Source: Sporosarcina sp. HYO08 (GTDB lineage Bacteria; Bacillota; Bacilli; Bacillales_A; Planococcaceae). From it: DNA of 64,000 nt. Each line of letters starts with the position of its first letter. Position 1 is the first letter of the stretch. This document shows, piece by piece, positions 1 through 64,000 of the stretch. Position numbers and translations under genes: made by a program. The notes beneath the pieces are model-generated. The model made no database searches and had not been told where the DNA came from. It saw only the letters and a program-made list of their open reading frames with translations. The stretch spans positions 248,001-312,000 of the forward strand of contig NZ_LPUT01000012.1 in NCBI RefSeq assembly GCF_001563475.1. Direction: 5' to 3'.

Positions 1-1
1 A

Positions 2-1270
2 ACAGTCCAGGTCATTCCGCATATTACGAATGAGATCAAAAATATGATTAAACGTGCAGGGAAAGAAACGAACGCAGATGTCGTCATTACAGAAATCGGC
101 GGCAGTGTCGGAGATATTGAGTCATTGCCGTATCTTGAAGCGATCCGTCAAATGAAAATCGATCTCGGAAAAAGCGACGTCATGTATATCCATAATACGT
201 TAATTCCGTATTTGCATGCGGCGGGTGAAATGAAAACAAAACCTACCCAGCACAGCGTGAAAGAATTGCGAAGCCTTGGCATTCAGCCGAATATAATCGT
301 TGTTCGAAGCGAGTATCCAGTGCCGCAAGATATGAAAGACAAAATAGCGCTTTTCTGTAATATTAAACCAGAAGAAGTGATCGAGGCGCTCGATGCGGAA
401 ACATTATACGAAGTTCCTTTACGTTTGCATGAGCAAAAAATGGACAAGATTGTCGTTGACTTTTTAGAACTAGAAACGAGCGATCCGGATTTAACAGAAA
501 TTAAAGAGCTTGTAGGTCTAGTGAAATCCCTCTCCAAAAAAGTTCGCATTGCCCTCGTCGGGAAATATGTCGAACTTCCCGATGCTTATATTTCAGCAGT
601 TGAAGCGATGCGACATGCGGGCTATGGCTTCGATGCGGATATTGAAATTAAGTGGATTAACTCGGAAGATGTGACAGCAGAAAATGCAGCAGCAATGCTT
701 GAAGGTATGGATGGGATAGTTGTTCCAGGTGGGTTCGGAGATCGTGGTATTGAAGGGAAAATTGAAGCGATTCGCTACGCGCGTGAACGTAAAATCCCAT
801 TCTTCGGCATCAGTCTCGGTTTGCAATTAGCAACGATCGAATTCGCAAGAAATGTTATGGGGATTTCTAAGGCAAACTCAACAGAATTCGATCCCGAGAC
901 GGAAAATGCAATTATTGAAAACCATCCTGAATATAATGGCGATGGAGACATCGGCGTCTTGCGTCTCGGACTCCATCCATGTAAATTGAAAAGCGGTACA
1001 AAAGCAAGTGCTGCATATGGTGAAGAGCTTGTGTACGAACGTCATCGACACCGCTATGAGTTTAATAATGAATACCGCGAGCGATTTGAAGAGGCGGGCA
1101 TGGTCGTTTCTGGCGCAAGTCCAGACGGATTACTCGTTGAAATTATGGAACTCGAGGACCATCCATTTTTCATAGGGGTACAGTTCCATCCAGAATTTGC
1201 TTCACGTCCAACAAAACCACAGCCGCTGTTCCGCGAATTTATCGGTGCAGCCTTGGCGATACAAAATTAA
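2..1270 (+). CDS. pyrG: CTP synthase, 3' part (5' end outside window)
   Basis: This is the C-terminal ~422 residues of CTP synthase, which aminates UTP to CTP using ATP and glutamine or ammonia in the cytoplasm. The frame is open from the first bases of the window, so the start lies upstream. The end of the synthetase domain is followed by the class I glutaminase domain, with its oxyanion-loop segment [10 protein letters not shown] and the catalytic His-Glu in FHPEF near the C-terminus. Oddity: the nucleophile motif, normally GICLGMQ, reads GISLGLQ here. The Cys codon position is AGT (812-814), so glutamine hydrolysis by this copy is doubtful while ammonia-dependent synthesis could remain. 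The gene is followed by a bidirectional terminator and the convergent ywjG, as in B. subtilis. Identity is sure; the active-site change is read directly. Confidence 0.96.
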
Positions 1271-1273
1271 AAT

Positions 1274-1327
1274 AAAAAGGTGCCAGGCAGGGACATCATT
1301 TTGTCCTTGTGCCTGGCACCTTTTTTT
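1274..1327. terminator. bidirectional terminator between pyrG and ywjG
   Basis: Near-perfect hairpin with arms AAAAAGGTGCCAGGCA and TGCCTGGCACCTTTTTT and an inner GGGACA/TGTCC stem. A-run on the left and T-run on the right let it work for both convergent genes. It is one of five hairpins in the window built around a TGCCTGGCA core (others near 19887, 37738, 44893 and 48542). Confidence 0.9.
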
Positions 1328-1841
1328 AGGAGTCCATTAATATCTCATCATAGGCCATCTTCACCGCTTCATAGATAAAAAGAGCAGCGAGTGCATGAGG
1401 CTGAACAATCCTTTCACCATCCACCCCTGGTAATAGCCCTCGCGTCAGGCCGGTAGATAGATAAGTATACGAAAAATCCGCTAGCGCATTTGAATCGTCA
1501 AGCTTTTCCGCAGCCAAAGCCGCAAAAGGGATAAAGTTTTCAGATAGTGAGCGAGCGAGCCTTAAAGCTTTTTCATCTTCTGAGGAACGTGTTAACAGCC
1601 AAACTCGATCCACTTTTTCAATGGGCATGCCATCTTCGTAACGGATCGCGCCTTTAAACGGTTCTATACCTTCTAGTGCTGTCATAACAACAGCTTCAAG
1701 CTCTCCGAAACCAGCAAAAACAACCCGCCCCTCGCCGACCGACGCTTGTGCTAGAAGTCGTGCTGTCTCTCCTATAGCTTCTTCGTTGTTGGATGCAATT
1801 CGTTGAAGGAGCCCTCCTATTTGTGTTGTTAGTATTTTCAA
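1326..1841 (-). CDS. ywjG: DUF2529 family protein YwjG
   Basis: 171-residue protein of unknown biochemical function. It is recognised by its position between pyrG and spo0F, the same as B. subtilis ywjG, and by a SIS-like alternation of small hydrophobic strands (GRVVFAGFGELEAVV, RVWLLTRSSEDEKAL). The start is placed at a TTG (complement of 1841), six bases after a strong GGAGGTG. The in-frame ATG 15 bases upstream overlaps that ribosome-binding site and would give five extra residues. It is transcribed toward pyrG and diverges from spo0F across a ~220-bp intergenic region. Family assignment is fairly safe; no function should be inferred beyond a possible sugar-phosphate-binding fold. Confidence 0.8.
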   Translation of the reverse strand: MKILTTQIGGLLQRIASNNEEAIGETARLLAQASVGEGRVVFAGFGELEAVVMTALEGIEPFKGAIRYEDGMPIEKVDRVWLLTRSSEDEKALRLARSLSENFIPFAALAAEKLDDSNALADFSYTYLSTGLTRGLLPGVDGERIVQPHALAALFIYEAVKMAYDEILMDS

Positions 1842-1972
1842 GAAAACCACCTCCATTTCATTATAAGAATAGGCATACTGGAAAGCAAAGAAGAACTTTT
1901 TGTAGAATACCTACTAAAATAGTACAATTTGTGGTAGAGTTTTACGTAGTTGTAATAGATTGTAGAAAAAAG

Positions 1973-2002
1973 AAGGAATAAGCAGCGTGCTTGTCTAATA
2001 GG
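1973..2002 (+). promoter_or_regulatory. possible sigma-H promoter of spo0F
   Basis: AAGGAATAA followed 12 bases later by TCTAATAGG resembles the sigma-H pattern (AGGAnnn, 11-12 bases, GAAT). The -10 half is a poor match. Two TGTAGAA motifs (near 1900 and 1961) are one base off a Spo0A box. Support is family knowledge that spo0F is sigma-H/Spo0A controlled; treat it as tentative. Confidence 0.28.
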
Positions 2003-2061
2003 GTTTAATGTAAAGGTACTTACAAAGGGGAATATGTGCCAAGGAGAAATGGGGTGGGTTC

Positions 2062-2439
2062 TTGAAAAGTCTATTAATAGTTGATGACCAATCGGGAATC
2101 AGGCTGTTACTTGATGAAGTTTTTCGTCGGGAGGGCTATAAAACAAAGCTTGCTTCGAATGGAATTGAAGCGATTAAATCCGTGGAAGAAGAGGTTCCGG
2201 ACTGTGTGTTGCTTGATATGAAAATGCCCGGTCTCGATGGGATCGAAGTATTAAAAAGATTGAAAAGTGATAGGCCAGAGTTGCCAGTCATTATGATGAC
2301 TGCATACGGGGAAATCGAACTAACAGATGATGCGTTGAAAATTGGTGCGGATAAATATTTTACAAAGCCATTTGATATATACGAAGTTCGAGATGCAGTC
2401 AATGAAATATTTGAAAGCTCACAGAGCAGGCAGTGGTAA
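2062..2439 (+). CDS. spo0F: sporulation phosphorelay response regulator Spo0F
   Basis: Single-domain receiver of 125 residues that carries phosphate from sporulation kinases to Spo0B in the phosphorelay activating Spo0A. All receiver landmarks are visible: the acidic pair Asp8-Asp9, phosphoacceptor Asp52 in LLDMKMPG, Thr80 in MMTAYG and Lys102 in FTKPF. There is no output domain, which fits Spo0F and not a DNA-binding regulator. The TTG start at 2062 lies after AGGAG/GGGTGGG-rich sequence and gives the expected N-terminus MKSLLIVDDQ. Position between ywjG and fbaA matches B. subtilis. Certain by synteny and motifs. Confidence 0.95.
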   Translation: MKSLLIVDDQSGIRLLLDEVFRREGYKTKLASNGIEAIKSVEEEVPDCVLLDMKMPGLDGIEVLKRLKSDRPELPVIMMTAYGEIELTDDALKIGADKYFTKPFDIYEVRDAVNEIFESSQSRQW

Positions 2440-2484
2440 ACACTGTCTGTTTTTGTTATGATAAATGGGGTAAATATCTGGACG

Positions 2485-2506
2485 CAATTACGCCGTGGTG
2501 TAATTG
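2485..2506. repeat. short palindromic repeat (isolated copy)
   Basis: A 10-bp stem CAATTACGCC/GGTGTAATTG with a 2-base loop, preceded by ATCTGGACG. The same unit closes the two larger dispersed repeats at 28009-28259 and 32800-33174. Here it stands alone between spo0F and fbaA, with no T-run, so it is not an ordinary terminator. Confidence 0.7.
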
Positions 2507-2540
2507 AGTAAGAAGCTGAACTTCTGAAGGAGGAATAGCA

Positions 2541-3398
2541 ATGGCACTTGTTTCAATGAAAGAAATGATGATTAAAGGAAAAAAAGAAGGTTATGCAATC
2601 GGACAGTTTAATCTGAATAATCTTGAATATACGCAAGCTATTTTACAAGCTGCACAAGAAGAACAATCTCCAGTAATTTTAGGGGTATCAGAAGGTGCGG
2701 GCCGCTATATGGGTGGTTTTACAACAGTTGTAAACATGGTAAAAGGTTTAATGCACGATTATCAAATTACAGTTCCAGTTGCTATTCACCTTGATCATGG
2801 TTCAAGCTTTGAAAAATGTAAAGAGGCGATTGATGCTGGCTTCACCTCCGTTATGATTGATGCTTCGTCAAAACCGCTTGCCGAAAATATTGAGATAACG
2901 AAGAAAGTTGTCGACTATGCACATCAACACGGTGTGTCCGTAGAAGCTGAATTAGGTGTCGTTGGCGGACAAGAAGATGATGTGATCGCAGACGGTGTTA
3001 TTTATGCAGATCCGGCAGAGTGTAAGGAACTAGTTGAAAGAACAAATATTGATTGCTTAGCGCCAGCGCTCGGTTCGGTCCATGGCCCATATAAAGGTGA
3101 GCCGAACTTAGGATTTAAGGAAATGGAAGAGATTTCTAGCCAATCTGACTTACCTTTAGTACTTCATGGAGGTACAGGTATTCCGCTAAAAGATATTCAA
3201 CGTGCAATTTCTTTAGGGACAGCGAAAATTAACGTTAATACAGAAAACCAAATCGAAGGAACAAAGGCAGTTCGTGCAATACTAGCTGCGGACGAGAATG
3301 TATACGATCCGCGCAAATATTTAGCGCCAATGCGCGATGCGATTAAGCAAGCAGTTATTGGTAAAATGCGCGAATTTGGCAGTTCACAAAAAGCATAA
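2541..3398 (+). CDS. fbaA: class II fructose-bisphosphate aldolase
   Basis: 285-residue zinc-dependent aldolase that interconverts fructose 1,6-bisphosphate with dihydroxyacetone phosphate and glyceraldehyde 3-phosphate in glycolysis and gluconeogenesis. Visible signatures are [11 protein letters not shown] (catalytic Asp and zinc-ligand His), [12 protein letters not shown], the zinc/phosphate segment [16 protein letters not shown], and LHGGTGIP. Length fits the Bacillus FbaA subgroup. The start follows GGAGGAATAGCA. It is its own transcription unit, flanked by a palindromic repeat upstream and a terminator downstream, and neighbours the transaldolase and glpX, so three sugar-phosphate enzymes are clustered. 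Confidence 0.97.
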
Positions 3399-3425
3399 CA
3401 ATAGGCAATTGAATGAAAAAGTAAA

Positions 3426-3463
3426 GGAGAAACATTCTACAACTAGGATGTTCTCCTCTTTTT
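3426..3463 (+). terminator. terminator after fbaA
   Basis: Arms GGAGAAACATTC and GGATGTTCTCC pair with one bulged A, followed by CTTTTT. Confidence 0.8.
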
Positions 3464-3532
3464 CCATATATATGATATAAAAATGAGGATTTTTAGTTTA
3501 ATTTATTTAGTTCTATTTAGGAGGATTTTGGA

Positions 3533-4180
3533 ATGAAATTTTTTATTGATACAGCAAACTTTGAAGAGATTAAAGAAGCACATAGCTGGGGCATTTTAGC
3601 GGGTGTAACGACAAATCCATCCCTCGTTGCAAAAGAAAATGTACCTTTCCATGACCGTTTACGCGAAATTTGTGCACTTGTTCCAGGTTCGGTAAGTGCA
3701 GAAGTAATTGCTCTTGATGCAGAAGGAATGATCGCAGAAGGACGTGAACTTGCGGCCATTGCACCTAATATTACAGTTAAATTGCCAATGACACCGGAAG
3801 GTCTAAAAGCTTGTTCTGTCTTTGCTGCAGAAGGGATCAAAACAAACGTAACTTTAATCTTCAGTGCGAACCAAGCGCTTCTCGCTGCACGTGCAGGTGC
3901 TACGTATGTTTCTCCATTCCTTGGCAGACTTGATGATATTGGTCAAGATGGCATGTCGCTCATCAGTACAATTGCAGACATCTTTACGATCCACGATATG
4001 AAAACAGAAATTATTGCTGCGTCGATCCGAGGACCTCAACATGTAACAGATGCTGCGCTAAGTGGTGCGCATATTGCAACAACGCCATTTGGTGTGTTGA
4101 AACAGATGTTTAATCATCCACTGACAGATAAAGGGATCGAAGCGTTTTTGAATGACTGGGAAGCAAGGAAAAATAAGTAA
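3533..4180 (+). CDS. tal: small transaldolase (Fsa/TalC-type)
   Basis: 215-residue single-domain member of the small transaldolase / fructose-6-phosphate aldolase subfamily, acting in the non-oxidative pentose phosphate pathway. It starts [13 protein letters not shown], carries the VTTNPSL motif and the Schiff-base Lys in [12 protein letters not shown], and ends with the [19 protein letters not shown] segment typical of the subfamily. RBS GGAGG lies 7 bases before ATG. The B. subtilis counterpart at this locus is ywjH/tal. Transaldolase is the preferred activity over aldolase from synteny; the sequence alone does not settle it. Confidence 0.93.
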
Positions 4181-4199
4181 CATGTCAAAGGAGAAGATG

Positions 4200-5477
4200 A
4201 TGGACGTTTACAAAATTAGAGGAGGTAATCGTCTTCAAGGGACGATTAAAGTGAGCGGTGCGAAAAACAGTGCAGTTGCCTTAATTCCAGCTTCAATCCT
4301 CGCTAATTCTCCTGTAACAATTGAGGGATTGCCTGAGATTTCCGATGTTCTGACATTACAGAGTTTATTGGAGGAAATCGGCGGGATAGTAAATTTCCAT
4401 GAAGGAACAATGACGATCGATCCAAGTGAAATGATTGCGATGCCTCTTCCGAATGGTGACGTCAAGAAATTACGGGCGTCTTATTACTTAATGGGTGCAA
4501 TGCTTGGGAAATTTAAAAAAGCCGTCATTGGCTTACCAGGTGGCTGTCATTTAGGGCCTAGACCAATTGACCAACATATTAAAGGCTTTGAAGCACTCGG
4601 TGCAAAAGTAACGAACGAGCATGGTGCCATCTATTTACGGGCAGATGAACTGCGCGGTGCGAAAATTTACTTGGACGTTGTCAGTGTTGGGGCGACAATT
4701 AATATTATGTTGGCGGCCGTCCTTGCAAAAGGTCAGACGATCATTGAAAATGCAGCAAAAGAGCCGGAGATTATTGATGTGGCAACGCTGCTTACGAATA
4801 TGGGCGCAAAAATTAAAGGTGCAGGAACAAACGTCATTCGAATTGACGGTGTCGATGAGCTGCATGGCACTAACCATACAATTATACCTGATCGGATCGA
4901 AGCGGGAACGTTTATGATCATGGCGGCAGTCGCGGGGAATGGCGTAATTATTGACAATGTCATTCCATTCCACGTAGAAGCATTAACTGCCAAGCTCCGA
5001 GAAATGGGCGTTAATGTTGTTGAAGGAGAAGAGCAAATCTATATTCCGAAAACTGACAAGCTTCATGCAGTTGACGTTAAGACACTTGTCTATCCGGGCT
5101 TTCCGACTGATCTGCAGCAGCCTTTCTCGGTCTTATTGACACAAGCTGCCGGCTCTTCAATCATTACCGATACAGTTTATTCTGCTCGATTCAAACAGAT
5201 CGATGAACTTCGGAGAATGAATGCGGATGGGCGAGTGGAAGGACGCTCAGTCATTTTAACAGGACCTACGCCACTGCAAGCCGCAACAGTTCGTGCAACT
5301 GATTTGCGTGCGGGTGCTGCGTTAGTCATTGCTGGTTTAATCGCAGAAGGAGAAACAGAAGTGCAAGAAATTCAACATATCGAACGCGGCTATAGTTCTC
5401 TCATCCAAAAACTGCGCGGCATTGGCGCAGACATCTCCAAAGTACCAGTTCCGGAAAAAGCAGCAGTGAATAAATAA
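4200..5477 (+). CDS. murAB: UDP-N-acetylglucosamine 1-carboxyvinyltransferase, second paralogue
   Basis: 425-residue MurA that transfers enolpyruvate from PEP to UDP-GlcNAc, the first committed step of peptidoglycan synthesis. [12 protein letters not shown] gives the substrate-binding loop, and Cys116 in [15 protein letters not shown] is the PEP/fosfomycin-reactive residue. The start is set at the second ATG of ATGATG because AAAGGAG lies six bases upstream; an in-frame ATG at 4182 sits before that site. It is 20 bases after tal, so co-transcription is possible. A second copy, murAA, is at 28823; two MurA enzymes are normal in low-GC Gram-positives. Locus position matches B. subtilis murAB. 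Confidence 0.95.
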
Positions 5478-5563
5478 TTGATAAACAGTTCTATGCAATT
5501 ATGTTATACTAATGATGAATAGTACAACCTATAATGGTTGAGCCGTAAAAACGGGGGGATAGC

Positions 5564-6529
5564 ATGGAACGCAGTTTATCGATGGAATTAGTTCGCGTGA
5601 CAGAGGCGGCCGCGGTTTCCGCTGCACGCTGGATGGGGCGCGGTTTGAAAAATGAAGCGGATGATGCTGCAACGACAGCAATGCGCACCGTCTTTGACAC
5701 CATTCCAATGCAAGGCACAGTTGTCATTGGGGAAGGTGAAATGGATGAAGCGCCGATGCTTTATATTGGTGAACAGCTCGGATTGGGACAAGGACCTTAC
5801 GTAGATGTGGCTGTTGATCCATTAGAAGGTACGAATATCGTTGCTTCAGGTGGCTGGAATGCCCTAGCAGTCCTTGCGATTGCAGATAAAGGAAATCTTT
5901 TGCATGCGCCTGATATGTATATGAATAAGATAGCAGTAGGCCCGGAAGCGGTAGGTAAAATTGATATAGACGCTTCTATTACGGACAACTTAATTGCGGT
6001 GGCAAAAGCAAAAAACAAAGATATAGGTGATGTGGTCGCAACGATTTTAAATCGTGAGCGTCATGCGCAAATGATTGAAGAAATACGAGCAGCCGGTGCA
6101 CGCATCAAGTTAATTAATGATGGTGATGTTGCGGGAGCCATTAATACGGCTTTTGACGAAACTGGCGTCGACATTCTGTTTGGTTTAGGCGGTGCACCTG
6201 AAGGCGTTATTGCGGCAGTCGGGCTAAAATGTCTCGGCGGTGAAATTCAAGGTCGTCTTGTGCCTTCCAACGAGGCAGAAAAAGTGCGTTGTGAAAAAAT
6301 GGGCATCGACGTTCAAAAGGTGTTGCGAATGGAAGATCTTGTAAAAGGCGATGATGCGATTTTTGCAGCGACCGGAGTAACAGACGGTGAGCTTCTTCGT
6401 GGCGTTCAATTTAAAGGTGCATATAGCGAGACACATTCACTCGTGATGCGCTCCAAGTCAGGAACAATCCGTTTTGTAGAAGGCCGTCACAGCATGAAGA
6501 AAAAACCTTTGCTCGTTATGCAAGACTGA
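5564..6529 (+). CDS. glpX: class II fructose-1,6-bisphosphatase
   Basis: 321-residue GlpX-type phosphatase hydrolysing fructose 1,6-bisphosphate in gluconeogenesis. Metal and substrate motifs are seen: [11 protein letters not shown] and DPLEGTN, followed by GGAPEGV. The ATG follows GGGGGGATAGC. It stands alone between murAB and rho, corresponding to B. subtilis ywjI. A GC-rich hairpin follows. Confident by motifs and length. Confidence 0.95.
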
Positions 6530-6538
6530 GTGACCTCC

Positions 6539-6568
6539 ATGCCCGGCGACAGCCGGGCATCCTTCAAT
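6539..6568 (+). terminator. hairpin after glpX
   Basis: Perfect ATGCCCGGC-GACA-GCCGGGCAT stem-loop, followed by a weak T-containing stretch (CCTTCAATTAT). It is likely an inefficient or Rho-independent-like terminator. Confidence 0.65.
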
Positions 6569-6640
6569 TATAAAAAACCTCAATCTAATCAATAAATAAA
6601 GATAAACTATCCATTAATTTAAAAGAGTGGTGCGGAAAAA

Positions 6641-7924
6641 ATGACAACGTTAACAATATCAGCGTTGGAAAATATGACCTTAAAAGAGTTATATGCCCTC
6701 GCTAAACAATACAAAATTGCCTATTATGCAAAATTGACGAAAAAAGAGCTTATTTTCGCAATTTTAAAGTCTAGGGCTGAACAAGAAGGTTACTTCTTTA
6801 TGGAGGGTGTACTAGAAATTATTCAATCCGAGGGGTATGGTTTCCTGCGGCCGATTAATTATTCTCCAAGTTCAGAAGACATTTATATTTCTGCCTCCCA
6901 AATTCGTCGGTTTGACCTTCGTAATGGTGATAAAGTGACAGGAAAAGTACGTCCGCCAAAAGAATCCGAACGTTATTATGGTTTGCTCCATGTGGAGGCT
7001 GTGAACGGGGAAGACCCTGAAGTAGCACGTGAACGTGTACATTTCCCAGCATTAACACCACTTTATCCGGATAGGCATATCCGTCTAGAAACATCCCCAA
7101 ATAAGCTATCTACACGAATTATGGATCTTGTCTCACCGGTTGGGTTCGGACAGCGCGGACTAATCGTAGCACCTCCGAAAGCCGGTAAGACGATGTTGCT
7201 AAAAGAAATTGCGAATTCCATTACGACGAACTACCCAGATACAGAACTCATCGTACTGTTAATAGACGAACGTCCAGAAGAAGTAACTGACATCGAGCGC
7301 TCTGTGAAGGCGGATGTTGTGAGTTCAACGTTTGACGAAGTGCCTGAAAACCATGTGAAAGTTGCTGAGCTTGTGTTAGAGCGGGCAATGCGTTTAATCG
7401 AGCATAAGCGCGATGTCGTCATTTTAATGGATTCCATTACACGTTTAGCACGTGCTTACAACCTTGTGATCCCTCCAAGTGGGCGAACGCTTTCCGGGGG
7501 AATAGACCCAGCTGCATTTCATCGCCCGAAACGCTTTTTTGGAGCTGCCCGAAATTTGGAAGAAGGCGGCAGCCTAACGATTCTTGCGACAGCTTTGATC
7601 GATACAGGATCGCGAATGGATGAAGTCATTTATGAAGAGTTTAAGGGAACAGGAAATATGGAACTGCATTTAGATCGGAACTTAGCGGAGCGACGTATAT
7701 TCCCGGCACTTGATATTCGACGTTCTGGTACACGGAAAGAGGAGTTGCTCATTCCATCCGATCAGTTAGAAAAACTATGGGCCATTCGAAAAACATTTTC
7801 CGATGCGACAGATTTCGCGGAACGCTTTTTAAGGAAGTTGCGCCAAACGAAAACAAACGAAGAGTTTTTCGACAAGCTTAATGAGGAAATGAAAGCACAT
7901 CGCAATGGAAAAGGACTTCTATAA
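6641..7924 (+). CDS. rho: transcription termination factor Rho
   Basis: 427-residue hexameric RNA helicase/ATPase ending transcription at Rho-dependent sites. Order: N-terminal helix bundle ([15 protein letters not shown]), cold-shock-like RNA-binding domain ([22 protein letters not shown]), and a RecA-type ATPase with P-loop [11 protein letters not shown], Walker [11 protein letters not shown] and the Q/R-loop region. Length equals Bacillus Rho without the extra insertions of actinobacterial forms. ATG at 6641 with a weak GTGGTG-type RBS. Gene order glpX-rho-rpmE is conserved with B. subtilis. Confidence 0.97.
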
Positions 7925-7953
7925 AATCCCATATGTTTATCACTAAAAAATAG

Positions 7954-7982
7954 TTGCATCGAAAAAACAAACTTGCTATAAT
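7954..7982 (+). promoter_or_regulatory. sigma-A promoter upstream of rpmE
   Basis: TTGCAT, 17 bases, TATAAT. The transcript would run ~270 bases before rpmE and pass through the inverted-repeat element at 8057-8214, so that element would be in the rpmE leader. Confidence 0.75.
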
Positions 7983-8056
7983 AATTCAGGTATGTTAAAT
8001 ACGATCTGCTGCATATACGGCTGACGGTTAACGGGTCGTGTAAGGCATCAGTCTTA

Positions 8057-8214
8057 TAATGAGGAGTTCAAAAACGAGGATGAAAAGGATCGAGGAGTAC
8101 TAGGAAGCGAAGTTACGAGCAACGGAGCGTATTTTAATACGTGAGCAGCGGAGTGGCGAGCTGACAACGTAATCCGAAGATCATTTTTACCGGAGTCTTT
8201 TGAACAACCTCTTA
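8057..8214. mobile_element. 158-bp MITE-like inverted-repeat element
   Basis: The ends TAATGAGGAGTTCAAAA and TTTTGAACAACCTCTTA are imperfect inverted repeats. The interior is also a long imperfect palindrome centred on CGTATTTTAATACG (near 8128). It holds no gene. It lies between the rpmE promoter and rpmE and makes up half of the 334-bp gap between rho and rpmE. Non-autonomous element or structured leader RNA are both possible; no transposase is adjacent. Confidence 0.65.
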
Positions 8215-8258
8215 AAAAACTCTGTTCCAGATGGTTCAGGGCGAGAGGAGAGAGATTG

Positions 8259-8480
8259 ATGAAAGCAGGAATTCATCCAGCTTATAAAGTAGCAACTGTC
8301 ACATGTTCATGTGGAAACACATTCGAAACAGGTTCTGTAAAAGAGGACATCCGAGTGGAAGTTTGCTCAGAATGCCATCCATTCTACACTGGACGCCAAA
8401 AATTTGCTGCAGCGGACGGCCGTGTCGACCGCTTCAACAAAAAATATGGTCTCAAAGAAGAAGGCCGCGACGAAGAGTAA
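8259..8480 (+). CDS. rpmE: 50S ribosomal protein L31, zinc (C+) form
   Basis: 73-residue large-subunit protein L31. The four zinc ligands are all present: Cys16, Cys18, Cys36 and Cys39 in CSCG and [10 protein letters not shown]. This is the zinc-containing type that Bacillus-like bacteria replace with a Cys-less paralogue under zinc limitation. ATG 8259 follows GAGAGGAGAGAG; a TTG just upstream is less likely. A terminator follows. Confidence 0.96.
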
Positions 8481-8491
8481 TCTTTCGCAAT

Positions 8492-8527
8492 ACCCGTCAG
8501 GTGCAAAGCGCCAGGCGGGTGTTTTTA
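8492..8527 (+). terminator. terminator after rpmE
   Basis: ACCCG...CGGGT stem with inner pairing, followed by GTTTTTATTT. Confidence 0.8.
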
Positions 8528-8618
8528 TTTAAACTACACAACAAATGAAAATAAAACGTTAATGACATGATATAAATACATTTAAAAGAAGTGCTGAAAT
8601 GAAAGAGGGAAGAGTTAT

Positions 8619-9218
8619 ATGTACGTATCAATGCAAGGCGGTTGGATTGAAGTCATTTGTGGCAGCATGTTTTCGGGTAAATCGGAAGAGTTGATCCGTC
8701 GTGTTCGCCGTGCGCAATTTGCAAAGCAGAAAATTGCCGTGTTCAAACCGGAAATAGATGACCGCTTTAGTGAAGAAGCAGTCGTCAGCCATAATGGCAC
8801 AACCGTTATTGCCTATCCGATCGCAGATTCTTCGCATATTGAATCCTTTTTGTCAGATAACTATGACGTCATTGCAATTGATGAAGCTCAATTTTTTGAT
8901 GAGTCAATTGTCGATGTTGTCACAAGACTTGCAGACCGCGGCTTTCGCGTTATTTTGGCAGGGCTCGATCAAGATTTCCGCGGAGAACCATTTGGCCCAA
9001 TGCCCCGCCTCATCGCAATTGCGGAGCATGTAACAAAATTGCAGGCGGTTTGTATGGTTTGTGGTTCGCCCGCAAGCCGCACGCAGCGCCTTATCAATGG
9101 ACAACCTGCGGGATATGATGACCCGATTATTTTAGTAGGCGCGTCAGAGGCTTACGAAGCAAGATGCAGAAAACACCATGAAGTACCTAAAGGTGTTTCC
9201 ATACCAACGACGAATTAA
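8619..9218 (+). CDS. tdk: thymidine kinase
   Basis: 199-residue type II thymidine kinase of nucleoside salvage, phosphorylating thymidine with ATP. P-loop [11 protein letters not shown] near the N-terminus, catalytic Glu in IDEAQFF, and a C-terminal zinc site (CMVCG with CRKHH) are visible. Position after rpmE and before prfA matches B. subtilis. The ATG follows GAGGGAAGAG. A strong terminator follows. Confidence 0.96.
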
Positions 9219-9229
9219 TGCAAACGACA

Positions 9230-9258
9230 AACCCGACCGGTTCACCGGGCGGGTTTTA
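9230..9258 (+). terminator. terminator after tdk
   Basis: AACCCGACCGG-TTCA-CCGGGCGGGTT hairpin with TTT tail. Confidence 0.85.
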
Positions 9259-9280
9259 ATCTTTAACACCAAGGAAAATA

Positions 9281-9310
9281 TTGTATTAATTAATATTTAT
9301 CCCGTACAAT
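9281..9310 (+). promoter_or_regulatory. sigma-A promoter of prfA
   Basis: TTGTAT, 18 bases, TACAAT, ending 34 bases before prfA. It probably drives prfA-prmC and perhaps spoIIR read-through. Confidence 0.6.
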
Positions 9311-9344
9311 AAATGTAAAAACAGTCTGTAGAAGAGGTGGACGC

Positions 9345-10421
9345 ATGTTTGAAAGGTTACAAGCGGTAGAAGACCGATACGAGCGGTTAAATGAATTATT
9401 GAGCGATCCTGAAATTGTTAGCGATATGGACAAGCTCCGCGAATATTCCAAAGAACAATCTGGTATTCAAGAAACGGTGGAAACATATCAGGCATATAAA
9501 AAGGCTGAAGCCGAACTTGAGAGTGCGAAAGAAATGTTAAACGACCAGCTTGATGATGAAATGAAAGAACTCGTTAAAATGGAAGTATCCGAACTGGAAG
9601 ATACCATTGAAGACCTTGAGCAAAGGCTCAAAATATTACTCGTACCGAAAGATCCGAATGACAACAAAAACGTTATTATGGAAATTCGCGGTGCGGCAGG
9701 CGGCGATGAAGCGGCATTATTCGCAGGCAATTTGTTCCGTATGTACAGCCGTTTTGCGGAAATGCATGGCTGGAAAGTGGAAATTATGGACTCATCGCCG
9801 ACGGAGCTTGGGGGCTTTAAAGAAATCATTTTCATGGTAAACGGAAACGGTGCTTATTCTAAGTTGAAATATGAAAATGGTGCCCACCGTGTTCAGCGTG
9901 TGCCTGAAACCGAATCGGGCGGCCGCATTCACACATCGACAGCAACTGTCGCATGCTTGCCTGAGGCGGAAGAAGTTGAAATAGATATTCATGAAAAAGA
10001 TATCCGTGTCGATACATTCGCATCATCAGGGCCAGGCGGACAATCGGTGAACACAACGATGTCAGCAGTTCGTCTTACGCATTTGCCAACAGGCATCACA
10101 GTGTCCTGTCAAGATGAAAAATCCCAAATTAAAAATAAAGAAAAAGCGATGAAAGTGCTGCGTGCAAGAATTTACGATAAATTCACCCAAGAAGCGCGGG
10201 CAGAATACGATGAAAAGCGGAAGTCCGCAGTCGGTACTGGAGATCGTTCCGAGCGAATTCGTACGTATAATTTCCCGCAAAATCGTGTAACAGATCACCG
10301 CATCGGTTTGACGATTCAAAAGCTCGATCAAATTATTGAAGGTAAAATGGATGAAATTATCGACGCGCTCATCATGGAAGAACAAGCCTATCGTCTAGAA
10401 AGCTTAGATCGTAATGAATGA
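9345..10421 (+). CDS. prfA: peptide chain release factor 1
   Basis: 358-residue class I release factor that reads UAA and UAG and triggers peptidyl-tRNA hydrolysis. The hydrolysis motif GGQ sits in [18 protein letters not shown], and the N-terminal coiled region and C-terminal basic region are full length. ATG follows GAAGAGGTGGACGC. It overlaps prmC by 8 bases, and PrmC methylates the GGQ glutamine, so enzyme and substrate are translationally coupled. Confidence 0.97.
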
Positions 10422-11268
10422 AAAAATATTTGAAGCGATTAAACGGGCTTCTGCTCTACTGGAAGAAAAAGGGCTAGAAACAAATATGGCTTCATTACTT
10501 ATGGAATTTGTGACGAAAAAATCTAGCGCTTCCTTACTGGCAGATTGGCGCGAGCCACTGACAGAGGAACAACAGCAGCAATTTTGGTCGCAAATGCATG
10601 AGCTGCTTTCGGGCAAGCCGCTGCAATATGTTATTGGCCAAGAAAGTTTTTACGGTCGCCTATTTAAAGTTGACGCGAATGTTCTGATCCCGCGCCCGGA
10701 AACAGAAGAGCTTGTTTTTGAAGCGCTGAAACGAAGCCAGCTACTTTTTCATGATAAAGCCATTTCTGTTGTCGATATTGGGACAGGAAGCGGGGCAATT
10801 GCGGTGTCATTTAAAAAAGAATGGCCCGAAGCGAATGTCTATGCAACGGATATTAGTGAGGGCGCTTTAGCGATTGCTAAACAAAATGCTGAGGCATTAG
10901 AAGCGGCCATTTCTTTTCGGCGAGGCGATCTAACAGAGCCGATTGCCGACCGAAAATGGGATGTCGTATTATCCAATCCCCCGTATATTGCGTATGATGA
11001 GGCGGACCAAATGACAAATTCTGTCTTGGAGCACGAACCACATTGCGCTTTATTTGCAAAAGACGATGGATTGTATTTTTATCAACAACTTGCAAACACG
11101 CTTCCGCCGCTTATGAACAAACGATCACTAATAGGTGTGGAAATCGGCTATCAACAAGGTAAGGCTGTGCATAAGTTGTTCCAACAGGCATTTCCGAACG
11201 CGGCTGTGGATATCGTCCAGGATATAAATGGGAAAGACCGAATGATATTTTGCAAGACTTGTGAATAA
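10414..11268 (+). CDS. prmC: release factor glutamine methyltransferase
   Basis: 284-residue SAM-dependent N5-glutamine methyltransferase that modifies the GGQ motif of release factors. The SAM-binding motif [15 protein letters not shown] and the catalytic NPPY (in [13 protein letters not shown]) are both seen. An N-terminal helical substrate domain precedes them. The start overlaps the last codons of prfA. B. subtilis equivalent is ywkE. Confidence 0.96.
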
Positions 11269-11312
11269 ATCTTCCACCTCCTGGCAACAATTTGTGTAGG
11301 AGGGGAAGAGAT

Positions 11313-11894
11313 ATGTTGCCAGATTACGAGATTGCAAAAAAGAAATCATTGTTTGAAAAGTTAACACCAATCATTGAATTCATCATATTATTAATCATCA
11401 TTCAATCAGTCATAACATTATTCACAGTAGAGCGGGCGGACGAAGAATCGATTCGATTTCGCTTACTTGCACACTCTAATGCACCTGTGGATCAGCAAAT
11501 GAAAGAAGCGATCCAGCAAGAAATAGAACCGATTATTCAGCAGGCAGTCGCAGCTTCGCAGTCAAAGGAAGAATTAGAGGCTAACTTACTCGCGATTGAA
11601 GAACAGATTGTTAGGGTCGCTCAATCGCTAGCCGGCAATAAAGAAATCACGCTTGAACGCAAAGAAGCATTGTTTCCGCCGAAACGATCAGGTTTATTGA
11701 TTTATCCACAATCAAATTATGACGCGTATATACTGACAATTGGAAGCGGTCGAGGTGATAATTGGTGGTGTGCTTTATTCCCGAAAATCTGTTTTCCAGA
11801 TGAAAAAGAGATGGAAAAAGAAAAGAAGGCAGAAAATGAGGAAAATGAAGTCACTTTCTTCGTATGGGAGTGGATAAAAAAGAAGTTTGCTTAG
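11313..11894 (+). CDS. spoIIR: stage II sporulation protein R (sigma-E activating signal)
   Basis: 193-residue forespore protein that is exported and triggers SpoIIGA-dependent processing of pro-sigma-E in the mother cell. It has one N-terminal membrane segment (LTPIIEFIILLIIIQSVITL) followed by the SpoIIR core with RFRLLAHSNAPVDQQMK and NWWCALFPKICF, both hallmarks. The ATG at 11313 follows TAGGAGGGG; an in-frame TTG 21 bases upstream would place the RBS inside the gene. The C-terminal Glu/Lys-rich tail before FFVWEWIKKKF is typical. It is 44 bases after prmC. A sigma-F promoter is expected but I could not assign one with confidence. Confidence 0.93.
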   Translation: MLPDYEIAKKKSLFEKLTPIIEFIILLIIIQSVITLFTVERADEESIRFRLLAHSNAPVDQQMKEAIQQEIEPIIQQAVAASQSKEELEANLLAIEEQIVRVAQSLAGNKEITLERKEALFPPKRSGLLIYPQSNYDAYILTIGSGRGDNWWCALFPKICFPDEKEMEKEKKAENEENEVTFFVWEWIKKKFA

Positions 11895-11896
11895 TG

Positions 11897-12025
11897 TTAT
11901 CAACAACTTTTGTGGATAATTACGATGAATTGTGAATAAAAGGGGAATCAGCACGTGGAAACAACGATTATTTCAGTGGATAAATCTATGGATAAACAAA
12001 AAAGTTATCAACAGGCTGTGGATTT
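11897..12025. promoter_or_regulatory. DnaA-box cluster over the ywlC start
   Basis: Seven 9-mers matching TTATCCACA with 0-2 mismatches lie in 129 bp: TTATCAACA (11897, 12005), TGTGGATAA (11911, perfect on the - strand), TGTGAATAA (11931), AGTGGATAA (11975), TATGGATAA (11987) and TGTGGATTT (12017). Spacing of several sites is 10-20 bases. They span the upstream region and the first ~24 codons of ywlC. I recall that ywlC is among B. subtilis loci reported to bind DnaA outside oriC; this was not checked here. Confidence 0.7.
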
Positions 12026-12980
12026 ATTGGAAAGCGGCGGGGTTGTCGCCTTCCCGACAGAAACGGTTTATGGGCTTGGTGCAATTGCAACGAATGATGA
12101 AGCTGTACAAAAAATATTTGCGGCGAAGGGAAGGCCTTCTGACAACCCGTTAATTGTACATATTGGAAATATCGAAGAAGTTGAACGATATGCGACGGGT
12201 GTGACTGAAAATGCACAAAAATTGATGACAGCTTTTTGGCCTGGTCCGCTCACGCTTGTTTTTAATAAGATTCCTGGAGTAATCGCTGCAACCGTTACAC
12301 CTGGCGTTGAGACCGTAGGGATTCGTATGCCAAACCATCCCGTTGCGCTTGAATTGCTACGTACATTGGAAGCGCCGCTTGCTGCACCGAGCGCGAATCG
12401 AAGCGGGAAGCCAAGCCCGACGGAAGCGATTCATGTCTATGATGATTTAAAGGGGCGTATCCCGCTCATTTTAGACGGCGGACAAACGGGTGTCGGTGTC
12501 GAGTCGACTGTGATCGATATGACGACAAATCCGCCAACGATTTTGCGGCCGGGCAGTATTACACAGGAAATGATCGAATCGGTCATTGGACAGGTTCATG
12601 CCGGAGGTGACTCTTCCGACAAAGAAGCACCGCGATCCCCGGGGATGAAATATCCACATTATGCCCCTCTTGCACCGCTATACATCATTCCGCAGGATGA
12701 AGGGCGATTAAATGCCATCGTAGATCAACTCCACCAGGAAGGAAAAAAGGTTGCTGTCATTGGTCCAAATGAATGGAATGGTTCAACAGCGGATTGGTAT
12801 TTTGCAATAGGTGCAAAAAATGATTTGTCCGCGATGGCCGCTAATTTATACGGGGTTCTTCGTAAGTGCGATACGACAGAGGCTGATGTCATTTTAGCTG
12901 TGGAAACTGAACCAACTGGTATTGGTGCGGCAGTTATGAATCGGTTAATGAAAGCCGCGAATGGAAACAGATACGCATAA
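11955..12980 (+). CDS. ywlC: L-threonylcarbamoyladenylate synthase (Sua5/YwlC)
   Basis: 341-residue enzyme making threonylcarbamoyl-AMP from threonine, bicarbonate and ATP for the t6A37 modification of ANN-decoding tRNAs. The N-terminal YrdC/TsaC domain carries VVAFPTETVYGLGA, KGRPSDNPLIVHI and RMPNHPVAL. The C-terminal Sua5 domain begins after SPGMKYPHYAPLAP. Two-domain length fits Sua5 rather than single-domain TsaC. Start is a GTG after AGGGGAATCAGCAC. The first ~17 residues precede the conserved fold and overlap the DnaA-box cluster, suggesting autoregulatory DNA constrains this part. Confidence 0.95.
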   Translation: METTIISVDKSMDKQKSYQQAVDLLESGGVVAFPTETVYGLGAIATNDEAVQKIFAAKGRPSDNPLIVHIGNIEEVERYATGVTENAQKLMTAFWPGPLTLVFNKIPGVIAATVTPGVETVGIRMPNHPVALELLRTLEAPLAAPSANRSGKPSPTEAIHVYDDLKGRIPLILDGGQTGVGVESTVIDMTTNPPTILRPGSITQEMIESVIGQVHAGGDSSDKEAPRSPGMKYPHYAPLAPLYIIPQDEGRLNAIVDQLHQEGKKVAVIGPNEWNGSTADWYFAIGAKNDLSAMAANLYGVLRKCDTTEADVILAVETEPTGIGAAVMNRLMKAANGNRYA

Positions 12981-12988
12981 CAATAACG

Positions 12989-13044
12989 AATGACCTTTCA
13001 ATAGAGTGCATAGGATGAAAGAATGCTCTATGCGGGAGGTCATT
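12989..13044 (+). promoter_or_regulatory. hairpin sequestering the mntP ribosome-binding site
   Basis: AATGACCT (12989-12996) pairs with AGGTCATT (13037-13044), and ATAGAGTGCAT with ATGCTCTAT (13023-13031) with a two-base bulge. The GGGAGG ribosome-binding site of mntP is at 13034-13039, partly inside the outer stem. No poly-T follows, so it looks like translational control rather than termination. Confidence 0.6.
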
Positions 13045-13046
13045 AT

Positions 13047-13550
13047 TTGATTGAGTTATTCTCAGCTGGCATTACGTCCATCGATATTATCGTTGTGTAT
13101 AGCTTGTTACAAGTAAAAGAAGGAAAGCTTGCATTGGCGCTTTGGACCTCATTGCTAAATATGCTTTTTCCCTTTTTGGGATTTATTACCGGAGAATTTT
13201 CTATGTATTTTTTTACATCTTGGAGTAGTTTATTGTCCGGTATTTTACTAGCCTTGATCGGAATACATATGCTTTTACAAGACAACGAAACGGTTTCTGA
13301 ATCGAAGCAGCTACCTCCCTTCGTCATTGCACTTGCGGTTTGTTTAGATACATTTTCCGTCAGCGTGTCGTTTGGAATGCTGCAAATGGACAAATTTATA
13401 TTCATTTTAGCTTCTGGCATATTTGCCTTTACGCTAGCTTACTTATCCCTTACGTTGAAAGGGATCCTTGGCTTTAAAACGGGTCATCGATTAAGACGTT
13501 TTGCGGGGCTTGTACTTTTGATTATGGGTGTTTTGTCATGTATTCGTTGA
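13047..13550 (+). CDS. mntP: manganese exporter of the MntP family
   Basis: 167-residue integral membrane protein with about six hydrophobic segments arranged as two similar halves. Each half has an Asp in a membrane helix (SAGITSIDIIVVYSLLQ and VCLDTFSVSVSFGML), the pattern of MntP manganese exporters. B. subtilis ywlD occupies the same place. The TTG start at 13047 follows GGGAGGT by six bases; an upstream ATG (13023) is inside the hairpin. Family fit is good, but metal specificity is inferred. It is followed within 60 bases by ywlE. Confidence 0.85.
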   Translation: MIELFSAGITSIDIIVVYSLLQVKEGKLALALWTSLLNMLFPFLGFITGEFSMYFFTSWSSLLSGILLALIGIHMLLQDNETVSESKQLPPFVIALAVCLDTFSVSVSFGMLQMDKFIFILASGIFAFTLAYLSLTLKGILGFKTGHRLRRFAGLVLLIMGVLSCIR

Positions 13551-13608
13551 AATTAAGCATGTCAAAATAGGTAAAACTCAGTTAATGTGGAAAGTAGGTG
13601 ATAAGAAT

Positions 13609-14055
13609 ATGAATATTTACTTTATTTGTACAGGAAATACATGTCGAAGTCCGATGGCAGAGGCCATTCTTCGTTCAAAAGCGTTGGATGGTGTAACGGT
13701 CCGTTCAGCAGGGATTCATGCCGGAGATGGTTTTCCGATTGCGCAAAACGCCAAGCAACTAATCGAAGAATCATCCATGCCTTATACGCCAGTGTCTAGC
13801 TCTGTTTCTAGGGAGGATTTGGTCTGGGCGGATGTGATTTTGACAATGACAGAAGCGCATAAGGAAGCACTACTGTTTTCATTCCCGGAAGTAAAACACA
13901 AAACATTTACGTTAAAAGGTTATGTTCAATCAACAGATGGAAGGGACGTATTAGACCCATTTGGAGGAGATTTGGATACATATCGCCGTACATTTAATGA
14001 GTTGTCCAACATAATGGATGAACTTGTGCAAAAAATGGCAGGGGATCAATCATGA
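13609..14055 (+). CDS. ywlE: protein-arginine-phosphatase YwlE
   Basis: 148-residue low-molecular-weight phosphatase. The P-loop begins at Cys7 in [10 protein letters not shown], with Thr11, the residue that favours phosphoarginine over phosphotyrosine in YwlE, and the general-acid Asp in VLDPFGGD. It removes phosphate placed on arginines by the McsB kinase in the protein-quality-control pathway. The ATG follows AGTAGGTGATAAGA. It overlaps the next gene, a chemoreceptor, by four bases (ATGA). Confidence 0.94.
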
Positions 14056-15353
14056 CAATGGCCAAGAAAAAGAAATTTGGATTGCGTAAAAAGCTTGTCT
14101 TATTCGTTACGATTTTGGCAATTGTCACGTATACAACAAGTGCTTTATTTATTAACATTGTTCAGCCGTATTTCTTTCCAAAGGTTGAACTATTTTGGTT
14201 TGCGGTTATCACATATACGCTTGGTGTTGTATGGTCCGGCATTTTAGCAGCACTATTTAGTACGATTCTTATTAAACCGTTGCAAAATCTTGAAAAAGCC
14301 GCGATCCAAATAGCGGATGGAAAAATCGGAACGGAAATCGATTTGCCAAATTCTTCGGATGAAATTCGATCCGTCGCTGAAGCATTTCAACAAATGGTAC
14401 ATAACCTACAGGCGATCGTCGGGCAAATTGAGGTGAACTTTGAGAAAACAGCCGACATTGTGGACAAACTATCAGCAGAAACAAGAGTCGCAACTGGACA
14501 AGCCGAGGCAGTGGCGTCCACGATTACGGAAATTTCAACAGGTGCTGAAGAATCGGCAATGGCTATACAAGAAACCGCAGAGGCAATCGAAGACATTCGG
14601 CAATTGGCAGTCGAAGTGAATCATCGGGCAGAAAATTCTTCATTGCGTTCAAAAGAAATGCTTACGGGGCTGCAACATACATCTGAAGCCTTCCATACAA
14701 TTGTGACCGGCATTCAAAAAATGTCATCCCAAAGTGAACACTCTTTAGAAACGATACGAGACCTTGATAACAGTGCGAAAAGCATTAGTGAAATTGTTCA
14801 GCTTGTTGGCAATATCGCGACGCAGACGAACTTACTAGCGCTAAACGCTTCCATTGAAGCTGCTCGTGCCGGTGAACACGGGAAAGGCTTTGCGGTCGTT
14901 GCAGAAGAAGTTCGGATTCTTGCAGATGAAAGTGCCGCAGCGGTGAAAGGAATTTCAGCACTCGTCGGTCAAATTCAAATCGATGTCGCGAAAATCGTTA
15001 GCGGTATGGATGAACTAGTTCGAACTGCATCGCTAGAAGTCATGCATGCGAACAAAGCGAGTGAAGAAATGCAGACGATGACGGATCAAGTAAACGGTAT
15101 GGCGGCCGCAGTGACTGACATCACAAACTTAATGGAACGCCAACTCGTTAATATCGAAATAACAGGCCGCCAATCACAGGAAGTAGCAGCCATCGCAGAA
15201 GAAACTTCCGCGGGAGCGCAAGAAGTAAGAGCGGCAACCGAAGAACAAGTGCATTCAATTGAACAGGCAGATGCCATTACCAGTCATTTGAAAAATCAAT
15301 CAGAGCAACTGTATCAAGTGATCAATCAATTTGATCGGACAAAGTACGATTAG
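14052..15353 (+). CDS. methyl-accepting chemotaxis protein without an ectodomain
   Basis: 433-residue chemoreceptor that would signal to CheA/CheW. Two membrane segments (about residues 14-36 and 46-72) are separated by only ~10 residues, so there is no extracellular ligand domain. A HAMP-like region follows ([21 protein letters not shown]). The signalling hairpin contains the conserved tip [22 protein letters not shown]. Ligand sensing must be membrane-based, cytoplasmic or indirect. Start overlaps the ywlE stop (ATGA), so translation is coupled. This gene is absent from the equivalent B. subtilis locus, as far as I recall. Confidence 0.94.
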
Positions 15354-15412
15354 TAGCGATCGCTTTCCCGATTGATAAGAACTGAAATAATTAATAATAC
15401 TATAAAGACCAT

Positions 15413-15448
15413 ATTACAGCTCTAATTTTGATTAGGGCTGTAATTTTT
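15413..15448 (+). terminator. terminator after the chemoreceptor
   Basis: ATTACAGCTCTAAT-TTTG-ATTAGGGCTGTAAT hairpin followed by TTTTT. Confidence 0.9.
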
Positions 15449-15505
15449 CAAATTATAATGATAGAATGAGTTGTGAGTAAATTATGAAAAGAGGATCAGT
15501 GCGAC

Positions 15506-15946
15506 ATGAAAATAGCAATTTCTTCCGATCATGGCGGCAATCATCTACGTCGAGAAATCGTTCAGCTTTTAAGTGAATTAGGCGTTGAATTTGTAGACCT
15601 TGGACCGGATTCAGATGATTCTGTTGATTATCCTGACTATGCGGGTGCTGTTGCAAACGGCGTGGCATCAGGCAATTATGACAGAGGGATACTCATTTGT
15701 GGGACGGGCATTGGGATGTCTATCGCAGCTAACAAAGTAAAAGGAATTCGTTGTGCACTTGTTCATGATGTATTTAGTGCAAAAGCAACGAGAAATCACA
15801 ATGACTCTAACGTTCTTGCAATGGGCGAGCGCGTTATCGGAGCAGGCCTCGCGAGAGAAATTGTAAAAGCATGGCTAAGCGAGCCGTTTGAAGGCGGAAG
15901 ACATGAGCGTCGTGTAGGCAAGGTAATGGAATTAGAATCCAAGTAA
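15506..15946 (+). CDS. rpiB: ribose 5-phosphate isomerase B
   Basis: 146-residue RpiB interconverting ribose 5-phosphate and ribulose 5-phosphate. N-terminal ISSDHGGNHLR, the catalytic Cys in LICGTGIGMSIAANK and HNDSNVLAMGERV are present. ATG follows AGAGGATCAGTGCGAC. Position after ywlE/mcp and before ywlG equals B. subtilis ywlF. Confidence 0.95.
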   Translation: MKIAISSDHGGNHLRREIVQLLSELGVEFVDLGPDSDDSVDYPDYAGAVANGVASGNYDRGILICGTGIGMSIAANKVKGIRCALVHDVFSAKATRNHNDSNVLAMGERVIGAGLAREIVKAWLSEPFEGGRHERRVGKVMELESK

Positions 15947-15995
15947 AAGACAAATAGGTAGTCGTCAAACTGGAATTGTGAAGGGCAGTGATCGT

Positions 15996-16568
15996 GTGGA
16001 TGCGCTAAATTTATGGAAGTTACAGGTGGAACAGTTATTATCGGAAATGGCCGAACAAGTTGAATTGGTGCCAGATACATTATTCGTTGTTGGCTGTTCG
16101 ACATCTGAAATTGCCGGGAAGAAAATTGGGACATCTGGTGCACTTGAAGTGGGAGAAACTCTTTTCACACCTTTAAAACAATTTGCAGAAAAGCATCAGC
16201 TTCATTTAGCTTTCCAAGGATGTGAGCACATTAACCGTGCGCTTACAATTGAAAAGAAAGCTGCCGAAAAATTTAACTTAGATCCAGTTTCTGTCGTTCC
16301 GGCGATGCATGCGGGCGGTTCAATGTCCCATTATGCTTATCGTCATATGAATGATCCGGTCGTTGTAGAATCTATTCAAGCCAATGCGGGAATCGATATT
16401 GGACAGACATTAATAGGCATGCATTTGAAGCCTGTCGCAGTCCCAATTCGAACCTCGATTCAAAAAGTTGGGGATGCGGTAGTAACGGCGGCCACGACTC
16501 GACCAAAACTAATTGGTGGAGCACGTGCGGTTTATACACTAGAGGAAGAAGGGGAAATGGACAAATGA
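15996..16568 (+). CDS. ywlG: UPF0340 / TIGR01440 family protein YwlG
   Basis: About 190 residues, function not established. Conserved features seen are [19 protein letters not shown] near the N-terminus, [11 protein letters not shown] in the middle and [15 protein letters not shown]. Start is placed at GTG 15996 (MDALNLWK) after AAGGG; an in-frame GTG at 15978 is possible. The gene overlaps glyA by four bases, as in B. subtilis, so the two are translationally coupled. Confidence 0.88.
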
Positions 16569-17806
16569 ATTTAGAAAATGTGAAAAAAGACGATGTAGCA
16601 ATCTATGAAGCAATTAAAGCAGAGAAAAAACGTCAGCAATCTAATATTGAATTGATTGCATCTGAAAACTTCGTGACAGAAGCAGTCATGGAAGCACAAG
16701 GATCTTACTTGACAAATAAATATGCAGAAGGCTACCCAGGTCGCCGCTATTACGGCGGTTGTGAGCATGTCGACGTGGTGGAAAACATTGCACGCGACCG
16801 TCTGAAAGAAATTTTTGGTGCAGAATATGCAAACGTTCAGCCGCACTCTGGTGCACAAGCAAATATGGCTGTTTACTTTGCAACATTGAAACCAGGCGAC
16901 ACAGTACTTGGTATGAACTTATCCCATGGTGGACATTTAACGCACGGCAGCCCAGTAAACTTCTCTGGTGAGCTATATAATTTCGTGGAGTACGGTGTGA
17001 GTGAAGAAGACGAGCGCATCGATTATGAAGATGTTCGTCAAAAAGCACTTGAGCACAAGCCAAAAATGATCGTTGCAGGTGCAAGTGCATATCCACGTGA
17101 AATTGATTTCGCGAAATTCCGTGAAATTGCGGATGAAGTCGGTGCAATTCTATTTGTTGACATGGCGCATATTGCAGGTCTTGTGGCAGTTGGCGAGCAC
17201 CCGAATCCAGTACCGCACGCACATTTCGTAACATCTACAACACATAAAACATTGCGCGGTCCACGTGGCGGTCTCATCTTATCAACAGAAGAAAACGGTC
17301 GCAAGTTAGACAAATCGATCTTCCCTGGCGTACAAGGCGGTCCGTTAATGCACGTTATTGCTGCAAAGGCAGTGGCATTCGGAGAGGCACAGCAACCGGA
17401 ATTCAAAACATATATCCAACAAGTGAAAAGCAACGCAAAAGCACTTGCTGAAGCACTAATTGCAGAAGGTGTTGACATCGTTTCTGGTGGTACGGATAAT
17501 CACCTCGTACTCGTAAACCTTCGCTCACTCGGCATTACAGGAAAAATCGCAGAGCACGTACTTGACGAAGTAGGCATCACAGTGAACAAAAACACGATTC
17601 CATTCGATCAAGAAAGCCCATTCGTCACATCTGGTATCCGAATCGGTACACCAGCTGTCACAACACGCGGCTTCAAAGAAGAAGAAATGAAAGAAATCGC
17701 TTCAATCATGGCAACACTTCTAAAAGACCATGAAAATGAAGCAGTGAAAGAAGAATCAAGCAAGCGCGTAGCTGCGTTGACTGACAAGTTTCCGTTATAT
17801 GAATAA
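16565..17806 (+). CDS. glyA: serine hydroxymethyltransferase
   Basis: 413-residue PLP enzyme converting serine and tetrahydrofolate to glycine and 5,10-methylene-THF, the main one-carbon source. The PLP lysine lies in [32 protein letters not shown] and [12 protein letters not shown] are SHMT signatures. Full length. ATG overlaps the ywlG stop; the RBS GAAGAAGGGGAAATGG is inside ywlG. A perfect terminator follows. Confidence 0.97.
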
Positions 17807-17816
17807 GAAGTAACGA

Positions 17817-17848
17817 ACGGAGCCGCTATTTTTAGCGGCTCCGTTTTG
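17817..17848 (+). terminator. terminator after glyA
   Basis: Perfect ACGGAGCCGCTA-TTTTT-AGCGGCTCCGT hairpin with TTTT. Confidence 0.92.
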
Positions 17849-17877
17849 CTCTGTCTGGATCGTACCAACTAGTTGTC

Positions 17878-17989
17878 GAGTTTCCCTAAAAGTAGATCGG
17901 GTTTCCCGCACCGTACCCTGAGTTTCCCTGATTGCCCGTGGAGTTCCCCAGAAAGCCCACTGAGTTCCCTGAAACAACAATGATTCCCG
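17878..17989 (+). repeat. 21-bp periodic array 1 (about 6 degenerate units)
   Basis: GAGTTTCCC-like cores start at 17878, 17899 (GGGTTTCCC), 17920, 17941 and 17962, exactly 21 bp apart, with a decayed sixth unit at ~17983 (GATTCCC). The array starts 30 bp after the glyA terminator, with the repeat reading in the direction of glyA transcription. It is the shortest and most degenerate of four related arrays. It fills most of the glyA-upp gap. No RBS, coding potential or spacer-type variability is seen. Confidence 0.8.
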
Positions 17990-18063
17990 AAGTCCGTCTA
18001 AATATTCCACAAAAAAGAACATCTTCAAAGCACCACATTCGGCGTGCCGCTTTGGAATCATTC

Positions 18064-18072
18064 TGTTATAAT
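18064..18072 (+). promoter_or_regulatory. extended -10 promoter of upp
   Basis: TGTTATAAT (TGn extended -10 TATAAT), 31 bases before the upp start. No good -35 at 17 bases was seen. Confidence 0.5.
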
Positions 18073-18103
18073 GTACAAGACATTCCGAAAAGGAGCGATT
18101 ATT

Positions 18104-18733
18104 ATGCCAAAAGTACATGTTTTTGATCACCCGCTCATTCAGCATAAACTGACTTACATACGAGACATTAACACAGGAACAAAGGAGTTCCGTGAGCTCG
18201 TCGACGAAGTTGCAACTCTCATGGCTTATGAAATTACACGCGAACTGCCACTGCAGGAAGTTGAGATTCAAACACCAGTTTGCACTTCCAAAACCAATGT
18301 CCTAGCTGGTAAAAAGCTCGGCATTGTGCCAATTTTACGGGCGGGAATTGGAATGGTAGAAGGAATACTGAACTTAATTCCAGCCGCAAAAGTTGGTCAC
18401 ATCGGACTCTACCGTGACCCGGAAACATTATTGCCAGTTGAATATTATGTAAAGCTTCCTTCCGACGTTTCAGAGCGTGAATTTATTCTCGTTGATCCGA
18501 TGCTTGCAACAGGGGGATCTGCGATTGAAGCAGTGAATTCCTTGAAAAAACGCGGTGCGAAAAATATTCGTTTCATGTGTTTGATCGCAGCACCTGAAGG
18601 CGTGAAAGCGATGACGGACGCACACCCAGATGTGGACATTTACATTGCAGCACTTGATGAGAAGCTGGATGAAAAAGGTTATATTGTGCCAGGACTTGGT
18701 GACGCTGGCGACAGACTTTTCGGAACAAAATGA
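18104..18733 (+). CDS. upp: uracil phosphoribosyltransferase
   Basis: 209-residue salvage enzyme making UMP from uracil and PRPP. The PRPP-binding loop [11 protein letters not shown] and C-terminal [17 protein letters not shown] are diagnostic. ATG 18104 follows AAAGGAGCGATTATT; longer in-frame starts upstream precede this RBS and are rejected. It lies between glyA and mnaA, with mnaA 19 bases after, so the two may be co-transcribed. Confidence 0.97.
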
Positions 18734-18752
18734 ATCGGAAGGCGTGAAAGTA

Positions 18753-19874
18753 TTGAAGAAAAAATGGAAAGTGATGACGATTTTTGGTACGCGGCCGGAG
18801 GCGATTAAAATGGCGCCGCTCGTCTTAGAATTGCAAAAGCATTCAGATGATATTGAATCGATTGTAACGGTTACGGCCCAGCATCGCCAAATGCTTGACC
18901 AAGTATTAGATACATTCGGCATCACCCCGGACTATGACCTCAATATTATGAAGGATCGCCAAACGCTTATAGACGTTGCGACGCTAGGGCTTGAAGGGTT
19001 AGATCGGATTATGAAAGAGGCGCAGCCCGACATTGTACTCGTTCATGGTGACACGTCCACGACATTTATCGGAAGTTTGGCAGCATTTTACAACCGAATT
19101 GCGGTTGGACATGTTGAGGCTGGACTCCGTACGTGGGATAAATATTCCCCGTATCCAGAAGAGGCGAATCGCCAACTGACAGGCGTCATTGCGGACCTGC
19201 ATTTTTCGCCAACAGAAAAATCGGCGCAAAACCTTTTAAATGAAGGGAAGCCGGCAGACCGAATTGTTGTAACTGGAAACACTGCCATCGATGCACTTCA
19301 AACAACTGTTCGCGAACAATATTCACACCCAGTTCTTGAAAGACTAGGGACAGACAAGCTTGTTCTGTTAACAGCGCACCGCCGAGAAAACCTAGGCGAA
19401 CCGATGCGCAATATGTTCCGTGCGATTAATCGATTACTTGCGAAGCATGAAGACATTCAAGTCATTTACCCTGTTCATATGAACCCAGCTGTACGGGAAG
19501 TAGCAGATGAGCTGCTTGGCGACAATGATCGCGTTCATTTAATTGAGCCACTAGAAGTCGTTGATTTCCACAACTTTGCAGCACGTTCACATATCATTTT
19601 GACAGATTCCGGCGGTATTCAAGAAGAAGCACCGTCACTTGGCAAACCAGTCATTGTTTTACGCGACACGACGGAGCGGCCGGAAGGCATTGAAGCTGGA
19701 ACACTAAAGCTAGCAGGAACAGATGAGGAGACAATTTTCTCGTTGACCGACACACTTTTAACAAACGAAGAAGAATATACAAGAATGGCGCAAGCATCCA
19801 ATCCATATGGAGATGGGCATGCTTCAGAACGTATTGTTGAAGCGCTGAAAAAATACTTGTCTGCGCAAGCATAA
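18753..19874 (+). CDS. mnaA: UDP-N-acetylglucosamine 2-epimerase (non-hydrolysing)
   Basis: 373-residue enzyme interconverting UDP-GlcNAc and UDP-ManNAc, supplying ManNAc for teichoic or secondary wall polymers. Landmarks are FGTRPEAIKMAPLVL at the N-terminus, VHGDTSTT, GHVEAGLRT and TDSGGIQEEAPSLGKPV. The TTG start at 18753 (MKKKWKVMTIFG) lies 10 bases after GGAAGG; a GTG three codons earlier is too close to that site. In an SLH-bearing cell, ManNAc is expected in the pyruvylated polymer that holds SLH domains, linking this gene to the cluster at 51-61 kb (inference). Confidence 0.95.
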   Translation: MKKKWKVMTIFGTRPEAIKMAPLVLELQKHSDDIESIVTVTAQHRQMLDQVLDTFGITPDYDLNIMKDRQTLIDVATLGLEGLDRIMKEAQPDIVLVHGDTSTTFIGSLAAFYNRIAVGHVEAGLRTWDKYSPYPEEANRQLTGVIADLHFSPTEKSAQNLLNEGKPADRIVVTGNTAIDALQTTVREQYSHPVLERLGTDKLVLLTAHRRENLGEPMRNMFRAINRLLAKHEDIQVIYPVHMNPAVREVADELLGDNDRVHLIEPLEVVDFHNFAARSHIILTDSGGIQEEAPSLGKPVIVLRDTTERPEGIEAGTLKLAGTDEETIFSLTDTLLTNEEEYTRMAQASNPYGDGHASERIVEALKKYLSAQA

Positions 19875-19886
19875 GACATAACTCAC

Positions 19887-19945
19887 AAAATACGGGGTTA
19901 TCCCAGAAGTGCCTGGCTCTTCATTTGGGAATAGCTCCGTATTTT
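19887..19945 (+). terminator. terminator after mnaA (TGCCTGGC family)
   Basis: AAAATACGG...CCGTATTTT outer stem with TATCCCA/TGGGAATA, capped by GAAGTGCCTGGCTCTTC. It shares its cap with hairpins near 37738, 44893 and 48542. Confidence 0.85.
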
Positions 19946-20110
19946 CTCGAGGAAGCCCATCGTGTATTGAGTAAGAGATCCTTCAATTTTACTTTAAAAT
20001 GCCGCAATCACATGACTTTTTCAATTATTCATGAACCTTCACTGCCGTCCGTCAAATATGTCCATTGTTTGACAAAGGGAACAGTTTGTGAAGAATTTCA
20101 AGGGAATCAA

Positions 20111-20139
20111 TTGACATCAAAAAGTCCCTGTTGTATGCT
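20111..20139 (+). promoter_or_regulatory. sigma-A promoter of the atp operon
   Basis: TTGACA, 17 bases, TATGCT: close to consensus. Predicted start near 20146 gives a ~310-base leader before atpI. Between the mnaA terminator and this promoter (19946-20110) I see nothing recognisable. Confidence 0.85.
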
Positions 20140-20152
20140 AACAAAGGTAAGA

Positions 20153-20215
20153 ATGATAGGTGTTTCTACTATGTGGAAACGGGCGAAAATGGTTGTTTTC
20201 AACACGTTCTATCAT
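20153..20215 (+). promoter_or_regulatory. folded 5' leader element of the atp mRNA
   Basis: A compact branched fold is readable by eye: outer stem ATGATAG (20153-20159)/CTATCAT (20209-20215), then GTGTT/AACAC (20201-20205), enclosing two hairpins GTTTC/GAAAC (20162-20180) and GAAAA/TTTTC (20185-20200). It begins within ~10 bases of the predicted transcript start. A later weak stem AGCGG/CCGCT with a T-run follows near 20336-20380. No known riboswitch class was recognised. Confidence 0.5.
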
Positions 20216-20456
20216 CCTTTCACTGGACGCCGAATGCGGTAAGTCGGGGATCTTTCTCTAATCATTCACAGGCAACGTGTCCTGGTGAACGCATTCAACG
20301 CGATTCGCTTACATTTTACAGATTTCGACTTGAATAGCGGGGTCTGAACAACGAGAAATGCGTGCCGCTTTTTCCCTTTTAGAGTCGCAGAACGAAACAA
20401 TCCACGCCTAAGAAAAACACCACTTCAAAATTTCAAAAACAGGAGAATGTCCAACT

Positions 20457-20825
20457 ATGCAAACATTGCAAGAAGTACATAATAGGCAAAGGAAAGCTCT
20501 CTTTTTTTTGCTCGCATTGTTCGTTATAGGCTGGGGATTCACGAACTTTCAAACGGTTTTTGCAGGTTTAATATTAGGATCTTTGTTTGGATTGTATAAT
20601 TTTTGGATTCTTGTCCGTAGAATGGAAAGATTTGATCAAAAAGTTACGGAAGGAAAAAGAGGAGTGTCACTTGGGACCGGAATGCGTTTTGCATCTGGAG
20701 TAGCCGCGGCTGCAATTGCCATTGGGTTGCCAAAATACTTTGATCTAAACAGCACAGTAGTTGGAGTTATGGTTCCGTATATTCTGTTACTAGCTGATAG
20801 GATCATATTTCACGCGAAAAAATAA
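20457..20825 (+). CDS. atpI: ATP synthase subunit I
   Basis: 122-residue membrane protein with about four hydrophobic segments and a basic loop (RRMERFDQKVTEGKRG). AtpI proteins assist c-ring assembly and are the first gene of many F-type operons. The ATG follows CAGGAGAATGTCCAACT. The sequence is weakly conserved, so assignment rests on size, topology and its place before atpB. Confidence 0.9.
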   Translation: MQTLQEVHNRQRKALFFLLALFVIGWGFTNFQTVFAGLILGSLFGLYNFWILVRRMERFDQKVTEGKRGVSLGTGMRFASGVAAAAIAIGLPKYFDLNSTVVGVMVPYILLLADRIIFHAKK

Positions 20826-20839
20826 GTACCTGACTGTGA

Positions 20840-21568
<729 letters not shown>

Positions 21569-21612
21569 ACATATAATACCCGCATCGTGGGTTACCCAAC
21601 AAAAAAAGTTAA

Positions 21613-21846
<234 letters not shown>

Positions 21847-21867
21847 TCATTTAAGAAACTTGTATAA

Positions 21868-21903
21868 AATGGCGAAGAGCGTAATTTGAAGTCCTTCGCC
21901 ATT
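21868..21903 (+). promoter_or_regulatory. intercistronic hairpin between atpE and atpF
   Basis: Perfect 10-bp stem AATGGCGAAG/CTTCGCCATT with a 16-base loop in the 151-bp atpE-atpF gap, followed only by CCTTT. It could stabilise the atpE end of the message or partly terminate, helping c-subunit excess. Confidence 0.6.
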
Positions 21904-21997
21904 CCTTTATGTAAACTTCAGTACCACATGAGTAAACAATTAAACATCATTTTCCATATCGAAAGAGATCACAGCTCTTGAAGGGAGTGAAACAATC

Positions 21998-22549
21998 GTG
22001 TTTTTGAACACCTTCACCCTCTTGGCAGCAAATGCTAATCCAGGGTTTTTAGAAGCATTAAATAACAGACTAAACTTAGGTGACATTATCGTTACCGTTA
22101 CATTTTTCACGATTCTCATGATTCTTCTCAAGAAGTTTGCATGGGGTCCATTAATGGGTGTTATGGATCAACGCGCCGAGCTCATCGCGAATGAAATCGA
22201 GGCAGCAGAAAAAAGCCGTCAAGAGTCACAAAAGCTTTTGGATGAACAACAAAGCCTTTTAAAAGAAGCTCGCGAAAGTGCACAAGCGATTGTTGAAAAT
22301 GCGCGCAAACAAGGTGAAACACAGCGTGAAGAGCTTGTAGTAGCAGCCCGCGCAGAAGTGAACCGCATGAAAGAAGCGGCAACACTTGAAATTGCAACTG
22401 AGAAAGAAAAAGCAGTTGCAGCAGTACGTGAAGAATTCGTATCTCTATCTATTCTTGCAGCGTCTAAAGTGCTTGGCAAAGAAATTTCCGAGGAAGACAA
22501 CCGCGCATTGATTGAAGAGACGATTGTGAAGGCAGGCGAAGGCCGATGA
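21998..22549 (+). CDS. atpF: ATP synthase F0 subunit b
   Basis: 183-residue peripheral stalk subunit with one N-terminal membrane helix (DIIVTVTFFTILMILLKKFAWGP) and a long charged helical stalk. GTG start after GGGAGTGAAACAATC. It overlaps atpH by four bases (ATGA). Confidence 0.96.
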   Translation: MFLNTFTLLAANANPGFLEALNNRLNLGDIIVTVTFFTILMILLKKFAWGPLMGVMDQRAELIANEIEAAEKSRQESQKLLDEQQSLLKEARESAQAIVENARKQGETQREELVVAARAEVNRMKEAATLEIATEKEKAVAAVREEFVSLSILAASKVLGKEISEEDNRALIEETIVKAGEGR

Positions 22550-23085
22550 GTAAATCGGTTGTAGCAAAGCGTTATGCGCTTGCATTGTTTGAGTCCGCTC
22601 AGCAAAATGACCAAATCGCGCCGATTCAAGCAGACCTTCACGAAATTAAAAAGGTTTTTGCTTCAAACAAGGAGCTTAGCCAATTGCTTGATTCACCAAA
22701 TTTATCGGTGAACAAGAAAAAAGAACTATTAACGACATTATTCAAGGATGCAAATGTGTATGTCTTGAATACATTATCCCTTTTGCTAGATAAGAAACGT
22801 ATTGACGAAGTTGTCAATATCACTGACGAATTTACAACATTTGCAAATGATGCAGCTGGTGTTGCAGAAGCAAAAGTATATTCCACACGACCACTTACAG
22901 CAGAAGAAAGTGAATCTATTTCAAAAGTTTTCGCACGTAAAGTTGGCAAACAAGCATTGCGAATCGAAAATATTATCGATCCGAGCCTAATCGGAGGCGT
23001 CCGTCTTCAAATTGGCAACCAAATCTATGACAGCAGTGTAAGCGCAAAGCTTGACCGTCTGAGAAAAGATTTAATCGGATCTTAA
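22546..23085 (+). CDS. atpH: ATP synthase F1 subunit delta
   Basis: 179-residue stalk-cap subunit linking F1 to subunit b. N-terminal helical domain KRYALALFESAQQND and C-terminal PSLIGGVRLQIGNQIYDSSV are typical. Start overlaps the atpF stop; its RBS is within atpF (AGGCGAAGG). Confidence 0.96.
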   Translation: MSKSVVAKRYALALFESAQQNDQIAPIQADLHEIKKVFASNKELSQLLDSPNLSVNKKKELLTTLFKDANVYVLNTLSLLLDKKRIDEVVNITDEFTTFANDAAGVAEAKVYSTRPLTAEESESISKVFARKVGKQALRIENIIDPSLIGGVRLQIGNQIYDSSVSAKLDRLRKDLIGS

Positions 23086-23098
23086 ATCTGAAATTTGA

Positions 23099-24619
<1,521 letters not shown>

Positions 24620-24655
24620 GATTCTGTACAAACAATAGATCTAACAAAACGATAA

Positions 24656-26986
<2,331 letters not shown>

Positions 26987-27010
26987 TAAAAGGGTTCAGG
27001 AGGGAAAAAA

Positions 27011-27415
27011 ATGCAGACAATTAAAGTCAATATCGTCACTCCCGACGGACCAGTTTCCGAAACGGAAGCAAACATGGTTATCGCGACTACTGAAAACGGT
27101 GAAATTGGGATTCTTCCCGGCCACATCGCGATGGTTGCACCGCTTCAAATTGGCGCTCTTCGCTTAAAAAAGGATAACTCGACAGAACATGTTGCCGTTC
27201 ACGGCGGTTTTATCGAGGTTCGTCCGGATGTAGTCACTGTTTTAGCGCAAAGCGCTGAAATGGCATCCTCCATTGACTTAGCACGCGCACAACAAGCTGC
27301 CAAACGCGCAGAAGATAAGTTGCGTGTAAAATCAGAGGATCTGGACTATAAATTAGCAGAACTTGAATTACAACGTGCCATGTTACGTATTAAAGTTCAT
27401 GGTACACGGTCGTAA
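27011..27415 (+). CDS. atpC: ATP synthase F1 subunit epsilon
   Basis: 134-residue regulatory subunit at the foot of the rotor. N-terminal beta sandwich ([34 protein letters not shown]) and C-terminal helical hairpin are complete. It ends the operon, with a strong terminator 18 bases on. Confidence 0.97.
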
Positions 27416-27433
27416 TTTGTATGGTAGTTATTT

Positions 27434-27474
27434 CGGGCGGACAGGGGAGTCATTCTTCTGTCCGTCCTTTTTTT
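27434..27474 (+). terminator. terminator of the atp operon
   Basis: GGGCGGACAG...CTGTCCGTCC hairpin followed by TTTTTTT. Confidence 0.92.
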
Positions 27475-27477
27475 AAA

Positions 27478-27660
27478 TGTCTAGCTCCGGGCGCCTAAGG
27501 GCTCGGAGGCTCGCAGGATGCAAGTCAGTCAGCCGTTGCCAATCGAACGGCGAAGGGTTCGATTTGCCGTATTTCTGCGGACTTTGCAGAAATTAAGGCA
27601 CCTTCAGGACGTCGCGCACTTAGACTGCGTTCCTTAATCGCCCTACGCTTTTCTTTGTTA
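27478..27660 (-). repeat. dispersed palindromic repeat, minus-strand relative
   Basis: Gene-free sequence between atpC and ywzB. On the - strand it contains CTTGC-ATCCT-GCGAG (27510-27524), a hairpin whose ATCCT loop recurs in the repeats at 28009 and 32800. Positions 27605-27628 are a 24-base exact reverse complement of 33068-33091 in copy B. An extra hairpin ATTTCTGC/GCAGAAAT lies at about 27571-27593. Rest of the gap to ywzB holds nothing recognised. Confidence 0.65.
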
Positions 27661-27786
27661 CAAATATTACATCTTTGTCGAAATTCGATGATAAATGTTG
27701 TTTCATCCGGGTTTAGTTGGTAAAATTTGTAGCTAGCAATCTAATGATTGAGTAGAAGAATAAGATTTCAAGGAGGCAAGATCTGC

Positions 27787-28029
27787 ATGAGTGGTATGAT
27801 TGGATATCAGCCAATGCTAGTCATTTTTTCGCACATATTTTTTATCGGAATTGCATTTTACGCGCTGCAAGCCATCATGCCGGAAAAAATAATTAGAAAA
27901 AACCGCGTATTGCAAGCGCAGTTGCTTTTTATTTTACTTAGTGTAGCAATCGGTTGGGCTGTATCGAATTTCTTTTTGGAGATATCCTATTGGTCAGGAA
28001 GAATTCCTTTTATCTTTATTCAGCGGTAG
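27787..28029 (+). CDS. ywzB: DUF1146 membrane protein YwzB
   Basis: 80-residue protein with two membrane segments (MLVIFSHIFFIGIAFYALQAI and AQLLFILLSVAIGWAVSNFF) and a basic loop between. The family is conserved directly after the atp operon in Bacillales, function unknown. ATG 27787 follows AAGGAGGCAAGATCTGC. Its last codons (FIFIQR and stop) coincide with the left inverted repeat of the element at 28009-28111, so the C-terminus may have been reset by that insertion. Confidence 0.85.
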   Translation: MSGMIGYQPMLVIFSHIFFIGIAFYALQAIMPEKIIRKNRVLQAQLLFILLSVAIGWAVSNFFLEISYWSGRIPFIFIQR

Positions 28030-28259
28030 ATCCCTACTCTATAGGTGATGGGATGAATGTAGTTTTGTCCTTTTTTAGCAAGTGTTCAAACACTTGCTGA
28101 ATAAAGATAAAGCCTCCGGCGGATGTCATAGATTTTGCAAGACTAAAGGAAGGCAACCTAAGTGCGCTGCGTCCTGTAGCAATGGTTGCATGACCAACAT
28201 CCTGTTGGCCTCAAGCTCGATTCAAAATCTGGACGCAATTACGCCAAGGCGTAATTGAT
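28009..28259 (+). repeat. dispersed repeat, copy A (~251 bp)
   Basis: Modular repeat. First a 103-bp unit bounded by perfect 16-bp inverted repeats TTTATCTTTATTCAGC / GCTGAATAAAGATAAA (28009-28111). Then GCCTCCGGCGGATGTCA, then a folded segment with stems GCAACC/GGTTGC (28153/28184), GCTGC-GTCCT-GTAGC (28166-28180) and CCAAC-ATCCT-GTTGG (28194-28208). It ends in the palindrome CAATTACGCC-AA-GGCGTAATTG. A second copy lies at 32800-33174. No protein is encoded. Confidence 0.85.
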
Positions 28260-28347
28260 GTTTGGCTAAAATTATTGTCGGAATTTTGAACGTTTCAAGC
28301 GCTAAATTTAAGGGAAATGTATGTAAGCAATTCGTTGGGAGTCATAC

Positions 28348-28436
28348 GGTACATGTTATCGCCGCATATATGGATGAGAATGAGCATCCAACAGCATTCC
28401 GACAACATAACCGTATATGGGGCGATGGCTAGTACC
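28348..28436. repeat. 89-bp imperfect palindrome in a gene-free stretch
   Basis: GGTAC...GTACC, then ATCGCC/GGCGAT, CATATA/TATATG and GG/CC pair in register, forming a long interrupted stem around a ~40-base loop. It lies in the 793-bp gap between ywzB and murAA. From 28437 to 28822 I see no gene, only AT-rich sequence with a duplicated TGTAAAATAG (near 28608 and 28640). A degraded gene or structured RNA are both possible. Confidence 0.5.
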
Positions 28437-28822
28437 AAACAGTTAGGCCATAGCGTAAAGATATTCGGATTTTTGAATTGACGATGTACTAGCGGTAAGC
28501 GGCGCTTCAAAGTCCGTGACACGAACAATAAGTTGTAGTTAGTATGGCACGAATCCTCAAATTTGTACATATTATAAATTATTATGATAGAGGATTGTAA
28601 AATAGCCCGTAGGTTGCTTGTTTACCGGTCTAGGGCACTGTAAAATAGTAAATGTTTGACGTTAAGAGTAATTTTGTGAACCTTATAAAATGGATTTTTC
28701 TGCAGCTATCCAGTTGCAGTTTCTATGTGGATTTTTATATTAAAAATTCGCATTCAGTGCAATTTCAACTTTATAAAAGATTTTAATGCAGAGGATATAA
28801 ATTGAAGTCGGAGGGGCTTATT

Positions 28823-30124
28823 GTGGATAAAATTATTATCAATGGTGGACGCGCGCTAAAGGGAAATGTGCGCGTTGAAGGGGCAAAAAACGCTGTATTG
28901 CCAGTGCTTGCTGCAGCCTTGCTTGCATCAGAAGGCTCAAATATCATACGTGACGTCCCAAATCTTTCGGATGTCGGTACGATTAATGAAGTACTGAGAA
29001 GTTTAGATGCCAAAGTAGAATATACACCCGAGGCGGATGAGGTAATTATCGATGCATCGGGATCGCTGTCAAGCGAAGCGCATTTTGAATATGTTCGTAA
29101 AATGCGTGCTTCGATCCTTGTCATGGGGCCGCTTCTAGCCCGTAACGGATTTGCACGTGTTGCATTGCCAGGGGGATGCGCAATCGGCTCACGACCGATT
29201 GATCAACATCTAAAAGGATTCGAGGCAATGGGGGCTGAAATTACATTTGGCCATGGACATGTCGAAGCAAAAGCAGAGGGCGGTTTGAAAGGTGCGAAAA
29301 TCTACCTTGACTTCCCAAGCGTCGGCGCAACTGAGAATATTATTACGGCGGCGGCTTTAGCAAAAGGGACGACCATCATTGAGAACGCTGCAAAAGAACC
29401 GGAAATTGTCGACCTTGCCAACTTCATCAATGAAATGGGCGGAAAAGTAGTTGGGGCGGGCACGGACTCCATTCGAATTGAAGGCGTACAAAAATTATAT
29501 GGCACAACGCATCATATTATTCCGGATCGTATTGAAACAGGAACATTTATGGTAGCCGCTGCGATTACAGGTGGCGATGTGATCATTGAAAACGCCGTTC
29601 CCGAGCATAATGCTGCGTTGATCTCCAAACTAGGAGAGATGGGCGTTGTTATTACTGATTTAGAAGAAGGTATGCGCATCACTGCGAAGCATCCATTAAA
29701 ATCTGTTGACTTAAAAACAATGCCGCACCCGGGATTCCCAACAGATATGCAATCTCAAATGATGGCACTTATGTTGGCAGCACATGGCACAGGTGTTTTA
29801 ACGGAAACCGTTTTTGAAAATCGTTTCATGCATGTGGAAGAGTTTCGTCGGATGAACGGCAATGTTAAAATTGAAGGTAGGTCTGTTATTGTAACGGGTC
29901 CATCTAACTTGCAAGGCGCTGAAGTAGCAGCGACAGATCTTCGTGCTGCGGCTGCACTCATTCTAGCTGGTTTAATTGCGGAAGGCGTGACACGTGTAAC
30001 AGAATTAATACATCTAGACCGTGGATACGTCAACTTCCACTTAAAATTACAAGCACTAGGTGCAGATATTACGCGCATATCAGATGAGCCAAAGGTGAAA
30101 ATTGAAGAAACACAACATGTATAA
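28823..30124 (+). CDS. murAA: UDP-N-acetylglucosamine 1-carboxyvinyltransferase, main paralogue
   Basis: 433-residue Mur[19 protein letters not shown] is the UDP-GlcNAc loop; Cys119 in [16 protein letters not shown] is the PEP-reactive, fosfomycin-sensitive Cys. GTG start at 28823, six bases after GGAGGGG; an in-frame TTG at 28802 precedes the RBS. Position before spoIID matches B. subtilis murAA. Second copy murAB is at 4200. Confidence 0.95.
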
Positions 30125-30172
30125 TCATTGGGCCGTAGACATTTGTCTATGGTCTTTTTCAATGGTTAAAAA

Positions 30173-30200
30173 GCATAAAAAAAACCGTGCTTCATATAAT
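30173..30200 (+). promoter_or_regulatory. sigma-E-type promoter of spoIID
   Basis: GCATAAA, 13 bases, CATATAAT, against the sigma-E pattern (KMATATT, ~14, CATACAAT). The -10 ends five bases before the ATG, so transcription would start at or within the start codon. Confidence 0.5.
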
Positions 30201-30205
30201 TGACT

Positions 30206-31156
30206 ATGGACAAATTACTTGCCGTTTTTTTCATCCTACTCTTATTTTTCGTCCCTTTTTTGCTAAGACAAACACCAGAAGTAACGAAACCGTCAAAAGG
30301 AATGACGGAGGAGGCCGATTGCCAAGTCCATATTACAGTTGCGGGAGAGGACAAGCCACTTTTACTTGAGGACTATGTCGTCGGCGTTATCGCTGCGGAA
30401 ATGCCGACTACTTTTCATGAAGAAGCACTCAAGGCGCAAGCAGTGGCAGCTCGTACATATGCATTGCGGACAACGAATAATGGCCAAAAGCCGATTGCCG
30501 CCGACGTTTCTGCACAAGCCTATAAAACAAAGGAAGAAAGAAAAAAACGATGGGGGAAAGATTTTAAACGCAATGAGGAAAAAGTACGTGCAGCGGTAGA
30601 GGCAACTGCGGGAAAAATCATAGTCTACGAGGAACAAATGATTTCTGCCATGTTCTTTTCGACGTCCAATGGACAAACAGAAACGGCCCTCAATTTTAGC
30701 GGCAATGAAATTGCTTATTTGCAAAGTGTGGAAAGTCCGGGGGAGGAGGACATCGCACCCAAATTTAAACGCCAATTGAAACTGCCGCTAGCTGAGTGGA
30801 ACGAAGCACTAGGAACAAATTGGACAACTGATCAATTTAAGTCGCTGCAACTCGTTAGAAATTCTTCGGGGCGCGTTCAAAAAGCGGTTACGACTAATTT
30901 TGAAATGGGCGGTCGGGAAATGCGAGAATTGCTTGGCTTGGCATCTACTGATTTTAATATTGCTTTTGATCTAGAGAAAGAGATTGTACATGTCACAACA
31001 GTTGGCTACGGGCATGGCGTAGGGATGAGCCAGTACGGAGCAGAGGCATTTGCCCGCAAAGGCTGGACTGCCGAAAAAATTCTTTTACACTATTACAAAG
31101 GCACAGAAATAAAAAATTTCGCTCTATCTGAATCTGAATGTTTAAAAACTCCTTGA
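30206..31156 (+). CDS. spoIID: stage II sporulation protein D (engulfment lytic transglycosylase)
   Basis: 316-residue membrane-anchored enzyme that cleaves glycan strands during forespore engulfment with SpoIIM and SpoIIP. N-terminal anchor LLAVFFILLLFFVPFLL. The SpoIID domain shows the catalytic-Glu region VIAAEMPTTFHEEALKAQAV, FFSTSNGQTE and GYGHGVGMSQYGA near the end. Odd: no Shine-Dalgarno sequence precedes the ATG and a sigma-E -10 abuts it, suggesting a leaderless message. SpoIIQ follows after 31 bases. Confidence 0.94.
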   Translation: MDKLLAVFFILLLFFVPFLLRQTPEVTKPSKGMTEEADCQVHITVAGEDKPLLLEDYVVGVIAAEMPTTFHEEALKAQAVAARTYALRTTNNGQKPIAADVSAQAYKTKEERKKRWGKDFKRNEEKVRAAVEATAGKIIVYEEQMISAMFFSTSNGQTETALNFSGNEIAYLQSVESPGEEDIAPKFKRQLKLPLAEWNEALGTNWTTDQFKSLQLVRNSSGRVQKAVTTNFEMGGREMRELLGLASTDFNIAFDLEKEIVHVTTVGYGHGVGMSQYGAEAFARKGWTAEKILLHYYKGTEIKNFALSESECLKTP

Positions 31157-31187
31157 CTTGCAGACAATAGCAAGTGAGGTGATGATA

Positions 31188-31850
31188 ATGCGAGAAGAAA
31201 AACCGAAATCCCCTTCTCAAGAGAAAAAAGTGAGTGCTAAGACAAAGAGCTGGTTTTGGCCGGTAGTCTATTCGGGTATCGCTGTCGTCTTCGTCGCCAT
31301 GATCTGGGGCTATAACGCATTCATGAAAGTAGATTCCCCAGGTTCGACGGACGTAGCACAAACTACCCCAACTGATGATGTGGTTGTCGAAACGAATGCT
31401 GCAAAGGAGATGCTCAAATATCCATTTGATGAAGCCCTCCTAGATAAGGTAGCCATTTTACAAGAGTATTATGATACAGAAGCCGAAGCTGATATGCGAG
31501 AAAGTGCTTTACTCGTCTTTAATCAATCGTATATGACAAACACAGGCGTATCGATCTCAGTAGAAGGCCAGCCATTCGAAGTTGTTGCAGCACTTAGCGG
31601 TACAGTTGAAGATGTGATTGCCGATGTTTTTAAAGGTGATGAAATTATTGTATCTCATGCTGATGGTTTAAAAACAATCTATCGTTCTGTTTCAGGAGTT
31701 GTTGTGAAAAAAGGCGATACAGTAGATCAAGGACAAGCACTCGCAACTGCTACACAAAATGAATGGAATCCAGCAGCCGGCGTCCACTTACATTTCGAAG
31801 TACAAAAAGACGGCGTCGCAGTAAACCCACGCTCTTATCTAGCATTCTAA
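31188..31850 (+). CDS. spoIIQ: stage II sporulation protein Q (LytM-fold)
   Basis: 220-residue forespore membrane protein that binds mother-cell SpoIIIAH to form the intercompartment channel. One membrane segment (SWFWPVVYSGIAVVFVAMIWGY) then a LytM/M23 domain. Only the HLHFE end of the zinc motif is kept; the usual AH before it is replaced (IYRSVSG), so it is probably enzymatically inactive like B. subtilis SpoIIQ. ATG 31188 chosen, 9 bases after GAGGTG; ATG 31182 is closer to the RBS than usual. Placement between spoIID and spoIIID is as in B. subtilis. Confidence 0.92.
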   Translation: MREEKPKSPSQEKKVSAKTKSWFWPVVYSGIAVVFVAMIWGYNAFMKVDSPGSTDVAQTTPTDDVVVETNAAKEMLKYPFDEALLDKVAILQEYYDTEAEADMRESALLVFNQSYMTNTGVSISVEGQPFEVVAALSGTVEDVIADVFKGDEIIVSHADGLKTIYRSVSGVVVKKGDTVDQGQALATATQNEWNPAAGVHLHFEVQKDGVAVNPRSYLAF

Positions 31851-31864
31851 ATAGCACAACATTC

Positions 31865-31904
31865 CAAGCCATTTCCAAAATTTAATTGGAGTGGCTTTTT
31901 TTTT
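31865..31904 (+). terminator. terminator after spoIIQ
   Basis: AAGCCATTTCCAAAATT / AATTGGAGTGGCTT hairpin with a T-run of nine. Confidence 0.88.
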
Positions 31905-31919
31905 GAAATAAAATGTATC

Positions 31920-32382
31920 GAGTTTCCCGCAACTTGTGGCGAGTTTCCCTCAACATGTCGCGAGTTTCCCTCAACGTGTGGCGAGTTTCCCTCAACGTGC
32001 TCTGAGTTCCCCGCAACGTGTGGCGAGTTTCCCTCAACGTGTCATGAGTTCCCCTCAACGTGTGGCGAGTTTCCCCACAACGTGTGGCGAGTTCCCCACA
32101 ACGTGTGGCGAGTTCCCCGCAACGTGTCATGAGTTCCCCGCAACGTGTGGCGAGTTTCCCTCAACATGTCATGAGTTCCCCTCAACATGTCGCGAGTTCC
32201 CCGCAACTTGTGGCGAGTTTCCCTCAACATGTCATGAGTTCCCCTCAACGTGTGGCGAGTTTCCCTCAACGTGCTCTGAGTTCCCCGCAACGTGTGGCGA
32301 GTTTCCCTCAACATGTCATGAGTTCACCGCACCACCCCTTGAGTTTCCCACACCGGACTGCGAATTCTCTGCAATTCCTTCA
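31920..32382 (+). repeat. 21-bp periodic array 2 (about 22 units)
   Basis: Head-to-tail units of the form GAGTTYCCCKCAAC plus a variable 7-mer (GTGTGGC, ATGTCGC, GTGTCAT, GTGCTCT and others). Units start at 31920 and recur each 21 bp, except one 22-bp unit near 32066 that shifts the phase by one base. The last three units (from 32320) decay. It starts 15 bp after the spoIIQ terminator and fills the gap to the spoIIID promoter. Because 21 is seven codons, long frames stay open on both strands, but there is no RBS or start context. Confidence 0.9.
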
Positions 32383-32422
32383 ATTTCCTCCCGCTAATTC
32401 CCAAAACATCCATCTTTCGCCC

Positions 32423-32451
32423 GCATATCTAAGCAAACGCCCGCATAGGAT
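32423..32451 (+). promoter_or_regulatory. sigma-E-type promoter of spoIIID
   Basis: GCATATC, 14 bases, CATAGGAT, good agreement with the sigma-E consensus. It lies 39 bases before the GTG of spoIIID. SpoIIID is known to be sigma-E controlled. Confidence 0.65.
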
Positions 32452-32490
32452 ATAGGACAGATTCGTAGCTGACCAGGAAAGGAAGAGGGC

Positions 32491-32760
32491 GTGCACGAGC
32501 AAATACGGAGGCGCTGCGTGCGCCTCGGAAAAATGTTGCTAGAAACGGGACTTACCGTACGGGCTTTGGCGAAGGTAACGGGCTACTCAAAAAGCACGGT
32601 TCATAAAGATCTGACGGAGCGTTTGCCAAATGTTGACGCGGCATTGTCAGAAGAAGTTGCCAAAATACTTGCCTATCATAAGTCTGTCAGACATTTACGG
32701 GGTGGAGAGGCGACGCGGATAAAATGGATGAACGAATCGAAGAAAATTGGAAGCCGATAA
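32491..32760 (+). CDS. spoIIID: stage III sporulation transcriptional regulator SpoIIID
   Basis: 89-residue mother-cell DNA-binding protein that activates or represses sigma-E genes and helps sigK expression. It is a helix-turn-helix protein with the recognition region LTVRALAKVTGYSKSTVHKDLTERL and a basic C-terminus. GTG start after GGAAAGGAAGAGGGC. Terminator follows at once. Confidence 0.96.
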   Translation: MHEQIRRRCVRLGKMLLETGLTVRALAKVTGYSKSTVHKDLTERLPNVDAALSEEVAKILAYHKSVRHLRGGEATRIKWMNESKKIGSR

Positions 32761-32761
32761 G

Positions 32762-32802
32762 AAAAAGGCGGTGTCGCATTAGATTAGCGACCTGCCTTTT
32801 TT
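32762..32802 (+). terminator. terminator after spoIIID
   Basis: AAAAGGCGGTGTCGC / GCGACCTGCCTTTT hairpin followed by TT. Its T-run merges with the left inverted repeat of the next element. Confidence 0.85.
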
Positions 32803-33174
32803 ATCTTTATTCAGCATTCATCCCAACTTTATAGATGGTGGGATGAATGCAGTTTTGTCTTCTGTTCAGCGAGTTTTCAAACGACTGCTGAATAAAGATA
32901 AAGCCTCCGGCGGATGTCAAAAGTGGAAAGCGCCGTCTAGCCTCGACAGGCGTTGGAGGGCTTGTCACAAAAGGTGTGCACTTTGCACCTTTTGGGCGAG
33001 ATCGAAACGACCCGAGAGGCTGGCGCTTGCAACTGGATGTCACAGATTTTGAAAGGAATTAAAGAAGGCAGTCTAAGTGCGCGACGTCCTGTCGCACCGA
33101 CTGCATGACCAACATCCTGTTGGCCTCAAGCCCGATTCAAAATCTGGACGCAATTCCGCCGAGGCGTAATTGAT
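32800..33174 (+). repeat. dispersed repeat, copy B (interrupted)
   Basis: Same modules as copy A: 103-bp unit with identical 16-bp inverted repeats (32800-32902), then GCCTCCGGCGGATGTCA, then the folded segment with stems GCAGTC/GACTGC (33068/33099), GCGAC-GTCCT-GTCGC (33081-33095) and CCAAC-ATCCT-GTTGG (33109-33123), and the final CAATTCCGCC/GGCGTAATTG palindrome. It differs from copy A by a 115-bp insertion. It occupies most of the 556-bp spoIIID-mbl gap; 33175-33316 is AT-rich leader of mbl. Confidence 0.85.
32912..33042. mobile_element. nested 115-bp inverted-repeat insertion with 8-bp target duplication
   Basis: GGATGTCA occurs at 32912-32919 and 33035-33042 and once in copy A. The 115 bp between them carry AGCGCC...AGCCTC / GAGGCT...GGCGCT inverted ends and an inner hairpin AAAAGGTG/CACCTTTT. 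Removing insert plus one duplicate restores copy-A length within one base. Confidence 0.75.
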
Positions 33175-33316
33175 TGTTTCTAAAAACTCCCTTCTAATTT
33201 CTAAAAATATCCTCTTATTAATTTTCATTTTTAGTTGACTATGGTAAGATTGTTTGTTAGGAGAGTATACATAAATGGGGTAACCGATGACCTAGTTGGA
33301 AGGGGTAACATAGACA

Positions 33317-34312
33317 ATGTTTGCAAAAGATATCGGGATCGACCTAGGTACAGCTAACGTCCTGATTCATGTGAAAGGAAAAGGGATCGTACTGAATGAG
33401 CCTGCTGTTGTAGCGATCGACAAGAAAACGAACAAAGTACTTGCAGTTGGTGAAGAAGCAAGACGGATGGTTGGAAGAACGCCGGGAAACATCATTGCCA
33501 TTCGGCCGATGAAAGACGGAGTGATTGCGGACTTCGACACAACTGAAGCCATGCTGACACATTTTATGGACCGCTTAAACGTCAAAGGATTTTGGTCCAA
33601 ACCACGCATCTTAATTTGTTGTCCGACGAATATCACAAGCGTGGAACAAAAAGCGATTCGGCAGGCAGCTGAAAAGGCTGGCGGTAAGAAAATTTACTTG
33701 GAAGAAGAACCGAAAGTTTCTGCAATTGGTGCAGGGATGGACATTTTTCAACCGAGCGGTAATATGGTGATTGATATCGGCGGCGGTACAACGGATGTGG
33801 CTGTATTATCTATGGGAGACATTGTGACATCGGAATCCATTAACATAGCGGGAAATACGTTCGATAACGACATTAACCAATTTATCAAAAAAGAATATAA
33901 ATTGCTTATTGGGGAGCGAACTGCAGAAGATATTAAATTGAAAGTGGGATCCGTCTATCCGAGTTCTCGAAATGAGCAGTTGGATATTCGTGGCCGTGAC
34001 CTGGCGACAGGGTTACCACGCACAATTACCGTTCATTCAGAAGAAGTTGGCCGTGCACTTCAGGAGTCAATCCGGGAGATCGTACAGGCAGCAAGAAATG
34101 TTTTGGAAAAAACACCCCCAGAATTATCAGCCGATATTATCGATCGCGGCATTTTTCTTTCGGGCGGCGGAGCACTACTGCACGGCGTCGATCAATTATT
34201 AGCAGACGAGCTCAAAGTGCCTGTCTTTATTTCCGACAGCCCGCTCGATTGCGTTGCGCTCGGAACGGGTATATTACTTGAAAATATCGATAAAGTTGCA
34301 AGACATCTATGA
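33317..34312 (+). CDS. mbl: rod shape-determining protein Mbl (MreB-like actin)
   Basis: 331-residue bacterial actin that guides lateral wall synthesis. ATP-binding motifs IGIDLGTANVLIHVKGKGIV and IDIGGGTTDVAVLSMG are seen. The C-terminus keeps FLSGGGALLHG. Position after spoIIID and before flhO/flhP identifies it as Mbl rather than MreB. RBS GGAAGGGGTAACATAGACA before ATG. Confidence 0.96.
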   Translation: MFAKDIGIDLGTANVLIHVKGKGIVLNEPAVVAIDKKTNKVLAVGEEARRMVGRTPGNIIAIRPMKDGVIADFDTTEAMLTHFMDRLNVKGFWSKPRILICCPTNITSVEQKAIRQAAEKAGGKKIYLEEEPKVSAIGAGMDIFQPSGNMVIDIGGGTTDVAVLSMGDIVTSESINIAGNTFDNDINQFIKKEYKLLIGERTAEDIKLKVGSVYPSSRNEQLDIRGRDLATGLPRTITVHSEEVGRALQESIREIVQAARNVLEKTPPELSADIIDRGIFLSGGGALLHGVDQLLADELKVPVFISDSPLDCVALGTGILLENIDKVARHL

Positions 34313-34339
34313 GAAACAGAATTAAAAGGCGGTGAGTAC

Positions 34340-35176
34340 ATGTTTCGTGGATTTTACACAGTCGGATCTGGAATGATTGCACAGCAGCGAAAAACGGAAA
34401 TGTTAGCAAATAATTTAGCGAATGCCAATACGCCAGGCTACAAGGCAGAGCAGGCGGCAATTCGTTCATTCCCAGAAATGCTCATGTCGCGTTTAGATAC
34501 TACGAAAATACCAACGAAAAACCCGGTGCATATGAAAGGACTATCGCCTATAGGATCTATTTCAACGGGTGTATATATGCAAGAGACATTGCCATCATTT
34601 ATCCAAGGCTCGTTGCAAGAAACAGAGCTGACGACGGACGTGGCACTCATTGAGGGCGCTTTACCGGCGAATGACAATGGAACAAAAGGTGCCATTTTCT
34701 TTCGATTGGAAGGAGAAGGCGGCCAAGATTTTTACACAAAGAATGGAAATTTCACGGTAGCTCCAAATGGTTATTTGACCAATGCACTAGGGTTTTATGT
34801 GTTGGATCAAGTCGGACAGCGTATTCAATTGAAAAATGACGAGTTCCAACTAACGGAGAACGGTGTCATTCTAGAAGAGGGAACAGCAGTTGCAACACTT
34901 GGCATTTCATTTGCTGATCGTCCAGAAACCCTTTTAAAGGAAGGAAACGGATTATTTAGGACTGCTGATGGTGGAAACCTTCCAAATGCGGCAGAAAGCG
35001 CAGGGGTGTCTTACATGACGCGCCAAGGCTTCCTAGAAGGGTCTAATGTGGATGCCGCTGAAACAATGACTGACATGCTGACCGCTTACCGGGCTTTTGA
35101 GGCCAATCAAAAAATCTTGCAAGCCTATGATCGCAGTATGGAAAAAGCGGTAAATGAAGTGGGGCGTATCAATTAA
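34340..35176 (+). CDS. flhO: flagellar basal-body rod protein (FlgF/G-like) FlhO
   Basis: 278-residue rod/hook protein. The N-terminal flagellar rod motif appears as GMIAQQRKTEMLANNLANANTPGYKAEQ, and the C-terminal coiled region is TDMLTAYRAFEANQKILQAYDRSMEKAVNEVG. Exported by the flagellar type III system. RBS AGGCGGTGAGTAC. Pairs with flhP 34 bases downstream; these lie away from the main fla/che operon, next to mbl, as in B. subtilis. Confidence 0.93.
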   Translation: MFRGFYTVGSGMIAQQRKTEMLANNLANANTPGYKAEQAAIRSFPEMLMSRLDTTKIPTKNPVHMKGLSPIGSISTGVYMQETLPSFIQGSLQETELTTDVALIEGALPANDNGTKGAIFFRLEGEGGQDFYTKNGNFTVAPNGYLTNALGFYVLDQVGQRIQLKNDEFQLTENGVILEEGTAVATLGISFADRPETLLKEGNGLFRTADGGNLPNAAESAGVSYMTRQGFLEGSNVDAAETMTDMLTAYRAFEANQKILQAYDRSMEKAVNEVGRIN

Positions 35177-35210
35177 TGGCTAATCCGTCAGTTGAAAGGG
35201 GGTTTGGCGT

Positions 35211-36047
35211 ATGATACGCACAATGACAACAGCAACGAACACATTAGGGCAATTGCAGCATCAGATCGACCTAATCGGCAATAACTTGGCAAACGTTTCA
35301 ACACATGGCTACAAAGCAAGTGAAGCAAAATTTCATGAGCTGCTTTATCAACAATTTCAAAACGACAAGACGGACGAAGCACCGCGCCAATCGCCGCTAG
35401 GGATACGCTATGGGTCAGGCGCGATGCTTGGACAAGCCCAAGTGAATTGGAAAGTTGGCGGCTTACAGTCGACGGGTCGTCCACTCGACTTTGCATTCAC
35501 TGCACCAAAACAATATTTTAACGTCATCATGCCGATGGACGGAGGAACACGGACAGTCTATACCCGGCAAGGGAATTTCTACATGTCGCCTATAGCAGAC
35601 AATCAGGTGATGCTCGTGAACGGCGATGGCTACCCCGTTGCGGATCAGTCTGGAAATCCAATTACGTTTTCCGACCATGTTCAATCTTATACAGTGAAAT
35701 CAAACGGGATTTTACAGTTAACCCATCAAAACGGATCGATGGAAGAAATCACACTAGGAATTACAACGATAGAACGTCCAAACTTAATGGAACATATTTC
35801 GTCTACATATATAGGGTTCCCGAATAACTTTGCACAACTTGGCATTCGGGAAGAAGAGGTCGCCATTAATTTGCAAGGGGAACAAAGGCAAATGATTGGA
35901 CTTGAGAATGGGGCACTGGAAGGATCTAATGTCAACGTTCAAAAAGAAATGACAGACTTGATCGGTGTGCAACGCTCTTATCAATTGAATGCGCGAACCA
36001 TAACGTTAGCAGATCAAATGCTCGGACTAATTAACAATATTAGATAA
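35211..36047 (+). CDS. flhP: flagellar rod/hook protein (FlgG-like) FlhP
   Basis: 278-residue paralogue of FlhO with the same end motifs: TNTLGQLQHQIDLIGNNLANVSTHGYKAS at the N-terminus and DLIGVQRSYQLNARTITLADQMLGLINN at the C-terminus. ATG after GAAAGGGGGTTTGGCGT. Likely distal rod component. Confidence 0.93.
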   Translation: MIRTMTTATNTLGQLQHQIDLIGNNLANVSTHGYKASEAKFHELLYQQFQNDKTDEAPRQSPLGIRYGSGAMLGQAQVNWKVGGLQSTGRPLDFAFTAPKQYFNVIMPMDGGTRTVYTRQGNFYMSPIADNQVMLVNGDGYPVADQSGNPITFSDHVQSYTVKSNGILQLTHQNGSMEEITLGITTIERPNLMEHISSTYIGFPNNFAQLGIREEEVAINLQGEQRQMIGLENGALEGSNVNVQKEMTDLIGVQRSYQLNARTITLADQMLGLINNIR

Positions 36048-36082
36048 TATTGAAATGTTAGGACATATAGGGAGTACTAGCG

Positions 36083-36382
36083 ATGACAGATGAAAAAAAT
36101 GATGTGATAAAGCAAAGCAATACTACCCCGCCCCTTCCCAAAAGACGGAAAGAAAAAACGCCGGAAAGGGATAACGGAACACCAAAAAAGCCGCAGTGGG
36201 TACAAGTTCGTATTTTCCCCATTTGGCTTCGGATTATTCTTGTGCTTGTACTGCTGGTCGGAGCAGCCATTGTTGGGGCGATGATCGGATACGGCATTAT
36301 CGGTGATGGAAATCCGGGAGATGTATTGAAAAAGGAAACGTGGGTTCATATATTGGATATTATCAACGGTAAAACGAAATAG
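36083..36382 (+). CDS. EpuA-like small membrane protein (DNA-directed RNA polymerase subunit beta family)
   Basis: 99 residues: a Lys/Pro/Glu-rich N-terminal 40 residues, one strong membrane helix (IILVLVLLVGAAIVGAMIGYGII), and a short C-terminal tail with VHILDIINGK. The RIFPIWLRIILV...GDGNP...W.HI pattern matches a family labelled as RNA polymerase subunit beta in databases and related to EpuA, but nothing here indicates a polymerase function. Located 35 bases after flhP and 42 before fabZ, so probably in one transcript. Confidence 0.75.
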   Translation: MTDEKNDVIKQSNTTPPLPKRRKEKTPERDNGTPKKPQWVQVRIFPIWLRIILVLVLLVGAAIVGAMIGYGIIGDGNPGDVLKKETWVHILDIINGKTK

Positions 36383-36424
36383 AAAATTTTGTTAATAGCT
36401 ACATAAAAGCTGGGAGGAATGAAC

Positions 36425-36862
36425 ATGCTAACTGCAGAACAAATACAAGCAATTATTCCGCATCGTTATCCATTTTTGATGATCGATCGAATGCTCGAAG
36501 TCGAAGAAGGAAAACGTGCAGTAGGGTTAAAAAATGTGACAATCAATGAGGAATTTTTTAATGGCCATTTCCCTGGTTATCCTGTGATGCCAGGTGTTTT
36601 AATTGTTGAGGCACTTGCACAAGTAGGAGCGGTGGCACTTCTTCAAAAAGAAGAAAACAGGGGCCGGCTTGCCTTTTTTGCGGGAATTGATAATTGCCGC
36701 TTTAAAAGACAAGTTGTTCCAGGAGACACATTGCGCCTTGAAGTTGAAATTACACGACTCCGCGGATCCATTGGAAAGGGAAAAGCCGTCGCAACCGTAG
36801 AGGGTGAAATTGCCTGTGAAACCGAAATCACTTTTGCGCTAGGACCAGTTGTCGAAAAGTAA
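36425..36862 (+). CDS. fabZ: 3-hydroxyacyl-[acyl-carrier-protein] dehydratase FabZ
   Basis: 145-residue hot-dog-fold dehydratase of fatty-acid elongation. Catalytic His in [14 protein letters not shown] and Glu in [11 protein letters not shown] are present, and [12 protein letters not shown] marks the N-terminus. ATG 36425 is six bases after GGGAGGA; the ATG two codons earlier abuts the RBS. B. subtilis ywpB. Confidence 0.95.
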
Positions 36863-36929
36863 AATCGGATCTTTGAGGTCAAAACAGTACATTCGTACTT
36901 CTTAATAAAGTAGGAGGTTTTCAATCAGT

Positions 36930-37322
36930 ATGTTTAAAGATCTTTCTCCAAATTTGAAAAGCAGTATCACAAGGTCTATTACACAGACCTTTGAACAATA
37001 TATGAGTGAAATTGAATGGGATGAAGATCGATACAGCATTGACGACTTTATCGTAAAATGGCGTGAATACATTACGACGCGAGCACTTTGGTATGCAAAA
37101 ATCCCAGATGATATAAAACGGGATGTACAGTTTCATGAAGATTTAGCCGTGCGGATCAATGAAAATATTGCCCGTATTTTAAACGAACCGCCATCTGAGG
37201 AGCAAATTGCAGAAATTCAAATTATGCAGGAAAAGCTTAATACGCACTATGAGTATGACTGCAAAGCAGAAGCAGTATACGTTGAAGGTTTGTTAAAAAA
37301 ACTCATGGAATCTTCCCGATAA
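36930..37322 (+). CDS. conserved-looking hypothetical protein
   Basis: 130-residue soluble protein, acidic, mostly helical by composition, with no signal peptide or membrane segment. I do not recognise a family. Notable parts are ITRSITQTFEQYMSEIEWDEDRYS and a C-terminal helix EAVYVEGLLKKLMESS. TAGGAGG stands 12 bases before the ATG, wider than usual, with no closer in-frame start. It lies between fabZ and a lipoprotein gene. Confidence 0.7.
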   Translation: MFKDLSPNLKSSITRSITQTFEQYMSEIEWDEDRYSIDDFIVKWREYITTRALWYAKIPDDIKRDVQFHEDLAVRINENIARILNEPPSEEQIAEIQIMQEKLNTHYEYDCKAEAVYVEGLLKKLMESSR

Positions 37323-37411
37323 ATGATGGATAATTCCTTCCTTTCTGGTCAACCTACTTAGTATCATACGGTTTTGTATGATAGACGGCTTGTGGAGAGG
37401 AGGGAAAATGG

Positions 37412-37723
37412 ATGTTGAAAAAAGCGATACCGCTTGTTCTTATGTCTGGACTCGTACTAACTGCTTGTATGAATAATGGTGCCCTTCCAAGGAATGATGA
37501 AACGCCAATGCAAAATGTGGAAGACCGTGCAAGAGACTGGACGCCGAATGTGAATGATGGGCAAACAGGGCCTAATCTTGATGGCATCGATAATAATCGA
37601 AACAACATTAACGGCAACGGTGTACGTGATGGAGTCATTAATGACAATAATCCTAACGGCGTGATAAACGACGATACGACACTTCCAGGTGAAGTTAATC
37701 GGAACGACAATATTCGCCGCTAA
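37412..37723 (+). CDS. small Asn/Asp-rich lipoprotein
   Basis: 103 residues. A lipoprotein signal peptide ends at the lipobox LTAC (Cys ~19), so the mature protein is lipid-anchored outside the membrane. The rest is low complexity, rich in Asn, Asp, Gly and Arg (NNRNNINGNGVRDGVINDNN), likely disordered. No family recognised. GGAGGG lies seven bases before ATG. Ends at a bidirectional terminator facing ywpF. Confidence 0.75.
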   Translation: MLKKAIPLVLMSGLVLTACMNNGALPRNDETPMQNVEDRARDWTPNVNDGQTGPNLDGIDNNRNNINGNGVRDGVINDNNPNGVINDDTTLPGEVNRNDNIRR

Positions 37724-37737
37724 CTGCAAGCCGTATA

Positions 37738-37784
37738 AAAGGGGCTGTCCCAGGAGTGCCTAGCACTTCTGGGACAGCCCCTTC
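37738..37784. terminator. bidirectional terminator (TGCCTGGC family)
   Basis: AAGGGGCTGTCCCAGGAGTGC / GCACTTCTGGGACAGCCCCTT stems of about 20 bp between convergent genes. Confidence 0.92.
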
Positions 37785-37788
37785 TCAA

Positions 37789-38232
37789 TTAATCGTTATT
37801 TTGTAATTGGTCTCTTTTTAAGCGTGGACGTGAACGCATGTCGGATTCAAATCTACCCAGCAAATCATCACCTGTTAATCCTTCGCCTAGTAACTCCTCC
37901 AACAACTGTTCCGCATATTGCGCACGTGCCCGCTTGAGGCGTCCTTTTAGTAAAACAGATATATTATCGCCGATCTTCTTGACGGCACTCACTGCTACTT
38001 TAAAGGCTGCCGGCTCGTTCTCCGGATAGGAAATGACCACTTTTGCTTCGAGTAAGTCCTCAGACGCCATCCAGTTTGTAAAAGTATCCTCATATTTTTG
38101 ATCGATAAACATCTCGAGAACCCATAAGCGGTGGCTGTTTTCTTGGTTAATAATAATGCCATCGATTAATGGGAAATCTTGAATTTGGTCATCGGTTAAA
38201 ATGCCGACTGATAACATTTTGAATGTTTTCAA
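37789..38232 (-). CDS. ywpF: YwpF-like protein
   Basis: 147-residue soluble protein of the YwpF family, function unknown. N-terminus MKTFKMLSVGIL and the IDGIIINQEN segment resemble B. subtilis YwpF. The start is set at a TTG (complement of 38232), five bases after GAGGTGG; an ATG six codons upstream would put the RBS inside the gene. C-terminal third is charged and helical (RAQYAEQLLEELLGEGL). It sits back-to-back with ssbB, also as in B. subtilis. Confidence 0.8.
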   Translation of the reverse strand: MKTFKMLSVGILTDDQIQDFPLIDGIIINQENSHRLWVLEMFIDQKYEDTFTNWMASEDLLEAKVVISYPENEPAAFKVAVSAVKKIGDNISVLLKGRLKRARAQYAEQLLEELLGEGLTGDDLLGRFESDMRSRPRLKRDQLQNND

Positions 38233-38383
38233 AATGGCCACCTCACTCATTTTTCTATAAGTATACCATACGGTTTACACTTTCTCTGAAAAGTGCCAAA
38301 GTCGAATTATCTGAATAGGCAGATGTGTCGGGAAATGCGTTTTCATGCAGGTTTTCTAAATATCCCATAAAAACGGTTGTTTG

Positions 38384-38427
38384 AAAATTAAGATTTAGTC
38401 ATCGTTAACGCTTGAAAATTACAATTT
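38384..38427 (+). promoter_or_regulatory. ComK-type K-box upstream of ssbB
   Basis: Two AT-boxes, AAAATTAAGATTT (38384-38396) and AAAATTACAATTT (38415-38427), each 7/8 to AAAAN5TTTT, separated by 18 bp, one of the spacings known for ComK sites. A third similar box, AAAACGGTTGTTT, is at 38370. Confidence 0.6.
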
Positions 38428-38493
38428 GGACTTTTGCCAAAAGCATTCATTCGAATTAAGATAAAACCAATTCAACGGAAAGGAGGGAAAGGA

Positions 38494-38931
38494 GTGAACC
38501 AAGTTGCACTCGTCGGTCGAATTACGAAAGATCCTATTTTAAGACGAGTATCGGAAGGGCGTATCCAATCTAGCTTCGTTCTGGCGATTAACCGTAACTT
38601 TAAGAATAAGAATGGAGAAGTTGAGGCGGATTTTGTCCTTTGTACGACATGGGGAAAGCTGGCAGAAAATACAGCGAGGCATTGCGGAAAGGGCTCATTA
38701 ATTGGAATTGGGGGTCGGCTACAATCTAGAACATACGAACGGGAAGATAAAAGTCGTGTGTATGTGACAGAAGTAATTGGAGAAGATATCCGATTCCTTT
38801 CAACGAAAAAAAGAGGCAATGAAAATTTGTACGGTGAGTCTGATCCGACAATGCCACCTGCCAAGGATCATGATGAAAAGAAACATTTTCAGCTGCCCAG
38901 TCATGAAAGTGATGCGTTGCCAATTTTTTAG
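38494..38931 (+). CDS. ssbB: single-stranded DNA-binding protein (SsbB-like)
   Basis: 145-residue OB-fold SSB. NQVALVGRITKDPILRRVSEGRIQ at the N-terminus and DFVLCTTWGKLAENTARHCGKGSLIGIGGRLQSRTYE are conserved. The C-terminal tip is DALPIF rather than DDLPF, so partner binding may be weaker. GTG start, seven bases after AAGGAGG. The ywpF-ssbB-ywqA context and upstream K-box identify the competence-linked SSB, not the replication SSB by rpsF-rpsR. Confidence 0.92.
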   Translation: MNQVALVGRITKDPILRRVSEGRIQSSFVLAINRNFKNKNGEVEADFVLCTTWGKLAENTARHCGKGSLIGIGGRLQSRTYEREDKSRVYVTEVIGEDIRFLSTKKRGNENLYGESDPTMPPAKDHDEKKHFQLPSHESDALPIF

Positions 38932-39055
38932 TCGGATCGTATATGGATGAACCGATTAGCCGAGAGGGGTTGAAAAGCCGAGAAGCTGCAGCACAACTAA
39001 ATATGGATAGTGTGGAACGAGTACCGTAAAAAAAGGTTAATAGAATAGTGAGGAA

Positions 39056-39083
39056 GCTATGGCAATTGGGGAATTGCCATAGC
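39056..39083. other. intergenic hairpin 1
   Basis: Perfect 12-bp stem GCTATGGCAATT-GGGG-AATTGCCATAGC with no T-run, in the ssbB to 55-aa gene gap. Confidence 0.6.
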
Positions 39084-39149
39084 AAAAAGGAGATCTGGAA
39101 AGGTGACGGATCGCTAATACGTCATCTACGGGGATGATTTACGCCAATA

Positions 39150-39182
39150 ATTGGAAGCAAAAAGACCGCTTTTGCTTCCAAT
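39150..39182 (+). terminator. intergenic hairpin 2, terminator-like
   Basis: Perfect 13-bp stem ATTGGAAGCAAAA / TTTTGCTTCCAAT, 24 bases before the next start codon. The tail TTCAAC is weak, so attenuation or message stability is also possible. Confidence 0.55.
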
Positions 39183-39206
39183 TTCAACAGGAAAGGGGAA
39201 TCGCTT

Positions 39207-39374
39207 ATGGACATGAACAAACTCCAACAAGACCTTATTCGAATGGAACTTCAAATTGGTCAATTAATCCATATTACCGCTAATTTGAATGAGCGTCTGA
39301 ATCGTTTAGAGAAAGCAGAAAATCAGAAAAAAACAATGTTCATGAATAGAGCTGCACCGATTGAACGCATGTAA
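39207..39374 (+). CDS. 55-residue helical small protein
   Basis: Encodes 55 residues starting MDMNKLQQDLIRMELQIGQL, with a heptad-like Leu/Ile pattern through about residue 36 (short coiled coil) and a basic, Met-rich tail. RBS AGGAAAGGGGAATCGCTT. No family recognised. It is bracketed by a hairpin upstream and a convergent terminator downstream, which supports it as a real unit. Confidence 0.6.
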   Translation: MDMNKLQQDLIRMELQIGQLIHITANLNERLNRLEKAENQKKTMFMNRAAPIERM

Positions 39375-39376
39375 AA

Positions 39377-39409
39377 AGATCTCAGCGCCCATTAAGACGC
39401 TAAGATCTT
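39377..39409. terminator. bidirectional hairpin between small gene and ywqA
   Basis: AAGATCTCAGCG / CGCTAAGATCTT stem between convergent genes; preceded by AAAA. Confidence 0.7.
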
Positions 39410-39417
39410 CAGAGGAA

Positions 39418-42153
39418 TTAGCCAAATGATAATAAGTCATCGAGCTCCGAATCGGATAACTCGGTGATCCATTGGCTCGATTGGATAAGTTCAGCTGACA
39501 AAGCCGCTTTTTCCGCAAGCATCTTATCGATCTTTTCTTCAATTGTTCCGATCGTCACAAACTTATGCACATGGACAAACCGTGTTTGACCGATACGATA
39601 GGCACGATCTGTAGCCTGATTTTCAACCGCAGGATTCCACCAACGATCCGCATGAAGGACATGATTGGCACTCGTTAAATTCAAACCCGTTCCACCCGCT
39701 TTTAAGGAAAGGATGAAAACTGGAAATTCTTTTTGTTGAAATGCTTCTACGAGCCGATCACGCTGAGCCTTAGGCATACTGCCCGTTAAGAAAGGTACTT
39801 CAATACCGTAAAGCTCAGCCAGGCATTGACGGATTAGTTGGCCCATTCCGATATATTGGGTAAAAATTAGACACTGCTCACCGTTCTCTGCAATTTCAGC
39901 GGCCATCGATACAATGCGATGTAACTTTTCAGAGCGCTCTAAAAGCTGTCTGGCAGGTGTATAAGGCTCTTTTAAAAATAAGGCTGGGTGATTACATAGC
40001 TGTTTCAATCGGCTTAACATTTTTAAAATAAGTCCTTTTTTCTCAAAGCCAGATAAAGTTTCTAATTTAAATTTTGTTTCTTCTAAAAAGCTTTCATATA
40101 GAGCTGCCTGTTCAGTTGTGAGCGGACAATATTCATTTTGCTCCTGTTTCTTTGGCAGATTAAGCTGTAAATCCGGGTCATCCTTTGTTCTCCGAAGTAA
40201 AAACGGACGAATTTTTGCGCGGAGTTTACGCTTGCCCGCTTCATCATCGTCCCTTTCGATCGGTACGATGAAGTCATCGGTAAATGTACGGAAGCTTCCT
40301 AAATAGCCTTTATGGACGAAGTCAAAGATCGCCCACAACTCGGAAAGCCGATTTTCAACAGGTGTTCCTGTCAATGCAATATGGTGCTGTCCATTTAATT
40401 TACGAATGGCACGCGATTGTTTCGTCTGCATATTTTTAATGTTTTGTGCCTCGTCTAGTGTAATGCTGGCAAACTGCACCTCTGCAAGTTGTTCGCCGTC
40501 TTGGGAAGCAGTGCCATACGTTGTTAATATAACGTTCGGCTTTGTTGTATCGATCAAAGTCTTTAATTGGTCGTCTTTGGCGCGGGTTGCTCCGTAGTGC
40601 GTGTGTACGTTAAGTGACGGCGCGAATCGCTCTATTTCCTTCTGCCAGTTACCTAAAACACTTGTCGGACAAATAATTAATGACGGTATCTCGGTTGCTT
40701 TCCGATCATGTACGTTAAGCAAATAAGCGATGAGCTGTACTGTTTTACCAAGCCCCATATCATCAGCCAAAACCGCACCAAATCCGTGATCGCGCATAAA
40801 TGTAAGCCAGTTGAATCCATCTACTTGATAAGGTCGAAGTTCTGCCTGAAGTCGAGGTGAAAGTTTAGCAGCTGGAAGTCCTTTTTTGTCCGACAACATT
40901 TCCATATACTGTCTGAGCGATTGATGCATGGAAAAAGTTAAAAGGGGATCTTCATACTCATCGTCTTCAATCGGTACGATTTCTTCTGGGATTTCTTGGA
41001 ACAATAAGTCCTTTACTGTCCACTCTCCGGCATCCGCCCGATCCATTAACGCCCGAATTTTCTGCAGCCAAAGCGGATCAATGTGGAACCATTCATCGCC
41101 AAGCCGAATGAATTCCCGATTTTCATCAACAAGTTTTCGGAAAGAGGAACCGTCTATTTCTTTTTCACCAAGTGAAAAGCTCCAGTTAAATGAAAGTACC
41201 TCGTCGAGACCTGTAGAAGACTTATACGATTGAATTCCCGCAGTTGTGCGAATACGCATTTTAGACTCCGTAATCGATTTAAGCCAGGCAGGAAGTATGA
41301 CTGGAAATCCAAATGACTGGAATAAAGGCAGATCTTGTTGGATAAACACCCGAACTTCTGCATCAGTCATAGGAATTGAAAGAAATTTTTCATCGACTTC
41401 GATATCAATAGATGTGAGAAGCGATGCCATCTCCCTTTGCTTTTGAGAAATGCCCGCCGCAAATGATTTCCACTTTACGGGCAATGCCTCTTCAATAGGA
41501 GCCTGAAGTTTACGTACAGCTGGTGTCCAATGCGCACCGCGTTCGCTCACAATAGTGGTCTCAAGCAGCCATTCCGATTCTGTATCCAACTCGGGTTCTG
41601 TTAAACGGAAAGCTACTTGAATGGGTACTGTTTGATCGGATTTCCCCGGCCATCCATAGACCTGTAAGTGGGGGAGTAATGCGGCGAATTGTTCGGGGTG
41701 AATCGTCATTTCACCTAACTTTTCCTGTACTGCAAAATAAATGATATTCGCTGCCTCATGAGAAATTCCAGCTTGCCCTTCATCAAACTGCAGCACGCCA
41801 TCAACGACTTTTGCAAACTTCCATAAACTAGGATGACGCCAAGCATTTGCTGCTTCATAAATAGAAGCAAGCTGTCGCTCATCATCGTTTGTTAGTCCAA
41901 CAAATGATGCGAAAGGATGGGGATTAGAAAATGCTTGAAGAAGTTCATTGGCATTCAAATGAACACATCCATTGTTTGTGTTGGCGAAAAGCCCGAAAAA
42001 CGCTTGCTCATTGCTAAAAAATAAATAAGAAACAAGATTGTCTGGATCGACCGAATGGCCATATTCATCTTCAGCAGAAATGGAAAACACCTCTGGTGAG
42101 GATCGATCGATTTTCAATTGAAAAAGATGTTTCAATCCGATTGACTTGCTCAT
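39418..42153 (-). CDS. ywqA: SNF2-family ATPase/helicase YwqA
   Basis: 911-residue DEAD-like ATPase. The N-terminal ~430 residues are the bacterial SNF2-associated region. Then SNF2_N follows with P-loop ADDMGLGKTVQLIAY, Walker B LDEAQNIKN and ALTGTPVENRLSELW. The helicase C lobe has ILSLKAGGTGLNLTSANHVLHADRWWNPAVE and TDRAYRIGQ. Its start overlaps the ywqB stop by four bases, so ATPase and SWIM-protein are made together. Substrate is unknown; DNA translocation or protein displacement is a family-based guess. Confidence 0.93.
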   Translation of the reverse strand: MSKSIGLKHLFQLKIDRSSPEVFSISAEDEYGHSVDPDNLVSYLFFSNEQAFFGLFANTNNGCVHLNANELLQAFSNPHPFASFVGLTNDDERQLASIYEAANAWRHPSLWKFAKVVDGVLQFDEGQAGISHEAANIIYFAVQEKLGEMTIHPEQFAALLPHLQVYGWPGKSDQTVPIQVAFRLTEPELDTESEWLLETTIVSERGAHWTPAVRKLQAPIEEALPVKWKSFAAGISQKQREMASLLTSIDIEVDEKFLSIPMTDAEVRVFIQQDLPLFQSFGFPVILPAWLKSITESKMRIRTTAGIQSYKSSTGLDEVLSFNWSFSLGEKEIDGSSFRKLVDENREFIRLGDEWFHIDPLWLQKIRALMDRADAGEWTVKDLLFQEIPEEIVPIEDDEYEDPLLTFSMHQSLRQYMEMLSDKKGLPAAKLSPRLQAELRPYQVDGFNWLTFMRDHGFGAVLADDMGLGKTVQLIAYLLNVHDRKATEIPSLIICPTSVLGNWQKEIERFAPSLNVHTHYGATRAKDDQLKTLIDTTKPNVILTTYGTASQDGEQLAEVQFASITLDEAQNIKNMQTKQSRAIRKLNGQHHIALTGTPVENRLSELWAIFDFVHKGYLGSFRTFTDDFIVPIERDDDEAGKRKLRAKIRPFLLRRTKDDPDLQLNLPKKQEQNEYCPLTTEQAALYESFLEETKFKLETLSGFEKKGLILKMLSRLKQLCNHPALFLKEPYTPARQLLERSEKLHRIVSMAAEIAENGEQCLIFTQYIGMGQLIRQCLAELYGIEVPFLTGSMPKAQRDRLVEAFQQKEFPVFILSLKAGGTGLNLTSANHVLHADRWWNPAVENQATDRAYRIGQTRFVHVHKFVTIGTIEEKIDKMLAEKAALSAELIQSSQWITELSDSELDDLLSFG

Positions 42154-43727
42154 AAATGTAAATTTCCCTTCTCCATTTCTTCCATTAAAGCGCGTAGACG
42201 GCGATTTTTATCTCGTACAGCATCGATATATTGATTCCAAAATGCAATTTTACCGCTTTTTTTAGAGCCAGTTTTCATCCTTTTAAACAATCTAACGGCA
42301 TGCCGATAACTATGTCGATTTTTTTCTTGAATAAAGCGCATTGCATACGTATGCAAAAGTGGAAAAACAGCCGTGGGATCTTTGGCCAATGCGACTTTTA
42401 AGCTACTCGCTTCAATTGTATTATAGGATACTTGGTAACGATGCATGAGCGCTGACCACTCCGCAAATCGTTCACGCTCAATAAGAAAGTCAGCATATAC
42501 ATCTACACTGGCAAGGCCATAGTTTATGAATAAATTTTCCCTCGTAGCGTCTGGGAAGTCTGCTGCTTCGAGCAACCCATCTATTCGCCGCAGAAACTCA
42601 GTTTGTTTAGTTAATTGAAACTCATCTATTTCGTGAATGAGCGGCAATAGTGCATCCATAATGATGGAAAGTGCTTGTGAATCTTCCAATTTATCGGCGG
42701 TATCCGCAAGGGGGAGCCAAATCGCCGATTGAACGATTGATGTATTTCGGATAAGTGTGTCTAGTTCATGATGCCGACTTTGCATGACATAGAAAAATGC
42801 TGTGAAAACTTTTGCTTCTTCTGTTTGGATCTCTTGGAGTTTTGCCAATTCTTTTTCGTGTTCTCTTTTTTGTTGAAAAAGCTCCTGCCAAAATAAGCGG
42901 TAGATCTCAAAGCGATCTTCAAAAAGTGCTGAATGCCCAAGCGTAAATTTACGTACCAATTGTTTCAACTGCTCGTAGAACGAATCTGTTTCAAACAATC
43001 TCGGTTTAGACCGGATCGCATGGACGTTATCTTCCAATTTCTCCAGTTGTTCAACTAGCCAGTTTTTTAAATGCCATTTGCCATAGAAAAAGGACGAGGA
43101 GTTACCGCCTAAATGTGTTTGTACATATGGCCAAGCTGCGTCCAATAGATGCAGCCGATAATAGAGTTCAAATAATGGTTTCCATTCCCATTCGAAAGGT
43201 GAAAGAGGAGCCATTTTTTGCTCATTCAGAGCGCATTCATGTATAAAGACTCCTGGATTCTCGGTCAAATCTAGCCGACGAAAGGGGGAGGTGAGACGTG
43301 ACAACGTTTCAATCCATGCTTCAGGTGTTCGTTCTGCAATGGATAAAACCAGTTGATCGCTTTCGGAACGTTTCCATTCATGCAGCCAATCAGTGACAGA
43401 ATGAAATTGAGAATAGAGATGCAAAATGACCGCTACCCGGTGTGTACACCAATTCGTTTTGCCACAAGTACAGTGGGTTTCCATTCTTTCAAAAAAAATA
43501 CGAACAATGTGGTCATCTACATCATTTAAACTTGCAACAACAATCTCTTCTGAAGCAGAGGTGTTTACTTTATATTCAATGACGCCTTTTCGAACAATCG
43601 AAACGGCAAGTCGAATGGCTATAGATTCTGTCTCGTTTCCAGGATCAAAAGCATGCGTAATTTCGTTTATAAAATGATTAATTTCATCCTCGTGTATATA
43701 CGAGACACGCTCTACAGTCATATGCAT
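42150..43727 (-). CDS. ywqB: SWIM zinc-finger protein YwqB
   Basis: 525-residue protein with a SWIM motif CTCGKTNWCTHRVAVILHL near residue 100 (CxC...CxH) that should bind zinc and DNA or protein. The rest is helical with no known catalytic motif. ATG after AGGAGGTAAGCGATAA. First gene of a two-gene unit with ywqA. Order and orientation as in B. subtilis ywqB-ywqA. Confidence 0.88.
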   Translation of the reverse strand: MHMTVERVSYIHEDEINHFINEITHAFDPGNETESIAIRLAVSIVRKGVIEYKVNTSASEEIVVASLNDVDDHIVRIFFERMETHCTCGKTNWCTHRVAVILHLYSQFHSVTDWLHEWKRSESDQLVLSIAERTPEAWIETLSRLTSPFRRLDLTENPGVFIHECALNEQKMAPLSPFEWEWKPLFELYYRLHLLDAAWPYVQTHLGGNSSSFFYGKWHLKNWLVEQLEKLEDNVHAIRSKPRLFETDSFYEQLKQLVRKFTLGHSALFEDRFEIYRLFWQELFQQKREHEKELAKLQEIQTEEAKVFTAFFYVMQSRHHELDTLIRNTSIVQSAIWLPLADTADKLEDSQALSIIMDALLPLIHEIDEFQLTKQTEFLRRIDGLLEAADFPDATRENLFINYGLASVDVYADFLIERERFAEWSALMHRYQVSYNTIEASSLKVALAKDPTAVFPLLHTYAMRFIQEKNRHSYRHAVRLFKRMKTGSKKSGKIAFWNQYIDAVRDKNRRLRALMEEMEKGNLHL

Positions 43728-43916
43728 TTATCGCTTACCTCCTAAAAAAGCAGTCTTATCATTATAACGCTTTTTTAGAAGGGGCGTAAACAAAGTACCA
43801 TCGATCAGCAGGAAACAGTAAATAAGGAACTCCTTGAACTGCTAAGATTAGTTTAAATTTCATCGACTTTGCGAAAATATTATATTAAATACATCTTTTG
43901 GAGAGGAAGTGGGGAA

Positions 43917-44270
43917 TTGGAGAAATTTGTACTACATGTAATGGATATCGATCAACATTTTTTAGAAATTGAAAAATATCGTCATCTACTAGCAGCTGAG
44001 TTCGATGTGAATTCGAGTCAAGACATCCAGTTTTTTAAAAAAGAAAAAGAACTGTTTATACAAGCCGAATCAGATGGCCGAAAGCAATACGATTTGATGA
44101 TGATTGACTTTGCGTGCAATCGCATTACCTTCAAGAAAGGTAAGCAATGTTCCATTCATATTAACCAAACGGCTTTCAAAATATTATCTTCACTTAGTGT
44201 GAAATTTGAACCACACACAATGTCATTTTTGATGGGGCCCCGACCGAAAGAAAAGGATACGGTCAAATAA
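43917..44270 (+). CDS. hypothetical protein
   Basis: 117 residues from a TTG start (MEKFVLHVMDIDQH) placed after GGAGAGGAAGTGGGGAA. Soluble, no signal or membrane segment. C-terminal SIHINQTAFKILSSLSVKFEP is hydrophobic-patterned and could be a sporulation- or competence-type small fold, but I cannot name a family. Divergent from ywqB. Start choice is uncertain; an earlier start would add 16 residues without an RBS. Confidence 0.6.
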   Translation: MEKFVLHVMDIDQHFLEIEKYRHLLAAEFDVNSSQDIQFFKKEKELFIQAESDGRKQYDLMMIDFACNRITFKKGKQCSIHINQTAFKILSSLSVKFEPHTMSFLMGPRPKEKDTVK

Positions 44271-44310
44271 CTCTTCTTTAAAAGTTCTGATTACTATTTT
44301 TCTAAATTCG

Positions 44311-44340
44311 TTCACAAAATGGTCACAGTTGTGATAAAAT
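44311..44340 (+). promoter_or_regulatory. possible promoter of the IDEAL-domain gene
   Basis: TTCACA, 18 bases, TAAAAT, 40 bases before the start. A small palindrome TCACA-GT-TGTGA lies within the spacer and could be an operator. Confidence 0.4.
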
Positions 44341-44379
44341 AATAATAATCGGAAGATTCAAAAATGGAGGGAGAGACCT

Positions 44380-44820
44380 ATGCTATCAGTTCAGCGGATG
44401 ACGCCATTTTATACAAGTAAAGAAGATTTCCGTTTACGACTTGTCTTTGCCTATCAATATTTCTCTATTGTAAAAGGTGGTGAAGTTTTTCAATTTGTAC
44501 CTTCGGAAGGAAAAGAGATTATTATTAATACGAAAAGTTTACAAGTAGAAAATCTCGGTGAAGTTTTTGTTTTTCAACGGGGAACACGTTTTATTCGACT
44601 GCCACTATACCAATTGCTGCTAATCTCTGACTTGCATTCGCATTTGACAACGATTTTAGAAGGGACAGAAAACGTGAAGATGGAAATACATGAATCTGTA
44701 AAGATGGAGGCAGAGTCACTGATTTCACAATTGGAAGCAGAAAACAAACTACGAATGATCGACTATGCGCTAGAAACTAGAAATCAACAATTATTTTATG
44801 AATTGACGGAAGGATTGTAG
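44380..44820 (+). CDS. IDEAL-domain-containing protein
   Basis: 146 residues. The last ~35 (AENKLRMIDYALETRNQQLFYELTEGL) match the IDEAL domain pattern (I-D-x-A-L-x-x-R-x-x-x-x-F). The N-terminal ~100 residues have mixed beta strands (FAYQYFSIVKGGEVFQFVPS) with no family I recognise. RBS TGGAGGGAGAGACCT is strong. Followed by two tandem terminators. IDEAL proteins are often small regulators in Bacillales, but function here is unknown. Confidence 0.7.
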   Translation: MLSVQRMTPFYTSKEDFRLRLVFAYQYFSIVKGGEVFQFVPSEGKEIIINTKSLQVENLGEVFVFQRGTRFIRLPLYQLLLISDLHSHLTTILEGTENVKMEIHESVKMEAESLISQLEAENKLRMIDYALETRNQQLFYELTEGL

Positions 44821-44841
44821 ACAATTGAAAAGTTTTCCATG

Positions 44842-44889
44842 AAAACACCTGTCGTTTTTTAATATAAACGGTAGGTGTTTTGTTTTTTT
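44842..44889 (+). terminator. terminator after the IDEAL-domain gene
   Basis: AAAACACCTGTCGTTT / AAACGGTAGGTGTTTT hairpin then GTTTTTTT. Confidence 0.9.
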
Positions 44890-44892
44890 ACT

Positions 44893-44939
44893 TAGGGCTG
44901 TCCCAGAAGTACCTGGCTCTTCTTTTTAGGACAGCTCCA
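44893..44939 (+). terminator. second hairpin (TGCCTGGC family)
   Basis: GGGCTGTCC...GGACAGCTCC outer stem capped by GAAGTACCTGGCTCTTC, four bases after the first terminator. It is a relative of the hairpins at 37738 and 48542. From 44940 to 45172 only AT-rich sequence, including TTTGGAA-TGT-TTTCCAAA near 45019. Confidence 0.7.
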
Positions 44940-45172
44940 AGTTAAGCCTTTGGTGAAATTGCATCTTGTCAATTTCCCGGGAAATAAGTCAAATTACTTT
45001 TTCTTTTGCGCGGTATTTGGAATGTTTTCCAAAGTTCTCAAATACTGTCGGAAAATCAACAAGATCTTACATTGCAAAACTTTCATATTTTGCTAAAGTA
45101 TTGGTAGGGTATATTCTATAATAGCCACTATCCACAGTATAATCAGTCGTCGTTAGCAGAAAGGGGTTTCGC

Positions 45173-45868
45173 ATGTTTTTTAATTTTACATATTGGCACT
45201 TTTTGACGAAACCGGAAGAATTAGCGGAAAAACTTCAATCCTCTGAAATGAGAGGTTTTAACAAAAGAGTTGTTTTCGTTTTTCTATTCGGTCTTTTTCT
45301 TTTCGTTAGTCGTGAATTATGGGGTATGAATACAGAGTCAGTCACATCACTTTTAGCTACAATGACTACGATTGATTTTATCATTGCAAGATATGCCTCA
45401 TTATTGGGTGTCATTTTATGGGCATTCGTATATATGGCGTTTCACTTTTGGGGATTTGCATACATATTGCGTTTTCTCACAAAAATACCCTATCAAAACA
45501 TTTTGCCACTGCAACTATTGATTACGGGTTTATTGCTGCTGGAAAAAGCGATTGTATTTATTGTTTTTTATATAAAAGGCGAAGTCGCAAATGTGTCATT
45601 TCTATCATTTGGCCCATTGGCAATGACATTTTTAGATCAGTATTACATGATCTTTTTCTTAAATCAGTTAACAATCATAACTGCTGCCATCATTGCACTT
45701 CAATTCCGCTTTGTAAGAGCGTATCATGGTGCCTCTAACTGGAAAGGTATTCTAGGCCTCTTGATCGCTGTTCATGTTGTTATGGCGCTTATTACAGCAG
45801 CAGTTGGAATGATTCCTTTCGAAGATGTGATCCGGGCAATCATCAGAGGAGGTATTGGTCTTGTATAA
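45173..45868 (+). CDS. Yip1-like integral membrane protein
   Basis: 231 residues with about five or six hydrophobic segments and a short soluble N-terminus (YWHFLTKPEELAEKLQ), the layout of the bacterial Yip1 family. RBS AGAAAGGGGTTTCGC. Its end overlaps the next gene, a membrane-fusion-type protein, by 8 bases, so both are likely one membrane system. No transport motif is seen. Confidence 0.65.
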   Translation: MFFNFTYWHFLTKPEELAEKLQSSEMRGFNKRVVFVFLFGLFLFVSRELWGMNTESVTSLLATMTTIDFIIARYASLLGVILWAFVYMAFHFWGFAYILRFLTKIPYQNILPLQLLITGLLLLEKAIVFIVFYIKGEVANVSFLSFGPLAMTFLDQYYMIFFLNQLTIITAAIIALQFRFVRAYHGASNWKGILGLLIAVHVVMALITAAVGMIPFEDVIRAIIRGGIGLV

Positions 45869-47153
45869 ATGGATGAATGTTGCGATCGCAATAACAGTAA
45901 GTACATTTATTGCGCTAAACCTCTACCTTCTATTTTCAGATAAAAGCGTCATCGAAAAGACGGTCTCTATTGATCGCTATGAACGGATGAAAAATGGTAA
46001 CTTTAGCGAGAAAATGCCTAAAGAAGGCTTCATCGCACCTTCTGAAATGTATACAATTTACGTTGGCAATGAAGACGCCGTAGATACGTGGCTCGTAAAA
46101 GAAGGGGAAGAAGTTACCATTGGACAGGAGTTAGTTGTCTTACAAACTGAACGGGCGGAAGGTCAGCGTGCGATTTGGCAAGCGGAATTGAATGCCCTTA
46201 GGGAGCAAGAAAGGACCATTCAAAACACAATTTCCGATTTGGAGTCTGATCGAAGAAATGCCAAATCCGACAACAAATCTAATGTCAAAAAAAATGACAG
46301 CACCTCCAAATCAACCCAGGGTGACAAGATTGAAGTCGGTCTCAATGTAGATGTGCAAGTAGATGTTGCACCAGACGGCCCGTATGCACAAGCCATTGGG
46401 GCGGCAGAGCGGGAACTTGCGAGTGTAGAAAGACAAATGGTTGTTGTCGAAACGCAACTTGAACAAAATCCCTCAAGACCAGCTCTTGTCAGCCCTATAG
46501 ATGGTACGGTTGCCAATATTGTACGTCATGGAACAACACTTGCAGTCGACATTTATAGTGCACAAAAAGAAATTCTCACATATATCAAAAATAATGAGTG
46601 GGAAAAATTACAAACGGGTAATCATGTGTATATTCAAGGGAAAGGACTTGACCAAGCAATAGAAGGAACGGTTCAATCAGTATCCCAAACACCGGCGAAT
46701 GAAGATCGATGGTTCGCTGCCTATAAGGCAGTGGATCCACAAGATATTAAAAATCCACTGGGCTTTTACGAAGTTCGGATTGGGACGGAAGCAGATCTAC
46801 AGTCACTGCCATTCGGCACAAATGTCAATGCTGCTGTCGTTGTCAATGAAGTGCTTGATACGCTTTCAGTGAACGCACATTGGCTGTATGAAGAGCATCA
46901 GAAGAAAGCATTTGTATGGAAACTGGATGGGCGTGGGAGAGTTGTGAAAGAGGAAGTCGCGACACCGTTTACATGGAAGAATCGTTCTGTCGTAACAGTC
47001 GGTCTTCAATTAGGCGATGTTGTGGTCGATCGACCTGTAAACTATGAACAGTCTCCAAGAGTCTTTTTACCATTTCCCGGAGAGTTTCCAAATAAAAGTG
47101 ACTGGAAAGCATTTGGCTGGAAAAATTACATGAAGTACGCATTTTTGAAATAA
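45861..47153 (+). CDS. HlyD-like membrane-fusion / adaptor protein
   Basis: 430 residues: one N-terminal membrane segment (VAIAITVSTFIALNLYLLF), a lipoyl/barrel-sandwich half (WLVKEGEEVTIGQELVVLQ), a charged coiled-coil with a Ser/Lys/Asn-rich linker (~130-160), the second half (ALVSPIDGTVANIVRHGTTL), and a beta-barrel region. This is the adaptor layout of tripartite or ABC exporters, yet no ABC, RND or MFS partner is adjacent. TTG start 45861, 8 bases after GAGGAGG. Confidence 0.75.
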   Translation: MYKWMNVAIAITVSTFIALNLYLLFSDKSVIEKTVSIDRYERMKNGNFSEKMPKEGFIAPSEMYTIYVGNEDAVDTWLVKEGEEVTIGQELVVLQTERAEGQRAIWQAELNALREQERTIQNTISDLESDRRNAKSDNKSNVKKNDSTSKSTQGDKIEVGLNVDVQVDVAPDGPYAQAIGAAERELASVERQMVVVETQLEQNPSRPALVSPIDGTVANIVRHGTTLAVDIYSAQKEILTYIKNNEWEKLQTGNHVYIQGKGLDQAIEGTVQSVSQTPANEDRWFAAYKAVDPQDIKNPLGFYEVRIGTEADLQSLPFGTNVNAAVVVNEVLDTLSVNAHWLYEEHQKKAFVWKLDGRGRVVKEEVATPFTWKNRSVVTVGLQLGDVVVDRPVNYEQSPRVFLPFPGEFPNKSDWKAFGWKNYMKYAFLK

Positions 47154-47157
47154 TCAA

Positions 47158-47192
47158 TTCCTCGACCAGTAAAAAGGTCGGGGAATTTTTTT
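47158..47192 (+). terminator. terminator after the HlyD-like gene
   Basis: TTCCTCGACC / GGTCGGGGAA hairpin then TTTTTTT. Confidence 0.9.
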
Positions 47193-47399
47193 ACGGAATG
47201 TGGGATATTTTTGCCTGCTTTGGGTATAGAGTGGATAGGAAGAAAAATTTTGAGCGAGTACCGATCGAATACGTAAATCATAAAATGAAGGATATACTAG
47301 GTTCAAATAGTAATCTATTTTGTCATATTCCGTTTTTAATTTCGCGGCTAACAGGTATTTTCCAAAGTGCGCTAAAATTTTTTGAAGTGGGGGAGTTAG

Positions 47400-48536
47400 A
47401 TGAAAAAAAGCATTTTCTTTGCTACTTTTGCACTCTTCCTTTGTCTGCTCTTTACAGCAGTTCCGGGTGGGGCTTCGGCAAAGAATAAGTCACTGCGCTA
47501 TGTTGGGCTTCATGACCGATTATTGCCGTTGGAAAGTGTTCGGGTCATCGATGGCGATACAAAAGTAGCGATTGACGAAATTGTCATTCCTTTGCATGCC
47601 AGCCTAGAAAAAAAGGATGGCCAATTGTTCATCACAAAAAATGGACATAAAATCACATATGACCTGGCATCCAAAAAAACAACATCTGGCAAAGATCCAG
47701 CGAAAGGAATGCCAATTGTAGAGGTAGACGGCAAGTTATTCATCAGCGTAAGATATTTAGCAAAAGAAACTGGTTTTCAAGTCGATTATTTGCCGGGCAT
47801 TCAAACAGTAAGAATGTATCGTACGGACTATCAGCATGTGAGTCATCCAGCTTTTGAATACTATGTAAAATCACAATGGAAGAAAAAACAAGCCGTTGCC
47901 GCCTCGAAAAAAGCAAATGTCTATTTAACGTTTGATGATGGGCCGAACGCATACACGATGAAGAACAAAAACACTTTAAGAAAGTACAATGTGCAAGGGA
48001 CTTTTTTCTTCCTTGGAAAACATATGAAAAAGCATGAGGATATTGTAATATCCGTCTCAATGGATGGAAATTATATTGGCTCGCATAGCATGACGCATGA
48101 CGTAACAAGCATTTACAAATCACCCCAATCATTTATCGATGAAATGAGCGGCGCCGCGAAGATGATTCAGGATATTACGGGGGAAGATGCAAGACTTTTG
48201 CGCGTCCCATATGGAAGCATTCCACATGTTACGCCAACAATGAGAGAAGAGCTCAATAAAAATGGCTACAAAATGTGGGATTGGAGCGTAGACTCGAATG
48301 ATTGGCGCTATACGGATCAACAAGCGAATGAAATCATAAAAAACGTACAAAATGGCGTGAAAAAAGCCGATGGTTTAGGAAATCGTGACATTGTTGTACT
48401 TATGCATGATCGCAGCGCAACATCGAAAGCCTTGCCGGAAATTATTAAATGGCTTCAAAAAGAAGGCTATGAGATTAAAAAATATGAGCCTGAACAACAT
48501 AGCGTTGTTAACTTCTTACATGATAAAAATTTATAA
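47400..48536 (+). CDS. secreted polysaccharide deacetylase (NodB domain)
   Basis: 378 residues: signal peptide (1-~27), a copper-amine-oxidase-N-like beta module (GMPIVEVDGKLFISVRYLAKETGF), then a CE4 NodB domain. All five CE4 motifs are visible: TFDDGP, HSMTH, RVPYGS, DWSVDSNDW and VLMHD. It probably removes acetyl groups from GlcNAc or MurNAc in the wall. ATG after GGGGGAG. Ends at a shared bidirectional terminator. Confidence 0.92.
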   Translation: MKKSIFFATFALFLCLLFTAVPGGASAKNKSLRYVGLHDRLLPLESVRVIDGDTKVAIDEIVIPLHASLEKKDGQLFITKNGHKITYDLASKKTTSGKDPAKGMPIVEVDGKLFISVRYLAKETGFQVDYLPGIQTVRMYRTDYQHVSHPAFEYYVKSQWKKKQAVAASKKANVYLTFDDGPNAYTMKNKNTLRKYNVQGTFFFLGKHMKKHEDIVISVSMDGNYIGSHSMTHDVTSIYKSPQSFIDEMSGAAKMIQDITGEDARLLRVPYGSIPHVTPTMREELNKNGYKMWDWSVDSNDWRYTDQQANEIIKNVQNGVKKADGLGNRDIVVLMHDRSATSKALPEIIKWLQKEGYEIKKYEPEQHSVVNFLHDKNL

Positions 48537-48541
48537 CGAAT

Positions 48542-48592
48542 AAGAAGGGGTTTTCCCGAAAGTGCCTGGCACTTCTGGGAAAACCCCTTCTT
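48542..48592. terminator. bidirectional terminator (TGCCTGGC family)
   Basis: AAGAAGGGGTTTTCCC / GGGAAAACCCCTTCTT around AGTGCCTGGCACT, between convergent genes. Confidence 0.93.
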
Positions 48593-48593
48593 A

Positions 48594-49940
48594 TTATTTC
48601 ACAATACCTAAAGCATTCAAAAACACTAAAATAATCGTTAATGGAACAATCCATTTCATTAACAAATACCAAGTCGGATAAAGAGATTGCGCTTTTCCGC
48701 TGGCGATTAAAAATTCATCCCGAACAAGCACTTGGTCCATTCGATGAACGATAAATAGTGCAATGAGCAAACAGCCTGACGGCAGCAAAATATTACTAAC
48801 AAGGAAATCCGTCATGTCAAAAATCGTTCTTTTAAACAAAATGACAGATGATAATAGGCTTTCTGACAAGGCAGCAGGTATTGCAGCCAAAAATACGAAA
48901 CCGCCAATGATCCATGCACTTGCCTTACGAGAACGTTTTCCGTTAGCGGTCCAAGCCGCAACGATAATTTCATAAAGACTAAATGACGAAGTAAGTGTTG
49001 CAAAAAGGAACAACAACAAAAATAACGCTAAAAATAGCTGGCCAAATGGTAATTGGGAAAATACTGCCGGTAATACCATAAACAATAATTCCGGCCCCGC
49101 AGCGGGTTCATGTCCGAAAGCAAAGACAGCAGGGAATATGGCTAGTCCTGCCAACAGCGAGACGAATAAATTCATGCCCACCACGGAGAAGGCAGAAGAG
49201 GTTAAACTAACGTCCTTTTTTAAGTAAGAACTGTAAGTTACCATACAAGAAAAACCAACCGCTAGAGAGAAAAACGATTGCCCAAGCGCGTACAATATCG
49301 CTTCCCTCGTAATCTTTGAAAAATCCGGTGTCAGAAAGAATTTAACGCCTTCCATAGCCCCATCTAGCGTCAAAGACCGAATGACTAATAGGATAAAGAA
49401 GATAAATAATAATGGCATCATATATTTATTTGCTTTTTCGATTCCATTTTGAACACCAGAAGCAACGACCCAAACATTGATCACCGTAAAGATCAATAGA
49501 CCAAGTATAGTCGTGGACGGTGAACTAATAATCGAACCGAATAAAGCCGAATAGGAAGCGTCAGCAGAAATCACTTTTCCGCCGATCGACAAACCGCTAT
49601 AAATTAATACCCAGCCTCCGACGACACTATAAAATGAAAGAAGTAAAAAACAACCGACGACGCCAAGTTTGCCAACCCATCCCCAGACACTTGCGGGAGC
49701 AAGCTTTTTATAAGCGCTAATGGCCTCTTTCCCTGTCCCCCGACCGATAATGAATTCAGACAGCAGCATCGGTAAACCGATTAATACTGTAAATAAAACA
49801 AATATTAGGAAGAATGCACCTCCGCCACTCATCCCCGTTACATATGGAAATTTCCAAATGGCTCCTAAACCAATGGCAGCTCCTGCCGAAGAAAGGATAA
49901 ACCCAAGCTTAGAAGACCATTGCTCATTCTCTTGATTCAC
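48594..49940 (-). CDS. sodium-dependent neurotransmitter:symporter (NSS) family transporter
   Basis: 448-residue LeuT-type transporter with about eleven or twelve membrane helices. Diagnostic N-terminal segment SSAGAAIGLGAIWKFPYVTGMSGGGAFFLIF is TM1 with the unwound ion and substrate site. Likely Na+-coupled amino-acid uptake; substrate unknown. Separate unit, transcribed against its neighbours. Confidence 0.93.
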   Translation of the reverse strand: MNQENEQWSSKLGFILSSAGAAIGLGAIWKFPYVTGMSGGGAFFLIFVLFTVLIGLPMLLSEFIIGRGTGKEAISAYKKLAPASVWGWVGKLGVVGCFLLLSFYSVVGGWVLIYSGLSIGGKVISADASYSALFGSIISSPSTTILGLLIFTVINVWVVASGVQNGIEKANKYMMPLLFIFFILLVIRSLTLDGAMEGVKFFLTPDFSKITREAILYALGQSFFSLAVGFSCMVTYSSYLKKDVSLTSSAFSVVGMNLFVSLLAGLAIFPAVFAFGHEPAAGPELLFMVLPAVFSQLPFGQLFLALFLLLFLFATLTSSFSLYEIIVAAWTANGKRSRKASAWIIGGFVFLAAIPAALSESLLSSVILFKRTIFDMTDFLVSNILLPSGCLLIALFIVHRMDQVLVRDEFLIASGKAQSLYPTWYLLMKWIVPLTIILVFLNALGIVK

Positions 49941-50170
49941 ACGCTCACCTATTTCTCAACTTTTCTATTCTTTCTACTATAGTTATACCGTACTGTTACG
50001 TCAGAAACAAAAGATTTTTCACATTCTACTCTAGGAAAGTAGCAAGAATGAGTAATCAATTGATCTATTCGGTATAATGAAGGACATGGAATCTAGAACG
50101 GGTGGATCGATCGCGGTTTGGTAAGTGAGATCATCCATTTTATTGTCATGAAAGAAAGGAGTGGAAAAGT

Positions 50171-51079
50171 ATGTTGAAAATTTATCTATTATTAGCAACT
50201 ACGATGGTTGTGTGGGGGCTAAACTTGCCACTCCTTAAGTTTTTGCTCATCCATGTCAGTCCCGTCACAATGACGGCATTTAGAATTTTACTTGCGGGTT
50301 TAGCAGTGTTTTTATTTTTATGGATGGCTAAGCTCCTTCGCAAGCCTACTAAACAAGAGTGGATGTTTATTGTTGGAGGCGCACTTCTAAACGTTGCGCT
50401 TCACCATTACTTTTTAAATATGGGGCTTCTTCGTACGACGGGTACGAATGCTGGTTTGATCCTTGGAACCGGACCTGTTTTAACGGCAGTTTCGGCAGCG
50501 CTTATCATGCGGATTTTCCCATCGAAAATCCAATGGGGCGGTGTTCTTTTCGGGCTATGCGGCATTAGTTTTGTTGTCTTATCTGGAGGGGAAATTTCTG
50601 GACTCAGTTTAGGGGACTTATTTATTTTCATTTCCATCCTTGTGCAAGTGCTTTCCTTTTTAGTCATTTCAAAGGCATCGAAAACACTTGATCCGCGTTT
50701 AATGACAGCGTATATGATGCTCGTAGGAAGTGTTATTTTATTATTCGTGAGCATTATTCAAGAACCAGGTGAAATGAAAGTATTTTTAACAGTTCCGCCT
50801 GCTTTCTGGATGGGCTTTATCACCAGTGCGCTCATTGGAACGGCGGTTGGCCATTTGCTTTATAATTATTCAATCGGAAAAGTGGGCCCTTCCAAAGCGG
50901 CCATTTTCATGAATTTAAATACAATATTTTCATTGTTTGGATCGGCAATTTTCCTCGGTGAAAGTATTACGGCTCATCATCTTGTCGGTCTTGTATTTAT
51001 CATGATTGGCGTTGTTTTAGGTTCTGGTGCTGCTGAAGACTTATGGAAAAAACGAAAACAGAACGCCTTGGAAAATTAA
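50171..51079 (+). CDS. EamA/DMT family transporter
   Basis: 302 residues, ten predicted membrane helices in two EamA repeats (FRILLAGLAVFLFLWM region and NLNTIFSLFGSAIFLGESITAHHLVGLVFIMIGV region). Drug/metabolite transporter superfamily; substrate unknown. RBS AAAGGAGTGGAAAAGT. Monocistronic. Confidence 0.9.
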   Translation: MLKIYLLLATTMVVWGLNLPLLKFLLIHVSPVTMTAFRILLAGLAVFLFLWMAKLLRKPTKQEWMFIVGGALLNVALHHYFLNMGLLRTTGTNAGLILGTGPVLTAVSAALIMRIFPSKIQWGGVLFGLCGISFVVLSGGEISGLSLGDLFIFISILVQVLSFLVISKASKTLDPRLMTAYMMLVGSVILLFVSIIQEPGEMKVFLTVPPAFWMGFITSALIGTAVGHLLYNYSIGKVGPSKAAIFMNLNTIFSLFGSAIFLGESITAHHLVGLVFIMIGVVLGSGAAEDLWKKRKQNALEN

Positions 51080-51249
51080 TAATTACGTAACATGCCATTC
51101 TCTAGTCTTCATTGACAAAGGGAGCGGCTTTTTTGTTTTGGAGGTGAGTAAATATAGAGACTAGTCAATCACTTTAACATTATCTTAATAGTAGTTCTTA
51201 GATAAAGCTGTTAGACTAGTAACTAGCACCTATTAAGGAGGAGAATCGT

Positions 51250-53442
51250 TTGTTCAAGAAAAAATTTCTAGCTTCTTCTGTAACAGCCGCTGCAGTTGCG
51301 ACAGCGGTTATCGTTCCAACAGCATCAGCAGACACAATATCTTTTCAAGATGTATCTTCGAAATACGCAGACGCGGTTGACTTTTTAGTCGCCAACGAAA
51401 TGACGCAAGGCTTTAGTTCCACACAATTTGGGACAACCCATTCGATTAAGCGGGTAGATGCGGCTGTATTGATCGCAAAAGCAATCGGTTTTCAGCCGGA
51501 CTGGGACTATGAAGATTCCGGTTTTAAGGACGTGCCGAGCCGTGCAAAGTGGGCGGTTGATGCGCTTGTGGAAATTGGTGTCATAGATGGATTAAATGCG
51601 AAAGAATTTGGCTCCGATGCATTATTAACACGGAACCAGACTGCTAAAATACTAGCGAATGCGGCAGATCTTGACATTGATGATTCTATTAAAAAATCTA
51701 CTTATAAAGATGTAAACTCGAATTTTGCAAAGTACGTCGAAGCGCTTGTAAAAGCAGCGATTACACAAGGAAAAACAACAACAAGTTTCGGGGCGAATGA
51801 TCATGTCACGCGGGGCGAGTTGGCGCTGTTCATCCACCGTGCGAAAGAGCATTTTGGCTTCCTAGATCTTTTCGTTATGCATACAAATGATACACACGGT
51901 TATTTGGATTCATTTCCGTATTTGGCAACCCCGATCCAAGATCTAAGAAGAAACCATCGCAATACGCTGTTACTTCATGCGGGTGATGTCTTCTCGGGAG
52001 ACCTTTACTTCAATGCGTTTCACGGAGAAGCTGACCTCGCGATGATGAATCATCTAGGCTATGATGCCATGGTATTTGGTAACCATGAATTCGACCTTGG
52101 TTCGTCACCAGATGGGCATCTAGCACTTTCTAATTTTGTAAAAGACGCAGATTTTCCATTTGTCGCGGCGAATGTTAACTTTTCTAAAGATGCATTATTC
52201 GATGGACTGCAAACGAAAGACGTCAAAGTTGATTATGATAACGGGCATATTTATGATGGCGTCGTTTTAAATGTGAATGGCAATGAGGTCGGTTTATTTG
52301 GATTAACGACCGAAGAGACGCCAAGCATTTCCAGCACAGGAAAAGTGGAATTCTCGAATTATATCGATCGTGCGAAAGAAGCAGTGGAAAAGTTTGAAGA
52401 GATGGGTGTTAATAAAATCATCGCGCTGACACATATTGGCTTAGATGATTCACTTGATTGGGACAATGATATTGAACTGGTCAAGCAAGTAGAGGGAATT
52501 GACATTATCGTCGGGGGACACACGCACTCTACTTTATTAGCACCTCTTGTAGTCGATGAACACGATGCACCAACCATTATCGTGCAGGCAAATGAATATG
52601 GAAAGTTTCTAGGAACCCTCGACGTTTCGTTTAACCAGTTCGGTGAAGCGACGTTAAATGGCGGCGGTTTGATCCCGACTGAACCTGGTAAAGCAGCACT
52701 TGAAATAGATCCAAAAACAGCCGAAGTACTTGCACCATTTACAAAAGTGGTCGATGAAATGAAAGCAGAATCGATTGGCGTCGAAGCACTGGTTGACCTT
52801 GATGGTGGGCGTGATTCTAATAATGAAGGAATCTCAAGCGTTCGTCACAACGAAACAAATCTTGGGAACTTGATGACAGATGCGATGCTCGCAAAAGCAA
52901 AAACGATTAATGGAGACACATCCATTGCATTCCAAAATGGGGGCGGTATTCGTACATCTATTCCGGCAGGTGACATTACGGTTGGCGACGTATTAAAAGT
53001 GATGCCTTTCGGAAATGCGTTATCTATTGTGAAAATGACCGGCGCTGACATCCGCGCGACACTTGAGCACGGCGTTTCAGCGGACGTAATCGAAGGCGGC
53101 AAAGGATTAAAAGAATCTGGCGGATTCCTGCACGTGGCAGGCATGAAGTTTACGTATGACAGCACAAAGGAAAAAGGCCAGCGCGTAGTAAGTGTAGAAG
53201 TGCAAAATGGTGAGCAGTATGCAGCGCTTGATGATGCAAAAGTCTACTACGTCGCAACGAACTCCTTCACAGCACGCGGCGGCGATGGCTTCGAGAAATT
53301 CGAAGAAGCATATAAAGACGGCCGCGTATCCGACCCAGGCTTCGTCGACTACGAAAACTTCATTGAATACGTGAAAACACTAGGCGACAAAATTGAACCG
53401 AAACGCGAAGACCGTATTACAGATGTGGGGATAACGGAATAA
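51250..53442 (+). CDS. SLH-anchored 5'-nucleotidase / 2',3'-cyclic phosphodiesterase
   Basis: 730 residues: signal peptide (1-28), three SLH modules (~30-204), metallophosphatase domain from ~205 with VMHTNDTHG, LLHAGDVFSGD, GNHEFDLG and VGGHTHS, and a C-terminal 5'-nucleotidase domain (NLMTDAMLAKA, FQNGGGIRTSIPAGDIT). Wall-bound scavenging of extracellular nucleotides for phosphate and nucleosides is the expected role. TTG start after AAGGAGGAGAATCG. First of five SLH proteins in a row. Confidence 0.94.
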   Translation: MFKKKFLASSVTAAAVATAVIVPTASADTISFQDVSSKYADAVDFLVANEMTQGFSSTQFGTTHSIKRVDAAVLIAKAIGFQPDWDYEDSGFKDVPSRAKWAVDALVEIGVIDGLNAKEFGSDALLTRNQTAKILANAADLDIDDSIKKSTYKDVNSNFAKYVEALVKAAITQGKTTTSFGANDHVTRGELALFIHRAKEHFGFLDLFVMHTNDTHGYLDSFPYLATPIQDLRRNHRNTLLLHAGDVFSGDLYFNAFHGEADLAMMNHLGYDAMVFGNHEFDLGSSPDGHLALSNFVKDADFPFVAANVNFSKDALFDGLQTKDVKVDYDNGHIYDGVVLNVNGNEVGLFGLTTEETPSISSTGKVEFSNYIDRAKEAVEKFEEMGVNKIIALTHIGLDDSLDWDNDIELVKQVEGIDIIVGGHTHSTLLAPLVVDEHDAPTIIVQANEYGKFLGTLDVSFNQFGEATLNGGGLIPTEPGKAALEIDPKTAEVLAPFTKVVDEMKAESIGVEALVDLDGGRDSNNEGISSVRHNETNLGNLMTDAMLAKAKTINGDTSIAFQNGGGIRTSIPAGDITVGDVLKVMPFGNALSIVKMTGADIRATLEHGVSADVIEGGKGLKESGGFLHVAGMKFTYDSTKEKGQRVVSVEVQNGEQYAALDDAKVYYVATNSFTARGGDGFEKFEEAYKDGRVSDPGFVDYENFIEYVKTLGDKIEPKREDRITDVGITE

Positions 53443-53451
53443 TAGATTGAT

Positions 53452-53483
53452 AGCCGCCTCCTTGAGTGGGGGGCGGTTTTTTG
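53452..53483 (+). terminator. terminator after the nucleotidase gene
   Basis: AGCCGCCTCC / GGGGGGCGGT hairpin then TTTTTT. Confidence 0.85.
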
Positions 53484-53499
53484 TTGATCAAATTTACGC

Positions 53500-53707
53500 G
53501 AGTTCCTCGCAACTGCGCTCGAGATTCCCGCGATGATGCGCGAGTTCCCCTCAACGAAGCGTGAGTTCCCCGATCCGCCGCGAGTTCCCCGCAACTGCGC
53601 CCGAGTTTCCCGCAAAGATGCGTGAGTTCCCCGCAACTGCGCCCGAGATTCCCGCAAAGATGCGCGAGTTCCCCGCAACTGCGCCCGAGTTCCCCTCAAC
53701 AGGCTAA
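53500..53707 (+). repeat. 21-bp periodic array 3 (10 units)
   Basis: Units start at 53500, 53521, 53542, 53563, 53582, 53603, 53624, 53645, 53666 and 53687: 21 bp each except one of 19. Alternating unit types (GAGTTCCCCGCAACTGCGCCC and GAGWTTCCCGCAAAGATGCG) give a 42-bp higher-order period in the second half. Starts 17 bp after the terminator. From 53708 to 53953 only AT-rich sequence with no gene. Confidence 0.9.
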
Positions 53708-53953
53708 GTGATGCCTAAGCCGATAGCTACGAAAACCATTAAAAACGCTATCAAATTCCGACAAAACCGTGAAAATGCCTATATTTTCAAATTAGTGCCT
53801 TGGAAACGTATAAAACTAGTAAATAATATGATAGAATTTGAGTGTCATTTGCTGTCGCTTACATGTAAAAAACGGTAAGTTTGCCATGAAAAGCCAAACT
53901 GTACCTCTATATAAACTTCTTTAATTATTTAGAAGTAATGTTCATGTTAACTT

Positions 53954-53982
53954 TTGACACGGGATTGTCCCTCAAATATATG
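53954..53982 (+). promoter_or_regulatory. sigma-A promoter of the SLH-amidase gene
   Basis: TTGACA, 17 bases, TATATG, 39 bases before the TTG start. Confidence 0.8.
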
Positions 53983-54020
53983 TATTGAGAGGCAAAAAAT
54001 ACATAAAAGGAGTATAGAAT

Positions 54021-55505
54021 TTGAAGAAAATCTACCTGATCCTCACATCGTTTTTGTTATTTGCTACTCTATCGTTCTTGCCGACGGATTCGGCCAAGGC
54101 CGCAACGAACTATGTGGATATTCCTTCCAACCATCGCGCTTACAAGGAAATTAGCTATCTAGCGCAAAGTGATATTCCCACAACCAATATCCCAAATATT
54201 TTTGCACCAGATGCTGCCATGACACGGGCACATGCCGCGGCGATGATCGGAAAAGCAGTCGGTCTAGAGGGTGATGTAACGACTACTCGTTTTTCAGACG
54301 TTCCATCCAGTCATTTATTCGCAGGCTATATCAATGAAGCGGTGCAACGCGAAATTTTATACGGCTATAAAGATGGTTCCTTCCAGCCGAATAAAACATT
54401 GACACGCGGTGAGATGGCGCTAATGATCAGTCGCGCATTTGGCTATAAGTCTGAAACGACAACGGCTGCTGCTCACGAGTTAATGGACAAAGGAATCTCT
54501 AAAGGAACTGGAAACGGAAACTTTGGCGTAGGGGAACTCATGAAACGCGGCGATTTCGCAGTATTCTTAGCTCGTGCGATTAATGCCGAGTTCCGCGTCA
54601 ATGGGGAAGCACCGACAGCGACCTCGATGTATGTAACGCCAGATACTTTAAACTTCCGCCAAGGCCCTTCTACATCGTATATTGAAACGAAAAAATTATT
54701 TATGGGTTATCCGGTGGAGGCATACTACAAAGTAGGCGACTGGGTGTATATAAAAGTCGACCAATCTTATGGGTTCGTACATAGCGCCTATTTATCAACA
54801 AATCAGCCGTCCGTCAGTTCGATCAAAGCACCCCTTGATTTAATACCGGAAGTGAGCAACCCCGGCAATCATACAGGCGGGAAAAAACCGTTGAACCAAC
54901 TAATGGTCATTGTTGATCCAGGACACGGCGCACATGACCCAGGCGGATCTGGCTTCGGTCTCCAGGAGAAAAACGTTGTCTTGGACATGTCACTTCGCTT
55001 GAAAAAATATTTCAATCAGACGCCGATCAATGTCAAATTGACGCGTGAAACAGATGTTTTCTTATCACTTTCCCAACGTGTCAGTTTTGCACGTGCGAAT
55101 CAAGGAGATCTGTTCATTAGTATTCATACAAACGCACATACCGGCGCTGCCACTGGACTTGAAACATATTATTACGGAGCGGCTAAAAATCCGTACGTTC
55201 AAAGCTCTCAAGCGTTGTCCAATTACATTCAAAAGCGTGCACTGCAAGCTTGGAACTTAGGCAACCGAGGCTCTAAACACGGAAATTTCCACGTTCTGCG
55301 TGAAAATACAATGCCTGCTGTCCTTGTCGAGGCAGGGTTTATCGACAATAAAAGGGACAATGCATATATCGCCTCTCCAACCCATCGCGAATCGATGGCA
55401 AGAGCGATTTTCCTCGGAACGCTCGACTATTTATATCATTACGAGGGACGGACAGATGTTGCGTCACTTTACACAAAATTTAACGCAAGACCATCTGCAA
55501 AATAA
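54021..55505 (+). CDS. SLH-anchored N-acetylmuramoyl-L-alanine amidase
   Basis: 494 residues: signal peptide (~1-28), three SLH modules (~31-195), a bacterial SH3 domain (LNFRQGPSTSYIETKKL), then an Amidase_3 zinc domain (VIVDPGHGAHDPGGSG, FISIHTNAHTG, VLVEAGFIDN). It should cleave the MurNAc-L-Ala bond of peptidoglycan. TTG start after AAAGGAG. Own promoter and terminator. Confidence 0.95.
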   Translation: MKKIYLILTSFLLFATLSFLPTDSAKAATNYVDIPSNHRAYKEISYLAQSDIPTTNIPNIFAPDAAMTRAHAAAMIGKAVGLEGDVTTTRFSDVPSSHLFAGYINEAVQREILYGYKDGSFQPNKTLTRGEMALMISRAFGYKSETTTAAAHELMDKGISKGTGNGNFGVGELMKRGDFAVFLARAINAEFRVNGEAPTATSMYVTPDTLNFRQGPSTSYIETKKLFMGYPVEAYYKVGDWVYIKVDQSYGFVHSAYLSTNQPSVSSIKAPLDLIPEVSNPGNHTGGKKPLNQLMVIVDPGHGAHDPGGSGFGLQEKNVVLDMSLRLKKYFNQTPINVKLTRETDVFLSLSQRVSFARANQGDLFISIHTNAHTGAATGLETYYYGAAKNPYVQSSQALSNYIQKRALQAWNLGNRGSKHGNFHVLRENTMPAVLVEAGFIDNKRDNAYIASPTHRESMARAIFLGTLDYLYHYEGRTDVASLYTKFNARPSAK

Positions 55506-55513
55506 TCCTACGT

Positions 55514-55549
55514 ACCCCGCCGGAAAAATTGTTCGGTGGGGCTTTTTTT
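55514..55549 (+). terminator. terminator after the amidase gene
   Basis: CCCCGCCG / CGGTGGGGC hairpin then TTTTTTT. Confidence 0.88.
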
Positions 55550-55600
55550 AAAATAGTAATCTTGTACAATGGAAGTAAGCTGTTGGAAAGGATGATTTTA

Positions 55601-57490
55601 TTGAAGAAAATTGGAATGTCATTGTACCTATCCATCCTATTCATTTTCTGCATGCAATCGACGACATTCGCCGAAGAATCGCGTGCCGATTATTTATTAA
55701 TAGGGGAAAATCAAACAGAAATTACGCGCTACATGAATGAACAAAACATTCCAATCGGAAAAATCTACTCGTCTTTTTCCATCATTAGTGCAAGTTTGAC
55801 AGAATCTGAATATGCACTGCTGCAGAACCGATTTCCAAACTTAACGACCCAAAAAAATCAAACATACAAATCTTCGAAAGATACAACGCCTACCTCGATC
55901 AAAGCAGTGCAAGCTGCGAAAGAACAAACGCTTCCTTACACAGGGGCAGGCATTAAAGTGGCAGTGCTCGACTCGGGGGTTGACGTGAAACATCGCGACT
56001 TGAAAGTACAGGGCGGCTATTGCTCGCTTGGCTATGATTGTGCACCAGGCACTCCTTACGACGATGACAATGGACATGGCACCCATGTCGCGGGCATTAT
56101 TGCCGCTTCAAACAACAACACGGGCATTATCGGTATTGCGCCTGATGTTGAATTATATAGTATAAAAGCACTTAATGCATTCGGCGTGGGTTCAACAAAT
56201 AGCTTGATCAACGGGGTCGAATGGGCGATTAAAAATAATATTGATATTTTAAATTTAAGCATTACAACAGAAGACCACGATGTCGCGTTGGAAAAAGCAT
56301 TAGCCACTGCATATCAAAAGGGAATGTTGATCGTCGGTTCGGCAGGAAACAACGGCGGAACTGCCAATAAATCCGTCATGTACCCAGCGAAATATGAGAC
56401 AGTAATTGCTGTGTCAGCTGTGAAAAACGATTTATCCAAACTAAAAGAAAGCGCAATGGGCAAAGAAGTCGATATTGCAGCGCCGGGGGAATTGGTTTTT
56501 AGTACATATCCTGTGAAATTCGATTCTTTGGATTTTAAAGTAGACGGCTATACACATATGTCGGGAACGTCCATGGCAACACCGCACGTGACAGGCATTC
56601 TTGCTTTGTATAAAGAACGCTTCCCGAAAAAATCGAATGTAGAACTGCGGGCACTTCTTCAATCACATGCGAAAGATCTTGGTGATTCGGGGAAAGACCC
56701 GATTTTCGGATATGGCCTCGCGCAGTACGTCCCAAACATTCCAGGAACAACGGTATTTGATGTGAAAGAAGAAGTGGGCCTCGCGACACTTGCAACTACC
56801 TATAAAGTGTCAAGCATCGAATCGGGCGGCAAAAAAATTACATCTGAAAATAACGTGTGGAAAATATACGGCGTTGGCGGGAGAAAGAACATTCTCGTCA
56901 CTTCTGTCGATGCGAACGGTAAGTCGCTCGTTGAACAGCAATATATTCAGTTGAAAAGTCCAATGTTTTCCGATGTCATCAACGCCCAACGCTTTGCCGA
57001 GTCAATCGGTTATTTAAGCAGCCGAAAGCAAATAAACGGCTTTGAAGACGGTACCTTTAGACCATACGCCAACATCACACGCGGCGAAGCAGCCGCACTT
57101 ATCGGACGCGCACTCGGGTATTCAGATGAAAAAACGACAACAAAATTCGCTGATGTATCGGCATCTTCATTTGCCTCAGGCTACATTCAAAAAGCAGTAG
57201 ATGCAAAAATTATATCGGGGTATTCCGACGGCACATTCCGCCCAGGAAATTTCGTCACACGCGCCGAAATGGCCATTTTGATATCGAAGGCATTTGACTT
57301 AAAAGCAACAACGGCCAAAACATTTACAGACGTCGCTTCGTCTATGTCCGCCTATCAAGCCATTAACACGCTAATTGCCGCGGGTGTCACAACAGGATAC
57401 GGGGACGGCACCTTCAAACCATACGACAACATGACAAGAGCCGACTTCTCGGTGTTCTTGGCTAGGGTGCAAGACGATGTTTTTAAATAA
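55601..57490 (+). CDS. SLH-anchored subtilisin-like serine protease
   Basis: 629 residues: signal peptide (~1-24), I9-type propeptide (~29-80), S8 protease domain with Asp124 (AVLDSGVD), His159 (NGHGTHVAG) and Ser324 (SGTSMATPHV), a linker, and three C-terminal SLH modules (~460-629, each with DGTF and TRxE/TRAD). Wall-attached extracellular protease. TTG start at 55601, eight bases after AAAGGA; upstream in-frame starts lie in the preceding terminator. Confidence 0.94.
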   Translation: MKKIGMSLYLSILFIFCMQSTTFAEESRADYLLIGENQTEITRYMNEQNIPIGKIYSSFSIISASLTESEYALLQNRFPNLTTQKNQTYKSSKDTTPTSIKAVQAAKEQTLPYTGAGIKVAVLDSGVDVKHRDLKVQGGYCSLGYDCAPGTPYDDDNGHGTHVAGIIAASNNNTGIIGIAPDVELYSIKALNAFGVGSTNSLINGVEWAIKNNIDILNLSITTEDHDVALEKALATAYQKGMLIVGSAGNNGGTANKSVMYPAKYETVIAVSAVKNDLSKLKESAMGKEVDIAAPGELVFSTYPVKFDSLDFKVDGYTHMSGTSMATPHVTGILALYKERFPKKSNVELRALLQSHAKDLGDSGKDPIFGYGLAQYVPNIPGTTVFDVKEEVGLATLATTYKVSSIESGGKKITSENNVWKIYGVGGRKNILVTSVDANGKSLVEQQYIQLKSPMFSDVINAQRFAESIGYLSSRKQINGFEDGTFRPYANITRGEAAALIGRALGYSDEKTTTKFADVSASSFASGYIQKAVDAKIISGYSDGTFRPGNFVTRAEMAILISKAFDLKATTAKTFTDVASSMSAYQAINTLIAAGVTTGYGDGTFKPYDNMTRADFSVFLARVQDDVFK

Positions 57491-57496
57491 TGAGTG

Positions 57497-57538
57497 AACC
57501 GGCTGCTAGGGTATTATACCTGGCGGCCGGTTTTTTTA
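57497..57538 (+). terminator. terminator after the protease gene
   Basis: AACCGGCTGC / GCGGCCGGTT hairpin with TTTTTTT. Confidence 0.88.
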
Positions 57539-57691
57539 ACGGCCAGTTACTCTCCAATAAACCCGTGCTAGTGCCCAACGAACACCCCACAATTCCCATA
57601 ATTTAACGAAATCCCCAAAATACGCTACAAAACTCAAAAATGAATGATAGAATAGTAGAAAAGTCGAAAAACTAGACAATGGGGTGGCTTT

Positions 57692-58696
57692 ATGAGGAAA
57701 CGGTTGACGGTTGCGTGGTTCTTATTTTCATTCATCATCATTCTTCCTTTCGTCTCGACAAAAGAAGTGCTAGCAGCAACAAACGATAACATTACAAAAT
57801 TTGCAAAGCAATTCGAGGGCACGCCTTATCTTTGGGCTGGCACAACACCAGCCGGCTTTGATTGTTCCGGCTTTATCCGTTACGTATTCAGCAATTTCGG
57901 CATTGATCTGCCAAGGACATCTGAAACGCAATATACGGCAGGAAAGCCGGTAGAAGCGAAAGATCTGCAACCGGGCGATATTGTATTTTTCCAAAATACA
58001 TATAAAGAGGGCATCTCTCATTCCGGCATTTATTTAGGGGATAATCAATTCATTTCGGCAGAATCAAAAGGCATCGCGATTTCGAAACTATTTTCCCATC
58101 CGTACTGGGATTCCAAATACGCGGGTGCTAGGCGAGTGACGGGCAATGCGAAACCGACAGCCCCAATCTTCACGGATGTCACAACATCGCACCTTGCATA
58201 CAATGCCATCGTTGACTTAAACAATAAAGGCATCATTGGCGGTTATCCAGATGCCACGTTTAAACCTGAAGAATCGATTACACGCGGACAAGCTGCGGCG
58301 ATGTTAAACCGCCACTTAAAGCTGACGGCCAAACAAGAAGTCACTTTTACAGATGTGGGGAAATCGAACCCATTTGCTCCGCATATCGCGGCAATGAATG
58401 AAGCTGATATTTTAAAAGGCTATGAAAATGGCACATTCGGAATCGATGACACACTTACTCGCGGCCAGTTGGCGGTCATCTTGGATCGGGCATTTAATTT
58501 ACAAGCGAAGGCAAACAAAGTTCAAATCGCATCCCTTTACCAAGACGTTGCACCGAATTACTGGGCATCGGACGCCATTCATGCGCTGAAAACACTTGAT
58601 AAGACAGGCATTTTCCAGACGAGCACGTATGACATTACAAAAAACACATCACGTGCGGAATTTTCCGCAGCTGTCTATAGTGCGATCTCAAAATAA
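57692..58696 (+). CDS. SLH-anchored NlpC/P60 endopeptidase
   Basis: 334 residues: signal peptide (~1-29), NlpC/P60 domain with Cys58 (FDCSGF) and His110 (SHSGIY), then three C-terminal SLH modules (~155-334). It likely cleaves D-Glu-diamino-acid bonds in wall peptides. ATG after GGGGTGGCTTT. Domain order is the reverse of the amidase and glucosaminidase neighbours. Confidence 0.94.
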   Translation: MRKRLTVAWFLFSFIIILPFVSTKEVLAATNDNITKFAKQFEGTPYLWAGTTPAGFDCSGFIRYVFSNFGIDLPRTSETQYTAGKPVEAKDLQPGDIVFFQNTYKEGISHSGIYLGDNQFISAESKGIAISKLFSHPYWDSKYAGARRVTGNAKPTAPIFTDVTTSHLAYNAIVDLNNKGIIGGYPDATFKPEESITRGQAAAMLNRHLKLTAKQEVTFTDVGKSNPFAPHIAAMNEADILKGYENGTFGIDDTLTRGQLAVILDRAFNLQAKANKVQIASLYQDVAPNYWASDAIHALKTLDKTGIFQTSTYDITKNTSRAEFSAAVYSAISK

Positions 58697-58701
58697 TACT
58701 G

Positions 58702-58728
58702 AATCCCTTGACCTAGTCGAGGGATTTT
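58702..58728 (+). terminator. terminator after the NlpC/P60 gene
   Basis: AATCCCTTGAC / GTCGAGGGATT hairpin followed by TTCT. Confidence 0.8.
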
Positions 58729-58822
58729 CTATTTACAATTCTAGTAAAAAGTATGACAATAGCAAGGTGCTGTACCCGTTGAATTTTGATAGAATGATAG
58801 GAAGGAAGAGGGGGGACAAACT

Positions 58823-60841
58823 ATGAAACGACAGCTGGTCGCCTTCATGACCATCATATTACTAATCTTACCGATTGCACCTTCCATCTCTCATGCAGAT
58901 GAATTAAAAGGTCTTACATTGGAAAAAGAGATGAGAGAAATGATCGAACGCGGCATCATTAAAGGGTTTTCGGATGGGAAAGTTTATCCAAAAGCGGACG
59001 TCAACCGAGGGGACTTCGCTGCATTTTTGGCACGGACGATGAAACTTCCAAAAGAAACACCAAATTTCACGGACATCAATAAGTCTTCCGCGATTGCTGG
59101 CGAGATCGGAGCCATGCAAAAAACAGGCATTATGAACGGAACGACAGACGGTAAGTTTTTGTCGACACAACCGATGACACGTGAAGAAATGGCAATGACA
59201 ACTGCCCGGGCATTGGCATATTTAGGCATGCCAGTGGAAAATGCGAACGTCATTCTGACCGACGAAGCAAGCTTTACATCGGATGAAGGAATTACTGGTG
59301 CAAAGCAAGTGTTTAAAGCAGGCATCATGAATGGGGTCAAAGTAAACGCTAGCCGCACGGAAATCACCTTTAATCCGAACGGCATTTCCCAGCGTGACCA
59401 AGTTGCTGCTGTTCTCAAGCGGTTCATCGATTTTGTAGGCGAAGACAACTTAGGGAAACCTGGTGAAGATTTGCCGAAACCGCCGCCAATTATCGAACCG
59501 GACAAGTTCCAACTCGCTGCGATTCAAAATAAAAAGCTTGTCGTTTTGAATAAAACGTATAACACGTATGCAGAAGCAGTGAAAGCATTCAACGCAAGCC
59601 CGACAGCCCAAGGAATCTATAAAGGTACGGAACTAATACGCGTAAAAAGCGGCATGGCTTTTGCACAAGGGCCGGCTGGACAAAATACGATCATTTACAC
59701 AGCGCCTGACTTCAAAACACAAGCAACTTACATTATGGCAGGCCGCGAAATGCGTATTTTGGGATATGATGAAAAATTTATGAAAGTCCAAGTGGCGGAC
59801 ACAGTAGGGTACGTCAAACATAGTCAAATTGACTTTGTTCCAACGGCAATTTCAGATGCGAAAGATTACTATACGGCGCTTGGTAACGTGCTGCATCATT
59901 ACACATACAATTACTTAACAAAATCGTATGCGTCTTATAGCATCGGGCCGAAGCCAGGCTTTATGCAAAACAATGTGAAATATTATTCAGCAGACGGCGT
60001 TCACTTTTTAGACGGGGCTGGAAAAGCGGTCGGCACACATCATCCGTATTTCCAATTCCAATCAGTGAGAACCAAAACAAACTATACAGCAGACGAGCTG
60101 AATGCTTATATCCAAACAGCTATAGCTGAACGAGAAAGTACAGGCATTGCGAGATACGCAGGCGCATCAACGAAATCAAAACTCATTGACCTTGGTGAGT
60201 ATTTGAAGAAAATGGAAGAAGAACAGCGCGTCAACGCCTTGTTTATTCTTGCGACAGCCATTCACGAAAGTGACTACGGCATGAGTGCCAACGCCATGAC
60301 GAAAAACAATCTTTTCGGCATCCGCGTCTTTGATAGCACACCAGAAGCCGGGGAGAAATATGCAACACCACAACGCAGCGTCGAAGCATTCGTATTGGAA
60401 TATGCGAATAAAAACTACGGCCCGCAAACGGGAGCCTACTCCAAAGGCGCAGCCCCGGGCAATAAAACAGCCGGCTTCAATGCGCACTACGCATCCGATC
60501 CAACATGGGGTGCTAAAATTGCGGGTCATATGTGGCGCATGGACCTCGCAATGGGCGGGAAAGACATGAAGTCTTATAACCTTGCGATGACAAATCAAAG
60601 CGGAAACCTTAATGTACGTTCCGGCCCTTCTACGCAAAATGCCATTTTATTCTCTTATAAACCGAGAGACCTTGGCAGAAGCGGAGAAACCGGCTACCCA
60701 ATTGTCTATGTCGACCGACAAATCGGCGGCGATGGCTACTGGTGGTATAAAATCCTCGCCGACAACTTGAAAGATAATAACGGGAATCCAATCGAATACG
60801 GATGGATCCGCGGCGATTTAATGAGAACGATTAGTCAATAA
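58823..60841 (+). CDS. SLH-anchored N-acetylglucosaminidase
   Basis: 672 residues: signal peptide (~1-27), three SLH modules (~30-215), a Pro-rich linker, an SH3-like region, a glucosaminidase domain with the catalytic Glu482 in AIHESDYGMS followed by NNLFGIRVFD, and a C-terminal SH3 domain (NLNVRSGPSTQNAILF). Cuts the glycan backbone, complementing the amidase and the endopeptidase. ATG after AGGGGGGACAAACT. Confidence 0.94.
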   Translation: MKRQLVAFMTIILLILPIAPSISHADELKGLTLEKEMREMIERGIIKGFSDGKVYPKADVNRGDFAAFLARTMKLPKETPNFTDINKSSAIAGEIGAMQKTGIMNGTTDGKFLSTQPMTREEMAMTTARALAYLGMPVENANVILTDEASFTSDEGITGAKQVFKAGIMNGVKVNASRTEITFNPNGISQRDQVAAVLKRFIDFVGEDNLGKPGEDLPKPPPIIEPDKFQLAAIQNKKLVVLNKTYNTYAEAVKAFNASPTAQGIYKGTELIRVKSGMAFAQGPAGQNTIIYTAPDFKTQATYIMAGREMRILGYDEKFMKVQVADTVGYVKHSQIDFVPTAISDAKDYYTALGNVLHHYTYNYLTKSYASYSIGPKPGFMQNNVKYYSADGVHFLDGAGKAVGTHHPYFQFQSVRTKTNYTADELNAYIQTAIAERESTGIARYAGASTKSKLIDLGEYLKKMEEEQRVNALFILATAIHESDYGMSANAMTKNNLFGIRVFDSTPEAGEKYATPQRSVEAFVLEYANKNYGPQTGAYSKGAAPGNKTAGFNAHYASDPTWGAKIAGHMWRMDLAMGGKDMKSYNLAMTNQSGNLNVRSGPSTQNAILFSYKPRDLGRSGETGYPIVYVDRQIGGDGYWWYKILADNLKDNNGNPIEYGWIRGDLMRTISQ

Positions 60842-60853
60842 TTGCATGAACCC

Positions 60854-60884
60854 AACCCCGATCAGGCTTGCTGATCGGGGTTTT
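60854..60884 (+). terminator. terminator after the glucosaminidase gene
   Basis: AACCCCGATCAG-GCTTG-CTGATCGGGGTT hairpin then TT. Confidence 0.9.
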
Positions 60885-60894
60885 CATATGCGGT

Positions 60895-61182
60895 GAATTG
60901 CCCTGAATCGCTCCCGAGTTCCCCTGAACGAGTGCTAAGTTACCCGCAATTCATGCTGAGTTACCCTAAACAGGCCTTGAGTTGTCCTCAACCGGCTCAG
61001 TTGCCCTGAATCGCTCCCGAGTTCCCCTGAACGAGTGCTAAGTTACCCGCAATTCATGCTGAGTTACCCTAAACAGGCCTTGAGTTGTCCTCAACCGGCT
61101 CAGTTGCCCTGAATCACTCCCGAGTTACCCTGAACAAGCGCTGAGTTACCCGCAATCTATGTTAAGTTGCCCTCAACCCGCC
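60895..61182 (+). repeat. 21-bp periodic array 4 (14 units, 103-bp higher-order repeat)
   Basis: Units start every 21 bp (one 19-bp unit per block) from 60895. Five units form a 103-bp block. Blocks 60895-60997 and 60998-61100 differ only in their first three bases, so they are a recent duplication; the third block (61101-61182) has diverged. Core is GAGTTnCCCTGAAC. Starts 10 bp after the terminator. Confidence 0.92.
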
Positions 61183-61227
61183 ATAAACCAACCACGACAA
61201 GAATTCATAAAATTCTACAAAAAGCAC

Positions 61228-61256
61228 TTGTTATCAAACGACATATTTGCTACTCT
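61228..61256 (+). promoter_or_regulatory. possible promoter of the NERD gene
   Basis: TTGTTA, 17 bases, TACTCT, 35 bases before the GTG. Confidence 0.5.
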
Positions 61257-61290
61257 GGAATTGATTACAGAAAATTAAAATTAAGGAGGA

Positions 61291-62124
61291 GTGACTCCAA
61301 TAAGTATTTATCGAAGAAAGCCTGAAATAATCAAGGCGTTGCATCGTCTACTGATTCGTCTTCATCCCGATAGCCCCCATTTCGAACGGATGAAAGACAT
61401 ACTCTATCAACAAGAAGCTGGTTACATAGGTGAAGTCAAAGTAGACAATATTCTACACTCCATCCATTTTCCTGAACCCGTAAAGATTTTGACCAATGTT
61501 GAACTTGCTATTTCCCCAGGCAACTTCATTCCAATTGACACTCTAATTGTTTCTTCCACATCCATTCTTATTCTTGAGATCAAGAATATTGCGGGTACAT
61601 TTACTTATATTCCAAATCCTCCACATTTTGTTCGAACCTATCAAGGTAAAGAATCCATTGTCATTGATTGTCCTTTCATGCAGCTCCGTAGGAATCAAAT
61701 CGGTTTAGATCAATGGCTAGCTAAAAACCGCTTGCCTATTAAATCTACAGGCATGATCGTCATGGCCAATCATAAAACATCTGTCCTGAACGCTCCGCCG
61801 GACATGCCGATTCACTATGCAAAACATTTATCGGTCCTATTAAGAGGCACAGAACCGAAAAAACAAATAATGACGCAGTCCCAAATAAACGAACTCGCTT
61901 ATAAACTGCAGCAAGATCTTCGTCCCTACAATCCATATCCAATCTGTGAAAAATACAATATCGATCCGCGACATCTTAAAAAAGGGTTCATTTGTTCAAA
62001 CTGCTCCACGAACTTAATCCGATATTCTGAACGAAAGTGGGAATGTCCAACTTGCGGAGAACTAACCGATCAATCCTATTTAGGAAATGGAGCGGGAATC
62101 CTCGGTATTTTAATGCCGAGATGA
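61291..62124 (+). pseudogene. NERD-domain protein, 5' fragment cut by an IS element
   Basis: Encodes a nuclease-related-domain protein: NERD core with GEVKVDNIL, PIDTLIV and ILEIKNIAG (the D and ExK of the nuclease fold), then a zinc ribbon CSNC...CPTC. Native coding ends at Leu264 (codon 62080-62082). The following 13 codons (GNGAGILGILMPR) come from the left end of the inserted IS. Resumed sequence is at 63863. Start is also odd: GTG 61291 touches AAGGAGGA, whereas ATA at 61300 sits at the ideal distance and the family usually starts there. Function unknown in general; DNA processing is suspected for the family. Confidence 0.85.
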
Positions 62125-62224
62125 AAGCGACCACCCGTAATGGTAAATGAAATAACTGACTATGTGTAGATGCTTTAAGATTGTGTATATTGAATTATAA
62201 ACGATATATAGATACACTATGTGT

Positions 62225-62656
62225 ATGGGGAAATTAACTCACGCACGAACGTGCGTCTACAACGTAAACTATCATATTGTTTGGTCGGTGAAATATAGAA
62301 GAAAGGTATTAAACTCAGTTATTGAAAGGCGTCTGAAAGAGATTGCTTTCGAGGTTGCGAAGGAGAAAGAGTTTGTTATTCACAAGTTGGAAGTCGGCGA
62401 AATGGATCACGTACACCTCTTCGTTTCAGCACATCCAAAGATCGCCCCTTCTTACATTGTGAAAATGATTAAGGGTATTACGGGCAGAAAATTATTCATC
62501 GAATTTCCCGAGATCAAAGAAAAACTATGGAATGGTACCTTGTGGAACCCAAGCTTCTATCTGGAAACGGTAGGTTCCGTTTCACAAGAGGCCATCCAAC
62601 AGTATATCGATAAACAAAAGAAAGGAGATGACTTGGTTGGCAATGATAACGTATAA
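62225..62656 (+). CDS. tnpA: IS200/IS605 family Y1 (HUH) transposase TnpA
   Basis: About 143 residues. HUH motif in MDHVHLFVSAHPK and catalytic Tyr in the C-terminal helix QQYIDKQKK. Single-strand peel-and-paste transposase acting on the end hairpins. ATG 62225 gives the usual start GKLTHARTCVYNVNYHIVWS; ATG 62219 is two codons earlier and neither has a clear RBS. Overlaps tnpB by 20 bases. Confidence 0.92.
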   Translation: MGKLTHARTCVYNVNYHIVWSVKYRRKVLNSVIERRLKEIAFEVAKEKEFVIHKLEVGEMDHVHLFVSAHPKIAPSYIVKMIKGITGRKLFIEFPEIKEKLWNGTLWNPSFYLETVGSVSQEAIQQYIDKQKKGDDLVGNDNV

Positions 62657-63737
62657 GTTCAAAATCTCCGCAAAACAAACACAGAAGGATAAGATCATCG
62701 AAACTATTTCTCTCTGCCGATGGCTGTATAACACGGCCCTTGAACAGCGGATTCTTTTGTATCGCGAAAAGAAACAATCACTTTCTTTTTATACGCAAAA
62801 GAAGGAGCTTCCGCTCCTAAAGAAAGAATTTCCGATCTTTAAAACTGTTCATTCTCAGGTCCTCCAGAATGTATTGGAGCGTTTGGATAAAGCGTATAAG
62901 GGGTTCTTTGGAAGAATCAGGAAAGAGCAGAAAGCGGGGTTTCCTCGCTTTAAAGGCACAAACCGTTTTCACTCATTCACATATCCGCAAAGTGGTTTTG
63001 AACTCAAAGGAAACGTTCTTAAGCTTTCCAAAATAGGGGATGTTCGGATTCGTCGTCACCGAAAAATCGCAGGTAAAATCAAAACGTGTACAATTATTCA
63101 TAAAAACGGAAACTTTTTTGTTTGTTTTGCTTGCGAAACGACAAAAGTAGCTGTGCCTGCCCTTCCGAAAAAATCGGTAGGTGTTGACCTCGGCGTTCAA
63201 CATTTGGCGATCACTTCGGATGGTGAAATCTTCGAGAACCCGAAACATTTACGTAAAAACGAACGAAAATTAAAGCGTCTGCAGCGTTCGGTTTCGAAGA
63301 AAAAGAAAGGTTCCAATCGACGAAAAAAAGCCGTAAGGCTTCTGGCGAAGCTTCACGAACATATCGCAAATAAAAGAAGGGATACCTCTCATAAAGTATC
63401 CCGTAAACTTGTAAATGAATATGACTTGATCGTTTTTGAAAACCTAAACGTTCAAGGGATGGTCAAAAACCATCATCTAGCAAAAAGCATTACGGATAGC
63501 GCGTGGAGGAATTTGATCGACCTAACTTTATACAAAGCTGAGAATGCTGGTAAAAGGGTAGTTCTTGTCAATCCTTACAACACATCGCAGATGTGTTCGG
63601 AGTGCGGCACGATCGTTAAAAAAACATTAAAAGAGCGTGTGCACAGTTGCTCGTGCGGTTATATCGAAGATCGTGATATAAACGCCGCAAAAAACATTTT
63701 ACAGCTCGGGCTATCCACCATAAAAACGGTAATCTAA
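62637..63737 (+). CDS. tnpB: RNA-guided endonuclease TnpB
   Basis: About 366 residues. N-terminal helix-turn-helix region, then RuvC with Asp in VGVDLGVQHLAI, Glu in YDLIVFENLNV and Asp in IEDRDINAAKNI, plus a zinc finger (CSECG, CSCG). All catalytic residues are present, so it looks active. TTG 62637 lies nine bases after AAAGGAG; ATG 62628 touches the RBS and ATG 62643 is alternative. Directs cleavage of empty target sites using the element's right-end RNA. Confidence 0.93.
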   Translation: MAMITYKFKISAKQTQKDKIIETISLCRWLYNTALEQRILLYREKKQSLSFYTQKKELPLLKKEFPIFKTVHSQVLQNVLERLDKAYKGFFGRIRKEQKAGFPRFKGTNRFHSFTYPQSGFELKGNVLKLSKIGDVRIRRHRKIAGKIKTCTIIHKNGNFFVCFACETTKVAVPALPKKSVGVDLGVQHLAITSDGEIFENPKHLRKNERKLKRLQRSVSKKKKGSNRRKKAVRLLAKLHEHIANKRRDTSHKVSRKLVNEYDLIVFENLNVQGMVKNHHLAKSITDSAWRNLIDLTLYKAENAGKRVVLVNPYNTSQMCSECGTIVKKTLKERVHSCSCGYIEDRDINAAKNILQLGLSTIKTVI

Positions 63738-63862
63738 GAAACATAAGGTGCGGAACGTGCCTTCGTGGAGAGAATGGGGTTGCCCATCTCAATGAAACGA
63801 GAAGCATCTTCGGATGCATCCGGAATTATCGGATGCTCGGGATTTTAATCCCGAGAGGTTCA
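63738..63862 (+). ncRNA. omega RNA (right-end guide RNA scaffold) of TnpB
   Basis: Downstream of tnpB, the right end shows ordered hairpins: GAGAATGGG/CCCATCTC (63769-63790), GCATC-TTC-GGATGC (63804-63817) and CTCGGG/CCCGAG (63836-63855). In this family the scaffold often begins inside the tnpB 3' end, so the true 5' end is probably earlier. The guide would be the flanking bases from 63863 (CAAGGTTTACAGGATTGG). Confidence 0.65.
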
Positions 63863-64000
63863 CAAGGTTTACAGGATTGGTTTATGTTAATAAAACCCAG
63901 AATCACAAATGAAGAATGCCGCCAATTTTTTAATTTGAAAAATAGGTATACGGCAAAATATATACTTAGTATGTCGCCATTAAAGAGGGAAGGGCAGTCA
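63863..64000 (+). pseudogene. NERD-domain protein, 3' fragment (continues past window)
   Basis: 46 codons open to the window end, without a start or RBS. Reads QGLQDWFMLIKPRITNEECR and onward through NRYTAKYILSM, the C-terminal region typical of NERD zinc-ribbon proteins. Joined to the 5' fragment it gives CPTCGELTDQSYL-QGLQDWF in a single frame. Confidence 0.85.

What the first reader, a model, noticed from the sequence alone, without database searches (positions are those of the whole stretch)
61291..64000. NERD gene precisely split by an IS200/IS605 element, frame restorable across 1,780 bp
The 5' fragment ends its family-like sequence at CPTCGELTDQSYL (62082). The continuation QGLQDWFMLIKPRITN appears right after the IS right end (63863). 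Removing 62083-63862 joins them in frame. Hairpins with the same ATTTTAAT loop mark both ends. It therefore documents both an inactivation event and the exact insertion site.
Basis: partly seen in the sequence, partly recalled or inferred. Interest (0 to 1): 0.8.

Follow-up and report, generated by a model that had tools for sequence, protein, structure and literature searches.

The report
Jumping gene splits a nuclease-like gene
A common kind of bacterial jumping DNA element has landed inside a nuclease-like gene and cut it cleanly in two near the edge of its last domain; the break can be mapped to the base, but it is an ordinary event.

Summary
Window 62083-63862 (1,780 bp) is an apparently intact IS200/IS605 element (Y1 transposase TnpA, RNA-guided nuclease TnpB) inside a NERD-domain gene. 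The two gene pieces, searched apart, both hit 29 of 29 homologue loci, adjoining each other without a residue lost or gained (264 + 71 codons against a 338-residue open frame in the nearest). A related species has that homologue intact at the same place, between an SLH-domain gene and murJ, without the element. Related elements support the ends: TTTA before the left end here and in 3 of 4 relatives, AGAGGTTCA at the right end here and in 4 of 4. One base of placement is ambiguous. In a model of the homologue the break falls three residues into the first helix of a C-terminal winged-helix-like domain; nuclease-like domain and zinc ribbon stay upstream. It is the only NERD gene found in the genome. 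By the known mechanism, TnpB with its 3' RNA would recognise the empty site. No empty allele of the same species was available; the intact syntenic copy is 57% identical. The biology is standard: a new member of a known family.

The parts
61291..62082 (+). 5' part of the NERD gene (264 codons): NERD domain and zinc ribbon; the open frame runs 13 codons into the element, stop ending at 62124
   Evidence: Pfam PF08378 E 8.9e-10; homologue matches; frame
62079..62082 (+). target tetranucleotide TTTA abutting the left end (presumed TAM)
   Evidence: sequence; left flanks of 3 of 4 related elements end in TTTA
62083..63862 (+). IS200/IS605-family element, one copy in the genome
62101..62120 (+). 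left-end hairpin (8 bp, TTTA loop)
   Evidence: fold; counterparts by eye in L034, L035, L039
62219..62656 (+). tnpA, Y1 transposase, 145 aa, open frame intact
   Evidence: PF01797 E 4.3e-39; NF033573; PDB 2xm3 E 1.6e-29
62628..63737 (+). tnpB, RNA-guided nuclease, 369 aa, open frame intact, overlaps tnpA
   Evidence: NF040570 323.8 bits over cut-off 100; PDB 8bf8 E 2.5e-60
63735..63862 (+). predicted omega/reRNA scaffold (start is approximate)
   Evidence: conserved sequence and consensus fold in 4 elements
63836..63855 (+). right-end hairpin (8 bp, TTTA loop)
63859..63862 (+). right-end tip TTCA
   Evidence: AGAGGTTCA here and in 4 of 4 related elements whose right end was located
63863..63878 (+). 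expected 16-nt guide of the reRNA, taken from the NERD gene
   Evidence: by analogy with ISDra2 (PMC8612924, passages); inferred
63863..64000 (+). 3' part of the NERD gene, winged-helix-like domain; continues to L002 4078 outside the window

Best explanation
A complete IS200/IS605 element inserted, in sense orientation, 3' of a TTTA in a NERD-domain gene of a bacterium of the genus that holds the Sporosarcina genomes (shown: anatomy, ends, gene continuity). TnpA cut and joined single strands at hairpin-marked ends without duplicating the target (inferred from the family and the end anatomy). The insertion separates the NERD nuclease-like domain and zinc ribbon from the C-terminal winged-helix-like domain, so a 277-aa truncated product is expected and the gene is probably inactive (inferred). 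TnpB with a reRNA that carries the first bases of the downstream gene part would cut empty copies of the site after TTTA and so keep the element in place; its own right end reads TTCA there and is expected to be spared (inferred).
For: Both pieces, searched apart, hit 29 of 29 homologue loci. In L005 and L007 the BLAST match of the N piece stops one residue before that of the C piece starts; the first C-piece residue in those matches is still element-coded and stands where Leu264 of the N piece belongs, so nothing is lost or gained. The G057 copy has the same length codon for codon across the site. G057 has SLH gene - intact NERD - murJ, the order found here. Related elements share the ends, including a 233-bp deletion derivative in G011 with both. 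Open tnpA and tnpB with strong family and PDB matches. Consensus scaffold fold in four elements. TTTA plus the 16-nt guide, at up to 3 mismatches, occurs in the own genome only at the element's own right junction, with one mismatch. Model of the intact G057 copy, mean pLDDT 88.8: helix-strand-helix-helix-strand-strand from residue 264; the break lies between 266 and 267.
Against: No same-species empty allele was seen; the intact syntenic copy is 57.2% identical over the N part and 54.3% over the C part. Loss of function is not shown, nor activity of TnpA, TnpB or the RNA. One related element, L038, reads TCTTA at its left flank; its tnpA is in two frames and its tnpB match distant. The left ends of L034, L035 and L038 were extrapolated 9, 9 and 13 bases beyond the alignments.
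Confidence: 0.95

Rival explanations
1. The truncated NERD protein is still made and works, or works differently, without its winged-helix-like domain; the insertion changes rather than kills the gene.
For: The NERD domain with the IDTL...EIK residues kept in homologues, and the zinc ribbon, lie entirely upstream of the break and are stop-free; the break lies near a domain edge in the model of the homologue.
Against: The C-terminal sequence is present in 29 of 29 homologue loci. The species has no other NERD gene found and several relatives lack the gene at this place, so there is no sign that a function is being kept here.
Confidence: 0.15
2. The gene was already decaying or dispensable when the element landed, and the insertion is neutral.
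For: In G016 the syntenic NERD copy is frameshifted, and 9 of 13 fetched stretches have both neighbours without NERD between them. By my arithmetic on the percentages the G000 branch is somewhat longer than those of G057 and G002 for both parts.
Against: No stop or frameshift in 264 + 71 codons, and identities to intact copies of 48-57% for both parts, against 54-66% among the intact copies. The G016 frameshift may be a draft error (230 contigs, 88% complete).
Confidence: 0.25
3. Two separate genes lie on either side of the element and never were one gene.
For: None found.
Against: Contiguous matches to single proteins and a gap-free junction.
Confidence: 0.01

Closest known systems
ISDra2 (IS200/IS605 family, Deinococcus radiodurans)
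   Same: Partially overlapping tnpA and tnpB, end palindromes, target motif required for TnpA and read by TnpB, reRNA from the 3' end (PMC8612924, passages). Best PDB matches are TnpB 8bf8 and transposase 2xm3; that both are the ISDra2 proteins is recalled.
   Different: Target motif TTGAT there, TTTA here; TnpB 408 aa there, 369 aa here.
IS608 (ISHp608, Helicobacter pylori)
   Same: Its transposase is among the PDB matches, 2a6m E 2.5e-23; target tetranucleotide and hairpin layout are recalled.
   Different: Target TTAC and right tip TCAA (recalled) against TTTA and TTCA here.
NERD-domain proteins (PF08378), e.g. the copies in G057, G002 and G054
   Same: NERD domain, four-cysteine zinc ribbon, C-terminal domain.
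   Different: Here the gene is split by the element. SmdA of Staphylococcus aureus (PMC9040797, passages) also has a NERD-like region but is a membrane protein of another layout.

Membership tests
IS200/IS605 insertion sequences | Y1 transposase | tested here: met
   PF01797, NF033573 over cut-off, PDB matches
IS200/IS605 insertion sequences | TnpB of the RNA-guided family (accessory, often present) | tested here: met
   NF040570 over its cut-off, 8bf8; the narrower NF038281 is below its cut-off (312.8 of 425 bits)
IS200/IS605 insertion sequences | Subterminal hairpins at both ends | tested here: met
IS200/IS605 insertion sequences | Insertion 3' of a fixed short motif | tested here: met
   TTTA here and in 3 of 4 relatives, TCTTA in L038
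IS200/IS605 insertion sequences | No target-site duplication | tested here: met
   equal length, codon for codon, against the empty syntenic copy of another species; no same-species allele
IS200/IS605 insertion sequences | Single-strand excision and insertion | not testable with these tools
   needs experiment
TnpB/omegaRNA nucleases | Structured 3' RNA reaching the right end | tested here: met
   consensus fold of four elements, pairs not counted formally; expression not shown
TnpB/omegaRNA nucleases | Guided DNA cleavage next to the target motif | not testable with these tools
   needs experiment
NERD proteins | PF08378 above gathering score | tested here: met
   39.5 bits over 22.1
NERD proteins | Nuclease fold or activity | tested here: inconclusive
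   Foldseek: 0 of 532 matches reach E 0.001; several of the best weaker ones are endonucleases such as Bax1, R2 and Can2; activity not testable

The most novel reading that the evidence does not exclude
The element has separated a nuclease-like module from its winged-helix-like module near the domain edge and left a stable short NERD protein with altered behaviour, while its reRNA, which now carries a conserved stretch of the NERD gene, keeps intact NERD alleles from returning by recombination: a TnpB that acts as a local gene drive against a host nuclease gene.
Probability: 0.06. Interest if true: 0.45.

Novelty: new member of a known kind. Interest (0 to 1): 0.17.

Why it matters
It gives a base-exact insertion with a syntenic intact comparison and a TTTA target, useful for annotation (two NERD fragments are one broken gene) and as a candidate TnpB with a TTTA motif. 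It does not change what is known of the family.

Tried and rejected
Same-species empty allele: 68 genus genomes searched with the DNA of the 5' part gave matches in 5 of 68, the window's own included, the other four at 65-70% identity. A genome-contig scan with the window protein found no relative (28 pattern hits, 0 confirmed). The scan with alignment A1, which does not hold the window protein, kept the best 80 of 157 relatives; besides the G057 record itself the best is 63% identical to G057, none is an allele.

Other known RNA in 61000-64000: Rfam at E up to 1 gave one hit, isrK, 20.3 bits of 50 needed, taken as chance.

More copies of the scaffold: 3 of 261 family genomes at up to 3 mismatches, own included; 0 viral contigs for an exact stretch. 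Defence-system reading of the NERD protein: PADLOC gave 3 weak hits, best E 0.004, PglW among them at 0.009. Known TTTA motif of a TnpB: 3 papers hold the words TnpB, TTTA and TAM; I saw passages of one of them (PMC12781874), where TTTA is a Cas12a PAM, and passages of another TnpB paper without TTTA (PMC10951260); this is no claim that none is in print. Of I saw listings and starts of abstracts; of two papers listed there, PMC8612924 and PMC9040797, I also saw passages. Branch lengths are too weak to date the insertion.

Names: G handles bear none. The 128995 record is labelled Arthrobacter, the other three Sporosarcina.

Full report
What is there. The window is part of contig C12 of a 3.05-Mb genome; the contig goes on, and L002 covers window 60001 to 10 kb beyond the window end. 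The frame at 61291-62124 is a NERD protein (PF08378, 39.5 bits, cut-off 22.1). Its last 13 residues are coded by the element. After the element 71 stop-free codons run from 63863 to L002 4075, with the stop at L002 4076-4078.

Is it one gene. I searched both pieces apart against the open frames of the fetched loci. They hit the same proteins: the C piece was found in 29 of 29 homologue loci. In L005 the N match ends at residue 288 and the C match begins at 289, in L007 at 276 and 277; the first residue of the C match is the last one coded by the element and takes the place of Leu264 of the N piece. An alignment of 18 of these 29 homologues, with the pieces added separately, shows them end to end. 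In DNA the G057 copy has the same number of codons across the site. These loci are the best 29 besides the own one from a search in which 60 of 101 genomes, own included, had a match to the N piece.

Same place, no element. A murJ match was found in 55 of 61 genus genomes; 18 are close copies (69% identity or more, own included). I fetched 13 of the 17 other close ones. In G057 the order is SLH gene, intact NERD, murJ; in G016 it is the same with a frameshifted NERD; in 9 (G009, G022, G051, G038, G040, G031, and with a wider gap of 2.1-3.1 kb G052, G020, G010) both neighbours are present without a NERD match at E 1e-6; in G058 the contig ends after murJ and in G008 the SLH gene was not found. 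So the NERD gene is optional at this place.

The element. TnpA and TnpB frames are open and match solved relatives. The element is single in the genome, with one other, different Y1 transposase elsewhere. A DNA search of 151 genomes found relatives in 8, own included. Left end: L039 aligns from base 1; L034 and L035, extrapolated by 9 bases, also have TTTA before the end; L038, extrapolated by 13 and with a broken tnpA and a distant tnpB match, reads TCTTA; L033's left end was not found. The tnpA of L035 is in two frames as well. Right end: AGAGGTTCA closes the window's element, L033, L034, L039 and, located by its motif, L035. L036 differs at the right; the ends of L037, L040 and L041 were not examined, and L042 is the L034 element again.

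The RNA. The 3' end holds a strongly kept stretch, identical over 27 bases in three species. Four elements give a consensus fold of -32.67 kcal/mol in which, by eye, several stems keep pairing while letters change; I did not count pairs with the tool. With four sequences this supports but does not prove the reRNA. In ISDra2 about 16 bases at the reRNA 3' end come from the DNA next to the element and guide cleavage beside the target motif (PMC8612924, passages). By analogy the guide here is 63863-63878, from the NERD gene, and its only near match behind a TTTA-like motif in the genome is the element's own junction, which reads TTCA.

What the break does. The model of the intact G057 copy (24 sequences, mean pLDDT 88.8) has helix 264-275, a strand, two helices and two strands at the C-terminus, a winged-helix-like order; the break corresponds to residues 266/267, three residues into the first of these helices. 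The winged-helix label is mine from the order of elements; Foldseek gave no PDB match at E 0.001 or better, and among the best weaker ones are endonucleases such as Bax1, R2 and Can2. Pfam has no model for the C piece. That this domain binds nucleic acid, and that its loss inactivates the protein, are inferences. The function of NERD in bacteria is little studied; the SmdA paper says so (PMC9040797, passages).

Verdict. It is an ordinary insertion by a member of a well-known family, in a gene that relatives often lack at this place.

Noticed in passing
window 31920-32311, 53542-53699, 60916-61155; L002 4179-4299 and 5919-6129: Intergenic-looking arrays of a roughly 21-bp unit with GAGTTNCCCNNAA: 32 exact matches in the window (2 more lone ones at 17878 and 17941 are among them), all on the + strand, against 0.12 expected; arrays also lie beyond the NERD gene and beyond murJ.
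   Followed up: partly
L039 1474-1706 (G011): A 233-bp derivative of the same element type with both ends and too short for either gene.
   Followed up: partly
L164 about 3188-3191 (G016): The syntenic NERD copy is frameshifted near a run of C; real or a draft error.
   Followed up: partly
L053: A record labelled Arthrobacter beigongshangensis falls in the same genus as the Sporosarcina genomes here; probably mislabelled.
   Followed up: no
L052 (G000:C8): A second Y1 transposase, not of this element.
   Followed up: no
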